A stretch of 64,000 nucleotides of DNA from Schizochytrium sp. TIO01 (taxonomy: Eukaryota; Sar; Bigyra; Thraustochytrida; Thraustochytriidae). Location of the stretch: positions 2,816,501 to 2,880,500 of the forward strand of contig SMSO01000032.1 in assembly GCA_004764695.1 (NCBI GenBank), written 5' to 3'. The notes below the pieces were generated by a model. The model was given only the letters and a program-made list of their open reading frames with translations. It searched no databases and was not told the origin of the DNA. This document shows positions 1-64,000 of the stretch, piece by piece. The translations under genes and the position numbers were made by a program. Position 1 is the stretch's first letter, and each line of letters starts with the position of its first letter.

Positions 1-375
1 ATAAAATAAACAATCAAATGTTATTTTAAATGTTGGATGCAAAATAGTAAGTAAGCGGGGAAAGATAAGGTTGAGTACATTGATACCTTTGCAATGCTAA
101 AGAGATAAGCTGAGCTAGCGCGAGAAAGTAAATTGTTTCGTTGTTATACGTATTAATTAGTTGTACGTTTGTGTATGGGTGGCGTGAGGCGAGTTTAATG
201 TTTAATTGACTGTACAGTAAGCGCTTGTGTGAAGCGTGGCATAGGGCTCACCATCATGGCAACCTGAGAGCGAAGAGATTTTGAAGTCACATAATCAGCA
301 TCGTCAGCAAATGCAGAAGGTGTGAATTCCCTAAACACACAGCCAGGCATAGCAAATGAACAATCAAAGGTTCAA
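1..375. other. Intergenic, 3' flank of RRP4
   Basis: This AT-rich stretch lies downstream of the minus-strand RRP4 gene and holds no open frame or recognisable RNA gene. It presumably contains the RRP4 3' untranslated region. I see nothing else in it. Confidence 0.6.
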
Positions 376-1644
376 TTAGGACTGGTAGTCCTCCAGGAGT
401 GTTTTCGCGACGTCCGGAGCAAGCATGGATTTGGGTGCGATCTCCAGGCGGAGTGACATATCATAAACCGCCATAACTGCCTGCGGGTAAATAAGAAGAT
501 CATTGTTCGCCAGCAATGTGATTGCATTACGCACTCTCGCCATGACTACACGGCTCGCAGCGTCCACAGTCGTCTGCGCATGTTTGCGTTTGTCCTCCTC
601 CATGAGCTCAGTCATGCGTGACCTGTCCAACATAGCAGCCCTCTCTTTCTCCGCATCCTCTTTGTCAGCCTCATCGTCTGAATCTTTAGCGTCTGTAAGC
701 CCCGCCTTCTCAGCAGCTCTGAGAGTGGCCTTTGAAGACGCCTTCGAAGATGCCTTGGCTGCAGCTGGGGTCGTGAGCCAGATCTTACCGTTGAGACCGA
801 AAATAGCCTCAATACCGCATGGGAGCGTAACAAAGTGCTGGCTGAGTCGCTTCATGAGACTCGAGGGCACGGTCACGATTTGGCCATTCTGAAGCTTTCC
901 GTAACGCATACTTCTAGTGTGGATGGACATTCCACCGTGTTGGTAAAACGAGGAGACCTCAGCGCTAACAAGATCGTTTTCCACAAAGAGTTGACGCATC
1001 TGAAGCTGATCCTCGAGTGTTCGGCGACGAAGCGCTCCACCAGGAAGGTTGATGGAGCCGAGTTGGAGCGTGGCGAGCTGTCTGGCACCGAGATCAACTT
1101 TCCACTGCTTGTTGCCAACCTCCACAATTCGACCCACAACTACGTCACCAACGTTGCCACTGTAGCGGCTGCGAGGAGCTTCGACGGAAATGAGACGGTT
1201 CACGCGAGACACCACACCAGCCACGGAGGCCACAAGACGAGCGGAGGCACGAGACCCGTCTTCATCTTGCTCAAGAACGGGGCCATCATCATCTTCATCA
1301 TCCCCATCATCATCGCCAAGAGCCTCTAGATAGGTACCATGGCCACGGAGGAAGCCGGAGCCACGAGTTATTTCCTCACCTGGAACAACAAGAAGACGAG
1401 AGTCTTCGAGAGCACCGCCGTCAAGGTTAAGGAGATCACCATCATCGCCGTCGTCATTCGAAACCGAGACCATGCCGCCGTGGATTGAGGCAGACATGGT
1501 TTCACGGGGAAATGAGATACCTAAATAGACACAACGATAGTGACAACGTCGCAGCCAGCAGAACTGGGAGAAGGGCGAAGGAATAGGCTCAAGGCGCGAC
1601 GCACCTGGAGCAGGATTGGCCGCCGTGCTCTGTGCGCCTGCCAT
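376..1644 (-). CDS. RRP4: Exosome complex component RRP4 (EXOSC2-like)
   Basis: RRP4 is one of the three S1/KH cap subunits of the RNA exosome. It lines the entry pore for 3'-5' RNA decay and rRNA/snoRNA processing in nucleus and cytoplasm. The N-terminal family motif VVPGEEITRGSGFLRGHGTY is at residues 86-105, the S1 domain at about 161-246 (VGDVVVGRIVEVGNKQWKVD) and the KH-like region at about 258-295 (LPCGIEAIFGLNGKIWL). The terminal helices follow at about 368-422. Numbering is from the longest frame. Met50 (ATG at 1497, MSASIHGG) is the likelier start, because residues 1-49 look like translated 5' leader and family members begin close to the VVPG motif. Oddities are an acidic Asp-run insert at about 110-129 and an Ala/Lys- then Glu/Asp-rich insert at about 294-358, making it roughly 80-130 residues longer than the human protein. 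It is divergent to the glutaredoxin gene and shares its promoter region. Confidence 0.93.
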   Translation of the reverse strand: MAGAQSTAANPAPGASRLEPIPSPFSQFCWLRRCHYRCVYLGISFPRETMSASIHGGMVSVSNDDGDDGDLLNLDGGALEDSRLLVVPGEEITRGSGFLRGHGTYLEALGDDDGDDEDDDGPVLEQDEDGSRASARLVASVAGVVSRVNRLISVEAPRSRYSGNVGDVVVGRIVEVGNKQWKVDLGARQLATLQLGSINLPGGALRRRTLEDQLQMRQLFVENDLVSAEVSSFYQHGGMSIHTRSMRYGKLQNGQIVTVPSSLMKRLSQHFVTLPCGIEAIFGLNGKIWLTTPAAAKASSKASSKATLRAAEKAGLTDAKDSDDEADKEDAEKERAAMLDRSRMTELMEEDKRKHAQTTVDAASRVVMARVRNAITLLANNDLLIYPQAVMAVYDMSLRLEIAPKSMLAPDVAKTLLEDYQS

Positions 1645-2202
1645 AGATGAGGAAGTGGGCTAAGAAAGGAAATGGTCTATTGAAGAGATTTGGGGTTCTG
1701 CAAAACTATGAGTATTTATACGCTGTTTGTAATACTTTCTAGTTTTAGAATAGGCGTGCCGGTGGAATTTGGGCACAGGCCGAGAGGCTGAAGAAGGTCT
1801 CGCAAGGACTGGCTTAAAACGTAAAAAGTCCTTAGAACCTTGAATGAAGAAGAGCTTTGGATCTGCGTAGGCGATTTATTTTCCAGGAGGAAAGGAGGAA
1901 GCCAGGAAAGGAGAGTACATGGTTGGAGAAAGTGAGCTTGGAAAAAGAAGTTAGGATGAGATAAGAGCAAGGATATTATGAAAGAAAAAGGATATCCTAG
2001 GCAGCGGTAGTTAAACTTCGAAGTTTGTTTGGGAGAATCATCAACGTCGATGATGGAAAATCGACGTTGAGTCCGAAAGCAAACCTACAACTGAATTGAC
2101 ACCATCGACTTTCGAGACAGCGAGTGGAGAATAGCAAAAACCCTTGACAAGCTCGAGTCTACAAATTTTACGTTTACGAAGAAACTTTAACTACACGGCA
2201 AG
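1645..2202. promoter_or_regulatory. Divergent intergenic region between RRP4 and glutaredoxin
   Basis: RRP4 (-) and the glutaredoxin (+) are transcribed away from each other, so these 558 bases must hold both promoters and 5' leaders. If RRP4 starts at Met50 the region extends to 1498. The one clear structural element is the perfect 11-bp inverted repeat at 2041-2070. No TATA box could be assigned with confidence. Confidence 0.55.
2041..2070. promoter_or_regulatory. Perfect 11-bp inverted repeat with ACGT core in bidirectional promoter
   Basis: The arms TCAACGTCGAT (2041-2051) and ATCGACGTTGA (2060-2070) are exact reverse complements separated by 8 bases. Each arm contains an ACGT core, the kind of site bound by bZIP factors in many eukaryotes. 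The element lies about 130 bases upstream of the glutaredoxin ATG. It could be a dimeric transcription-factor site or a hairpin in the leader RNA. The function is inferred. Confidence 0.4.
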
Positions 2203-2496
2203 ATGGCAACGGTTTACTGCAAGGACATGTGCAGGTACTGCGTCATGGCCAAGGACTTTCTTAAGGAGCACAACATCCCTTTCGAGGAGATCAAGCTCGA
2301 CATGGAGGCTGAGGGCTACGCGGAGCAGCGTGACAAGCTCATTGAGCGGAGCAACGGCCACAAAACCTTCCCTTGGGTCTTTGTCAAAGAGGAGTTTGTG
2401 GGTGGCTACACGGATCTCGTCCATGCGTACAACACCCAGACGCTCCACCAGATGCTCCAGAAGTCTGGCGTGACCATTGAGGAGCCTGACTTTTAA
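2203..2496 (+). CDS. GRX: Glutaredoxin, dithiol type
   Basis: This is a 97-residue single-domain glutaredoxin, a glutathione-dependent thiol-disulfide oxidoreductase. The length is that of a minimal class I glutaredoxin. The redox motif is CRYC at residues 10-13, the cis-proline site that helps bind glutathione is TFP at 55-57, and the GG(Y)TD glutathione-binding turn is at 67-71. Two active-site cysteines exclude the monothiol CGFS class, which serves in iron-sulfur trafficking. CRYC replaces the usual CPYC, which probably alters the redox potential. There is no targeting extension, so a cytosolic location is expected. The start is fixed by the context CAAGATGG and by the N-terminal beta strand ATVYCK. 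Confidence 0.93.
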   Translation: MATVYCKDMCRYCVMAKDFLKEHNIPFEEIKLDMEAEGYAEQRDKLIERSNGHKTFPWVFVKEEFVGGYTDLVHAYNTQTLHQMLQKSGVTIEEPDF

Positions 2497-3183
2497 GCCA
2501 AGTTGAAGACAGGTTATACCAATCAATTACTCAATGGGTCACTGCTATTATGCTCGTTATCTTTTATAGGCTCACATCTGGCTGGCCTTCCATGTTTTGT
2601 TTACAACACTTTATGCTAATCACCACCGTCTAGTAGCCAGCTTCACGCGTTCAGATGCTTCAAGAATGCGTGAGAACCCTCATTGAAAGATGAAGGGTTT
2701 ATGCTCGTCCCTAACGCTTTATGCACCTCTATGTCTAGGGTTCTATGTAGTAGTTTAATCTCTCACATCATCACCATCATCATCATCAACAACAACAACA
2801 ACAACAACAACAACAAGCACACATAAACGAGATATCATTATTGCCTCCGCTCTGTCTGAACATGGCTTTTGATGATGAATCCTTTTCCATTACCCATTTC
2901 CAAACATACACTGATGTTTTTTTGCTCCTGGAAAGAACAATCAATCGAATATAAAAAACTAGGTCTTAGTTAAAAAAGTGAAGTTTTGCTTTGTTATAAT
3001 CTCTTTAGGCTAGATAAAGCCTGGTGACCAAGTTCTTGCTGAGAGACATGATCACACTGATACAGAAACAGTCATTCAAGGAAAATAAATCGAACAGGAC
3101 GAACCATTTGCCAGGTGTGAGTAAATAAATATAGGATTGGATGAACATTTATGGACGCACCCTTGGGCATCATAAGAGAGTTC
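2497..3183. other. Convergent 3' intergenic region with trinucleotide repeat
   Basis: This stretch lies between the convergent 3' ends of the glutaredoxin and ankyrin genes. It contains a CAT/CAA trinucleotide tract and otherwise unremarkable AT-rich sequence with no supported gene. Confidence 0.6.
2766..2816. repeat. (CAT)n-(CAA)n trinucleotide repeat
   Basis: About seven CAT units, one of them imperfect (CAC), run directly into about nine CAA units in the 3' flank of the glutaredoxin gene. It is not in a coding frame of any supported gene. Confidence 0.9.
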
Positions 3184-4314
3184 TCAATTGCAAATATTCA
3201 GGAGGGTCTCTACACAAGCTTCCCGCTTCCAACGTTGTGCAAGCTCCAAGGCTGTATGACCCCCTTGTGATGACTTGCAGGATGTATCAGCACCCTTTCG
3301 CAATAACTCTTTGACGCACCCATCAAAGCCCTGGACGCAAGCATGCATGAGTGGCGTTGCGCCGTCCACATCTTGTAAGTTAATAAAGTCCTCAGCGCCG
3401 GATAAGCTTAGCAAGGTGGCCACTGTAGATGCATTGCCTTCACGACTCGCTACATGTAGAGGGTGACGCAGGTTATTGTCGAGGAGCTTGCTGGGCTCTG
3501 GAAGTCCTTCGATCTTAGCAAGCTCGCGCAGAAACTCATCCTGGGCATGTGCTGCAGCCTCGTGCCAGAGAGTTGTTCCCGAAGAATCGCGAGCGATCGT
3601 CGGATCGAGTGTAGCACCATGTTCCACGAGCACCTTGAGTACCTCAAGGAATCCCCCCATAGCTGCCGCATGCACTGGTCTCCTCTTGTTCCGATTCTCC
3701 AGATTGGGTTCTGCACCAACATTCAGTAGTTTTCGAACCAAGTCCACATTGCCATTACGTACTGCAAGGTAGAGTGGCGCACTGCCCTCGCGATTGCGCT
3801 CGTGCACGAGTTCTGCGTTGCGGTCAACCAAAATGCTAGCAGCCTCAAGATGACCCTTTTCGCAAGCATACATGAGTGGTGTCCAGTCGTTAAACTTTGT
3901 GGCATCCAATGGAGCTCCGGCATTTGCAAGGAGTAAAATTGTCACTGTATCGTTTGAGGCAGCTGCATCGTGCAAAGGTGTTTTGTGAAGTGAGTTGACA
4001 GGAGCTATATCGACTTTGCAATCTCGAACAAGCCAAGTGGCCACGTCTGATGCAGCTCCTTGAGCAGCTCGGTGCAAAAGCGTGCTTCCAGCTCCATCTT
4101 TCACAGTTCTAGCAAGCTCCAAGAGTGTCTGGTCACCAGCGTTGCTGTGGACAGTCCCAGTTGCTTGGCTGGAATCGGGAATGAGATCAGGGGAGTGACT
4201 CGATAGCGAAGCATGCTCAGCAGCAATTTTGGCAAGTTGCGCCTTTAGCTTAGTAAGATCGTTGCGCTCAGCTAGGGTGCATAGTAGTCGACGACGGCCC
4301 TTTGAGAGCTCCAT
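3184..4314 (-). CDS. Ankyrin-repeat protein
   Basis: This 376-residue protein is built almost entirely of ankyrin repeats. After a helical N-terminus (residues 1-75) about nine repeats follow. Recognisable TPLH-type turns include TLLHRAA, TPLHDAA, TPLMYACEKGH, APLYLAVRNGN, RPVHAAAMGGF, HPLHVASREGN, TPLMHACVQGF and TALELAQ. Ankyrin stacks are protein-binding scaffolds. No catalytic, membrane or signalling domain accompanies them, so neither partner nor pathway can be named. There is no signal peptide and a cytosolic or nuclear location is likely. The sixth repeat (GTTLWHEAAAHAQDEF) is degenerate, with a Trp in the turn. The start MELSKGRRR has an upstream in-frame stop nearby and the protein ends right after the last repeat. 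Confidence 0.9.
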   Translation of the reverse strand: MELSKGRRRLLCTLAERNDLTKLKAQLAKIAAEHASLSSHSPDLIPDSSQATGTVHSNAGDQTLLELARTVKDGAGSTLLHRAAQGAASDVATWLVRDCKVDIAPVNSLHKTPLHDAAASNDTVTILLLANAGAPLDATKFNDWTPLMYACEKGHLEAASILVDRNAELVHERNREGSAPLYLAVRNGNVDLVRKLLNVGAEPNLENRNKRRPVHAAAMGGFLEVLKVLVEHGATLDPTIARDSSGTTLWHEAAAHAQDEFLRELAKIEGLPEPSKLLDNNLRHPLHVASREGNASTVATLLSLSGAEDFINLQDVDGATPLMHACVQGFDGCVKELLRKGADTSCKSSQGGHTALELAQRWKREACVETLLNICN

Positions 4315-4833
4315 GGCCTATGCAGTTATTCTTTCTCAGATTCATGGTTTACTCGCGCGTTCATGGTCATTGAATCACTTAAATTTGCAGTATAGGTAGT
4401 ACTACTACCACCCTACTACTCCAGCTAAGGTGGAATTGTAAAAACATATTGAGTCTCATCAATTGTGGTAATTTAGCTACCATGCTTGAAAAAAGAAGAA
4501 ACCTAATTATCAAACAAAATGCAGAGACTCACGAACCATATGAAACCATTTTAGTTGCGTCACGTGCTGCAATGGTTGCGGTTAGAGAAGAAAAGTTTTT
4601 ATCATAAAAGTCTGAAGATTTTGGGGACCTTATTTTTTATCGCCATCAAAAAAGTTGGTTTCAAGTGACGATGAAGTAAGGAAGAGAGAGTTGTTGAAAA
4701 GGTACAAAAGCAAATAGTGGCTGTGAAAATAGGTTATAGGTCTAAAAGATTCAGAGTTTGCGTGGCAATATGAAAACGTATACGAAGAAAGTATCAGTGT
4801 TGGGGCTCAAGTTCTGAGACGGTTTAGGCTAAT
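4315..4833. other. Intergenic, AT-rich
   Basis: This stretch lies between two minus-strand genes. It should contain the promoter of the ankyrin gene and the 3' end of the downstream-facing membrane protein gene. No repeat, RNA gene or conserved element is visible. Confidence 0.5.
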
Positions 4834-7467
4834 TTAAAGTACAGTAAGCAATCCTTGGGAACCTGAATTGGCACTATCACATGAATCTCTAGAAGAAGAG
4901 GAAGAAAATGTAGATAAACGTGGATCCCTAGTATCCGCTGAAGACGTGTGCGATATAGGCAGTCGAGAATATGCGTTCGAACTCGTCAATGATGGAAAAT
5001 GCACATCGAGGAGTCTACGACGAGAACGTGGGCTATAAAATGCGTCGCTATTACCATCGGAATTATCATCACCAAACATTATGTCCATTTCAGTACGGGT
5101 ATCATCATTAAAGCTACAATGACTACCTTCCGAAGTAGGTATCAACATGCTTGTAGCATCAGCAGGGGCATATGCAAACCTTTTGTGCAGTTCACTATTG
5201 CGATGTTCTTTGAATGGAACAGAATCAGGCGTTCCGCAAAAGCAAAGTAAAATGAAAAGAGCCAAACCACACAGTGCAGTTGCAACACATGATACGATGG
5301 CGAATGTGTGTGCTGGGCCGAAACTCAAACACAACTGGTTATCTATGCACTCTGCATTGAGACCCTCCAGAAACGAATTCGAAGGGGGTGCAGCGCCTAG
5401 CACGGTTGACTGCTCAGTATTGACAATGGCAAGCTGCATAAGTCGAGTTTGAGTCAGAAACACCAAGGCAAGGGTTTTGAAGATTGCAGCAAGAACTACT
5501 ACAAACGAGGTCATCATCAGAGAGAGTCTTGTCTTACGAAAAACAGTGCACACAAGCATGATGCAACCTAAAAAACTCAGAAATGAACCGAATATCCAAA
5601 AGGCCTGAGAGAAAGCAAATTTGGGGTCGTGCTGATTCTTCATTTCAAGTTGGTCAGAGCATTCGTTCTTAAGATCATCGAGAGAGCGAATGTCTGACCC
5701 ATAATAAGCACTAGCGATGTCCATGGAGTTCTCCAACGATACGCAGGCGGTCTTATTAAAGTACTGGAGCTCCTCACAGGGTTCGATTATCCGCAACAAC
5801 AGGATATTTGCATCGCTTTCTCCGCTCATACTGACAAGGTAATGACGCAAAGTGCAACTACTACGCATGGAATTCATACAGAGCCTCTGTGATTCCAAAG
5901 GATTTGAGCCGCGCTGGCATGTAGAACCTGTGAAACCTACAAGATCGCGGATTTCATCGTAAGTGAACTTATGGCAAAGAGGAAAGGGGTCATCCAGAGA
6001 ATGTGGCCATTTCGACTCTGACAAGTTTCCAATAAAAGCGTCAATACACTCCTCAAATGATAGCGTCCCTTCGCAGTTTTCATGAAAGAGGAAACTCTCT
6101 ACAAAAGAAGCCTCTGACTGAAAGTATCGTTGCGCACCACACAATGAACCGATAAAAACACGATTGGCTATTAAAGCAATATCATCAGGAGAAACGTCAC
6201 ATTCAGCTGAATCGCACCTGGAATTTTCTAGGCTTTTATTAGCCTTTGCAGAGGAAAATTTCCAACGCTCAGGAGTCGTGCACCAAGAAGAAGGCTCACC
6301 ATTGAAGTTGGAGTCAAAGAGATGTACTACTTCATCAAGTTTTTCATCAATGAAATCAGATATTGGGTATGCATACCCCTTTTGAATTGAAAATAACACC
6401 GCTGCAAGAGGACACTTGTCACTGGCCTGTTTATGTGTTTGCAGAAGACTTGCGGATCGAAAGGCCAAACACAGGGGGTGATCGCGACTCGACGCATATA
6501 CAGTGTTTTGAAGAGGGGTAACCTTTGAAATTGTTGCAAGAGATAGCGCACTTACACACTCGATATACGAAGTGAGAAAGTTGTGGTCTGTAGTTTCCAT
6601 CGCTAAACGAAAGATTTCTTGGTCAGAAACGCTGGAAGTCACAGTAAATGTGAATTGGATTGCAATGTTGAAGTACAATTGCTTTGTGTAGTCCTGTATT
6701 TGCTTTATCGCAACTGAGCATGCAACTGGATCATAGTGTTGTTTGCATACGACACCTTCAGAAGCTAGTTTAGTGAGCTTGGCACTCCGCAATACCACGT
6801 ATGCAAGTTGACCACGAACATCTTCCTCTCCGATAGGAGGTGAGCCATCTATTATCGTGAGCAAACCTTTGAGCGTAACCCGTGAGATGTGCATGACGTA
6901 CATCCAAAGAATGCGAATCAAGTTTCCAGTGTAAATATCCTGCATGTTTTTGAGCAGCTGAGATTGATAGAGTTCATACTCCTTTTTAAGAAGATGTTCG
7001 AGTGAATCTACAGCTTGAGAGGGTCTAGGATCTCTTAGCATTGCGGATGCAATGTCATGTGTCCACAACACCTGACACCTTGATGGAGAAGCACTTGCAA
7101 TCTCTGCTGACCGTCCTAACAACGCCCCATTTGAGAGGTCCCATGCAGATTTTGAACCAAATGCCTCAGCGCTAGCTATCTTCATGGGCTGGAGATCATC
7201 AAAAACTGTCGGTAGTGCAACACGATCTGGTTCTAGTTCCGTGATATTAGAAGAATTTCCTTGTGGAATTTGAGTGTCAGACGCCAAACACGTTGAGGCG
7301 ATTTCCGTTGTAAACAGACCGACCATGACAAATGGCCTTGCCGCGTCTGGGCAGTGTGGAGATAGCGTGAGGTAAAACCAGGACCCAGCGACAGCGTCAT
7401 AGACGCCTAGAGCAAGCCCAAACCAAATTAAGAAGCCAAGCAGGGCACCTGGACAAACCTGTCTCAT
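4834..7467 (-). CDS. Large four-pass membrane protein A (tandem paralogue)
   Basis: This 877-residue membrane protein is paralogous to the next gene upstream. An N-terminal hydrophobic segment (residues about 7-27, ALLGFLIWFGLALGVYDAV) is followed by an extracytoplasmic region of nearly 600 residues rich in Cys. Three more membrane segments lie at about 618-642, 650-676 and 720-747, and a Ser-rich tail (748-877) follows. TM1, a GLF...C motif (residues 50-60), one long loop and three further TMs resemble the claudin/Sur7 plan with a hugely enlarged first loop; that relationship is only my inference. Motifs shared with the paralogue are SSRDHPLCLAF at about 322-333, a Trp-Pro plus FPLC block, and LDIASAYYGS. 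The function is unknown; a plasma-membrane surface protein is most likely. A 10-bp-arm hairpin sits just before the ATG. Confidence 0.85.
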   Translation of the reverse strand: MRQVCPGALLGFLIWFGLALGVYDAVAGSWFYLTLSPHCPDAARPFVMVGLFTTEIASTCLASDTQIPQGNSSNITELEPDRVALPTVFDDLQPMKIASAEAFGSKSAWDLSNGALLGRSAEIASASPSRCQVLWTHDIASAMLRDPRPSQAVDSLEHLLKKEYELYQSQLLKNMQDIYTGNLIRILWMYVMHISRVTLKGLLTIIDGSPPIGEEDVRGQLAYVVLRSAKLTKLASEGVVCKQHYDPVACSVAIKQIQDYTKQLYFNIAIQFTFTVTSSVSDQEIFRLAMETTDHNFLTSYIECVSALSLATISKVTPLQNTVYASSRDHPLCLAFRSASLLQTHKQASDKCPLAAVLFSIQKGYAYPISDFIDEKLDEVVHLFDSNFNGEPSSWCTTPERWKFSSAKANKSLENSRCDSAECDVSPDDIALIANRVFIGSLCGAQRYFQSEASFVESFLFHENCEGTLSFEECIDAFIGNLSESKWPHSLDDPFPLCHKFTYDEIRDLVGFTGSTCQRGSNPLESQRLCMNSMRSSCTLRHYLVSMSGESDANILLLRIIEPCEELQYFNKTACVSLENSMDIASAYYGSDIRSLDDLKNECSDQLEMKNQHDPKFAFSQAFWIFGSFLSFLGCIMLVCTVFRKTRLSLMMTSFVVVLAAIFKTLALVFLTQTRLMQLAIVNTEQSTVLGAAPPSNSFLEGLNAECIDNQLCLSFGPAHTFAIVSCVATALCGLALFILLCFCGTPDSVPFKEHRNSELHKRFAYAPADATSMLIPTSEGSHCSFNDDTRTEMDIMFGDDNSDGNSDAFYSPRSRRRLLDVHFPSLTSSNAYSRLPISHTSSADTRDPRLSTFSSSSSRDSCDSANSGSQGLLTVL

Positions 7468-9276
7468 CCCAAGCCAGGAGCTACACGCTCCGAGCGTGTA
7501 GCCCAGCGACCGCAGAAGTTGTGTTGTACCACTATAGCAAGTATATTAAAAATACAAAGCAACTTAGAGCACCTTATTGGCTCTGTTTTAAGCAGCAGTA
7601 GTATCACCTTTGTAAGACAGCGAGGTCACTTATTCACAATCCGAGCAATCCCGATCTCTCCTTCCACCAAGTTTCGTCCAGGCAAGGCAACCCCGAAGAC
7701 CTGCTATCAGGCCTTGGCATCGCCGTGAGGTCAGCGACTGTGAATACGTTGCCGCTGATTCTGCTTTGCTCCAGTGTGAGTGAGTCAGAGCGAGTGTGAG
7801 TGGGTGAAGGAATTATATGATTAGTGAGCAAAGTGCAATTGTGAACAAAGAAAGGAGAAAAGAAGAGACAAAATAAATAAGTGGGCCTAGTAGCAGCTAA
7901 GCTGCTAGTGCTAAATCAAAAGTAAAATCTCAAGCTGGTTCGAAGCTAGTTGAGGGCTCTAAAGCTGTTGGGTATTTTATGCCATTGACACTGCACCAAG
8001 TAGCAAGTCTTGGGTGTTGCCAGACACTTGGTTATCTAATGCAAGCGTATCACATCAATATTATGTTGGACTAGGCCAGCAGAAGGACAACTTTTCTTGA
8101 GAAGTCCTGGCAAAACTCGAGTATGAGCTGATGATGTGGCTGGGAGCTGCTTCTTCGAGTACCTAGATGGCGAGCGAGTGCAATTTGGACGAATGCTGGT
8201 CTGCACATGTGTAGGAAATACCACGCACATGAAATGAGTGAAAATACTTCATGACGGCATGCACAACACGAAGCAGAGGATAACCCCGCACATACGCACT
8301 GGAGAGGGAATCGTAGACGTAGAAGACTTGAAAGTACAGGGACTGCTGTAATGAGGATGGATTTGTTAATGCGTTCCCTCCCTCTCCCAGAATTAATTAG
8401 ACAAATTATAGTATTGGCAGGTACACTTGAATTCCAGCTGGAGTGTTTTTTGGGGCATGGCGCAATCAGATTGGGCCAATCCGCCTTCAGGTAGAAACAC
8501 TTCAAAAGTGAAACGATCTCTGAAGTGAAAACCCGCAAGGCATGCAAAGTGGTGCCGCTAATCAAGCTAGCTAGATCTTTCCTATCTAGGATAGGTCATC
8601 CTAATATCAGACGTTACTGTTCAATACTCTGAATCGAGCCCCACAATGTTCTGGCAGAACCACGAGAACAACTTTTCAACCACTGCCAGTATTTTAGGGC
8701 ACGATAATGGCAAAGGGTGATTCGTCTTTTGGCAATGTTGAATAGAAAAGTGTACTGTATGACAGACAGACATCATGACCTACCAAATTAAGCAACTCGA
8801 GGGAAGACACTTTTCTTCCTTCAGTGGTTAGGGTGCCTAGTAGAAAGGTACTGAAGCTTTCTTGCTCTGCCTAACTAGCGCCAGAAGCGAATTGTGTAAT
8901 GCATGATACTGTTTTAGATAGCATACAAAGAATCATGTGCGAGAAAGTCAAGTGGTAGATGCAATTTATTTTGAAGATCGAACGCAGATAGTGTGTTAAA
9001 TCTGCAGGTTGAAAATAATTGAGATGTTGCTAATCGAAGCAACTCTTCAAAACTTTGATAATATATCAATCAATATAAGCCATAATTTATTTTGGAGGTA
9101 AGAAGTTAATCATCAACTCATAGATAACGCCAATGCGGTATGAGAAACCTGAGGGGGGGGGGGGTGTAAATTCATGGACAAAATAAATGAAGGCAGAGCT
9201 GACCTTAGAGTACAATCTGCAAACAAAATCATGAGAAGAGTTTCATACAAGTAAATAAATGGACAAAGCGAGGAGT
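7468..9276. other. Intergenic between tandem paralogues
   Basis: About 1.8 kb separates the two paralogous membrane protein genes. Apart from the leader hairpin and a run of ten G at about 9155-9164, I see no repeat, RNA gene or remnant of a third copy. Short open frames here, for example on the minus strand at 8071-8565, lack any family signature or coding style and are not called. Confidence 0.55.
7480..7502 (-). promoter_or_regulatory. Hairpin in 5' leader of membrane protein A
   Basis: GCTACACGCT (7480-7489) and AGCGTGTAGC (7493-7502) are exact reverse complements around a 3-base loop. On the minus strand this stem ends 12 bases before the ATG at 7467, so it would form in the mRNA leader and could hinder ribosome scanning. 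The paralogue has no equivalent. Confidence 0.45.
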
Positions 9277-11958
9277 TCAAACAATTCCAAGCGTGTGGGT
9301 TGAGGGAATATGCGAACTCGCATTCGAGGTCGAAGAATCAGAAGTATTGTGTGTGCTGATTGCACGTAATGAAGTGGCATCCGTGCGTGTCAGTTCGCTC
9401 TCACGGACAGCAAGCTCCGCATTCGATGCTTGATTATGTGTCAATGCATGCCGAAATGAAGTTGTCGCCGCGTTGTTACCATCGCCAGAAGACGAGGTAC
9501 TCAACGAAGATTCAGAACGCTCTTCCTGAAGAGGCTGTTGTTCAACGCTTGCATTTAGGTGATCAGAAGCATAACTAAACTGGTAATACATAGAAGCTGC
9601 TTGGCGCTTCGCATGTTCATCAATGCGTCCCAGACTATTTTGTTTGGAGCAAATGAGGGCCAACAGAAGAAGGAAAAACCCCAAGCAAGTTCCAGCAATT
9701 GCACACCTGAGGATCACATGATCATAGCCTCGGTAAAAGCAAAGTTGGCCCTCCGTGCACCCATCATAATAGTCATACATCACTTCCAACGAAGTCGCGT
9801 TCTTTACAGAAGCTCGAGATTCTGCTAGGTTTTTGCGTTTGAGAATAGCTCGTTGCATATTGGACATATTAATGCAAACGAGGAGGCCAACATAGAAACC
9901 AAATGAGAAAAAGCCCAAGCACGGGGCAAGAATTAAAGAAACACATGATCCTCGAAGTAGCACGTCAAGAATAATCACACATGTAAGGAAGGATACAGAC
10001 AGCGCCAACGGTAGAAAAAAAATGCCCATATTGATGTAAGTGTCCACGGTAAAGTGAGTGCGCGAGTTGCTTCCACAGGTATTGACTAACGCATCTTCAT
10101 CAGAGAGAATCGAACCATAGAATGTCGAAGCAAGGTCAAGCGACTGGCGCAAGTCTAAGCAATCTGCTGTCGTGTAGATGTCTGAGTCTTTGCAAGGTGT
10201 CCAAAAGTATCTTTCGAGAACAGAAGCCGCAGAGGACTTGTCTCGTAAATCCAAATAATAGGTGAGTGTGCATTTGGACCAAAGGTCTTGAAGCCAGGTT
10301 CTTTCGGACCAGTAGGAGAGGTCACTAATTTTTTTGGTGGGGCTGTCTAGCGCTTCGGCAATGGAATTGGGCGCAGCATTTTTACAGAGAGAGAATGCAT
10401 TGTCAAAGTGCCCTGGCCAACTTGTGGTAGAACTTTTGTTGAAAAAACTTTTTCGGCAAGTCGTGAGAGTATCTGAGGAGGTACATTCTTCGCCCAGAAT
10501 AAACGAAGAACCTGCTTCGTGTGATGTAAGAAAAGAACGAGAACCGCACAAATGACTGTTGTAGGCATTTAGCATGTCGCTGACTGAAGAATTCGGTGCT
10601 GCAAGATTGCGACCTGTTTCCAAATACTCCGCTGAGACACTACTTTCTTCTGAGCAAGAAGGAGCGGTCTTGCCAAGGCTCACCACTTCACTTGACAAGG
10701 TTGAAAGCAGAGATGAAACTGTGGAACCCAGACTTGTGTTGTTTCGAATTGCAGTGTGTCCTACTAAAGATAAGATGCAGGCCCCACTGAGCTTGCTGCT
10801 AGAAGGACCAGTGACAAGCATATCGATCTTGTCAAAAGCGAGACACAACGGATGATCCTTTGAAGAGTTGTAAAACAATACGGCCAATGGTCCGGATGTA
10901 CTTCCATAGGAGGAAATGCTGTTAAGAGAGTTAGAGTATATTGCCATCGTGACAATGTCTTCGGATGAGGTTGAGATCTCTGCGGGTGCACTACTAGCTG
11001 TCGAATCAATGTCGAAGGCTGAACAAAGGGCAGATACAAAATTATCCAGGTATAGACCCTCAGCGAGTTCCTCGAGCTCTTCAAAGTGTTTCTCGCAATC
11101 GGAGTCGCCATCACAAACTTCTGACTCGCCGCTGTCTATCAATTGCACAGCCTTTGTAGCATAGTACGCTAGGTTGTACACAACATCATCATCATCATCG
11201 CCAGATGTCGCTGATACGCTGCTGGAGTCCGGTTGACTGCTACTGGAGAACTCATCAGCCCCCCCTCCACCAAGAATTCGGCCTGATTGGTGGCTGGTTG
11301 ATGAAGACGTCGACGTGGATGATGACTTGGAGGAGTCTGCCAGCATTGCTACGAGTGGGGTAACCGAGTTTGTCACAGTCTCTTGCATAACAAGAGTCCA
11401 AAGAAAGAGCATAGTGTGGTCATAAAACGCGTCTGTTTGTTCAATAAGAGATTCATAAGAGCTGGAAAGATTGGTATCCAAGAGTGAGTCAACAGAGTCA
11501 TAAGTTGACCACCAGGAATAAGAAAGGTCGCCATATTTCAAACCAAGTTCTTCCCCTTTTGCAGAAAGCCATGCATCCTCGCAAGCTTCTTGCGCCGTGC
11601 TATCGGTCGCCTTCCCTGCCATGCTTTTTAGCAAGATGAGGCTCAATGCATTAAAAGTTGCGTAATTCATAGTGCGAGGATCTGGCAAAAGCACAGTTGA
11701 GATGAGAGATCGCGAATAAGTCTCTGATAAGAAATCAAAGTTTGAAGTTCTTTCGTAGCCTTCGGGCATAGAGTTATTTAAGCATGTCGGGTCATATGTC
11801 GTACTGAAAAGTCCAATCTGTAGCAAGGGCGAATCATCTGTGCAGAGCGGCGGCAGTGTTACATAGCCATAGTTGCGTGTGGCAGTCTGTACAAGCCCAA
11901 GGACTAGGCCAAACCAAATAAAGAGGCCTAAAGCTCCACCAGCACAGGAGGGCTGCAT
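9277..11958 (-). CDS. Large four-pass membrane protein B (tandem paralogue)
   Basis: This 893-residue protein has the same plan as its downstream neighbour A. TM1 is at residues about 8-26 (ALGLFIWFGLVLGLV), GLF...C is at 49-59, and a loop of about 610 residues follows. TM2-4 lie at about 645-670, 672-696 and 745-771, with a hydrophilic Ser/Thr/His-rich tail of 120 residues. Conserved paralogue motifs are SSKDHPLCLAF (about 363-374), the SWPG...FSLC block and LDLASTFYGS. It differs by a Ser/Thr-rich, Gly- and Asp-rich insert at about 210-262 ending in DDDDD, which looks like a flexible, O-glycosylated linker. Many NxS/T sites support an extracytoplasmic loop. The start MQPSCAGG aligns with the start of A. 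No function is known. The pair arose by tandem duplication but has diverged strongly outside the motifs and membrane segments. Confidence 0.85.
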   Translation of the reverse strand: MQPSCAGGALGLFIWFGLVLGLVQTATRNYGYVTLPPLCTDDSPLLQIGLFSTTYDPTCLNNSMPEGYERTSNFDFLSETYSRSLISTVLLPDPRTMNYATFNALSLILLKSMAGKATDSTAQEACEDAWLSAKGEELGLKYGDLSYSWWSTYDSVDSLLDTNLSSSYESLIEQTDAFYDHTMLFLWTLVMQETVTNSVTPLVAMLADSSKSSSTSTSSSTSHQSGRILGGGGADEFSSSSQPDSSSVSATSGDDDDDVVYNLAYYATKAVQLIDSGESEVCDGDSDCEKHFEELEELAEGLYLDNFVSALCSAFDIDSTASSAPAEISTSSEDIVTMAIYSNSLNSISSYGSTSGPLAVLFYNSSKDHPLCLAFDKIDMLVTGPSSSKLSGACILSLVGHTAIRNNTSLGSTVSSLLSTLSSEVVSLGKTAPSCSEESSVSAEYLETGRNLAAPNSSVSDMLNAYNSHLCGSRSFLTSHEAGSSFILGEECTSSDTLTTCRKSFFNKSSTTSWPGHFDNAFSLCKNAAPNSIAEALDSPTKKISDLSYWSERTWLQDLWSKCTLTYYLDLRDKSSAASVLERYFWTPCKDSDIYTTADCLDLRQSLDLASTFYGSILSDEDALVNTCGSNSRTHFTVDTYINMGIFFLPLALSVSFLTCVIILDVLLRGSCVSLILAPCLGFFSFGFYVGLLVCINMSNMQRAILKRKNLAESRASVKNATSLEVMYDYYDGCTEGQLCFYRGYDHVILRCAIAGTCLGFFLLLLALICSKQNSLGRIDEHAKRQAASMYYQFSYASDHLNASVEQQPLQEERSESSLSTSSSGDGNNAATTSFRHALTHNQASNAELAVRESELTRTDATSLRAISTHNTSDSSTSNASSHIPSTHTLGIV

Positions 11959-14660
11959 AATCCCTACCAGGTGTCTGTAGAGCTAGAATTAGATTATGCA
12001 GAAAAGTAAACCTGTGCTGCCTTTGAAAATTTGCTCTGCCTAGAACGATTTGAAGCACTAATGATGTTGAGATACGATAAAATCAGGTGCGGCAATGTGC
12101 CGCCCAAATAAATGGGCCAACGATAAGCGCAGTCTCCTCGAACCTTGCAAAGCCTCACAGCTTATTCTGAGTATTCAGACTTTCTCCAAGCGCGAAGAAA
12201 AGTATGCAATAGGCTTTGGTTGTCCTCAGTCTTTGTTGCTGACCTCCACAATAATGGGAATATATATAAATTTGTATTTCCTAGCGCGGAAGATGCTTTC
12301 GTCCACTTTGATGAAGACAGATTTTTTCTAGACGCCCTGTACGCGAGACTACAAGCTCTCCAGAAGAAGCGTCGCCGAGGTCAACTCTCTCGTTGCACTG
12401 ATCGCCGCGGAGGATCGGTAGGGCCGCGGAGGTTGATTCAAGATGGGAATCAAGTTCCCCAGGGACGACCAAAAGACGAAAGACAGTCAAATTAAAGTTG
12501 GATCCGTGCAGAGGTCGATCGGAAACGTGGTAGCAGCAGCAGCGCCACCACCATGCCTCGGGTCCGCAGAATGGACGCTGCAAGAAGCTTTACACAGCTG
12601 AGACGATTTCTTCGAATAATTAGTGAACATAATGAATGATAAACTGCATAATCAATACCTAGATAGTAGTACATAGGTACCTCTTAGTAGGTAGTAGGAA
12701 TGAATGATGTTCTTTTACGTTATCAACAGAAAAAGCGAATATGAAGAACGAATGGGATTAAAAGAACGAATTGTGATAGTCATGGTTAATACAAGGTGGA
12801 TTGACCAGAGGTTTAGGGCCAAGGTGCTGAGATTTCTGACTTTTGGAGGGGGCTAATTCATCAGCGTGTATCCTGGGACTTTGAGAGTTTGACACAATTG
12901 AGAACCACTGTCTCGGTTATGGAGGGTTTGCTGGAGATTGAGGTTTGCGAATAGAATCAATGAGGGCTCGTTTTCTGATGGAGACATGAAAGCATGAAGC
13001 CTAAGCTACGGCCTAACTAAAAATGCAATCGCTTGCTTGTCTTGGTCACTGTGCGAGGTGGCGTAGGTTTGTCGATTTATGAATGAAGGGGCGAAGATGG
13101 AATCAATTTGCTGTTCAAGTATGCGAACTTGTGGAGCCATGGACAATTTTTCTTTATAAAAGAAAAAAGAAAAATATGCAGAGCTGTTTGCCATATGGAT
13201 GTATGCTATGCAATATGAAGACGAGAGAATGTATTTGCACTATATTACTTTCGGCGTTATCTGGTTTGCTGGATTTGGTATGCTTTATTAGGCCCTGCAA
13301 TTACAGAACCATTTACGATAGGTACATGTGGTCCTATTTAAAACACGTACACACACCTAGTGAATCCATAGAAGATGTAGAAACCAAGATTCTTCGGCTG
13401 TCTTGTATATGCATTTTAATATTGATGTTTATTGATTGAATTCTTTTCGGACAACAGAGACTTTTAAAAAAAATCTTGGATAAGATTGAGTAACCCCAAA
13501 TGTTAAGAATCGCGTGTATTCAGATAAAATAAATAGAAGTTGGCTTTAGTCAACAAAGAGCTGAGGCATCGACAAACAAACCAAGTATGCTCAAAGAATC
13601 ATCCGAGATGGCTCATGGTTTCGTTGGCAATTAAGAAAGCTCCAGTACTAGCTCATACTTTCATTTTGCTTGCAAGCCACCGTATCGGGAGTTCGTCTGA
13701 TGGCTTATTACACCCACCGTAGTACTTGAGGCTCGTTGAGAGACCCTCGACTTTTGATGATGTCTTCACTTTCGCTATGGGAAGCTAATGTGTAATGTTG
13801 TACTACCTTGCTGCAAGTCTATGCGCTGCTTGACACAGGATTCAGGAAGTAGATGCTTCTGGAGCAGATGTCTGGGGTGGGGTGAGACGCAAAGTGCATA
13901 CAACAAAGATCTACATGATAGAATGAACCATTGAATTTAGGATGAAGACTATAAGGCTTCGCGTTGACGCAAAAGTTCAGCATAAGATATATGTATGCCA
14001 TGGGGTGACATGGATGATTTATTGTTGTAATGAAGTCTTTGCCATTGTAAAAACTATGCGCTTCCACTAGAATCTTGTCTAGAGAAACTACTTTCACTTT
14101 CTAGTAAGTTTTCGGATTTCCTTTAGACAATGTCCTTTCAGAGGGTTGCAGTAGAGCCGACTTGTTCAAACGATTACAAGACGGGATGTCTTCGGGGCAC
14201 CCACTGTGCTCCCCATCAACAAAGTGCCAGACTTCGTGATTATAGGAATATTGCTGATCAAAACTTCCTTTATGGGCTGGGTGCGTTCATTTCAGTACTT
14301 AGTCCCTCCCGTCCAGCGAATTCTCATTCTCGTACATCTGGTGGCTGTATTATGCTCACACTTGTGTTGATGAAGTCAGAACTACGATAGCTTTGGGAAT
14401 CATGAACTAAAACAACAAAAAACAGATAAAGCTGGCTAGGTAGATCTTTGTGGCAATCGATAGCTCTTGTCTTCCTTTTTTGCTCCACCTACGTACACTA
14501 TAGCTTGCGTGAAGTGTACGCCAGCACACTACTACTAGTACTGGATAGTAAGCTGCAAACTAAAAAACATGCGTGCGTGCATTGACCCGCCATGTTCACG
14601 AGTGAAACTAACGATCTGCGCTCCTTTCGAATAGTTATTATTTTATAACATGTAGCTGCA
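11959..14660. other. Gene-free AT-rich intergenic stretch
   Basis: No supported gene lies here. Short open frames (for example + 12145-12495 and + 13083-13439) have no recognisable domain, no coding-like composition and no neighbour support. The promoter of membrane protein B lies at the left edge. Confidence 0.5.
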
Positions 14661-15415
14661 GCGGGCGTGACAGCGCGCAGCCGCAGCGACCTCTTGCACG
14701 CTGCTCCGAGCGCCGCTTCGGTCATCAACGCTTTCATTTATTACGGCACGCATCGTCACACAAGCAGGATGTCGCTTCTTCACTGTCCAAGATGGCGGCC
14801 CTCGCACAACACTTCCTGTTACCAGCCAGGTGCCGCGACGCTGATGACCTTTCGGAACCGAGGGCATCCATCTTGCCTCGTGCACGGTCTCTGAGCCAAC
14901 CTTCGACTGCCACAGCCCCAGGAGTCATATTGCAGAGCACGCCTGGGTGGGGCCTCAAAAGCAAGCTTGAAACTTGAAACTTGAATAGGTTCGCCATCGA
15001 CGAGCCTCGCTCTCGCAAACTTCGCGTTAAGCACTCGCAGACCGTTTCGATGCGTTCGTGAAACCTCGCCTTCACGTCCCATAGCTCACCAGAGTTCTAT
15101 TTATCTGTACGAGATCGGCCAAGCAGGCAATGGCCACTCCTCGCACGTACCTTCTCCTTCCACTCTTACATATTCCTTGGCTCTTCTTCCCTGTAATCCT
15201 CTCCGTCATCGCTGTCACCGCGGTCTGCCCGCCTATTTCGGCGCCCATTGCCTGCCGCCCAAGACAGCGACGGGAGAGAATGCCGGCAATCGCCGCAGCG
15301 TCATCTCCGTGGCTGCCCGCCTGCCATCAACGCATCGTTCAAGTTCTCGATGCCACGCATCCATCGACAAACAAATCTGCACTTCATGCGATCGTGCGCA
15401 GCCATCCGAATTGCA

Positions 15416-15416
<1 letters not shown>

Positions 15417-15446
<30 letters not shown>

Positions 15447-15454
15447 CTTCTTCT
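15417..15454. repeat. (CTT)n trinucleotide repeat
   Basis: Twelve to thirteen uninterrupted CTT units. It is not within a supported gene. Confidence 0.95.
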
Positions 15455-15763
15455 ACCTTGGCAAAACAATCGCTTACAACTCCACATGCCGACTTCCTCC
15501 AGCTCCCTTCCAGCAGCTTCAAGCCACGAGCGCTCTGCTCTAAGGCACTCGTCACCAGCTCGAATGTCTGATCGCCATGAATCGAATCGAATCGACGTCG
15601 GCGTGGTTCTGTGCGGCTCCAAAGCTATTCATTCATCCCCAGAGCAGAGATTGTGCTCCGGTTTAAGTCCCTCCAACAGCGCAGAAGACGGTCGATCCTT
15701 ATCTACGACCGCTCAGCGGAGGTCTCTTTTCGAGCAGGAAATCGCAATCGTGAAGCAACAAAC

Positions 15764-15980
15764 CAATCAATCAATCAATCAAATAATCATATTCAATCAT
15801 ATTCAATCATGTTCAATCATATTCAATCATATTCAATCATGTTCAATCATATTCAATCATATTCAATCATGTTCAATCATATTCAATCATATTCAATCAT
15901 GTTCAATCATATTCAATCATGTTCAATCAACCATATTCAATCAATCAATCAATCATATTCAATCAATAAATCAATAAATA
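15764..15980. repeat. ATTCAATCAT minisatellite with 30-bp higher-order period
   Basis: The core (15791-15930) is fourteen consecutive 10-mers. Every third one starts with G instead of A (ATTCAATCAT, ATTCAATCAT, GTTCAATCAT), giving a 30-bp higher-order unit repeated over four times. The last unit has lost one 10-mer. Flanking (CAAT)n and (AATCAATA)n tracts suggest it grew out of a CAAT microsatellite. Confidence 0.95.
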
Positions 15981-16006
15981 ACTAAATAAACGTGCAAGTG
16001 ATTTGG

Positions 16007-16030
16007 GGATGGATGGATGGATGGATGGAT
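16007..16030. repeat. (GGAT)6 microsatellite
   Basis: Six perfect GGAT units in the gene-free stretch. Confidence 0.9.
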
Positions 16031-17817
16031 ACAGACAGGGTACACACCTACCGTGTGAGTCACTCAAAACCCAGGTTCTGTGGGTGGACGATCGATCGAT
16101 GGATCATTCTCGAGATCATCTTGGACAAGAAAGCAAGCTTCCGCTGCGCGGAGCCGCTGCAGAACGCTCAGGCGGCGGCAAGCGACAGCTTGCGCGAACG
16201 AAGGCAGCGGGGCAGTTGCGCGGTCGCGAGCTGTACGGATACGGTCGGTCTTGGCTGGATCGATCGATCGATGGCTTTGGCCCATTTCTTCGACTGTTCA
16301 CGCGTGTTTTTCTGCAATCTATTATGCACGCACGTACTTACTTATTTCCCCTTTTGCTTTTTAAAGACAAGATCAAAGAATGATGTTATGAAAGAATGAA
16401 AGGAAAGAAAAAAGAAGATTAAAATCAAGATTAAAAAGAAGATAAAAAGAATACATGCACGAATGAAGGAAGGGATGAATGCAAAAAATTGAAATTGGAC
16501 AGACTAGCTTCGGACCGGCGAGCTATAACTACTGCCCCAAGCCAGCCAGCCAAGCACCTAGTCGTCCCACCCAGCTATCCGCCCAAACCAGCCCATAACA
16601 GCGTACGTGCAAAACCTCGCACCAAAAGCAGCCAAGCCAATAAACAATCAAAAACTCCTCCATAGCAAATCGCGAAAGCGAAGAAGAAACAAGAGTCAGC
16701 TCTAAACCACGTTTGCGAACCTTTACCCCCCACAGTCACCCCATTGCCTTCCCCGCAACCGCCGTCCCCATGGGCACCCGCTACCGTGTATCCGCAGATG
16801 CCACTTCAGTGACTACCGACTGTGGGGATAAGGGGCACCCGCTGCCGCGCGTGGCAGCCACCCGTTGCCAGCGGCTCCTTCTTCCTGAGCCGCTGCGAGA
16901 CGCCGCGTGGCACTCTTAGCTGGCTCGCTGGCCGCCAGGTAGAGCTGAAGAAATGGCTGCCCGAGACCCTTCGAGGAGCCTCGTTTGGCGCCAGAAGAAC
17001 CGCTTTTCTTGGGCTTTCGTGGTCGCTGTCGCGAGATCATGGGACCGATGGGTGAGTGAGTGAATGGATGAATTCATCGATCCTCCATCGATCGATTCTT
17101 CGCTGGGCTCGCTGAAAGAAAGGAAAGTAGTTGTGAAAAAAAAGAAAGAAAAGAAAAATAGACAAAAGTAGGTAAAATAGAAAGAAAGGCGGCGGCGGCA
17201 GTTCCCCGCAGCGGAGGCCCCGAAAGCCGAGAGGCGCCTCTGCGGGGCTGTGCCCTCCACACAGCCGGTAGCTTCAGAAGCTGGGAGGTAGAGGTGCGGG
17301 AACCCACACTGCCGGCGTGCATGGGAGGATGCACGCCGCCAGCACCGCCCGCCAGTACATAGGTAGTTGGCCCCAAGCGAAAAGAAAGAAAGAAAGCACG
17401 CGACCAATCGATCGATCGATCTATCCGAGCAGGTAAACCGCCAGAGACACCCCAAGCAGCTCAGGCCCGGCTCCGCGAGGCCCTCACGAGCCCTCCCTCC
17501 TCTTCAGCCCCCCGTGCCTTCTTCAATCAGCGTCGAAGTCGAGCGGAGCGCCTCCAGGAGACAGCACACTTCGCGTTCGAATGGGGCAAAGGTAATGTGG
17601 GGATAAGCAGGGTCAAGAGTCGAGATTGTGCTGGGGATAGGACCGCATAGCGTAAACGGTAGGAGTGCGCGAGGTACTTTTGGTGCGAATTTTGGCGCTC
17701 CGAAGGCGTTTGTGACTTTTGTTTGTTTATTTTTGTTTGTTTATCTTTGTTTGTTTACTTTTGTTTGTTTTGAGCTTTGAAGAAAAGATGTAAATGAGAA
17801 AGAGCGCCGAAGTACGA

Positions 17818-17846
17818 ATCATTCATTCATTCATTCATTCATTCAA
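17818..17846. repeat. (CATT)n microsatellite
   Basis: About six CATT units followed by CAAT and GATCGTTC palindromic sequence. Confidence 0.85.
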
Positions 17847-18421
17847 TCATTCGATCGTTCGTTCGATCGTTTGTAGACATCGTGAACAGTGCAAGAAAGA
17901 GCCTTTATAGGATGGGTTGGCAGATTGGTGGAGATGTCGGAAACGAAGAAGTCTTCGCCTGCGTTGCCGATCAGGTTTGGGCTCTACGAAGACGGAGGTT
18001 CCTGAGGTGCCGATTGGAGTGCGCGAAAGAGAGATATATAGAGAGAGAGGCTTTCATGAAGAGGCAAATGAGCAAATGACGAACTACAATGCGTGCACCA
18101 GCATGGATGAAAATGCCCTCGAGCTTCGTTGGGGAAAGAAGCGCCTTCCTGAGGATTATTTTCAAGAGCGCCTCGCGATTGAAAGGTTTTGGGCGGAGAA
18201 GAAGAAAAAGAAAGGCACTGATGTGATGATGAAAAGGGCGACCGCGAGAACCGGCGCGTCGTTGCCCTCTCTCCAGGTTTGTATGTGTGTGTGTGGGTGC
18301 CTGTGGAAACCAGTGATCAGATCACGTGACTCGAGCCTGTCCTGTCCTGGCCTTGGAAACGGGCCACAGGCCGCTCAGCATCCACCTCAACGATGCCCAG
18401 AGCAGTTCTGGGAGTTTGATC

Positions 18422-18540
18422 GATTGATTGATTCATTTATTGTTTCATTATTTCATTATTTCATTCATTCATTCATGCAATCAAGAAAAGAAAAAGAAAA
18501 AGAAAAAGAAAAAGAAAAAGGAAAAGGAGAAAGAGAGCGC
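18422..18540. repeat. Compound GATT / CATT / GAAAAA microsatellite
   Basis: GATT units, then imperfect TTTCATTA and CATT units, then five GAAAAA hexamers (18484-18525) grading into purine-only sequence. Confidence 0.85.
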
Positions 18541-19111
18541 TAGCTCTATTCTTTTCTTTCGGGCTCTTTGCTTTGCTCTCTCTCCTGAATCCTGAAAGCG
18601 AGCGTAGTCTCCTTTTTCGGTGCTTTTTGCCGTGACCGCTGGCTAGCCTGGTCCTAAGCGAGGGCGGTAGATAGGCGCTTTTGGTACCTGGTTCATCTGA
18701 TTTGAAGGTTCATTCCTTTTTCAGAGTTTCACAACAATTATTGCCGCCATGATGATAATATTGGTGTTTGTTTTAAAAAACTAAGCGCAAAATGTTTAAA
18801 AGTTGGTACCTACTACCAGGTATTAATAATAAGCATAACACCTGTTATTGTTTCTGTTTATTTCATCTTTTTTAAGTTAATTAAAGTTTTAAAAAAAAAA
18901 TAAAAAATAAAAAAAGGTGTCTGGGCTCAGGAAGAAAGGTCCTAGCGAGATTGGAGCCAAAACCCGAACCAGCTCGAGGCAGAGGAAGGCAACGACGCCA
19001 CGGCGACGCAGAAGAAGACGGATAGAATCTCTGCGGAGAGCGAGTGTTGTGACGCAGCTCGAAGGAAGTCGAGCAAACCCTAATCCTGATCGTCTCGTGA
19101 GCAGGTCTTGA

Positions 19112-19135
19112 GAGCGAGCGAGCGAGCGAGCGAGC
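19112..19135. repeat. (GAGC)n microsatellite upstream of PT-stalk protein C
   Basis: Six GAGC units about 215 bases upstream of the start codon, probably in promoter or leader. Confidence 0.8.
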
Positions 19136-19350
19136 TAAGCCTTAATACACCTCAGAGACAGACCCGGTCTGCACCGCTCAAGAACGCCGAGGCGAGGAAG
19201 ACAAGCAAGCATCCACTTGACAAAGTGGTACCACTCGATACCCGCGTGGCAAACCCAGAACTAGAATTGAACTTGAAGACCTTCGGGGTCGAGAACCTAG
19301 ACGCTGCGTAAGGTTACGCAGAAGCCAAACGCGAAGGCAATTAATTCACA

Positions 19351-22300
19351 ATGAGGTCCGCAAGGAGGCGGAGTGTAGGGCTTGTACTAGCACTTTTGAT
19401 CGCTGCAGTATCTAGCTCGGGCACTCAAGCTAGCGTGGATGTAGCAAGCCTCGCTCTGCCCGGCTTCAGCATTCTGGAGAATGCACGGCGCGTGGTGGCT
19501 GAGGCTGTCAGGGAAGTCACAGGATATAACATAAATGCTACACAAGGAAACCTCACCGATGACCAAGCAAGACGTCTGAACGGCATGGGCTGCAGCATTT
19601 GCACCATGCCCACGACATCGCCGCCCACCCCGGAGCCAACCCCGAAGCCTACCGATGATCAGCCCTCGCCAACACCAGAGCCAACACCAAAACCAACCGA
19701 TGATCAGCCCTCACCGACACCGGAACCGACACCCAAACCAACTGATGACAACCCGTCACCAACACCGGAGCCAACCCCAAAGCCAACTGATGACAACCCG
19801 TCACCAACACCGGAGCCAACCCCAAAGCCAACTGATGACAACCCGTCACCAACACCAGAACCGACACCCAAACCTACAAACGATAACACTTCTCCAACTC
19901 CTGAGCCAACATCTAAGCCAACTAAAGCCGACTCTACGGCAGAGCCCACCCCCAAACCTACGAAGGAGCCTACCTCTGGGTCGAGCCCAACTCCAGAGCC
20001 CACGGCAGAAACCACGCCGCGGCCAACGAAGTCACCTACTTCGGGGTCTAGTCCAACTCCCCAACCCACGGCTGAGGATACGCCTAAACCTACAAAGAAA
20101 CCCACAACTCAACCAAGCCCTACACCGGCACCAACAGCCGAAACTACACCACGTCCAACAAAGAAACCTACGAACCAAGCGAGCCCAACTTCGGCGCCTA
20201 CTGCTGAGACTACACCTCGGCCCACGAAAAATCCTACAAACCAAGCGAGTCCCACTTCTGCACCTACTGCCGAGGCCACACCAAAGCCCACGAAAAAGCC
20301 CACAGACCAGCCCAGTCCTACTTCGGCACCAACTGCCGAGGCCACACCAAAGCCCACGAAAAAACCCACAGACCAGCCCAGTCCTACTTCGGCGCCAACT
20401 GCCGAGGCCACACCAAAGCCCACGAAAAATCCCACAAACCAACCTAAGCCCACTGCAGAGCCCACCGCCAAGCCCACCGCAGAGCCTACCAAACAGCCTA
20501 CCCGAAAGACTTCGACATCCAAACCAACCTCCAAGCCGACCCGAGAACCCACGCAGAACCCGACTTCTCAACCTACAGTTCGAGTGACTTCCGAAGAAAT
20601 CACACCAAGCCCTTCATCTGCCCCGAGCATGGCACCAACAGTGATGCCTACGCTTCTGCCAACAAGTGCTCCTACTAATTCCACCTGCAACAACTCTATT
20701 TGGGATGATGATGAGGGTGAATCTGATATAGATTGTGGTGGTGATCTTTGCCCAGCTCGGTGCAGGGTTGGAGGTGGCTGCTACGTCGCGAGCGACTGTG
20801 ACGGAAACCTCGTTTGTACATTCACCGGAACTGTGCTCCGTGGTTCTTGTGAAGAAGAACCGGAACCCATTCCAGTAATCATCAAGTACCCAACATGTAC
20901 ACCTGGTACCCGTTGCCTGCACAACAATGCGTCTGCCAGTGTAGACCCGTACGGAGTTTGCGTACTGACACAAGACAACTCCACTAATGACAAGGTTGGT
21001 CACTGTATTCCGACGTTAGATACTTTGCCGCCTCCCGTTGTTGTGACGGATGGGGAGTGTTTGTACCCTTGGCGTTGGATTATGGCTACAGTCGTCTTAG
21101 GGTTATCCTTGATCATCTCTGCTTGTGCCAAGGACCAAATGCTCTTTGTACAAGCTCTTGATCTCGGTCACATTATTGCAAGTGGTGCCTTTTTGGTACT
21201 CCCCTCTGCACCTGTGTGCTACCTTGCATTCGCGACGGAAATGCGATGGAGTACACTTGTTTTGTTGCCTATTCCGCACCAGCTCGAGCCTGATGAGAGC
21301 TTGATGAATATTGATTCAGATGATGATACAAATGGTCGGAGACTTATATCTTTCAGTACTAATTTGACATGGGAAGACGTTGGTCTCTCTCGCATGACTC
21401 AAGCTGTGGGCTTGGACCACAAGTACCTTCTTTGTGGATTTCTCATTCTCATGTTGGCTGTCATGCTTATCTATGCGGTGGTGCAGATCGCTATGTCTGG
21501 TATTAACAAGTGGTACTACTGTATTCGCGAGTCAGCTGTTCGCATTCCATACATGCTTTCATACCCCGTAATTGCCTTGTCAGCCTACACGCTCTATGTT
21601 GTCTTCATTGCCAAAGACGCCGACTCGGTGGCCCTTCAGGCCGGCCTTGCATTTTTGGCATTAGCTGTGATGATCATTAGCGTTGCATGGATTGCGATTT
21701 GCTTTCGATACACGTGGCCATCTGATCCTGCAAAGACATTTCGTTCTCTTCACGTTGACTGGAATATGCGTCACAGATTATTCTGGTGTGTGCGTGTCCT
21801 AAACAATGCTTTCCGCGGATTCTTCATTGGTTTAGTCACGCAGCCTGAACCTGTACAAGCTGGCCTTTTCTTTGGTGTCGGCGTTCTTTACTTCGTTGTG
21901 TTGGCATGGGTGAAACCGTACGAGTACCGGTCTACCAACTGGATTGCACTTGTAGCCGCATTCCTATATGTGATTAACACCACTATCCCAATCATCTTTG
22001 CTATGGACCCAGCACCATTCTCGACGAGCACATTGGAAGTACTCGGCGAGGTTCAGGTCTGGCTCAACGTGGGATCGCTCTTTTTCATGCTGGCTATTAT
22101 CATGAGCCAAGTCCTTGGCAAGCGGGCTGAAAAGCGTCGTGCGGCCAAAGATCAAATCGCAGAGGAAGGCAAAATCGAGGACTCTGAAGCCGAGCTTACT
22201 AAACACATGTTTGTCCTTGACGGCAGTGATGCAGTCTCGCAGGATAATGATTTGGAATCTGGTGGGGCTTTTGCAAAAGCAAGTTCTCGTGCGCTTGCTA

Positions 22301-22542
22301 CCCTTCAACGCCATCGCCATTCCTCAGCCACCATCGTGGCAGCAACGCCGCAGGATGATAGCACTCAGCTCAGTAAGGATGACTCTGCGACATCAACAAA
22401 TGCTGATTCAGACTCGGACTCTGTTTGCTCGTCTCCGCTTCAGCTTGAACATATTCATACGGAACCGGAAGGGTTTGGACCTTCGCATGGGTCCAACGCG
22501 TCTCCTCGTGATCCCAAATCTACGCGACTCACTGTGCTTTAA
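19351..22542 (+). CDS. PT-stalk polytopic surface protein C (tandem paralogue)
   Basis: This is a 1063-residue secretory-pathway membrane protein. The signal peptide is at residues 1-28 (basic, then GLVLALLIAAVSSS). A Pro/Thr repeat stalk spans about 88-446. A Cys-rich module at about 447-560 contains the DIDCGG signature seen in many extracellular eukaryotic and bacterial proteins. About eight membrane segments follow between residues 574 and 924, and a 139-residue acidic Ser/Thr-rich cytoplasmic tail ends the protein. Within the membrane part RLFWCVRVLNNAFRG (about 809) and KPYEY.STNWIAL (about 855) are shared with paralogue D. The KPY...N motif recalls TRP-like/polycystin-like membrane modules of fungal and protist surface proteins, but that is a weak match. 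The stalk is probably heavily O-glycosylated. A cell-wall or surface sensor or channel is plausible; function unproven. Confidence 0.88.
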   Translation: MRSARRRSVGLVLALLIAAVSSSGTQASVDVASLALPGFSILENARRVVAEAVREVTGYNINATQGNLTDDQARRLNGMGCSICTMPTTSPPTPEPTPKPTDDQPSPTPEPTPKPTDDQPSPTPEPTPKPTDDNPSPTPEPTPKPTDDNPSPTPEPTPKPTDDNPSPTPEPTPKPTNDNTSPTPEPTSKPTKADSTAEPTPKPTKEPTSGSSPTPEPTAETTPRPTKSPTSGSSPTPQPTAEDTPKPTKKPTTQPSPTPAPTAETTPRPTKKPTNQASPTSAPTAETTPRPTKNPTNQASPTSAPTAEATPKPTKKPTDQPSPTSAPTAEATPKPTKKPTDQPSPTSAPTAEATPKPTKNPTNQPKPTAEPTAKPTAEPTKQPTRKTSTSKPTSKPTREPTQNPTSQPTVRVTSEEITPSPSSAPSMAPTVMPTLLPTSAPTNSTCNNSIWDDDEGESDIDCGGDLCPARCRVGGGCYVASDCDGNLVCTFTGTVLRGSCEEEPEPIPVIIKYPTCTPGTRCLHNNASASVDPYGVCVLTQDNSTNDKVGHCIPTLDTLPPPVVVTDGECLYPWRWIMATVVLGLSLIISACAKDQMLFVQALDLGHIIASGAFLVLPSAPVCYLAFATEMRWSTLVLLPIPHQLEPDESLMNIDSDDDTNGRRLISFSTNLTWEDVGLSRMTQAVGLDHKYLLCGFLILMLAVMLIYAVVQIAMSGINKWYYCIRESAVRIPYMLSYPVIALSAYTLYVVFIAKDADSVALQAGLAFLALAVMIISVAWIAICFRYTWPSDPAKTFRSLHVDWNMRHRLFWCVRVLNNAFRGFFIGLVTQPEPVQAGLFFGVGVLYFVVLAWVKPYEYRSTNWIALVAAFLYVINTTIPIIFAMDPAPFSTSTLEVLGEVQVWLNVGSLFFMLAIIMSQVLGKRAEKRRAAKDQIAEEGKIEDSEAELTKHMFVLDGSDAVSQDNDLESGGAFAKASSRALATLQRHRHSSATIVAATPQDDSTQLSKDDSATSTNADSDSDSVCSSPLQLEHIHTEPEGFGPSHGSNASPRDPKSTRLTVL
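19626..20460 (+). repeat. Coding minisatellite encoding the Pro/Thr stalk
   Basis: Two repeat families lie in frame. A 45-base unit encoding PTPEPTPKPTDDQPS-like peptides is present about 6.5 times in the first 300 bases. A 66-base unit encoding SPTSAPTAE.TP.PTKKPT.Q-like peptides is present about five times from about 20109. Several adjacent copies are nearly identical at DNA level (for example 20280-20430), so recent copy-number change is likely. The opposite strand stays open across the repeats only because of composition. Confidence 0.92.
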
Positions 22543-24143
22543 GTAAAATCAGGAGGGACACGGTTCTCTTCTGCTCTTTTGATTCGTCACATTTTTGTTT
22601 GACAAAACTAATTATCATTTTACAACTACGGAATATTCATCATCAACGACTTGGATGATGACGACCCGACGACACAATTGTGGGCACCGGAAAACTCAAC
22701 TGCTTCTAGCCCGTTGACAACACTAACTTGAGACTGAGTGATCAGATCTGGAAGCGCAGACGTGTTCTCGTGGATCGGTGACTGAAGCTTTGATTCAGGT
22801 GAGCAAAGAACAATACATTTCAAACACACTGACCGCTTCCTTTTACCACTGCCAAAAAAAAAACAAATAGCTGGAAACTACAAACTACTTAACCCCTGTA
22901 CTTTTGATGTATGATCAATCAATGAACTTACTTTACAACCATTTCCTTTTCTTTCTTGTTCGAATGCATTAACAGCTTGCAGAGCCCTCGCTGCAGCTGC
23001 ATCTCTCTATACATCGACAGCAACAAATATCAACTATTCTATTGCAATCTTAGTATGCGCTTGGCATGATGCTTTTGTTTTTCTAGGCTTTGATGCACTT
23101 GCTTTGAAGTTCCGTCATGCCATTATTAAAAAAGGAAGGGGGGACAACTAAGGGCAGTCCAGTCGGAAATGACCTTCGAAAATCCAGCCAGCCAGCCTTC
23201 TGCGAACCTTAAGGCGGACTGTTTTGGGCATTAGGTATTTATATATAGTGGTTGCTAAGACCGGAAGAAGTCACGTAACTCATCCAACCCTGCACAGCCT
23301 CTCACCTCGCTCCTTCCGCCCACTTCCCTTTGAGAGAATGTGATTGTAAGCGGATATTGCTGAGAAAGGGTTCTTCGAAAGGCCTGAAGTCGCCTGAATA
23401 ACTTGTGATGCGTGTTTAAAGAGAGTAAAGTCAGTATCATGAATAAACAATTACAATCGATAATTCAGAGGCACAGTAAAAACCAACGAAAGCATGCTCT
23501 TTAATACCTATTTACCTTGCGCACGCTAGTATAGTACTCTAACAAAATCGAGAAGCTTAAGTTCTGCATCTGTCGGCATGTTTCTATCCTATGAACTCCT
23601 ACAATATACATAGATGTATCTCCTGGTCCTAAAACTTGGGCAACAACTCAAAGCCTTTTTTAACCCTTGACAATTCTTTCGAGATGTTGTTCACTTGAAG
23701 CATCTAGGGATTGCTTGATTCAAGCTGTATGTGAGATTTCGTAATTTAATTCGGAATAACCCGCTTTGTTACTTGATGTGCGTGAAGGGGCATTATGAAT
23801 TGTTTATCCGCCTGCTCGGGACACTGAATAACATTCTAAGGCTCTCATGATACAATACACAAGAAGCACTATAGTAGACCAGTTTGAAAAAATAATGATG
23901 TACTGCAAAGTACAATAAGTAAATTGAAAACTAAGTAGGAAACGGTATGTTTGTGTGGGGGGAATTGAGCGACTCACTGCATTTGGCATCTTAGGACTCA
24001 GGGGCATGCAATATAAGAGTTCAGTGCGTCTACCATGTTAACACCATTAGAACTCTACCTTCATCACGAGAACTGAGAGCCCTGCAAATGCATAATTTCA
24101 ATGCAGTCATAGGATTCTACGTGGAGAGGCGCTTCGCGGCGCC
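22543..24143. other. Intergenic between tandem PT-stalk genes
   Basis: About 1.6 kb of AT-rich sequence without a supported gene, RNA or repeat of note. It contains the 3' end of C and the promoter of D. The last bases before the D start hold a GC-rich patch (GGCGCTTCGCGGCGCC) that could fold in the leader. Confidence 0.5.
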
Positions 24144-26645
24144 ATGACTAGCATGCAGCGCTTCGTTTGTGTTAGCTTGGTGGTTTTTGCCTGGGCAGCG
24201 CTCTTCAGCATGGCTCAGACTCCAGTAGTCCCTGAGACTCCAAATCCAACTTTTGCAATTTCGCCAACTCAAGAAATTGTGACATTGAAGCCAACAGTTG
24301 GCAAGACGCCAGCACCTTCAAAAGAAACCCCGTCTCCAACAAAAGAGACCTCATCTCCAACAAAGGAAACTCCGTCGCCAACAAAGGAGACTCCATCGCC
24401 AACAATTCCGACATCTAAGCCAACAACCCCTGCTCCTAGCAAGGTTGAGGTAAATCCAACAAAAAAACCTACGAAGAAACCAACTCCAGAACCCACAGCA
24501 ATCGTACTGGCCCCAAGTACCTCTCCAATAACAGTAGCGACTGAGAGTCCATCAATAAGCTTGACCATATCTTTGAGCCCTACAATCGAAGAAGGGCCCA
24601 CTACAGCACCTACTTTTCCAGCAAAAGTTACACTGGCACCCACGAGCTTTCCAACTAGCAATGTTCCGAGCGATGCACCAACGCCTCTTCAACAAACAGA
24701 TGATACAGAGATTGGTCGCAATTCGTCATCTACAGAAACCCCGTCCCTTCCGCCAGAGTGCGTTAACGGAGAACAAGATGAGACGATAGGAGAGACCGAC
24801 ATCGACTGTGGCGGAAATTACTGTTCTCAACGATGCAGCACCTTGGAGCATTGCCTTGTTGGGAACGACTGCGGCGCGGGCGATGTTTGTGGATTCCAGG
24901 TTGGTTTAATGCTGGGCACGTGTTATCCAGAGCCCGCAAACTTAACACTTCAACCTCCGTGTGTGATAGGGTCAAGCTGTCAGCATACCTTCGCAAATGA
25001 GTCACTGTCAGAGAGCATTTGCGTTCTTCACTCCAACAACAATGTGTCAGGGTTTTGTATCTCATTGCCCAAACTGGCAGCTGTTAGCACAAGCACAGAG
25101 GAAGAAAGCACTACACGTTGGAGCACAGAAGCAATCTTGGCAAATGCATTGCTTGGTTTGTGCCTTCTTGTAACATTACTTATGCAGGACAGTTTCCTAG
25201 TCCTGCAAATACTAGAAGTCGGCCAACACTGTTGTGTCGGAGCTCTACTATGGCTCCCAAGCGCATCTTCATCATATACTGCCTTTGCAAGCACTCTTGC
25301 ATGGATAATGTTTATGGGATTAGACCCTAGTCCTAGTAACTCATCTGAATCTAATAGCACCCGGCGACTTGCCGATGTGGGTACTGAAGATGCAAATGGA
25401 ATTTCTACATTTGCTGATCTCGTTGGACTCAACAAGAGCCTTTTGCTCCCTGGATGTCTAATAGTTATGTGTATATGTTGGGTGGCGTATACTCTTGTGC
25501 AACTTTTATATCATGGCTTAACATCTTTGCGTGAGGTTTCTCAAGAGGCAGTAGTAAGACTTCCATACATATTTTCATATCCACTCATAACCATGTCGGC
25601 ATACACTTTCTATTCGCTTCTAGTAGTAGGAGATGTTGACAGTCGAGGTATGCAGGCAGGTTTAACTACTCTCGCAGCAGTGATCGTTGGGCTGAGTCTT
25701 GCTTGGACCTACTTTTGTACCCAAAACACCCTACAGGACGAATGTGGAGATAGTTTTCGATCTCTGATTTCAGATTGGAAACATGATATGCGATTGTTCT
25801 GGTGTGTACGCATTGTTAACAATTTTAGTAAAGGAATGTTTCTTGGCCTTCTCACTCGGCCCACTCCTTTGCAAGCGGTTTTATTTGTTACCATCAGTCT
25901 CACGTATCTTTCTCTTCTCGTTATTCTCCGACCATATAAATACGGATCTACAAACAAAATTGCCATCTTAGGTGGTGCACTATGTGCTGCAAACACAATT
26001 CTTCTCGTTCTTTTTGCAATAAGTCCAATGCCGTTTAGCACCGCAATGATGGAAACGCTCGGTGTTGTTCAAATGTATTTAACAATTGCATCGTTTGCCC
26101 TAATGTTCATGGTTGTTCTCAGTCAGTATTATCTTCGCGTACACATGGACGAACGTGAGCCATCATCCTCAACGGTAGAGATTGATAATACCAAAAAAGT
26201 CGACGTTGAATCACCATCTGGATTTCCTATTGATTTAGGTCTTGATTTGGTGAAGCTCGAAGATCTGGAGGCGTCTGAAATGAGTCATGGTGGCTCTTTC
26301 TCCACACGACCTTCTCTGGCTGACATTCTTAGAATTGGACGACAGCAGAGTTTCTTGTCATCACCAACTTCTTCTTCTTCTGAGGAGTCCTTTGAAGATG
26401 GGTGCGAAACGGAGCAAAGCAGAGCACAAGTTAATTATTATCACGAAGACGGATTGGCTCTTGAAAGTTGCCAGTCATCATTTTCAAACTATGGAAGCGA
26501 GACTGATGTTGGTCAAGTAGAAGAAATCGAAAGTAGTTGTGGTAGTGCCACTGATGGGTTTCTAAACGATGGCTTACTGTTGGCCACTCCAGATAGCTCA
26601 TTCACAGGGAGTCGCAACGACTATAGTTCCGAGGAAGATGCGTAG
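24144..26645 (+). CDS. PT-stalk polytopic surface protein D (tandem paralogue)
   Basis: This 833-residue paralogue of C is in direct tandem. Signal peptide at residues 1-25 (FVCVSLVVFAWAALFSMAQT), shorter Pro/Thr/Ser stalk at about 27-200, Cys-rich module at about 206-305 with ETDIDCGG, and about eight membrane segments between residues 330 and 670. A Ser/Glu/Asp-rich cytoplasmic tail follows. The conserved membrane motifs are RLFWCVRIVNNFSKG and RPYKYGSTNKIAI. A loop between membrane segments carries RRL (STRRLADV), matching GRRLISF in C at the same place, perhaps a processing site. Codon use is more AT-rich than in C, and the stalk repeats are older and more degenerate except for a short PSPTKET array. 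Probably a surface protein; function unknown. Confidence 0.88.
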   Translation: MTSMQRFVCVSLVVFAWAALFSMAQTPVVPETPNPTFAISPTQEIVTLKPTVGKTPAPSKETPSPTKETSSPTKETPSPTKETPSPTIPTSKPTTPAPSKVEVNPTKKPTKKPTPEPTAIVLAPSTSPITVATESPSISLTISLSPTIEEGPTTAPTFPAKVTLAPTSFPTSNVPSDAPTPLQQTDDTEIGRNSSSTETPSLPPECVNGEQDETIGETDIDCGGNYCSQRCSTLEHCLVGNDCGAGDVCGFQVGLMLGTCYPEPANLTLQPPCVIGSSCQHTFANESLSESICVLHSNNNVSGFCISLPKLAAVSTSTEEESTTRWSTEAILANALLGLCLLVTLLMQDSFLVLQILEVGQHCCVGALLWLPSASSSYTAFASTLAWIMFMGLDPSPSNSSESNSTRRLADVGTEDANGISTFADLVGLNKSLLLPGCLIVMCICWVAYTLVQLLYHGLTSLREVSQEAVVRLPYIFSYPLITMSAYTFYSLLVVGDVDSRGMQAGLTTLAAVIVGLSLAWTYFCTQNTLQDECGDSFRSLISDWKHDMRLFWCVRIVNNFSKGMFLGLLTRPTPLQAVLFVTISLTYLSLLVILRPYKYGSTNKIAILGGALCAANTILLVLFAISPMPFSTAMMETLGVVQMYLTIASFALMFMVVLSQYYLRVHMDEREPSSSTVEIDNTKKVDVESPSGFPIDLGLDLVKLEDLEASEMSHGGSFSTRPSLADILRIGRQQSFLSSPTSSSSEESFEDGCETEQSRAQVNYYHEDGLALESCQSSFSNYGSETDVGQVEEIESSCGSATDGFLNDGLLLATPDSSFTGSRNDYSSEEDA
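24319..24405 (+). repeat. 21-bp coding repeat (PSPTKET)
   Basis: Four near-identical 21-base units encode PSPTKET-type heptapeptides inside the stalk of protein D. Confidence 0.85.
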
Positions 26646-27200
26646 TTGCATCATGTAAGTCTATGAATTCATCCAAACAAGTTACCATGGCTGTTGTCTT
26701 CAGACATATCTCATGAACGAGAGTAAGTCACATTTCGTTTAAAATATTCCCGTCTTCTATTGAGTGACTTTGGAATAGGAGTTTTTGCATTTTAATTCTT
26801 GAAAAGTAACATTATATATTATTTCTGTCTTCATATGACCAAAGTTTATGCAACCATTTGTCGAAGAAATCCTCTGAACTTTGGGTATTCGTAATTCTGA
26901 CGGATGGCAGGTTTGCGTTATGGCGTAGCTGAATTTAAGTTCTCCTTGTAAACTTTGCATGGCGAGTTACACGCAAAGAATGTTAGCATCATACAGAATC
27001 TTACCACCTAGTTCAGGTTATACTTCAAATTGTATTTAATATTTCCATATTAAAAAATGAGTCGCCATGCCGCCGTATGCTAGTACTAGAAAGTGATAGT
27101 AAAATCAGAGTTTGCAAATACAGACAAACTGGAAATTCAATTGATTAAAACATCAGTTTTCAAAGAGCTTTAAACTTGTTTTGTTCACAGGGTGTTGGTT
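26646..27200. other. Convergent intergenic region
   Basis: AT-rich 3' flanks of PT-stalk protein D (+) and IQUB (-). No gene or repeat is supported. Confidence 0.55.
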
Positions 27201-28922
27201 TTATTTAGGCATAATTTGCGGGCGCTGCATAATTGCGGCAGGGACTTGCATGAAACGTGCAGCCTCCGGATTGAATTCAGGGGTTTCAATGAACTGAAGA
27301 AATAGGGTTGAGATACGCTTGCGAAGTCCTTGCATAGCCTTCTCCTGACGACCGCGGTTTAGTAAATCGGCTTCACGATCAATGAGATCAATCAAGTCGT
27401 TTGTAAGATCACACGGAAACTCCTTAGCAGTCCATTTGACATGAAGGAGCACATCCAGTCGTTCATCGACTGCAAGCTTTGAAGAGCACAAGCCTTTGTA
27501 AAGATCAGCCAGTTCTTGAGCTCGTGTAGTAAACGGAGTATGAACGTGCATAACGTCACCATCAGACATTTGCCATTTCTTTGGCGTTGCCATCATCTCA
27601 AGAAGCTTGTTAATACGTTTCTCCTTGTTTTCATGATGTGCAGTAAGTTTGAGTCGATCAATAGTCTGCAGGAGTTTGGTTTCTTTACGAAGAAGTTCTT
27701 CAAGCTCAAGCTGCTTCTCTTCGGGAGTGAGATTTGTAGAGGACTTAATGCGAGCAGTTTCATGCTGGCGCCAATTATCGAGTTCGTTAAAAAGAATTTC
27801 AAAATCTGCAGCGGAGCGAGGGTTCATACGTCTTTGAACCTCACGTTCGTGTTGTTCCTTTTCCTCACGCTGTCTACGCTCCTGAAGCTTACGCTGCTCG
27901 AGACGTCTCTGCTCGATTTGGTGGCGTATGTCATGAGCTAAGCATCTTGCTACATACCCTCGCCAGAATCTTTGCAAGTTAATTGTTGCTTCCACCTTCA
28001 AGGCGTGCATTTGTTCAGAGTCAAAGTATTCTTCTCGTGGGCTTATGGTTTTGTCTTTGGTGTCATCCACAGCGAGGTCTGATCGCTTCATTTGAGTACC
28101 AGTCTCGCGGCGAGTTTGTGCAGAGCAAGTGATGACTTCAGCAGTCTGGGTCTCACGTGTGTATTTAACAGTGTTATTTGCAGCCTCTTGAGCTTCGAGA
28201 GCTTCCCGAAGTTTTTCTGATTCACGCTGGGTGTAAGCATGGTGATAGATAGCGCCAGTTTTTTTGTTTCGATACCCACCAAGGTAAGGTTTTGGGGTAT
28301 TACGATCCTCGCGAACAATGTGCACACTCACCGTCTTACTGGGGATATCTTCGTCATCGTAATGGATGACAACCTCGACACAGTCGGGCATTTTATAAGT
28401 ACTGGCCGCAGCAGCGATTTCCCGTTGAATGTAAACCTCAATTTCATGCTCCTTGCTAGGATTGAGGTGTCTAATGTCATGAGATTCCTCAAGATTTCCT
28501 CCTTTGAGACGAAGTGCCTGAACAGGAAGCTGGAGATCTTGTCCAAGGCGTTCCTTAATCTCAAGGACTGTTGCATCGTGCTCCACATCAAGGATATGTG
28601 GGAATCCTTCTGGTTGAATAACAAAGCGGAAAGTCACATTGATTGTGTCCTGCAACTTGGACTCGCCCATCTTGCTTTCCTGCTCTTTGCTCTCTGGCAT
28701 GGTAGCAATTTGGAGAGATTTTCTTCCCCTACCCGAGCGCGGGAATTCTTTTTGACAGATCTTATGCTTGCCGCAACTGCGCCACGCGTCCAAGTCAACT
28801 TTAGTCTTTGATGTGCTCAACAGAATAGCTCTTTCATAAAATAAAGAAGATAAAGTGAAGAAGAGTAAGATCACTGCACTTAAGTTACGGCCTTTAACTT
28901 TTTCCTTTTCCAGCGATGCCAC
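27201..28922 (-). CDS. IQUB: IQ and ubiquitin-like domain protein (IQUB-like, ciliary)
   Basis: IQUB proteins are conserved in ciliated eukaryotes and associate with axonemal radial spokes. The longest frame has 573 residues. Met75 (ATG at 28700, MPESKEQESK) is the better start, since the preceding 74 residues look like translated leader and would add a spurious hydrophobic stretch. Order of parts: ubiquitin-like domain about 94-170; the family hallmark KPYLGGYRNKKTGAIYHHA at about 210-228; an IQ motif for calmodulin (INLQRFWRGYVARCLA) at about 314-329; a long charged coiled coil about 330-370; and the C-terminal family domain with MNPRSAADFEILFNELDNWR and KTKW-type segments. It lies divergent to RPN6. 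Its presence implies the organism makes motile flagella. Confidence 0.92.
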   Translation of the reverse strand: MASLEKEKVKGRNLSAVILLFFTLSSLFYERAILLSTSKTKVDLDAWRSCGKHKICQKEFPRSGRGRKSLQIATMPESKEQESKMGESKLQDTINVTFRFVIQPEGFPHILDVEHDATVLEIKERLGQDLQLPVQALRLKGGNLEESHDIRHLNPSKEHEIEVYIQREIAAAASTYKMPDCVEVVIHYDDEDIPSKTVSVHIVREDRNTPKPYLGGYRNKKTGAIYHHAYTQRESEKLREALEAQEAANNTVKYTRETQTAEVITCSAQTRRETGTQMKRSDLAVDDTKDKTISPREEYFDSEQMHALKVEATINLQRFWRGYVARCLAHDIRHQIEQRRLEQRKLQERRQREEKEQHEREVQRRMNPRSAADFEILFNELDNWRQHETARIKSSTNLTPEEKQLELEELLRKETKLLQTIDRLKLTAHHENKEKRINKLLEMMATPKKWQMSDGDVMHVHTPFTTRAQELADLYKGLCSSKLAVDERLDVLLHVKWTAKEFPCDLTNDLIDLIDREADLLNRGRQEKAMQGLRKRISTLFLQFIETPEFNPEAARFMQVPAAIMQRPQIMPK

Positions 28923-29654
28923 GCTCCACCTCCGTCTTTAGGTACTCCGCCAAGCCTGAAGCAAGTTCTGTTTTCCAATTTCTTGTGCTTTCTTGTCTAC
29001 CTTTTACCTTATCCTCCCTCTCTCATACCTACATGCGTGCAAGCATATATACACACAGGTACAGCTCTTCATTCATATTCATTTATTCGATCAATTATTT
29101 ATCTATTCATGCACATATACATACATACATTCATACCTAGTTCTCCAGAACCACAACCCGTCCTCCTCTCCGTATTTCCTCCACACACCTCCACTCCATA
29201 TATTCCTTCCCTTTTCTGCCAACGGACACTTAATGTCAAACACTCCCACCCCACTCCTGTTCATCATAGTCTTACTTTCCACGAGGGGGGTACTGTGCGT
29301 TCTAATGAGGGTAACATGGGGAACATAAAAGTGACCTAACGGGCCAGATAGGCCGGCGGCGGAAGCTTCGCTCGCGTTCGATGGGCTCCCAGCACGCAAG
29401 AAGAAAGACAGTTATACGATAGTAGGTTATATTTGAATTACAGTACGCTATAGTTTATTATCCATAGTATGTGGGTTATAGTGTATAGTGGGAGGATGTA
29501 TAGTCTATAGTAGGTCCGTCTTGTGTTGGAGTGAGCAGGAGGAAAGATCGATGAAGAGAAAGAAGCCTCGGTCAGAGATCAAATTCGCGCAGAGCTAAAT
29601 CTGTTGCTTGTACTGTGAAGCGAGCACACCGCCTGTCACGCTCAACTAGACACA
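28923..29654. promoter_or_regulatory. Divergent intergenic region IQUB / RPN6
   Basis: This stretch, with 28701-28922 if IQUB starts at Met75, holds the promoters of IQUB (-) and RPN6 (+). It has pyrimidine-rich sequence, ATAC/CATA repeats near 29115-29136 and repeated TATAGT elements between 29400 and 29515. No specific factor site can be assigned. Confidence 0.45.
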
Positions 29655-30968
29655 ATGGTGGACCCTATGGACGTGGAGGGCCGCGGCGATGTCTCCGAGG
29701 AGGAGGCCCGCCTCCGCGCCGAGTTCGACGACCTCGTGGACATCCAGGACAGCCATCCGGACCAAGCCGTGGCCGGCTTTGAGGCCTTGGTGAACAGACG
29801 CGCGGCTGAACACGACGAACCCATGAGCAAGTATGAAGAGTGGTCTGTCATGCATCTTTGCTCTCTGTACGCAAAGCTCGGCCGTACTGATGCTCTTGTC
29901 AAGCTCCTCAAAGAGGTGCGTCCTCGTTTTGGCGCTCTGCCGAAGGCCAAGACCGCAAAGATTGTTCGTACAGTAATCGATGCTATGGCAAAGATCCCTG
30001 GAACGGAGGAGGCTCAAGTGAGTCTCTGTAACGAATACGTGGACTGGTGCATCCAGGAGCGCCGTGCCTTTCTGCGGCAGAGAATTCAGACTCGTCTTGC
30101 CAATTTGTACCTGAGCACTGGCAGGTTCCAGCAGGCACTGAAGCTCCTCGCTGAGCTGCAGCTTGAGGTCAAGAAGCTTGACGACAAGCAGCTTCTGGTG
30201 GAAATCTTTTTGATTGAGTCGCGTGTACACCATGCACTGTTGAACTTGCCGAGAGCCAAGTCTTCGCTGACAGCGGCGAGATCTGTGAGCAACTCGATTT
30301 ACGTTGGACCTACACTTCAGGGTGAAATTGACATGCAGGGAGGTATCCTAAATGCTGATGAAAAGGATTTCCGCACAGCATACTCGTACTTTTTTGAAGC
30401 ATTTGAGAGCTTTGCTAACTTGCAGGACTCCCGCGCAGAGATTTGCCTCAAGTACATGCTTCTCAGTAAGATTATGCACGGCCAGGGTGATGAGGTCCCG
30501 ACTTTATTGAACCAAAAGAAGACCATGCAATTCTTGACCGAGGAGATTGAAGCTATGCGCGCTATTGCAAAGGCATACAAGGCTCGCTCTCTTCATGAGT
30601 TTGACGCTGTTCTTAAGCAGTATTCCGATCAGATTGTTAATGATAAGCTTGTGCAGCGTCACCTCAAGGACTTGCAAGCCAACCTCTTGGAGCAGAACTT
30701 GGTACGCTTGATCGAGCCTTTCTCGCGCGTCGAAATTGCTCATGTGGCCAAGCTCATTGACCTTCCATTGCGTGATGTAGAAGCCAAGCTTTCCCAGATG
30801 ATTCTTGACAAGAAGTTCCGTGGTATCCTTGACCAGGGTACTGGCGAGCTCGTTGTATTTGAGGAGCCTATCTCCGATTCTACTTACGATGCTTCTCTCA
30901 ACGTCTTGCAAGATATGTCACACGTCACGGACGCGCTCTTCCGCCGTTCCGAGCAGTTGAACGCATGA
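29655..30968 (+). CDS. RPN6: 26S proteasome lid subunit RPN6 (PSMD11)
   Basis: RPN6 is a PCI-domain subunit of the proteasome lid. It clamps the 19S regulatory particle to the 20S core and is essential for ubiquitin-dependent protein breakdown in cytosol and nucleus. The 437-residue length matches the family (about 420-435). TPR-like helical repeats fill residues about 30-280, with family blocks FLRQRIQTRLANLY, KKLDDKQLLVEIFLIESR and TAYSYFFEAFE. The PCI domain covers about 290-405 (LLEQNLVRLIEPFSRVEIAH, LSQMILDKKFRGILDQGTG), ending in a helix that bundles with other lid subunits. The start ATG at 29655 has context CACAATGG. The gene is intronless. Confidence 0.96.
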   Translation: MVDPMDVEGRGDVSEEEARLRAEFDDLVDIQDSHPDQAVAGFEALVNRRAAEHDEPMSKYEEWSVMHLCSLYAKLGRTDALVKLLKEVRPRFGALPKAKTAKIVRTVIDAMAKIPGTEEAQVSLCNEYVDWCIQERRAFLRQRIQTRLANLYLSTGRFQQALKLLAELQLEVKKLDDKQLLVEIFLIESRVHHALLNLPRAKSSLTAARSVSNSIYVGPTLQGEIDMQGGILNADEKDFRTAYSYFFEAFESFANLQDSRAEICLKYMLLSKIMHGQGDEVPTLLNQKKTMQFLTEEIEAMRAIAKAYKARSLHEFDAVLKQYSDQIVNDKLVQRHLKDLQANLLEQNLVRLIEPFSRVEIAHVAKLIDLPLRDVEAKLSQMILDKKFRGILDQGTGELVVFEEPISDSTYDASLNVLQDMSHVTDALFRRSEQLNA

Positions 30969-33324
30969 TTGAACATCATCTTTAGTATACGCCGCCGACT
31001 TCTGCTACCTTCTCCTTTTCTATCATATCAGCTTGTCTTCAGATACATATCCTTTCTCCTTTAAAACAACCAAAATTTAACCAAAAATTTAACCAAATTT
31101 TGCATTGCACATATTTTGTTTGTTTGTTACATTTTTTTCTTTTCTTTTTTCTTCTTCTTCTGAAGGGTTTCCTACTAAATTGCCGCCTACTCATCAAGGT
31201 ATCTGAAAGACGCTTTTAAGTATTACTCCAACTTCGAAAGATGGAGAAAGTGTTGGTTGCAATAGGTTAAAGTGTAGTTTTGATTCAAAACCCAGATAAG
31301 GCAAGACCCATTGCGATAGTTGATAAGACCTATGATAATGTATGATGGGTTCTATTCATTTATGAAAAAGGGTACTCTATAAATTTATATGACATTCTTG
31401 AGGCTCCAATGGTCGCGCCGTCAAATGTCCTGGTATAAGTAGATCAAATTTAGCGCAGAAGTAGATCTTTTTATATAAAAATAAGAAAGACGACGCTGCT
31501 CGCTTGCCTCTAAAAAAGTCATGAGGTCTTTCAAGTTATCCGTACAATGTGAGGCACTTCAACATTCCTATTCGAGACATTCTGTATCTAGACCCCAGAA
31601 GTTTAAAATGTCTCAAGATAAATAATTTTGTAATGAAGACTGTGAAGGCTATGTTTTCTGGAATGCTATTTGGGTTAGTTGCAAACAACATTGAGCCCCT
31701 CAATCATCTATAAATCAACGGGAGGGGGAGGCGGAAGGCAGGAGGAAGGGCCCCAGGCATCAAATACGGGGGGGGGGGCTTTTCATTCGAGTTGAGCAAC
31801 GTATGAGTATGAACAACAGCGAGTTTGTTGATTGTCAATAATAAATGAACAGGGTTGCGAGTGACATTGTTCCTAAAAAGGGAGGTACGTTTTTAGAATA
31901 GATTTTAAACAAAAACAGAAAAGAAAAAAGAGAAGGATAAATTGGGGAAACCAAAATAGTTTTGCAACAATCTTTTATTCTAGTGCTATGAACTATGCAT
32001 CGAGCAATTGACAAGTGTCCCTACCTGTGAGCTTGTTGTCTTTTATGTTTAAAGTGTTCACTTTGTTTTACTTTGTTTATCTTCTCTTACTTCTTCTTCT
32101 TCTTACAGCAAGACGAGAAACCTTGTGGCTTCAACCCACTCTGTCTCTGTCGCGCTACCTGTATTGCTTTATCAGATATCATGTCACATTTCTGGATAGC
32201 ACGTAACCAATCCCCAGAAACTCACTGAGTGATTGTATTGGCTTGAGTTTCTACCAAGTCGATGAATTACCAGGAGTTTCTCTGGTTAGTGAGAGTGTTA
32301 GTAAAGAGGTATTTATCCTATCGCACCTTGCGTGTCATCCATACCCAAGTCTAAATATGGCGTCCTTCAACGTTCCGTTGACTACGGGCTTCGGCTGTTC
32401 ACTTCTCCAACAGCACATTCCTGGCTAGAGACCGATGACTTGATAATTTGAGGGGGCGTCCTTATTGGCCCCACTCTTCTCGCATGGATCGGCCATGCCT
32501 TGTCTATCACCACTGATTTGAAGGAGCACCCCCTCCCCTACAACTCACTTGGCACGAGCTGTCCCCATGCAGACAGACTCACTCTATCAGTGGCCAATAG
32601 TCCCACCCCTCTTCCCGCCCTCAACTAAGGAGGCCGCTTCGTAGGTTCCCGCTCGATCTTGCTTCCGTGGCGCATCCCAGGGGCTTTCTCGGTGCCACTC
32701 AAGAGCTCGCGAGACAGCCAGCCAGCCCGCCAGCCTGCTCGACCTTGGCGGAGAAGAGGTCCCGCGAACCGGAGTGACTCCTTTGGAATGAATGAATGCC
32801 ATGTCTGTCTCGACGGTAGTTTCCCCAATTGCACCGCGGTTATTCCAAATGTAATCTATCTCACATGTACGGCCAATTTGTACCAAGCGGTCAGCCATGA
32901 GATTAGATTAGACGCGCTTGCGAACAGAGTTCTTCGCGCTCGAGATCAATCACACGAGACCGACCGATGCACCCACCATCCCCTCCGTGTCGTCTTCCGC
33001 TCCACGGTCCACGGGGCGTCTCCATCGCCTGCTTCAGAGACGGCCGATTCCGTGCGTCTCTGTGCATCGCGACCTTGAAGAAGAAGTCTTTGGTCTGCTC
33101 ATTGCAACCGTCCATTCCTTGCGTCGCACAGGCGCTCGCTCTCCATGCCGGCCGGCCAGCCGTGGTGTCGTCGTCTGAGCTGGATGGGTTTGCGGGGCTC
33201 CGCGTTCTTCTCCAAGGCCGTTTCCATCGCTCAGCCAGCCCGAGTGAGTGTCCACGGCCGATGTTGATGGGTTCTGGGGTGGGTGGGTCTCAGGCCCTGC
33301 AAACGTTACGCGCCGTCGTTCGAA

Positions 33325-33353
33325 CATCCATCCATCCATCCATCCATCCATCC
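33325..33353. repeat. (CATC)7 microsatellite
   Basis: Seven perfect CATC units. Confidence 0.9.
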
Positions 33354-34611
33354 CTATGGCGATGTCGGCCTCAGACATTCGTTTTGCTTCGGAAACGGTG
33401 CGACGTGGTCACTCGTGCGTACGCCACCGCCTCTGATGGTGGCCCTCGTAACCTCTCGAGCTAAGATGCTTGCTAGCCAGTGGCGCTAGCTGGCGTATTG
33501 GATGTACCTAGATTTTCTTTCAGAGCTCAAGCTCGAGTCCGTTGACCCGCCGACTCGGGCGTTTATCTCCTTCGACTCGGGCGTCGCGCCAAAGCTTGGC
33601 TTGCTTGCTTGCTTTCTGGCCGACGCGTCGGGTGGCGGCTGCAGCTTCGAGGCTGCGCACGGCCCGAATGGCTGGGCACGTTGAGGGCCTGGTCGCGGCC
33701 GTTTCAATCAATCACGGAGGAGGAGGAGGCAAAACATGGCATTGCGCCGCAGTGACGCGGCGGCGACTTCGTAACAGTAGCTTTCTTTGATCGTTTTGAC
33801 GCAAAGTTCGCACGCATCGTGGCTTTGTCGGTCCACGGGGACGTGTGCCCGCAAGATACGCCCGAGGTTCGAGTGCATCGCGCCGGCTCTGGGGCGTGCG
33901 AGCAGGCTGCGGTGGTCCAGGCGGGTCCCTGGGACTTCCGGGGTCCTCCGCGCGAGAGTTTCTGGGCTCGAGTCGTCGGTCCTTGCGAAGATACTTGCGC
34001 CAGAACTTCGATACAAATCCGAGCTTTGACATCGTCCCAGAGTTTAGTCACCGGCGACCCCGCCCTCAGCTGTCTCCAGAGACCTCGATCTGGGCGGCGG
34101 TCTATTAAACGGCCTATCTTCCCCCCTCACACGCCACTGGCTGCGCCTGCGTCCCACCGTGCGACCGGTCCTTTAACTTCAACTCCCATTCCCCCGTCGT
34201 CCTTGCCACGACTTTTAGTGGCGCGGATATTACCAGACACCACCCCGCCAAGGGCTGCTTGTGGGCGGCTGAGGCGAGGGCGGGTTGCGCGGGCCCAGAG
34301 GGGACCAAGGTCGCAAGTCCAGTGTGCCGATGTCCAGAGGGGGAAAAAAGAGGCGGCCGCTTTGAAATGAACGAAGACGTCGAAAGGGCATCATTGCATG
34401 GTTCTTTCTCATTCTTTCTTTCTTACTTTCTGTGTCTGTCTGCGCGTGCCAAACTGAGCGATTGCGGCGCTTAAGGGTTCGGTGTCTCCGGCCGAAGAGC
34501 ACTTCAATGATGCGGAGGCCGCTTTCTTCGCCGCGAGCTCCGTCCGAGAGAGCAGAGAGCACGAGTCGAAGCGGCAGTGGAAAGCGCGCTTTGCTTCATC
34601 TCCTGTGATTC

Positions 34612-34642
34612 TGTATGTATGTATTTATGTATGTATGTATGT
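34612..34642. repeat. (TATG)n microsatellite
   Basis: About seven TATG units with one TTTATG interruption. Confidence 0.85.
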
Positions 34643-35239
34643 TCCACTTATTGGTTTAAAAATCTTCACCTTCATTTCTTTGGAAGTTTGAAGGCGCAAA
34701 TTGTTCCCATCACCTGTCATAAAAACTTTCTTGTAAAGTTTTTACTTACTTCGGAAAGAAAAACAAACATCTCTTTACCAAGGGTGCATCTTCTTGTTAA
34801 GTTTTTTTATTATTTTTTAATTAATTAAATTAACAATACTGCATGTTGTTGAGCTGTAAAAGATATGTTAAAGTAAATTGAACGTAAATAAACAAAGACC
34901 ATTATCTTGTTAATAACTAAACGACTATAATAAGTTTAAAAGTTAAAAATTAAAATAAAATAAAAGGTATCATCCGTCTAACATTTCAATTTCATTTTAA
35001 CCAAAAAAGAAAGTAAGGGTGGACGTGTGGGTACGATTTCGATATTCTTCATTTGGCTTACTGCCCTGCAAAGCATGTAATCCTCAAGCTATGTAAGTTA
35101 TTTTCGATACTTCATAGTGGCAGCTGCGTATAAGTGAGTTGGACCGGGTAGTTCAAACTTATGGGTGCAGCAGGTTTTTTCATTTATCCAGTAGGCGCTA
35201 AAATCCTTCGCGCGAGAGAAGATTGTGCTATCATGTGTA

Positions 35240-35266
35240 TTGCATTGCATTGCATTGCATTGCATT
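35240..35266. repeat. (TTGCA)n pentanucleotide repeat
   Basis: Five TTGCA units. The motif is the reverse complement of the AATGC-type array at 40406-40474. Confidence 0.9.
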
Positions 35267-35283
35267 TGGGAGGTGGAGGAGGC

Positions 35284-35329
35284 ACAGACAGACAGACAGA
35301 CAGACCGACCGACAGACAGACAGACAGAC
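35284..35329. repeat. (ACAG)n / (ACCG)n microsatellite
   Basis: About eleven tetranucleotides, mostly ACAG with two ACCG variants in the middle. Confidence 0.9.
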
Positions 35330-35769
35330 TCTCTCTGACAGTGACGTCTCACTTCTGCGTCTCTTCATTCGTTGATTGGGCAATGCGACAGAGCACCTCA
35401 AAACCAACACTCACTTCTTTCTTCTTCAAGTTCTTTCTCTGCTTCTGCGGGCGAGTCGTTCGCGGACGATGCATCGATGGTTCTCTCCCCTTCTTTCTTC
35501 TTATCAACGAGGTCTCTTACATGTGTAATAAAAAGAAGGGGCTAAAGAGGATTTGTCGAGAAATGTTTGTAATAAGTTACTTCTCGAGGATTGATGGAGT
35601 GATGGATTGATCGATCGATCATTGCAATTCTTTCTGCTTCCGGCGAAGAGGCGACAGACTCACTTCACTTCGAAGACCTCGAAAGCATCTGCAAAGCAGC
35701 GCTTTCTGCTTTCCTCGAAGTCTACTTTCCAAACTGATATGAACGAGTGACCTGTACATCAGTAAAATG

Positions 35770-35896
35770 CTTGAATGAGTGAATGAGTGAATGAATGAAT
35801 GAGTGAATGAATGAATGAATGAATGAATCCATCGACCAAATCAACGAGTCAATGAACGCACGAACGAACGAACGAATGAATGAATGAATGGAGGAA
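35770..35896. repeat. (GAAT)n / (GAGT)n / (GAAC)n compound microsatellite
   Basis: Over 100 bases of GAAT, GAGT and GAAC tetranucleotides with short interruptions. Confidence 0.88.
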
Positions 35897-36469
35897 TGGA
35901 GGAATGAGTTAGTCTATCAAAGCCGCGTGCCGCAAGGTGCGTTTCAAGCAGGAAAGCGGCCCTTCGGACGCGTAGACAGCGGGCAGTCCGAGGTCGCACC
36001 GGCATTGGCAGGATACGAGGAGCCGCAGTCTGATGTAGGGTGAACAATAAATGAGTTAAGTCCGTGTGCAAATCCGGTGGCGTGGGTTTCTTTCATTTCT
36101 GTTTAAGTGTTTTTAAAGTGGATAAATAAAATACATGAAAATAGATTAAACTGATTTACACTGTAAAGTATTTCTTTTCTCTCTTATGAAACCAAAAAGG
36201 AAACTAAAACTAATGAACGATAAATAACTCGAAACAGCAAATTCAGCCCGTCCCATTCAATATTACTTGCATTCCGTTGTTGGGTACCGTGCAGCAAGTA
36301 ACCAATAAAGTAAACTATCCACGGTAAAAGCAAACTATACATTATTTATTCGCTCATTCATGCATTTAGTTTAGTTCACTTCTGAGGTCATGTGTTTGCT
36401 GGTTTGTACGGCAAACAGAGTCCTTGGTAGGCAGGGCTAGTGAGGTCCTAGGCAGCGAGACGTTCTTCG

Positions 36470-36538
36470 ATCTATCTATCTATCTATCTATGCACATCTA
36501 AATGAACGTGCGTAAAGATAATAGATAGATAGATAGAA
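36470..36538. repeat. Inverted microsatellite pair (CTAT)n ... (GATA)n
   Basis: About five CTAT units and, 30 bases downstream, about four GATA units. The two tracts are reverse complements and could fold into a stem of 16 or more bases. Confidence 0.8.
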
Positions 36539-36762
36539 AGATATACATACTCAGGAACCTAATCTGTACCTGAATGAATGTAACCAACGTTGTGCGTCGT
36601 AGGTCGTGGTGATCGAATCATCGGAGCGAGCATTGCGTTGCGTTCGCGAGGGATTGAGTCAGGGTCGAAGCTTGAGCAAATCCACGCCGATTCTTGAGGG
36701 CTCAAGCCAAGATCTCCGCCAATCTAATCTCCACATCGACGACGAGTGCACACCCTATTCTC

Positions 36763-36786
36763 AATCAATCAATCAATCAATCAATA
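36763..36786. repeat. (CAAT)n microsatellite
   Basis: Five to six CAAT units. Confidence 0.85.
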
Positions 36787-37107
36787 AGGAGTCTGCAAAT
36801 TGGCCTCGCATCTCATCTTCGTCTCATCCCATCTCATCTCATGACTTCCTTAGGCTCTCAGGTTCTGCGGCGAAGCTCTCTTTGATTGTTTGCTCGGCTC
36901 GTCTGCGTAAAAGGAAGAGGCAGCTCTTAGAGACCACGACGAGCAGCGAACGAACTCGCTGCGAGGTCATTGATTGACTCAACTAACTCGCAGGGCGGTG
37001 GCTCCCGTCAGCCTCAAGAAACCGCCCGCGAGGATCGATGGGGGAGAGAGATCTTTTTTCCATGATTCGCTTCGCGTGGCGTCTTCAGCTCAGCTTCTTC
37101 CACGCTA

Positions 37108-37198
37108 AAGCTCAGGATCAAGCTCAGGATCGAGCTCGAGCTCAGGCTCAAGCTCGAGCCTGAAATCTTGAACTCGAACTTGAGCTTGAACTTGAAGA
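37108..37198. repeat. Self-complementary AGCTC/GAGCT and CTTGAA block
   Basis: A 12-base unit (AGCTCAGGATCA/G) occurs twice in a row. It is followed by overlapping GAGCTC palindromes, a hairpin CAGGCTC(37143-37149)/GAGCCTG(37156-37162), and five GAACTTGAGCTT-like steps. Its origin is unclear; it is not a known element. Confidence 0.6.
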
Positions 37199-37533
37199 TC
37201 GCCTCTGCTTTTTATTGTGGCGCATTTCTTGGTGTGCATTTCCGCTTTGAAGGAGGGCTGATTACTTACTGCCTCTCTAGAGAGTTTTGATAAGTTATAA
37301 GTTTGTAGTCACTTTGATTTAATTAAAAAGAAGGAAAAAAGAGTGATAACAGGGGAAAATTTGTGAAACAGCTCGAATGCAAATTTAACAAGCAAACGAA
37401 GCATCGAAGAGACAGAAGGACAAAAGGGCACAAGGACAGCCGTGAACCACGGGTCGTCGTGTGATCGACGTCCGTGCTCAGAGCCATCAGCGGTTTTATT
37501 ACCTTTTCCTTCATCGGTTTGCATCTTCATTCA

Positions 37534-37587
37534 GAGTAAGAAAGTAAGAAAGTAAGAATGAATGAATGAATGAATGAATGAATGAAG
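37534..37587. repeat. (AGTAAGAA)n then (TGAA)n microsatellite
   Basis: Three 8-base units run into eight TGAA units. Confidence 0.85.
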
Positions 37588-40405
37588 GAAAAAGGCCACG
37601 ACGTAGCAGTAGGACTGGTACTAGCGCCTCGCTAGGCACATCAGTAGGTGGCTACTAGCGCCTAGCACTCGTCGGAGGATACGACTTCCTCGCAGAAAAA
37701 GGGAAGCTTTTTCGATCTGCCTTAAGTTCTAATTGAAATTGCGATTCACTCACAGGTTTCGAGGCAGTCATGGTCTTCAGAAAAGCTAGCTGCTAGTTCT
37801 TCAAGCGTGCGTGCGTGCGAGCTTGCATTTCGACGCTTATTATCATATCGTGCAGACTGCGGAGAGCAGAGCACCGTGCTCGGGCAGTCAGTCCCTCGCG
37901 TCGAATTGTAATAGGAAAGTCAGCGACAGGTATGAAAGTTGAGCTGGTGCCAAAAGAAAGGAGCACTTTTTATAACAACCAGATTGATTGAATTTAATTT
38001 ATGGGCCTTTTCTTATTTATTTTCTTTTTAAATGTTAAAAAGAAAGAAAGGTTATAATGATTATGAAGAAAAACACATTTAGGGAACATGTAGGTAGGTA
38101 GTTGTGTGTCGTTTAGATGAATGAAAAGAAATGTAATAAACTCAGAAGCGCAGGTGGTGTGGTGGTTTTCGATGTAGCACAAGCGAACTACCAACTCTGC
38201 TGCGCTACTGTAAGAAAGCACTTGCTGGCCAGGAACAATAATTAGCAGCCATTGGCATTGCGATGGCTTTGAATGGATCACTCAGGGTGACAAGCGGGAA
38301 CTTTAAAAGCGGCGGATGACGATGGTGGGCCGCTGGTGACGATGATGATCTTCGACCTTTCAGTCACGGTGGTTAGGCAGGTATTCATTTGCTTGGTCTT
38401 GTAAATGGATAGCGAGTAGCGACAGAAATACCAGTCCAAGCCAGGGACTCTGAAAATTGCCTGCACTCCAACTTAGCTTGCTCGTAGTACCTAGTGCCAG
38501 AATAGGAGAAGCTGCGATAGTAAGTAGGCTTGGTCTCGTAGATTTTATTTAGATCGTGATGACGACAGCCGTCCAATCCCAGGTTGATGCCTTACAGAGC
38601 GCATTAGAATTTAAAATAAAATAAAATAGAAATGTGACCCGAGTAGAGTCGTGGATCTGGTAATCGATGAGAAGATGGGAAAAAAAGAGTACGTCCCACT
38701 AATAAAGACTTAAATTTTATAATGGCTACCACAGATGGGTTCTTTGAAAAGATCTTGAACGATAAAATGCTAGTCGGTAGGTAGGTACCTCTTTTACAAA
38801 GTTTAGTTTTTAATTTTAATTTTACGCGACAGAAAGGAGGAAGGGAGTATGACCCTAGTAGCCAGTGGGGGGTTGTAATGAACACACGAAAAGATCGGTG
38901 TCGATGCAGAACTGGAGGCTGTCTATTCGACCCATAAATAAATTCAGCTGGCCCAAGGACGTATGTACTTTTTCTTACTCAAGTTGGACAAGCTTAAGGT
39001 AAAGAACTGGTTAAAAATGCGACATTTGAGGTCCGAAGATTAAACGCGCCATGCTTTCTCTTCGCCTTTCCGAGGGGTGAGAACTTACTGTTCACAGTCA
39101 ACTTTGCAGTATCAATTACTAGATCTCCTGTATTACTTAATAATGTTATACCGCGTACTTGTGAGTTACACGGAAGAAGATTAAAGCACACTGTTCGTTC
39201 TTTTCGAACAATGAGGTTACATGGGAAGTATTCCATGATGGTGTGTCTTCGAAGCATTCTATGATTTATGATCATGCTTCTCTATTAGACTGATACACCA
39301 TTTCTGGTGCATTCATTCGAATCATCAGATACAAAGGCAAGAAATTTCATTATCGTGAACTGTTGGATAATTCTGTCTTTATAGCTTTGCGGGAAACGAG
39401 TATTAAAACCGCCTTGAAGCGCCCAAATACGAATTTAAAAACGTGAACGTGAACGTAAAATTCAATTGGTCCCTATCGGTAAATTTCCAATCAACTTGAA
39501 CATCATACAACGCAAGAATACCTATTTAGACTTAAATCTAACACGGTTTCCCCATGCAGAGTCACTCATCATCACATCATAAACTTCACGTTGCAAAGGA
39601 CCTGTCAGTCCCCTTCGTCATGAGTCTGCAAGAACCCATTTACTCTAGATTTTGACTTGATGCTTTTGTTGTGCAAGCAAGCAAGAGTCTCCATTAATTA
39701 TGAAAAAGTGTCCCAACGTTCAAAGGCTTCTACGTAAGCTCTCCCCCTTTAAGGTTAAAATAAAATAAATAAAATAAAGAAAAACCCTTGAGAGAAAAAA
39801 ATAAAAATAAAATCTTTGGGCCATGGCCTGCTGCATAAAGAACTTAAAAAAGATTAATGGAGCTGTGATCACCACAGAAACCACATCAAGGAAGCAGTGA
39901 TCTGAGCTCTGCATCTTTCATCTTGAAGCCAACGAGTCAAGCCACGCCAATTCTTGACAACTGGACAACCCCAGGCGCCATTTCTAGGCTCTCTACCCAC
40001 GTGCACCCAGATAGATGGCCTTCCTTTGCACCTGCCGTAAACCGATTTAAACCTGTGAACAAGAAGATCGAGTCTTACAAAACAAAATATCCCAGTATTA
40101 CCTAGCTAGGCGGGCACCTTCACAAACACCAGCAGTCGGCTCCTCGTAATCAACTCGGCACTAACTGTCGCTAGCGATCTCTATTCCGTGCAGTTACCCA
40201 GAACTTCCCCGATCGATGTAGAAGTAAAACACTCCACCTGTACCTTCGAAAGAGGAGTGTCAATAAAAGCATCAGAATGGATCTCTGGAGACCACCAAAA
40301 GTCAGCGCTGGCTGCCAGAGACGTCACGCTAAGAGTCTCCTACGCAAACTAGGACACCCCTTGGCCACGGATGCGGTAGGCCTCATATCCTATTGAACTG
40401 GAGTA

Positions 40406-40474
40406 AATGCAATGCAATGCAATGCAATGCAATGCAATGCAATGCAATGCAATGCAATGCAATGCAATGCAATG
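40406..40474. repeat. (AATGC)14 pentanucleotide repeat
   Basis: Nearly fourteen perfect AATGC units, the longest pentanucleotide tract in the window. Confidence 0.97.
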
Positions 40475-41725
40475 GACGCAGTCGCGAGGAAAGCCGCGCG
40501 AGCTGACTGAGGTCGCGGCGAACAGCAGCCGTCGCAGGTGCCTCCGCTGGAGAGCGAGCGGGTGTCTGAGTTCTCTGAGAAGGCAGCGCTGGCTGGCAGG
40601 CAGGCAGAAAGGCAGGCTGGCTGGAAGAGGCTGCGACTTTCGCGGAAGCGCGATGGACGAAGGGCCGCGGCTCTCACTGAGAGGCAGATTGATTGTAGCA
40701 CGCACTGCTTTTTTGCAGAGGCAGGCAGGAAAAAGATCTGCGCTCCTTTTATCCTCATTTTCCGCATTTCAATCACAGTTTCGTTGTTTTACAGCGCACT
40801 CTCATTCATCCATCCATCCCTCCCTTGTCGAAGGAAAAGAAGAAGAAGGAAAAAGACACCAAAGAAGGATCCATTCGATTTTACTCTCTAGAGAGTATTC
40901 GTCATTTGTTTTAATTTTAATTAAAACCTAATTCTGCTCTGTTTTTATTTTATGTAAGCTGTGCAAGGTAATGTAAGTAATGCATGTTATTAAGAATAAA
41001 TAAATATGTTTTTTAAATATGTATTCTAATTATATCGAACAAAATAAAGTGAAATGAAGACGATCGTTCATAATTTTCATTCCCTCAAAAAAGAGAGGGC
41101 GAACTCCGTTTCTTTCTTCAGGAAAGCAAAAGAGAGAAAGAAGAAACCAACGAATGAATGAACGAATGAATGAATGAATAGAGTGGAAAAGGAGGGTCTA
41201 AATCCCGCGCTTCCAGGCCGCTCCTGCCTGGCCACCAGCGCAATCCACGCAAGGCGCGAGGACCTGCAGACCGGCCGCCCTTCCGGCGCAAGAAGGCGCT
41301 TTCCTCGCGCGGCGCCGAGGAGATTTGGGGCTGCGGCTGCGAGCGCGAAGCTTTTGCGGCTGCTAATTTCTGGCGCCAGGCGATCTTCTCCTTTTGCTTG
41401 CTTACGCTTATTGTTGCCCGACTGAGGTGATTAATTATTAGAGAGAATTTTAATTCCCCTTTTTCATTTTTACATTTTAAGTTTACATTTTACATTTTGG
41501 ATAAAGATGTGTTGTTGTAGGTTTTGGTGTTTATGCTGGTTACGTTGGAAGGCCAAGTGTTTTTAAAGGAGCAACACGCAGCGAACTGAAGAGGAAGGGA
41601 AGTTCTGCAAAAACTGAATCTCGAGACAGAATTTCGAAAGCATCAGGCACTGCAATCGTGCTACCTTTGCCTTTCCTTTCCTTTTCTGTTATCTGTTTTT
41701 TGCTCTTGGCTCTTTGCTTTTTGAG

Positions 41726-41764
41726 TCAATAAATCAATCAATCAATCAATAAATCAATAAATAA
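41726..41764. repeat. (AATC)n / (AATA)n microsatellite
   Basis: About nine AATC/AATA units. Confidence 0.85.
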
Positions 41765-43469
41765 AAGGTTGGAACAGATCTTTCTTCTTTCTGTATATAG
41801 GTAGCACAAGAAGAGTGTCGGCATTACAAAAATGCGAATCGATCAATAAATCAATCAATCAAACGAAGCATCGCAAACTTGAGGTAAGCGCAGCGCCATT
41901 CTTTGGGTGGTTTCGAGCCTTTCGTGCCTTCACTCAGTGCGTGTGTGTTCTGAGTTGATTGCGGCAACAGCAGCTCTGGCAGGCTGGCTGGCAGGCTGAT
42001 CCCTTTTCCGTCGTGAATCACGATCGTCGCTCCAAATCGCAGTTGCCAGCTCCACAGATATTCAATTCATTATCATATCAGATCAATCAATAGATCGATC
42101 AAATAGATATATAGATTGGTCGATAGATTGATAGGTCTACAGAGGTATAACGAGCGCAATTTGAAGCGAAGAAGACAGACATTTGCAGTGAATTGATCGC
42201 AATTCGCACGTGCTCGAAGAAATCCATGCTGCTGCTGGGAACGAAGCCGGGCTTGCCTGCCTGCCTGGCAACCAGTGTAGCAGCTGAAGCCCGCTGATCG
42301 TCGGCATGCCTCGAGGTCTCCTCCATCGCGAACGTTGTTGGATGACTGACTGACTGAGTGATGAGCAGGAAATGGAACTATCACCGGGTATCACCAAAGT
42401 CCGCATCGAAAGCGTGCTCCCCAAGCTCTGATACAAGCCCACTATGGGCCCCGCCGATGATAGGACAAGAACGTCATCAGCCACACACATGTCTAGGACC
42501 TCCTACGCCAAACCCCTACCCCTTTCCAGCGTCGCCCAGTTAGGCTATACGGTAGAACGTCCTAACACGCGCTATGTGCTGTAGAAGTCGCCGGTAAGAG
42601 TAGCGGGACGCGGGACAGAGTGAATGAGATAGAAGAAGAGACAGACAGACTCGGAAGGGCGGCGTTTGCTTTCTCTTGGCGCCGAAGCCGGGGCTTCGAG
42701 AGGCCATCGAGGCTTAAGCGAGGCCCCCGGAGGCCTCGAGGGACTCGCAGGCGGCCTTGGGGGCTTTCCATCCACGCGAGGGCCTCTTCGTGAGCGTGTG
42801 TGAGTGATTGAGAGAGAAGTTGTGCTTGTTGCTTTATTTGTTTATTTTTTTTTCTATGGCTTTGAATTAAGAATAAAATAAGAAAGTAGGATGAAATAAA
42901 AATACTACAAAATAGAAATAAATAAATAAATAAAATAAAGTTGAAGGAGAAGTAAGTATGCTTCCCTTTCCTCTCCGTTTCGCGAGCGAAGATCTCCTTC
43001 TACCGGTTCAAGCTCTATCGGTAAAGGCTTCCCTTCTGCCTCTCACCCATACGAGACGCCCTGATCCCATCCTTCTTCAAGTTTTTCATTCTTCAAAACC
43101 ATCAAACAACAAAATGATCGCTTCTAATTTCATTCATTCATTCATTCATCCTTTTTTTTTTTCTTTTTTTTTCTTTTTTTAAAGTAAAAGTATTTTTTCT
43201 AATTTTGAAAAAAGCAATCGATAAAACAGTCTTTTTAAAATAAAAGATTCAACATTTAAAAATAAATGTATATATCTATATTCAAAGAAAAATCGTAATC
43301 CATAAAAGGAACCTCACTAAACAAACAAAAGTCAGGCTGATGGATAATATATGGGAGGGACAGATCGCAGCTTTCTCTTAGGGCAGTATGGGCCGTGGCC
43401 CAACCGCTAGGAATAATATGGAGGCGGCCGCCTCTCTTTCTCGCGCAGGCGCCGCGCTTTCACAGAGCA

Positions 43470-43471
<2 letters not shown>

Positions 43472-43512
<41 letters not shown>
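43472..43512. repeat. (GGCA)10 microsatellite
   Basis: Ten perfect GGCA units in a GC-rich patch. Confidence 0.95.
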
Positions 43513-44978
43513 AGCCACCTCTTGCAGCGAGGGAGCCGCGAGCGGCGTCTGAAGTGGCGCCGCAGGAGGCGGAGGAGGGCGTATCCGCGCCCTTCCTCGC
43601 TCTCTCCGCCGCGCGTGGGGAAAGAAAGAGAGAAAGAGAGAGAGAGAAAGGCGCGAATAAGCAGAGGCGTATTTTAATGCCGCAGTTGTGTACAGAAATG
43701 CGCAGACGCAGCTGTTGAAGGGGAGTGAATTTAGGACAGGGAGATGGTGGATCTTATAAGATAATTTGCCTGCCTGCTTGCTTGCTGGTCTGCTGGTCCG
43801 CTGGTTTGTTGGTGGCTTGCAATGGACAAATGGTCGGTCGAGCTTGGAAAACGCTGTGCACGTACGTTCGTGGAACTGCTATTGGCCTTGTCGGGCTGGT
43901 TTTGCTTTGGAGTTGCGAAGTTTGGCGAAAAGGTGCTGCTTCTGAATGGAGAGAAAAAGCCCTGCCTTTCAGTAGGGGGTGCTAGCGTTTCGGGTAGCGG
44001 GGAGGCGGGAGCGGATAAGTGTATCTTTCGCGGCTTCATGGCTCCGAATGCTCACTCGTACGTTCGCAAATGCCGCAGAAGCATCGGCCGAGGCCCAGAT
44101 AAGACGCAGCCGCACTGCCGTGACCCTGCATTGAGGGACTTAGAACGATCTGTTTGCCCATCGCGGCCAATGCTCTGCAGGCTCTGCAGCCAACCTAGAG
44201 GATCGCGGCGATCAGAGCAGGTGCCGCGAGACGAAGGAGTTAAGAACTGGGGGAACCATCTAGGAACCGCTGCAGAACCGTATCTCGACGCAGAAGTTCG
44301 ATAGGTTGGACATTGAGGACCTGGAGATCTTGAGGATAGATGCGCAAGCGAAGGCCAAAACCTGCAGAAGAAGAGAAACAAGCAGCAGCAGCAATTGGCT
44401 AGTTAGTTAGTTCGTCAGTCAGCGAGTGGGCAGCGCGTGATAGCTTTGTCGGTATGATCCTCGAATGTCTCGGCCAGAGTCGCAGCGAAGATCAACCAAG
44501 AACCTCTGGCTGCGTCTGTTTGCTTGTGTGTCGTGTCGCTGAGCGTCACTTGCGGCACCTTAGTTTCGGTTGAAAGAAAGTAGTTTTTCTTGGCGCTTGA
44601 GGCTGAGACAGGAGAGCATTCTGAGGCCTCGAAGAATCAAATCCGTGGCTTGGCAAGGTCGCATCGCATCACATCGCATCCCATCCCATCGCAGCGCAGC
44701 GCAGCGCACGGTTTCGAGCGAGCAGTGCAGCTGGCGCACCGTTTTGGATAAATGAACATCTGTCTGCAGATGAACGCAGTACCTGGCGACCATGATTTAA
44801 AAGGCAAGCACGTGAAAGACCATCGTAGTGCAGATTTAAATTATGATGGGCTTCGGATCCAATTGCCCAAAGTTGAAATCTCGTTCACAGAAACTCACTC
44901 ACTCGAGAAAAACTCACTCGCCGGGCCTGAGAACTTGAATGCCGTCGATGGCGAGCAGACCAGCGAGCAAGCGCATTC

Positions 44979-45037
44979 ACGAACGAACGAACGAACGAAC
45001 GAACGAACGAACGAACGAACGAACGAACGAACGAACG
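44979..45037. repeat. (ACGA)15 microsatellite
   Basis: About fifteen perfect units. Confidence 0.95.
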
Positions 45038-45688
45038 GGCAGCTAACTAGCTGCATGCTGCTGCATGAAGACTTGGCATACGCTGCGAGCAGGAACTTGG
45101 GCGGCGATGTCACGCAGATCCTGTTAGAGATGGCGAACTCCGCTACAGCCATTTCTGGCCATTTCTCGCAGCGGCATACGCGCATAGTCTCCACCTAATG
45201 GAAACCTCGCGTTCTTCTTCTTATTGTGGTTGCTGTCCTCCCTCACGATTCCGTTTGGACAACCCGTATGATATGTAGTACCTAGAAGATTGAAGGCGGA
45301 GCAAATCTTTATAGTTGAGGCAAGTAATATCCTTCTGACGATTGGAAAGCTAAGTAGAAATAACAACTATGGAGATGGTGATATATGGGATAAATAGCTA
45401 TCGATAGATAGCTAGCTACATCATAGGCAGCTAGCTGCCAAGGCTGAATAAGAAGAGTTGGGATTATCGAGACGACATATCTCCAAGGTCGTGAGGTTTC
45501 TCCTGGGGATCAGCGCATTACAGCTGCCTGCGTGCCTCCTGAAGCCGGCGTGGCGCGAGTTCGGACGGCCTGTGCACAGAAGCTGCGAGTATCATAGTTT
45601 GTCTCGAGATGGTTATTTCTCGAGTCGCGGCCTGCGTATTACATTCATGGCTTCGCACTTTCTGCATCAAGCGGGCTTAGTTTTTAAC

Positions 45689-45722
45689 ATTATTATTATT
45701 ATTATTATTATTATTGTTATTA
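45689..45722. repeat. (ATT)n trinucleotide repeat
   Basis: Eleven ATT units with one GTT variant. Confidence 0.9.
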
Positions 45723-46102
45723 TAGACTAACACGTTTTTATTTTAAAAATCAATGATACTTGGAAATCATTATTCATGAAATAGTAGATCATGAAAGTGA
45801 ATGAATGAATGAATGAATGAGTGAGTGAGTGAGAAATAAATAAAGATTGGTTAGTTATTCTCAGGCGATCTTCATTCTTTCATACATACATACGTACCTG
45901 AGGAAGAAACTAACCCGAGGATGGTCAAGATTGAGAGACGCAGGCCGTGCGGCTCTGAGGATAGTTGCTGGAACCCTCGGGGCGGCGGAGAAGCCGCGAG
46001 CCACGGGATCAGTCAGCAGCGTTTAAACACGCATTCCTGCGCTGATTTATCAGATTGAATGCGCCGCTGCGCTAGTTTGGTGAAGTTAGGGGTGAGTGAG
46101 GG

Positions 46103-46130
46103 GGCGTTCTCTCTAACGGGAGAGAACGCC
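46103..46130. repeat. Perfect 11-bp inverted repeat (hairpin)
   Basis: GGCGTTCTCTC (46103-46113) pairs exactly with GAGAGAACGCC (46120-46130) around a 6-base loop. It is the most stable short hairpin in the gene-free stretch, with no neighbour gene to explain it. Confidence 0.6.
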
Positions 46131-47093
46131 GCAGGAAGAAGGAGGGGTTAGTTTACTAGCAGAGAACACGAAGCGCCACCTCCTAGCAGTGCCTACGCGG
46201 AGGCTAGTGGCCGCGATAGATGAGATAAGTAATGGTTTTCATTTTCAATTTATTTTTATTTTTAATTGAAATCGACGTCGAGAGCAGAGAAGAGAAAAGA
46301 CTTCCAATGTCTCCAAAGAAGATTTTTTTTGCTATTGCAATGGAAACTCCCGAGTGCCGCCTTGTGTGAAGGCCTCTTCGAAACGTCGCGGGCTCTTGTT
46401 GTGCGATGGGCTCAAAAGGCGCAGCGAACGCCGAGTTTGCAGTCGGTAAAGTCGGTGACCTTCAAGAAACTTGGAATCAACAGCCGTCGGCCTGAAAGGA
46501 TCTGTTTCTGATCTCAAACTCAAGGTTTTTACTTTCTTACTTTCTTTCTTTCTTTTATGGATCCATCCATTGTTTCCCTGTGCATCCTTTAAAGATAATG
46601 TGTTTGTTTGCTTAAAGAAGAGAAAAAATACTCTGTTTGCGCTTTAAAGTAAGTAAGTGAGTTAGGAACTTCTTGCATCTATGTAGTATCCCTCTCTGTG
46701 TATCTGTGTATCGGTCTGACCAGGATGAAATAAAAAGGAAAGCAGGAAGAGAATGGAAAAAGAGGCAGCGGGACTCGCGGAAGAAAGGCGCAAAGAGAGG
46801 GTAGAAGTCCTGCTGAAGCGAGAGAGGGGACAGCTGCGCGCGGGTCATTCCCGCCTGCCCCCCTTCCAATTCAAAAACTGAGCTGCAAGCCGCCCTAAGA
46901 CCCCTTCCGGCGAAAGATGCCACAGGATAAAGCAGGCGCCGCCCAGCCGGAGGGGGGCATCGAGAGAATGGGACCAGAAACGGGGGGCACTGAGGAAGTG
47001 GGCGCGGCTGAACGGGGCGAAACGATGTTGATAGTGAATGGTCGAAGAATGTATGTTGTAACAACAATATCTATCTATGTATGGATATGTGTT

Positions 47094-47095
<2 letters not shown>

Positions 47096-47125
<30 letters not shown>

Positions 47126-47130
47126 TGTAT
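47096..47130. repeat. (TATG)n microsatellite
   Basis: Eight to nine perfect units. Confidence 0.9.
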
Positions 47131-47447
47131 TCTGTATGTATTATGTATGCATGTGTTAAATTATAGCATGATACGAAGTATGCGCCCAAGAAGGGAAGAA
47201 CTGGAAACGAGGGCGCCGCTGGGCTTAAGCTGGTGCCTCGCAGAGTCGTTGCGGTGTCGGCATTGCGGCCGAAGCCTGCCTTTGAAGGCCTTCCGCAGCG
47301 CTGCGAATGAGGCCGCGACGATTTTGTTGGACCAGGTTTCTTGCGTTTTGAACGGCACGGAGCCCAAATGTTTGATCTAAGCTCTCTGCTTTTCGCCTGA
47401 AAAGGGAAGTTGTTTCATAGTAATATATAGGTAAGGAGGGCTCAAAT

Positions 47448-47760
<313 letters not shown>

Positions 47761-47880
47761 TGAAAGGAGGCGAAAGAGAGCAGAAATCGAGACAAAGGGA
47801 AGAAGCAGGAACCTCGAAGAAACAGAAAGCTTCAGAAGCGATGGAGAGAAAGCCTTCGCAGAGAGGACCGCTCTCTCGCA

Positions 47881-47916
47881 GATAGATGGATGGATGGATG
47901 GATAGATAGATAGATA
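47881..47916. repeat. (GATG)n-(GATA)n microsatellite
   Basis: Four GATG-type units run into four GATA units. Confidence 0.85.
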
Positions 47917-48002
47917 CACACGCGCTCCGTCAGTCAGTGCCGCTCACGCAATCGCTGATCTGGAGGAGGTGGCGGCGCGATTTAAAGGCGCCGAGCACAG
48001 GA

Positions 48003-48030
48003 GAAGAAGAAGAAGAAGAAGAAGAAGAAG
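48003..48030. repeat. (GAA)n trinucleotide repeat
   Basis: Nine GAA units, purine on the plus strand like the neighbouring tracts. Confidence 0.9.
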
Positions 48031-48119
48031 TTGGCGCATACGCAGGGTTCGAAGAAAGGGTTTTCTTTTCTGTGAGGGTCCTTGTTGTACCTAAGTTTGA
48101 CTTAAAACAGAAAGGTTCT

Positions 48120-48181
48120 TTCAAGAAGAAAGAAAGAAAGCAAAAAAGAAAGCAAGAAAGAAAGAAAGAAAGAAAGAAAGC
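48120..48181. repeat. Imperfect (GAAA)n repeat
   Basis: About fifteen GAAA-like units with a few interruptions. Confidence 0.85.
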
Positions 48182-48238
48182 CTGCGTGAGTACGTACAAT
48201 AAGAGGGGAAGAGAAAGAGAGTCATAAAAGAGAGAAAG

Positions 48239-48260
48239 ATTGATTGATTGATTGATTGAT
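48239..48260. repeat. (GATT)5 microsatellite
   Basis: Five perfect units. Confidence 0.88.
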
Positions 48261-49144
48261 GATTATTGTTGCTGTTAAGTTTGTAATGAAGAGGAAATCC
48301 TCGAAATGGCCCTTGGATGAAAAGAAAGGAAGAGGGACTTTCTTTCAAGTGTGATGAAAATGGGAAAATAATAATGAGAAATGCGGATGGAAACTTACAT
48401 ACTTTCTTACTTTCTTTCTTTTCTTCTTTCTTCTTGAAGGGATCGGGACGAAAGAAAGCGAAGAGGCTTGCTTGTACCTAGGTAATACAAAGCGCGCCTG
48501 GTCAATCGATCTGATGGGTAGATCTCGATCTCTTATTGGTATCGCTCTGGCTAACACGGAGCTCGAGCCGAGTTTTTGCAGCCCGAGCAACGAAACGAGG
48601 GACGAAAGGGCAAAGGGGAAGAAAGATTTCTTGCAGCCATTTCCATTCGTTTGTTCTCGCGCCAAAGCAGAAAGTTGTAAAAGAGTGAGTTAAAAAAACG
48701 TTTCTATTAAAAACGTTTTTTAAAGGTGCTTGCTTGGATTTATTTTCAATTAAAAAAAAAGAAAGAGGTTTTGAAGAGTTGTACAAGTACAAGAAAGAAG
48801 ATAGAGAAGGTGAGTAAGTAACTTACATAATGGTAAGGAAAGCAAACTATGTCATTTCCTTTCATCGCATTTCATGGAATTAGTCAGAGGGAAAAAGGCC
48901 TGAGTGGTGAGAGGGCCAAAAAGGCAAAAAGCAGAGGGACTGACGCAGGAGAAGGAAGCGCTGAGAGGGACAGAGAGGGAGCAGAGCCCTCAGAGCGTAG
49001 ACAGTCCTTGCTTTGAGAGGGAGATATTGACAAAAATAAAAGTTATTATTATTTTTAAGTATTAAAAAACACTTAGTTTCCAAAAAGCAGGGAAAGAAAG
49101 ATAGAAAGAGAAAAGAGAAAAGAATTGAGTTTGAGCGGCTGCGC

Positions 49145-49225
49145 AGAAGAAAGAGAAAGAAAGAGAGAAAGAAAGAGAGAAAGAAAGAGAGAAAGAAAGA
49201 GAGAGAGAGAGAGAGAAAGAGAAAG
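49145..49225 (+). promoter_or_regulatory. 81-base all-purine tract upstream of PEP carboxykinase
   Basis: Every base from 49145 to 49225 is A or G, as AAAGAGAG repeats ending in (GA)8. The tract ends 116 bases before the PEP carboxykinase ATG, so it lies in the core promoter or the leader. GA tracts can act as GAGA-type promoter elements or form triplex DNA. The regulatory role is inferred. Confidence 0.5.
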
Positions 49226-49341
49226 CACGAAGCGCAGTTCGATCGAGGAGCAGCAAACCCTCAACCTCGTGCGCAGGCTGAGCAATAAGCCAACCTGCAG
49301 ACCGGTACTTTGACAGTAGCCGCATACCCAGCTATAGCAAG

Positions 49342-50872
49342 ATGATGTTCTCTCTGCGCAAGGCTGCCAGCCGCGCTGGCGCCGGCCGCCTTCAGGTGGC
49401 CCGCATGATGTCCACCAGCCAGACCCTGGCCCCGAGCGACCTCAAGCTCGAGAAGTACGGCATCAACAACAAGTCCGCCACCGTCTTCCACAACCTCTCC
49501 TACGAGGACCTCGCCAAGCACGAGCGTGATGGCAACGAGGGTGAGGTCACCAACGCTGGTGTCGTCGCCGTCGACACCGGCATCTTCACCGGCCGCTCCC
49601 CCAAGGACAAGTGGTAAGTCAACCTTGATATTATTCTGATTTTTATGCATGCACAAGCAGCAGCAACCAGCAGCCTGCGTCTCTTCTCCTTCTTCGACCT
49701 ACTCAACCAAAGATACGCCCGCGTGCGTGCGTGCGTTCAAACGACTACGCCTGCATCCACCCAACCGCCGCCGTTCGGTCTGTCTCTTGGACCGCGACGT
49801 TGACGTTGGCGCTGCCGTTCTGGTCGGTGTCCAGGATGGATACAGACAGATCGATCGATTGCAAAGGCGACTTCTAAGATAGACCTTACTAAGGAAAGGG
49901 ACGCTTGGATAAGGATGAGGGAAAAGAGGGAGAAAGACGCGCACGTTGGTGCCTGCATCCTTATTCCCTCTTTCTCCTCTCTCGTCTGGACTCCAGTCGA
50001 ATCCGTGGGTCGCCGAACACGAGACGCTAGCTCGCATTCCGAGTGCCACGCGTAATGCGCTCCGCACGGCGAAGAAGGAGGCCAAGGACCCTTCCTTTTG
50101 TCTGTGGGCTGAGGCACTGGAAGATGAAGGTGCAAAGATACGCCTACGAGTAAAAGGAAGAAAGAGAGGGTTGGGTAGGAGTGCCCTAGGTAGTGTTAAG
50201 GAATGGTGAATACTGACTGGTACATTTGTGTCATGATTGTGTGCGAAATGAAAACAAACAAACAGGATCGTCAAGAAGATGCCCTCCGCTGAGCACATCG
50301 ACTTCGGCGCCGTCAACCAGCCGGTGAGCGAGGAGATCTTCGACGAGCTCTACTCCAAGGTCGTCGACTACTACAGCGGCGTCGACAAGATGTACGTGAA
50401 CGACCTCTACTGCGGTGCCAGCCCGGCCTCCCGCCGCCCGGTCCGCTTTATCACCGAGCTCGCCTGGCAGGCTCACTTCACCCGCAACATGTTCATCCGC
50501 CCTGAGACCAAGGAGGAGACCCAGAACTTCGAGCCGGCCTTTACCATCATCAACGCCTGCAAGCTCTCCAACGAGAAGTGGAAGGACCAGGGCCTCAACT
50601 CCGACGTCTTCGTTGGCTTCAACATCGAGAAGAAGGTTGCCATCATCATGGGCACCTGGTACGGTGGTGAGATGAAGAAGGGTATCTTCTCCATGATGAA
50701 CACCTGGCTTCCCCTCGAGGGCACCCTCGCCATGCACTGCTCTGCCAACAAGGGCAAGGATGGCTCCACCGCCCTCTTCTTCGGTCTCTCCGGTACCGGT
50801 AAGACCACCCTCTCTGCTGACCCCAACCGCGCCCTCATCGGTGATGACGAGCACGGCTGGGATGACCACGGT

Positions 50873-50905
<33 letters not shown>

Positions 50906-51679
50906 ACCATCAACCTCACTGAGGAGAACGAGCCCGAGATCTACCGTGCCATCAAGGCCCCCGGTGCTCTCCTCGAGAACACCACCATCAAGAACGGCGA
51001 GGCCGACTACTTTGACACCAGCAAGACCCAGAACGGTCGTGTCAGCTACCCCATCGAGTACATTGAGAACTACGACAAGGACCAGATGGGCGGCCACCCC
51101 AAGGATGTCATCTTCCTGACCGCTGATGCCTTCGGCGTTCTCCCCCCGGTCTCCAAGCTCACCGGCGACCAGCCCATGTACCACTTCCTTTCCGGCTACA
51201 CCGCCAAGGTCGCCGGTACCGAGCGCGGCGTCACCGAGCCCACCGCCACCTTCAGTGCCTGCTTCGGTGCTGCCTTCATGACTCTTCCCCCCGCCAAGTA
51301 CGGTGAGCTCCTCGAGAAGAAGATCGCCAAGCACAACACCAACGTCTACCTTGTCAACACCGGCTGGAGCGGTGGCAGCGCCACTTCCGGCGCCAAGCGC
51401 ATGAGCATCAAGGACACCCGTGCCTGCATCAACGCCATCCTCGACGGCTCCATCCTCGACGCCGAGTTTGTCACTGAGCCCCACTTCAACCTCCAGATCC
51501 CCAAGGCCCTCGGCAGCATCAACCCCAAGGTTCTCAACCCCCGTGAGGCCTGGACCGACAAGGAGGCCTACGACAAGACCGCCGACAAGCTCGCCAACAT
51601 GTTCATCAACAACTACAAGCAGTTTGTCAAGCCCGGTCTTAAGGACTTCTCCGCCGGTGGCCCCCCCAAGAAGAACTAA
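49342..51679 (+). CDS. PCK: ATP-dependent phosphoenolpyruvate carboxykinase, mitochondrial-type, one intron
   Basis: The enzyme converts oxaloacetate and ATP to phosphoenolpyruvate, CO2 and ADP, the entry step of gluconeogenesis. Exon 1 is 49342-49613 and exon 2 is 50266-51679, joined across a GT-AG intron within a Trp codon to give 561 residues. The joint restores the family block [27 protein letters not shown] is at about 151, the ATP-binding P-loop [10 protein letters not shown] at 264-273, the metal-binding [21 protein letters not shown] at 284-304, and [10 protein letters not shown] near 455. The first 25 residues ([21 protein letters not shown]) are basic, hydroxylated and acid-free, a typical mitochondrial presequence. 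Codons are almost all C- or G-ending, unlike neighbouring genes, which suggests very high expression. The long open frame on the opposite strand is a by-product of this bias. Confidence 0.97.
49614..50265 (+). other. GT-AG intron of PEP carboxykinase
   Basis: The donor is GTAAGT at 49614 and the acceptor AAACAG ends at 50265. The intron is 652 bases, in phase 2. It is the only intron I can demonstrate in the window. Its position next to the highly biased first exon fits an expression-enhancing first intron. Its own base composition is like the intergenic DNA, and no gene inside it is supported. Confidence 0.93.
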
Positions 51680-54222
51680 ACTGAGTCTCTCGGTATCACA
51701 ATTGCCTCCGCTGCAATCACTGTTAGTAACCCACCATTGCAATGATGGGCCCTATCAATGAGCATTGACTGGCACTCCCACTCACTTGCTTCTTCATTCC
51801 CTTTTTTATGATCATTCAAATCACCAACCTACTCAACCACTGCAACGTCCCTTATAACTTTCAAGCGATCAAGATGTCCCACACAATGGTCACACAAGGT
51901 GCTATCATGAAATCACAAATTGATAGGCCATAGTGACCAGGAACTCGTTGTCGCCTGTTCTTTACGACGACATTCCCCTTCGCTGTCTATCAGCACCTCT
52001 TCGTAGCAAAGATAACATCATAGCGATCCATTCTTTAGCACTGTGAACTTTTTTGTTTCTGTCTTCTCTCTCGCCCTTTCTAACTAAGAGTTTGTTCTGT
52101 AACTTGCAATGACGAACCTTAAACCCCAATCACTGATCCTTCTATTTGACTTCAAATGACATGTATACATAGGTTGATGGTTTGGTGTTCAGTGATGATG
52201 TTCTTGGAGAGGCAGCTTTTAGTTCTACTTTCTTAGTAACTTATCGTGTGCCGCAACTGACGACCTGCCTGGTGATGACCACTACGTCACTTCAAGCATA
52301 CCTCTGTGCTTGATTTTTCGTTCCTAAGAGTCAATCTGTATCAAGCTGGTCTTAGCAGGGTTCAGATCATCTGACGCTGGCCTCAAGGTATACTTCTAGA
52401 GATGGATGGTTAGTCGTGAACCCATTACTACGCGCGTTATCGAGGACATTGAATCAACATTAGCATCTGTCTCTCTCTTTTAACAAGTCAATTTTACAAA
52501 AACAAAATATATTCAATCATACTTCAGAACTCGTAGGATTTGGGATAAAGATTGCCAAGGCCCTGGCACTAACACTACTAGCACTACCTCATGCAAAGTA
52601 AAGTTTGTGAAACAGAAACACACATAAGTAAAGAAAAGAAAAAAAAAGCCTAGACAAATGTCTGACACTCAGTCAACTGTGAGTCCACAGCTTTAAGTCT
52701 CTCTGAGCTACTGGCACACGACATGTCGAAAGCATATTTGTTCGTTCGTGTAAGTCCTATGCCTCACACCTTCAGAACTTACACTAAGCAAGTACTGAAC
52801 AACAAATAAAGAAATACCAGGCTGAAGTTGAAGTTGCAAGCCCATTAGTATGGATGGGTCTAATGGGGAACAGAGACAAGGAATACAAAACATATCTCAT
52901 GAGAAGACTGTGTTCTATAGTAGGTAGGATGTGCCTAGGCTAACCCTAGGATTTGTCATGGTGTTCTTCCTCAACATATCTGATAGACACTGTCCGAAGT
53001 CACGCTCTGTCATTTTATATAAATACATATGAATAAGCCACGTACGCTTCGCCGAAATCTCGAAGCAAAAACTCGACCCGGCTATCATAATGCTGATGAT
53101 GGTCCCTTGCCAAGGAAGCATTTTAAATATTGACCAAGATATTGGAAAAACAGCTCAGGCAGACTGACTGTGCATTGCTGGTTGTATGAATCTATTAAGT
53201 AAGCATTGGATCCTACACGACTCACTTTTTATACAAAGCTGGCTAAGGAACAACCGCAATCATAGCTCATAGGTAATTGAGCAAGCAACAATATGGTTTC
53301 AATCTTCTTTCTTTTCTAACGAATTATATAACTCAAATTAAACTGCACGGGCAAGCAGCCATACTTGGAAAGTGGTGATTGTCCATATCTTATCTTTTCT
53401 TTTTTCTAGACAAGTAATCAAGACTTTTTCACATCGTGTAATATTAAAGGGGTACTAGAGAGATGCAACGAGAGATTGCGGCCTGCGTGCATAGCAATAA
53501 ATATAATCGAAAATTACGAGGTTCGCTAACTTGTCTTTATTCAACCTACTTGATTTGTCTTTGAAACGCGAAATGTTCGTGCATCCTTTAGGCTCTTTAA
53601 TGAAACAATATCTATGACAAGGATTCGACCTTTTAAAGAAGAATAGTCATTAAATACTACTCTCTATTTCATCTAGATGTACGACTCGGGTAGTTTCTCT
53701 CAATAGAGAATGGGATGTCATTCTTTTTTAATTTGTCACATCTTACCTCCGAGTGCTTGTTCATGATCAGGTCCCATTTTTGGTTCATGCTGTGGTCTGT
53801 CTTGTAACCTTTCAGATATCGTTTCATCGCAAGCAAGTCTTTCCAGGTGATAGTGAGATGATACTTCGACAGTTTACTTCATCACAACTTTCAGTGTTTG
53901 TAGCGACACAAGTTGTACTATGGCGCCCTTTAAAGAGTCTCCTATGTTATTATATCAATCTAAAATAGTCTCCCTCTACTGACGCGTGTAACAAAAAGGC
54001 GTTCAACAAAAAGTGGATTTGTGAAGCGTTTCAAGCGTCCTTGTCCGAGCGCACTGCTTTCACTCGCGCCTTGTCGTTCTCGGGAGTCCGTGCGTACCTC
54101 ATGTTGAGAGCTCACGCGTGGTCTGCCGCTAACAACATCAGAAACGAAGAGTTGCATCCTGCACATGTAAACTGCTCAAGCCCAGATTCCACGGCCAATT
54201 CGACCTTCATTAGGGGCTATCT
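51680..54222. other. Gene-free intergenic stretch
   Basis: About 2.5 kb between PEP carboxykinase and the LRR-NEL gene, AT-rich and without microsatellites longer than a few units. It holds the 3' region of the former and the promoter of the latter. No RNA gene or coding frame is supported. Confidence 0.55.
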
Positions 54223-56857
54223 ATGTCTTATTATAGCAGTTTGGCCTCTCTGTTCGGCTCAAGAAGACACACCTCAAGTTACTGTGAGTACGCACTCCTT
54301 GGCGAGCGTGCAATTTCTCAATTTCCGTGCGAGCGCGAGGCAACGAAGATGTCCTCATCGTCATCAGGCGGTGAGCGACGCAGGTCCAGCGTGCGAAAGC
54401 TCCTGTCGCCTCTAGTGAACTCCGTAGGAGACCGCATCTCTCTTAAGAGACGGAGACGTCGTGAGGCATTATCGCAGCTCCTGGAGACATGGATCCAGGC
54501 CCCAACAGGTGGTGGCCCACACGGCGAGCAGCCTGACAGCCTTAAGGACACTTTAGATATTGAGGAAAGTGAGTCTGGTCGAAGAATGCGCGCAGCACGA
54601 AAAGAAGCTGCCAACCGTATTATGAAGAACACACAACTTGTGGAGGAGAATACCTTGCGAGGAAATATCGAACTCAGTGATCTCGAACACCTTGACTGTT
54701 TGCCCGAATTCATTTATGTTGTTGAGGGCAGTCTTGACGTAGAGGGTTGCATAGAACTCATTGCTCTGGGAAATGACTTAAGACTCATTACTGGGAACCT
54801 GAATTGTCTGCGATGTACAAGCCTTGCCGAACTTCCACCGTTCTTGCAGGTTGAGGGCTGGGCAAATTTTGGTCGTTGTCGCGCACTTAAGGTTATCCCT
54901 GACACTGTTGTGATCAAGGGTTGGACCTCCCTACATGGATGCTCATCACTGCAGTCCCTTGATGATCTATCTGAAGTAGGTGCGTCTCTCAGACTTTACC
55001 AATGTCTTGCTTTACGGACGCTAAGACATATCCATGTTTCTGGAGATCTGGACGCCTCTGCGTGCGCCTTGGAAGCACTGGAGGGCGTTGAAGTGGGTGG
55101 CCATTTAGACCTCAGTCAGAATCACAACTTACAGGTCTTGCCTTCTGGCACTCTACGGGCAGGGTTTTCTAGGCAAGGTTCTGATGGCGATACACCTCAT
55201 CCCCACGAATTCACAATTAATTTGTCAAACTGCGACATTCGTTCACTTCCTCCAAGAAGCCTCGATATATGCGACGGTGGGGGGCTTGATCTTTCTGGGA
55301 ATGCTCATTTGGACTCAGTTAACGACCTTGGGTGTACTGTTGGAAAACTAAACTTGGCCAACTGTTTTAACCTCCGACATTTAGATGCCAACGTATCCGT
55401 ACTGTGGACAATTAACCTTACATATTGCACTCAACTTCGTACACTGCCACCTCGCCTACATCTTCGTGGAGACTTAACGCTCAATTTTTGTGCTTCTTTA
55501 CTGGATTTACCAGACGATTTGGTTGTGGATGGCGATCTAGAATGCACAAACTGCCACGCGCTTGCTCGTGTGGGTACTGTTCAAGTTGGTGGAAGGGCTA
55601 ACTTTGCACACTGCAATGCACTACATACGCTTGAGCGTGGGGCGCATTTTGGAGATTCAATTATTTTGGAGCAATGCGTCTCACTGCTTCGTCTTCCAGA
55701 TGACTGGACTCATATTTATGGCGACTTGTCATTACGCTTTTGCAGTGAGCTTGTTGAGCTTCCTGCGCAATTGCAAACTGTGGATGGCCATGTGGACCTC
55801 TATGGCTGCACTCGACTTCGTGAAGTCCCTGAAAACCTCGTTGCAGTTGGCGGACTAACAGGCTTTTCGTCAACTGGAGCACAGGGCACGCGACTTTGGT
55901 CTTTGGAGGAGGCCGTCGTATTCTGGACGCAGGATCCAAATGGTGCTTTCGCCAAGCGCAAGTCAATAAGCAAAAGAAAATCAAGTCGACGCCTCAAGGA
56001 GCAGGAATGCTCTCGGATGGCAGAAGCAGTCCGTGCAGAGCCTGCTTACGAGCGAGGCATAGTTATTTTCCTTGATAAGCTCCGTCATACAAAAGACTAC
56101 GAGCTAGCTCCTGATGTGGTACACGCGCAAGTTCAGGAAGCCTTCCGTATTGTCGAGGAAGATCCTCATAGCGACACCGCGCAAGCAATTCTGATACGCA
56201 TGAATGATGCTGTCAACGCTTGTCATGATAAACCAGCATGGGCTCTCTCACAATTATATGCTCTCTCCTTAGTGGTTCGCGCACGTGGGGATAGCGTACA
56301 GCTGAGGCAGATTGGGTTGCGTATAATGCGACTTGGTATGGTGCAAAATGCAGCCATGGACCTTGTTCAAGCAGATCGTACATTGGACGATGTCTCGGTT
56401 ATGCTTGACTTGGAGTGTGAACTAAAAGATAGGCCTTGACCTCCCAGTCCTCGTGAAGGATTTCCTCTTCCGGAAACTGAGCAAGGTGGACCCTTCTGTT
56501 GTTAAAGCGATTTGTGACCAAGTTCTTGCTGTTTCAGATTCCCAATTCGAGGTTTGGCTTGAAGCTTGGCCCGAGTGGCAGCGTCAATTGCGTCAAGAGG
56601 TCGCCGTACAACTAAAGTGGGAGGACCTTCGCGCAGTCGAAGCTTCCAAGTCAGATTTGGATGATGCTGTCAACATGGTCGGGGATCCTGTACGTCAACC
56701 TGTTCGTCTACAGGGTCTCGGCAACGACATCCTCGACTTCGACGACGTCACCGAGCACTGGTTATCCACTGGTCGTGCTCTTACGGTATCGCAGGATGTT
56801 TCACCGCAGATCTTTCCCCAGATCCTTCAAAGGCTTGTACCCGCCGCTTCACCGTAA
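54223..56857 (+). CDS. LRR protein with NEL-type (novel E3 ubiquitin ligase) domain, frame change inside
   Basis: NEL domains are cysteine-based E3 ubiquitin ligases known from bacterial type III effectors, always behind leucine-rich repeats. The first open frame is 54223-56439 (738 residues); Met43 at 54349 is an alternative start. A basic N-terminus (about 58-82, with KRRRRRE) and a helical cap containing RxxAxxRI (about 125-140) precede about 18 leucine-rich repeats of 20-22 residues (147-545), pattern GDLxLxxCxxLxxLPxxLxVxG. A basic Lys/Arg/Ser linker follows. The NEL-like domain starts near residue 610 with FLDKL. Its catalytic signature Cys-x-Asp is CHD at 667-669, followed by GLRIMRLGM. 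The frame ends at TGA 56437, but the next frame (56426-56857) continues the domain directly, including WPEW near 56565 and a 60-residue tail. An E3 ligase acting on host proteins is inferred; if the frame change is real the gene may be inactive. Horizontal origin is likely. Confidence 0.82.
56426..56440 (+). other. +1 frame change at CCT-TGA inside the NEL-like domain
   Basis: The first frame runs into TGA at 56437-56439 straight after AGG-CCT. The +1 frame has a stop at 56423-56425, so the only window for the switch is 56426-56439. Dropping one base of the GGCC at 56432-56435, or a ribosome slipping +1 from CCT to CTT before the TGA, joins the frames with no gap relative to the domain family. 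A tiny 31-base GT-AG intron (56417-56447) would also work but is implausibly short. Confidence 0.75.
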
Positions 56858-57311
56858 ACTAATTTTTGCCTTACGTTGTTTACAACGCTTCCGGGTAAAC
56901 AACGCCAGAGGTACCCGCAGTCCGCGTGCGTGCCCAACAAGAGCCTCTCGGCTTGCTTAAACGAGGTGCTGGAGTCACTCGGATCCAGTGTAAGGGCCCA
57001 GAGTCCTGTGCAGTAGATCTGCCCAACCACAGTTACCCCACGCTTTATTGAGGCGCTAGACGCAAAGGCAGTCCAGTTTCTTTCGCTCCTCCCCTCAGGT
57101 CCAACGAACGGTGTCTTGTCCTGCTACGCGTCGGAGTGTCAGCGAGGCGACAGATCGAGCTGCAGTCCAACCAGGACGGGCTTTTGCTTTACCATCTCAT
57201 TACCCAGACTGGCGGAACATGCCAAAAATCACTCCCTCCAAGTGAACCCCCCCCCTAAGAATATGCCCATACTAGAAGAAGCAAAGCTGTAGAGAGCGGC
57301 AAGTTAAAATA

Positions 57312-57348
57312 AGCAAAGCAAAGCAAAGCAAAGCAAGCAAGCAAGCAA
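57312..57348. repeat. (GCAAA)n-(GCAA)n microsatellite
   Basis: Four to five GCAAA pentanucleotides contract into three or four GCAA tetranucleotides. Confidence 0.85.
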
Positions 57349-58102
57349 CCTCTGTCGTTATTAGCTGTGCAACCCACACAACCTCGCTGGGTGCTTCTGC
57401 TTCGCGCCCGTTGGTGCACTTGGCAGCCACAATCGCGTCTCGAGCTTGTGTGAGGCCAGCGGGTGCTAGTCTTGGGCGTCTTACTGGCAGGCAGCCCACA
57501 GAAGAACACAGACATTGATTGCGGAGTGACTTCCCGCTAGCCTGTTTCTGGCACCGTCGTCGTTGCTGCCAAAGCGGTAGGCAGGAACCTCGCTAGCGTA
57601 GCGAGTGGGTGAGTGACCTCTGAGGAGGCGCCAAAGAAAGTACTAACATTCGCAGCTCCGATGTGAATGTACACCATATTCGACGATGGTGCATGTGCAC
57701 CGCTTGCCAACAATATATGACTAACTAACTGACTAATTAACTATCCCAAGGTGTGCGATACGATGCGAGGTAGGTAGGACCTACCTATCCCAGCCTAGCA
57801 CCTGCAGACCTTGCTTTGATTGCATTTCGCACATCGTTCATCCACGAATCCAGAGATCGCAGTGCAAAAAGCTGAAGCTTTCGGAGGCTTCGCTCAGGCC
57901 GGCTTAGGCGGGTTGGTGACCAGCTCCTGGTGGGTTTCGCGATCTCCGCTTGGAGAGAGCGAGAGCGTCGTTGTCCTCACTGGCCACCGTGAAAACTCCG
58001 CGCCGAGCGATGCCGAGACCGGCGCCGAGGGATCTCTAGCAGCCGCTAGCCGACTACTAAACAGGCACCTACCCTGGGTCCTCCTATTTCTGGCTTCCTT
58101 CC

Positions 58103-58220
58103 TTCCTTCATTCATTCATTTGATCTTAATTTGATTGATTGATTCATTCATTCATTCATTGATTCATTCATTCATTCGATTTTAATTTGATTGATTCATT
58201 GATTCATTGATTCATTCATC
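58103..58220. repeat. (ATTC)n / (ATTG)n compound microsatellite
   Basis: About 118 bases of ATTC and ATTG units, with two copies of a TTTAATTTGATTGATT segment. Confidence 0.85.
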
Positions 58221-60954
58221 GCTTAACTCGCCAAAAGCCATCGATTGCTCAGTTTTCACTTCTGCCATTCACATTTTTAACTTTTGGAGCGCCATATTGC
58301 GAGCCAGGCCTGGAGAAGATGGCACGTGGCACTTCGGGTCCCACCGGCCGCCCGCTAGCCTCCTCTACCCCAAACCTTAGGACTCACAGGAACTGCGCGG
58401 CCAGCAGAACAAGCGCCAGCGATCGATGCCTCTCTCGTCAGGACATCGGCCGCTCGCTTCGAAGCGCACCGGCCTCCCTCCCCAGAGCCTCCCCTTGGCC
58501 CTCGAGGTCCCTTCAAGCTCACATCGCCGGCCGCGAGCAAAACGAGAGGGCAGAATACCGCAACGTATCGCAAAATATCGGAAACCATCGCATTTCCTGC
58601 GCCGGCGCACGGTGAGAAAGAAGAAGCTAAGCTAAGGCTAAGCGGGTGGGTAGCATATACACGACCCGGTGGCGGCAGAGGCAGGCTAAGGGTGGAGATG
58701 CGCGGGGTCGGGTGGGGGAAGCGGCAGGGGCTAGAAATGGCATTACGAGACGAGAAAAGGTCGGGAAGCGGAGCTGGCGCAAGGCTGGAGGAAACGAAGC
58801 GCGACCCGCGAGGAGCTGGAGGAAGGCGGAGGAGGAAGGCTCGAGAGGCTGGCTTTGGGCAAAGGCGCCTGCTTTTACGCCGGCTGATTGAAGTACAGGC
58901 GAGAGCTCAAGTTGAGATCTGTTTGTCTATTAGTTAGTTAGTTAGTTTGTTTGTTTGTTTCACTACTTTCTGAAGAACATGTTTTTAATGTTTTAAATTA
59001 AATTTTTATTTTAAAAAAAATTAAAAATTAAATCAAAATCTGTCAATATTTTAAAACTGAAAACTTAAAAAGATTCGCAGAAAAAATAGAAGAAAAAACA
59101 TGAAAGAAGGAGAAAAGGCTAAAGAATAAAGCTTTGCGCTCTATTTTTGATGTTCAAGTGATGGACGGCGAAAAGCGAAAGTGCTCCTTTCTCCACAGGA
59201 AGGAGGAGATTGATTGGGCACCCACAGAAACGAATAAACTACAGGACCTGCAGAAACAGGGGAAAGCGCGGGTGGATGGACAGACAGACAGATGTCAAAC
59301 AAAACGAAGAAACACACCAATACACAGACAGACGGCACCAGGGCGTGGAAGGCTTGGAGCTTGCGGAGCGGCCGGTGTCGAAGAACCCGAGTCGCGGTTG
59401 CCAGGAAAGAAGACAAGAAAAGGCAGAAAAAGGGAAAAAGTTATCGGGAAAGCAAAAGTGGTCCTGAGTGACGGAAACGCTCACGAGCAGAGAAAGCAGT
59501 TTCTTGCATCAAACAACAGCCACCCGTCGTCCTCAACGCTCGCGGCTTGGCGCGAAAGCGAAACACGGACAGCGGCGATCGCCTAAAACAAAGCTGCCCT
59601 TGCCTGCAGGGAGGCCGCCGGCGCCACGAAGCCTTAGCGCCCACGCTCGCAGAAGCAAGCGGGCAGTAATTTAATGCGGCGACGAGCGTGCATTCGTTCG
59701 AGCTGGGGCTCTGCGGATACCGCCTTTCGAGGCAGCTTGAAGCATAGGCGTGAGTCCGCGGAGGTAATAAGGGCAATACCCGGTCCGGAATCATATTGCT
59801 CAAAGAAGTCTTAAGAAGGCAACCTGAGACTACTGGGAGAAGAGTGGAGCGGTGAGTTCCACTATGTCGACATAAAGAGAGACCAGCACGTGCCGCCCAG
59901 GTCAAGCGGAGCTGAGTGGCGGGCAGACAGAACCTGGAGTCCCGAGGAATCGATCGAGAACGCCTTCGCAAGATCTTCGGGAGTGCGACGCAGCCCGCCT
60001 ATAACCAGCTGAATAACTAACTAACTAACTAACCAAGTATCTAGCCCAGGCCTGCGGCGGCTCTGCGAAGCCCTCGAGGCCTGACGGCCGTAGGAAGGAG
60101 GCCTGGACTCCGGCGCCGCATAGAGCCCGCTCGCTCGCCTGGAGTCGTAATGGCAGGACCCCATGGTGACAGGGCGGGAACCAGGAGAGTAGGGCAGCAG
60201 GAAGTTAGTTAGTTACAAAGCGGAGCGGAGAGAGGCAAAGTGTCAAGCAGAGGAAAGAGAGGAAATTGGGGGGCATCCATGGAGTCCTCGCACAGGGCTG
60301 GACTCGAGCAGGAAGAAGCAGCGGCTGGGGCGGTGGTGCTCAATTCGAGTATGGGAGATAATCGCACTGTACCCCCCTCGGGTGCGCGGGAGATAGGGGG
60401 AAATTAGGGGGGAGCGCGGGGCGGGCACGGAGTCTGGGAGGATAGAAGAGACGAGATCGCGCACCGTGCCCCCAGGGCGCAAAGCGGGGAAAAAAACGCG
60501 AAAGCAGGAGAAGGAAGGGTCTTTCAGAGGCTGCGCGGGTTAGTCGCGCATAGTTCACTTGCGCACGAACAATAGAGCGCTGTAGGCGGGAATAGGCCAT
60601 TGTGAGGGCGGCGCCTCACAGTAGAGAGATGCTTGCAGCCAAGTGAGGTATCGGCGGCTTTTTCTCCGTAGCTACAGAAGAACGACTCAGTCTGTGTAGG
60701 AATGAATGAACGAATGAATGAATGAACGAGTGATTGAAAAACTGAAAGAAGGAATGAGGAACGAAGGAATGAATGGACTACTCGAAGTTGAAGCAAAGAA
60801 ACCACCGCCGCAGAAGAAAGAAACAGACTGCGGATGGGTGTACGGATCGATCAGCGGAGAACGCGCTTCCCACCCTCCCACGATTCAATCGAGGCTGACG
60901 CAAAACCTATGAAGGTACGCAATGTACTACAGATTGCAACTTGAAAAGAAGGCT

Positions 60955-60959
60955 TTCTT

Positions 60960-60994
<35 letters not shown>

Positions 60995-61010
60995 CTTTCA
61001 TTCATTCATT
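60955..61010. repeat. (CT)n-(CTTT)n-(CATT)n microsatellite
   Basis: A pyrimidine tract of CT and then six or more CTTT units, followed by CATT units. Confidence 0.88.
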
Positions 61011-61793
61011 GCAATCTTTTTCCAGATATTGATTGCTGCACTCACTTCTGCAGAGGAAGTTAGCACTTACCTACTGACCTGCTATGTGCATCACTTAACA
61101 CACCCATCATTTCGTTGTGGGGAGCCTATCGTTGATTCAATTCGTGCCTGCCTTGAGGGGTGCTAGGTAAGAGGTAGGTGGGGGCTAGCAGGGACTCTCT
61201 GGTTTAACTTTAAAAAATATTTTTTTATTTAATTTAAAAAACAAGAAAAAGAGAAGAAATGAAAGTTAAGCCTTCCTTCTGAGGCTGTTTTCTTAATAGA
61301 AAGTTTATATGATGGGATCATGAACAAAGTGCGCACTGTATGTTTTGTCATAGTTTATAGAAGAAGTTGTTACAAATGAAAACTTTTTCATAAGTTGGTA
61401 TAGACAGGGGTTAGGGGCAGCTATGGGATACAGTAGGGGTACAAAAGCCACTTTTCGCGTCCGGTGCGGCAGAAGGGCAGGCACAAGTGGAGTATGTAAA
61501 ATGCACAAGTGAAGTATAAAGGAATAATGCACTTGTGGGAGCATAGTCTACTGTATCGCCATGGAGACAAGTAGGTTATAGGGCAGCAGGAGACTTCGCG
61601 CTCAGAGCGAAGACAGAACTCGAACGAGGAGCAGCGGCGCCGCAGCAAGCGAACGAACGAACGAGCGTGTGAGCGAGCGGAGGCAGCAAGCCTAGCTCGA
61701 AGCCCAGCGCGGTATCAAGCGAAGATAGCGAGCGAATAGAAGACGAAGGACGAGGCGTCGTGCTGGCAAGGCGTGGAGAGATCTACGATCGAG

Positions 61794-61827
61794 TGATTGA
61801 TTGATTGATTATCCATCCATCCATCCT
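61794..61827. repeat. (GATT)n-(CCAT)n microsatellite
   Basis: Four GATT units followed by four ATCC units, about 250 bases upstream of the KIX-like gene. Confidence 0.85.
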
Positions 61828-62077
61828 TACTCGTCTCTGTTTAGTTTCTCTTTGTTTCTTACTTCCTTTGTTGTTTGATTATTCTTTTTTGCACATCAAT
61901 CGAAATAATTGATTGATCGATCTGTTGTTGACTTGACAATTGATCTGGGCGAGCGAGTGACTGTGCTGCTGCCTAGCATTGCTGGAATTGGACGCAATAG
62001 GCTCTGACTGGCAGGAGTCCTTGAGGCGCGAGCAGGAACAGTAGTGCTTTGGTGGAAGGTCTAGACGGGACTCGCAC

Positions 62078-63199
62078 ATGGTTGCCGAAAACATGGAGTG
62101 GCAAGAAGAGGCGAGAGATATGAACGTGCGCAAGCAGCGCGTGGAGCTGCTCCTGAATATGGTCAAGGGTAGGGTAGGCGCACAGAACGTATCGCAAACA
62201 CCGACGGATCAACAGGTTCGCATGGTTAGGGCAATTGAACTGCTTTGTTACGCAAATGCACGCTCTCAGGAGGAGTACAAGGAGGAGGTTAAATTTATGA
62301 TGCTCTTGCACCGTGTGCTGGTAACCGAAGCGAAGAAAAAAGCATCAAGCGGGTCACCTTCAATCAAAAATGAGCGCGAACATGGAGTAAAAAGACCGCA
62401 CCCGCCTCCCAAGATGCCACCTAGTAAGCCTGCATCCGCATTAACTTACCGCTCCGGCCAAACCACGCAATCCTCATCATCATCCGTCTCCAATTCACCA
62501 GCATCCACTCCAATGTCGCACACATCAACGCCTTACTTCCCCAGCTCACAACCACTTTACAACATGACCTACACACAAGAACAAAAGGTCTCTTCCGGTA
62601 TGCCTATGGGTTCTAGTCCCTACGGTCAACCGCACCCTGGATACATGGCCGCTGGTAACCCCGGAATGGACCCCGGCATGGCTGCAATGCCCCCTGCCCC
62701 AGGCTCAGGAGGATATTCATACGTGGCTGTCGCTCCTTATGAACCTTGGGCAATCCCGGCGTATGGCACAAACGGAGGTTCTTATGGAGGCGCAGGTATA
62801 TCAGGTAACCCAGATTACACCGTACCTGGAGACGTGCATGCACACGCCATGCACCATCAGCAGCAGATTCAGCAGCAGCAAGCACAAGGCCAAAACTCGG
62901 GCAGCATGCAGCAGCAGCAATTCGCAGTTCCACCAATGGGAGCACGAAACCTTTCACCAAAAGAGATTAAAAGGAGGAGACTTTCCCAACCACCGCTTCA
63001 CCCCAATGGGGGGGCAGACACTATGGCAGTATCCCAGCCTCAAACCCTCGATGGAAACCGCCGAACCAATTCCGAGCCTGGTCACATCGATCTCACCCCG
63101 CGCCCCATGCAATCCTACGGAGAAGGCGGTGCATGGGTTGACGAAATGGCAGACTTTCTCTCATTGGTCTTTGACGATGATGGTGGAGAAATGAAATGA
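62078..63199 (+). CDS. KIX-like, Gln-rich putative transcription coactivator (MED15-like?)
   Basis: This 373-residue protein has a helical N-terminal domain and a long disordered remainder. Residues about 7-85 (start MVAENMEWQEEARD, then RVELLLNMVKGRV and ELLCYANARSQEEYKEEV) have the spacing of a KIX domain. These include the leading Trp, a first amphipathic helix and the A.S.EEY helix seen in MED15 and CBP-type coactivators. Pro/Ser/Thr-rich sequence covers about 100-190, Gly/Pro/Tyr-rich about 190-250, and a Gln/His tract about 257-285 (HHQQQIQQQQ). A basic patch KEIKRRRLSQ at about 298 could be a nuclear localisation signal, and the end is acidic (FDDDGGEMK). The role as a Mediator tail or other coactivator subunit is an inference from domain order. 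Other Gln-rich nuclear proteins are possible. Confidence 0.75.
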   Translation: MVAENMEWQEEARDMNVRKQRVELLLNMVKGRVGAQNVSQTPTDQQVRMVRAIELLCYANARSQEEYKEEVKFMMLLHRVLVTEAKKKASSGSPSIKNEREHGVKRPHPPPKMPPSKPASALTYRSGQTTQSSSSSVSNSPASTPMSHTSTPYFPSSQPLYNMTYTQEQKVSSGMPMGSSPYGQPHPGYMAAGNPGMDPGMAAMPPAPGSGGYSYVAVAPYEPWAIPAYGTNGGSYGGAGISGNPDYTVPGDVHAHAMHHQQQIQQQQAQGQNSGSMQQQQFAVPPMGARNLSPKEIKRRRLSQPPLHPNGGADTMAVSQPQTLDGNRRTNSEPGHIDLTPRPMQSYGEGGAWVDEMADFLSLVFDDDGGEMK

Positions 63200-64000
63200 A
63201 GTGAATATTTCTAGCAAGAACAGAGAAGCCTACAACACATCTCTGGTTCACTACGATGAGATACCCTTTCTTCAAAGGTGCTGAGGGAAAAGGGTTTGAA
63301 TCAGCTTGTGTAATGTAAACCTCATTTCTTCTTTTGATGATTTGACCAATCTCATCCTTTATAAAAGTAATATATACCCACCCACCTTCAAACCATGCAC
63401 TCCGTATCCCCGACGGCAAAGCACTTTATTTTCTCGCGACGCATTCTCTAATGCCTTATGTTTCGCCCTCTTTAATTGTTCTTACAGTGGCAATAGCAGA
63501 CCATACACACGTTCCTCTATACACCATAGTACAATTTGCAGGCGAACCTTTCTAGTTGTTCGTTCTCCTGTTCCTCGAGTGTCTGTGTTGTGGATCTAAA
63601 AGGCCTTCAAAAAGGCTTCGGATTTGTTGGGAAGTGTGGTGACCACCTCTTCCTTTTAATGTAATGCTTTAGCCCTCCATGCAAATACTGTACTTCCTAA
63701 CTTCTTCACTGAACTTCTCATTTAAAATGGAAACGGTACGCAAGGATATTCGTATACATATAACCTACTAAAGCTTATTGACTTATGCATATCTTTCTAA
63801 GATGGTATAGCTCTTATTTCAAATTGATTTCTCGTCGTTGGCTGCCCTCCCTTTTTAAAAAGAAAAAAGTAAACTATTATAGGACACATCAAGTTATGCT
63901 CAAACGCATTCATATATTGACTCCAGTATCATACGATTAATCCTGTTGCCGACTTCATTTCAATTCCTGACCTCTTCGTATGAATATGAATCATGTTGCC
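63200..64000. other. 3' flank of the KIX-like gene
   Basis: AT-rich sequence without a supported gene to the end of the window. It includes the 3' untranslated region of the KIX-like gene. A short repeat pair AAGGCCTTCAAAAAGGCTT near 63599-63617 is the only small structure seen. Confidence 0.5.

Follow-up and report, generated by a model that had tools for sequence, protein, structure and literature searches.

The closest described relatives of the gene examined here are the NEL ubiquitin ligases of enterobacteria, such as IpaH, SspH and SlrP (PF14496). PMC9320238 describes NEL ligases as bacterial enzymes used on hosts. According to PMC12506513, known NELs accept ubiquitin from a UbcH5-type E2 onto a cysteine before passing it onward, and are autoinhibited in the absence of substrate. 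There is also an earlier report of NEL-type sequence in a eukaryote: PMC7145615 claims that NLR genes of Klebsormidium carry NEL-like regions, a claim which, as worded there, is founded on an ODAL (LRR) superfamily domain described as homologous to NEL. Five further bacterial NELs, from Endozoicomonas sp. SCSIO W0465 and a Rhabdochlamydiaceae symbiont (P0030, P0031, P0045, P0061 and P0034), exhibit LRRs, a NEL domain and a C-terminal tail, like the proteins described below, and share 33-34% identity with the homologue P0018 over 80-94% of its length. They differ in having CDDR where the eukaryotic family has CxDKP.

The window, i.e., the whole stretch of 64,000 nucleotides of Schizochytrium sp. 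TIO01 DNA that was analysed, carries on its forward strand an LRR-NEL gene distributed over two reading frames. ORF 1 (738 aa; 54223..56439, +) comprises an N-terminal region, an LRR array, a linker and the first two thirds of the NEL domain. The LRR array, whose limits were set by eye, covers residues ~150-545 (54670..55857, +). Twelve LRR cores with a period of ~21 residues were retrieved with a regular expression, more and weaker repeats are visible by eye, and the sole repeat match in Pfam was DUF5649 (E 0.16, below the cut-off). The first part of the NEL domain, residues 612-736 (56056..56430, +), matches positions 28-162 of the 223 positions of PF14496 with 29.3 bits (cut-off 24, E 6.9e-7). 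It includes the Cys-x-Asp catalytic motif (56221..56229, +), with the cysteine at codon 667 (56221) and the aspartate at codon 669 (56227). The reading frame then changes by one base (56426..56452, +), as judged against the unbroken public protein P0023, and ORF 2 (134 aa; 56453..56857, +) encodes the end of the NEL domain and the tail. The last part of the NEL domain, with an EAWPEW segment (56456..56605, +), matches PF14496 positions 171-221 with 16.2 bits, which is below the cut-off (E 0.0072). The two Pfam matches are collinear and do not overlap on the profile. The first-pass annotation had proposed an LRR-NEL protein with this Cys-x-Asp motif, followed by an AWPEW segment in the next frame in the order of the NEL domain, and both proposals are borne out.

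The same annotation had suggested comparisons with the Pfam profile, with NEL crystal structures and with related genomes and transcriptomes. As the Pfam scores above show, the first piece exceeds the cut-off and the second does not. With a profile built from 17 paralogues, E-values of 3.4e-39 and 2.7e-32 were obtained for the first and second pieces, respectively, in a set of 41 sequences, which excludes a chance match. The unbroken P0023 scored 69.2 bits against PF14496, and the NCBIfam search matched effector families below the cut-off only. A profile search of the PDB also supports membership in the NEL family, the catalytic cysteine being aligned with that of 5kh1. The structural model of the NEL domain of P0018, a homologue used here rather than the whole NEL of the window protein, exhibits the all-helical NEL fold, and all nine Foldseek matches of this model at E<=0.001 are NEL crystal structures, with modest TM-scores (TMt 0.28-0.52) and 16-21% identity in the structural alignments. 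These results confirm that the window gene encodes an LRR-NEL protein, a predicted E3 ubiquitin ligase.

In the six-frame search of the genome, at least 19 NEL matches were found (best E 4.8e-30): two of them are the pieces of the window gene, and the others represent 17 further loci. Each of these 17 has an uninterrupted reading frame across the domain, and Pfam confirms NEL in every one; these counts, at least 18 loci on 9 contigs, are lower bounds. Three loci lie within ~17 kb on the same contig. Not every member of the eukaryotic family has LRRs: L018 exhibits Arm repeats, and L019 and L020 exhibit SPRY together with further LRRs. One paralogue seemed to lie in an open frame of 23,648 residues, but this is an artefact of a run of N. 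The genome also contains 26 E2-domain matches. The 17 additional loci had been missed by the first-pass annotation, as had the U-box-like tail discussed below. Compared with IpaH, SspH and SlrP, the thraustochytrid proteins share the order LRR then NEL, the Cys-x-Asp motif and, by model, the fold, whereas they are chromosomally encoded in a eukaryote, with at least 18 copies, include Arm and SPRY variants, have ~21-residue repeats with a recurrent cysteine and carry the U-box-like tail. As the window gene is eukaryotic and chromosomal, in contrast to the genes of secreted NEL effectors, there is no reason to expect type III secretion.

Relatives of the family are present in other collections. 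Hondaea fermentalgiana, another thraustochytrid, is the sole named source among the window gene's own relatives and has an orthologue, P0024; an MMETSP entry falls in the same clade, and transcriptome entries exist for two relatives. L013 shares 98.3% identity before the NEL and 99.7% in the NEL and tail with P0020, which is listed with JGI, MMETSP and EukProt. In five of the six Hondaea orthologue pairs, the N-terminal part is less conserved than the ligase part, the window gene being the exception. The search with the LRR-NEL profile listed 120 of 336 matches, and 133 protein ids were scored for the tail. In GTDB, nine of the 81 pattern matches were confirmed as NEL loci, all from Pseudomonas with 24-29% identity, and a close donor in GTDB was rejected on this basis. 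In viral_contigs there were 26 pattern matches, and no relative was encoded at any of them. NEL was absent from 14 control genomes, but so was the E2 domain, so that this absence carries little weight for eukaryotes.

Several predicted proteins exhibit unusual combinations of domains. P0032 from Hondaea combines a NEL with a tubulin GTPase domain, which could be genuinely chimeric or the product of gene models fused in annotation. P0004, from an assembly of the dinoflagellate Durusdinium trenchii, combines Arm, NEL and dsDNA_bind (PF01984), and may reflect contamination (possibly by a thraustochytrid), a model fusion or a second transfer. P0062, P0063 and P0071 match the LRR-NEL profile partially and carry DnaJ (PF00226) or HECT (PF00632), so repeats like those of the window gene seem to occur alongside several different partner domains.

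The C-terminal tail is common to the window gene and to the NELs of Endozoicomonas and of the Rhabdochlamydiaceae symbiont. In the model of the window-gene tail, residues 67-132 (56651..56848, +) adopt a U-box-like fold, as found in Prp19, Ufd2/E4B, CHIP, LubX and AvrPtoB. In Foldseek, the best match of the tail had an E-value of 0.015, with none at E<=0.001 and with unrelated entries lower in the list. Unlike these U-boxes, the tails are below Pfam detection (0 of 8 tails), and 18 own-genome tails (set A6, plain profile) gave nothing at E<=10 against the PDB. When aligned with hhalign to the five U-boxes of the genome itself, the 68 tails reached a probability of 85, the 43 eukaryotic tails 72 and the 25 tails of the bacterial group 56, and the 68-tail and 43-tail sets were above every column shuffle run. 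A tail set rich in bacterial rows (A3) matches LubX at 0.0016. The eukaryotic and bacterial tails are related to each other (hhalign probability 97), and the tail profile reaches the tail in 25 of the 27 "bac_tail" rows; it stops at position 231 of 300 in P0041 and at 219 in P0056, and the tail of P0041 was likened to that of P0055 by eye. The proline of loop 2, at what we take to be its position in known U-boxes, has no counterpart in the own-genome tails. It is present in Endozoicomonas as NPLTN, and the Endozoicomonas tails keep this motif and a pair of cysteines.

Based on these observations, we consider it highly probable that thraustochytrids have a multi-copy E3 ligase family of their own, acquired once, of which the window gene is a member and in which an N-terminal LRR, Arm or SPRY region is joined to a NEL domain and a U-box-like tail. 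The N-terminal region (LRR or, in some relatives, Arm or SPRY with LRR) would recognise the substrate, and the NEL domain would accept ubiquitin from an E2 onto Cys667 and transfer it to that substrate. The homology to known NELs leads us to expect that this E2 is of the UbcH5 type. According to its modelled fold, the tail may assist E2 docking or positioning, or may pair subunits; we infer the catalysis and this role of the tail. The likely ancestor would be a single tail-bearing NEL gene, common to host-associated bacteria such as Endozoicomonas and Rhabdochlamydiaceae, and taken up a single time, most likely from such a bacterium. In RBR ligases, a RING-like module is found together with a catalytic cysteine. 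By analogy, the sensor-NEL-U-box repertoire could be a separately evolved eukaryotic class of thioester E3 in which the ubiquitin-charged E2 is received by the U-box-like module and ubiquitin is handed on to the NEL cysteine, with sensors that pick targets, perhaps viral or bacterial as for TRIM and NLR proteins. We regard this extended reading as possible but doubtful; the likeness to RBR ligases would be one of working only, as the catalytic domains are unrelated and no homology is claimed.

With regard to the origin of the family, two trees were built from rows whose groups we had set beforehand. Named bacteria are represented by the five Endozoicomonas and symbiont NELs listed above, by P0105 and by the rows from Pseudomonas and Bradyrhizobium; the "bac_tail" group has 27 rows, of which the remaining 22, as well as P0096, were placed by sequence. 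P0112 (source unnamed), the fragments P0057 and P0059, and the own-genome duplicates P0001, P0006, P0007, P0010 and P0020 were left out of both trees. In the tree of 81 NELs, the 43 rows grouped as eukaryotic (17 own-genome, P0023, six Hondaea, one MMETSP, one Durusdinium and 17 whose source is unnamed or undisplayed) form one clade (100/99). This clade stands beside P0041 and P0055 (93/87), which we take for bacterial, within the tail-group bacteria. The second tree, which includes a Bradyrhizobium NEL and is without long or redundant rows (P0096, P0105, 14 tail-group rows and six Pseudomonas rows), keeps the eukaryotic clade (98/99) and leaves its placement among bacteria open; its bootstrap had not settled. 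In both trees, the outgroup rows do not fall on one side of any branch, and long branches meet. In AU tests, neither the hypothesis that the tail-group bacteria form one clade (p 0.476) nor that of eukaryotes with P0041/P0055 (p 0.323) was rejected. The 81-NEL tree also pairs six genes with Hondaea orthologues (five of these pairs are starred), which indicates that much of the NEL family predates the split from Hondaea.

A one-time acquisition by eukaryotes is well supported by these trees, and a bacterial donor is likely. The horizontal transfer from a bacterium proposed in the first-pass annotation is compatible with the trees as a single event; the place of the eukaryotes among the bacteria, on which the direction depends, is fixed neither by the trees nor by the AU tests. 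Nothing was found in support of the expansion of repeats which that annotation had placed after the transfer. The U-box is a eukaryotic-type domain, and the nesting of the eukaryotes inside the tail-bearing bacteria lacks statistical backing, so one could imagine that the fusion of NEL and U-box was born in a protist and captured back by Endozoicomonas and Chlamydiae. We consider this unlikely: the NELs without a visible tail are bacterial, the eukaryotic rows adjoin P0041/P0055 among the tail-group bacteria in the 81-NEL tree, and it is the bacteria-rich tail set, not the eukaryotic one, that links by sequence to known U-boxes.

The frame change falls inside the NEL domain, and the NEL score of the window copy is the lowest among the 18 copies, as might be expected if this copy were degenerating into a pseudogene within a family that is otherwise real. 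This reading appears rather improbable in view of the public sequences. P0023 (877 aa, three member sequences, with the source "lgn", taken for Logan assemblies) is unbroken through the NEL and shares 97.8-99.3% identity with the first piece and 134 of 134 residues with the second. The Hondaea orthologue P0024 is unbroken as well and retains CHDKPAWAL, with 58.9% identity to the window gene before the NEL and 52.5% across the NEL and tail. Moreover, the paralogues L018 and L012 align with their public versions (P0001 and P0007, respectively) in overlapping pieces in different frames, whereas L009 (against P0006) and L015 (against P0010) align in a single piece with no frame change. Given the near-identical unbroken P0023 and the frame changes of L018 and L012, the one-base change is probably an assembly indel; a lesion specific to the strain is less likely. 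An intron was ruled out as the cause, as the shift is of one base and the aligned pieces overlap. The first-pass annotation had correctly followed the protein into the next frame, but had not recognised the frame change as a break. The changes in L018 and L012 hint at residual single-base indels elsewhere in the assembly.

The window NEL is strongly diverged, standing on a long stem (1.37) in the 81-NEL tree, and the sequences are what leads us to infer ligase activity for thraustochytrid NELs. It could accordingly be asked whether the NEL is kept as a catalytically dead scaffold, with the tail alone, or neither domain, acting as a ligase. We give this little credence, as all 39 relatives that were compared retain both the cysteine and the aspartate, and so do P0023 and P0024. 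The 39 comprise 17 paralogues and 22 relatives from databases, five of which nearly duplicate own paralogues; the window copy was left out. Cys667 and Asp669 are likewise invariant in all 20 rows of the alignment led by P0023.

The contig that contains the locus measures 9.04 Mb and belongs to a genome of 64.06 Mb in 37 contigs. Upstream within the window, Pfam recognises RRP4, ankyrin repeats, TRP-like channels, IQUB, RPN6 and an ATP-type PEPCK; downstream within the window, it recognises no gene. Of the eukaryotic flanks described in the first-pass annotation, the PEPCK is upheld, whereas the "KIX-like" ORF (62078-63199, +), the sole long downstream ORF examined, has no Pfam match at E<=0.001. 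Elsewhere in the window, two adjacent genes (19351-22542 and 24144-26645, +) exhibit TRP-type membrane domains (PF06011, E 4.9e-8 and 7e-8) and, by eye, Pro/Thr-rich N-terminal stretches, and are perhaps a duplicated pair. Two long ORFs (4834-7467 and 9277-11958, -) are similar to each other by eye and match no Pfam family at E<=0.001. According to PMC9320238, bacteria are the main known source of NEL, and the downstream side of the window is devoid of Pfam-recognised eukaryotic genes, yet it is very unlikely that the locus stems from contaminating bacterial DNA or from the contig of a symbiont, as the first-pass annotation had also argued, given the size of the contig and its eukaryotic upstream genes, the spread of the NEL loci over nine contigs, the Arm/SPRY fusions in three copies and the clade shared by the own-genome rows with Hondaea and MMETSP entries, away from the named bacteria.

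These sequences are public and, as far as the literature was searched, undescribed. Precomputed Pfam labels already flag the proteins as NEL, and the source names of relatives include "Disease resistance protein TAO1", "RPP5" and similar. Among the literature matches listed, titles and the starts of abstracts mention neither NEL in thraustochytrids nor proteins combining NEL and U-box. What is new here is a eukaryote-owned NEL family joined to a U-box-like tail, a surprising extension of a known family. A eukaryote owning about 18 NELs, with new architectures and a second E3-type fold, would be evidence that enzymes of the effector type lend themselves to domestication and diversification, and such NELs would act on substrates of their own cell. 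As the NEL and U-box arrangement is also found in host-associated bacteria, it opens E2 recruitment by NELs to direct testing.
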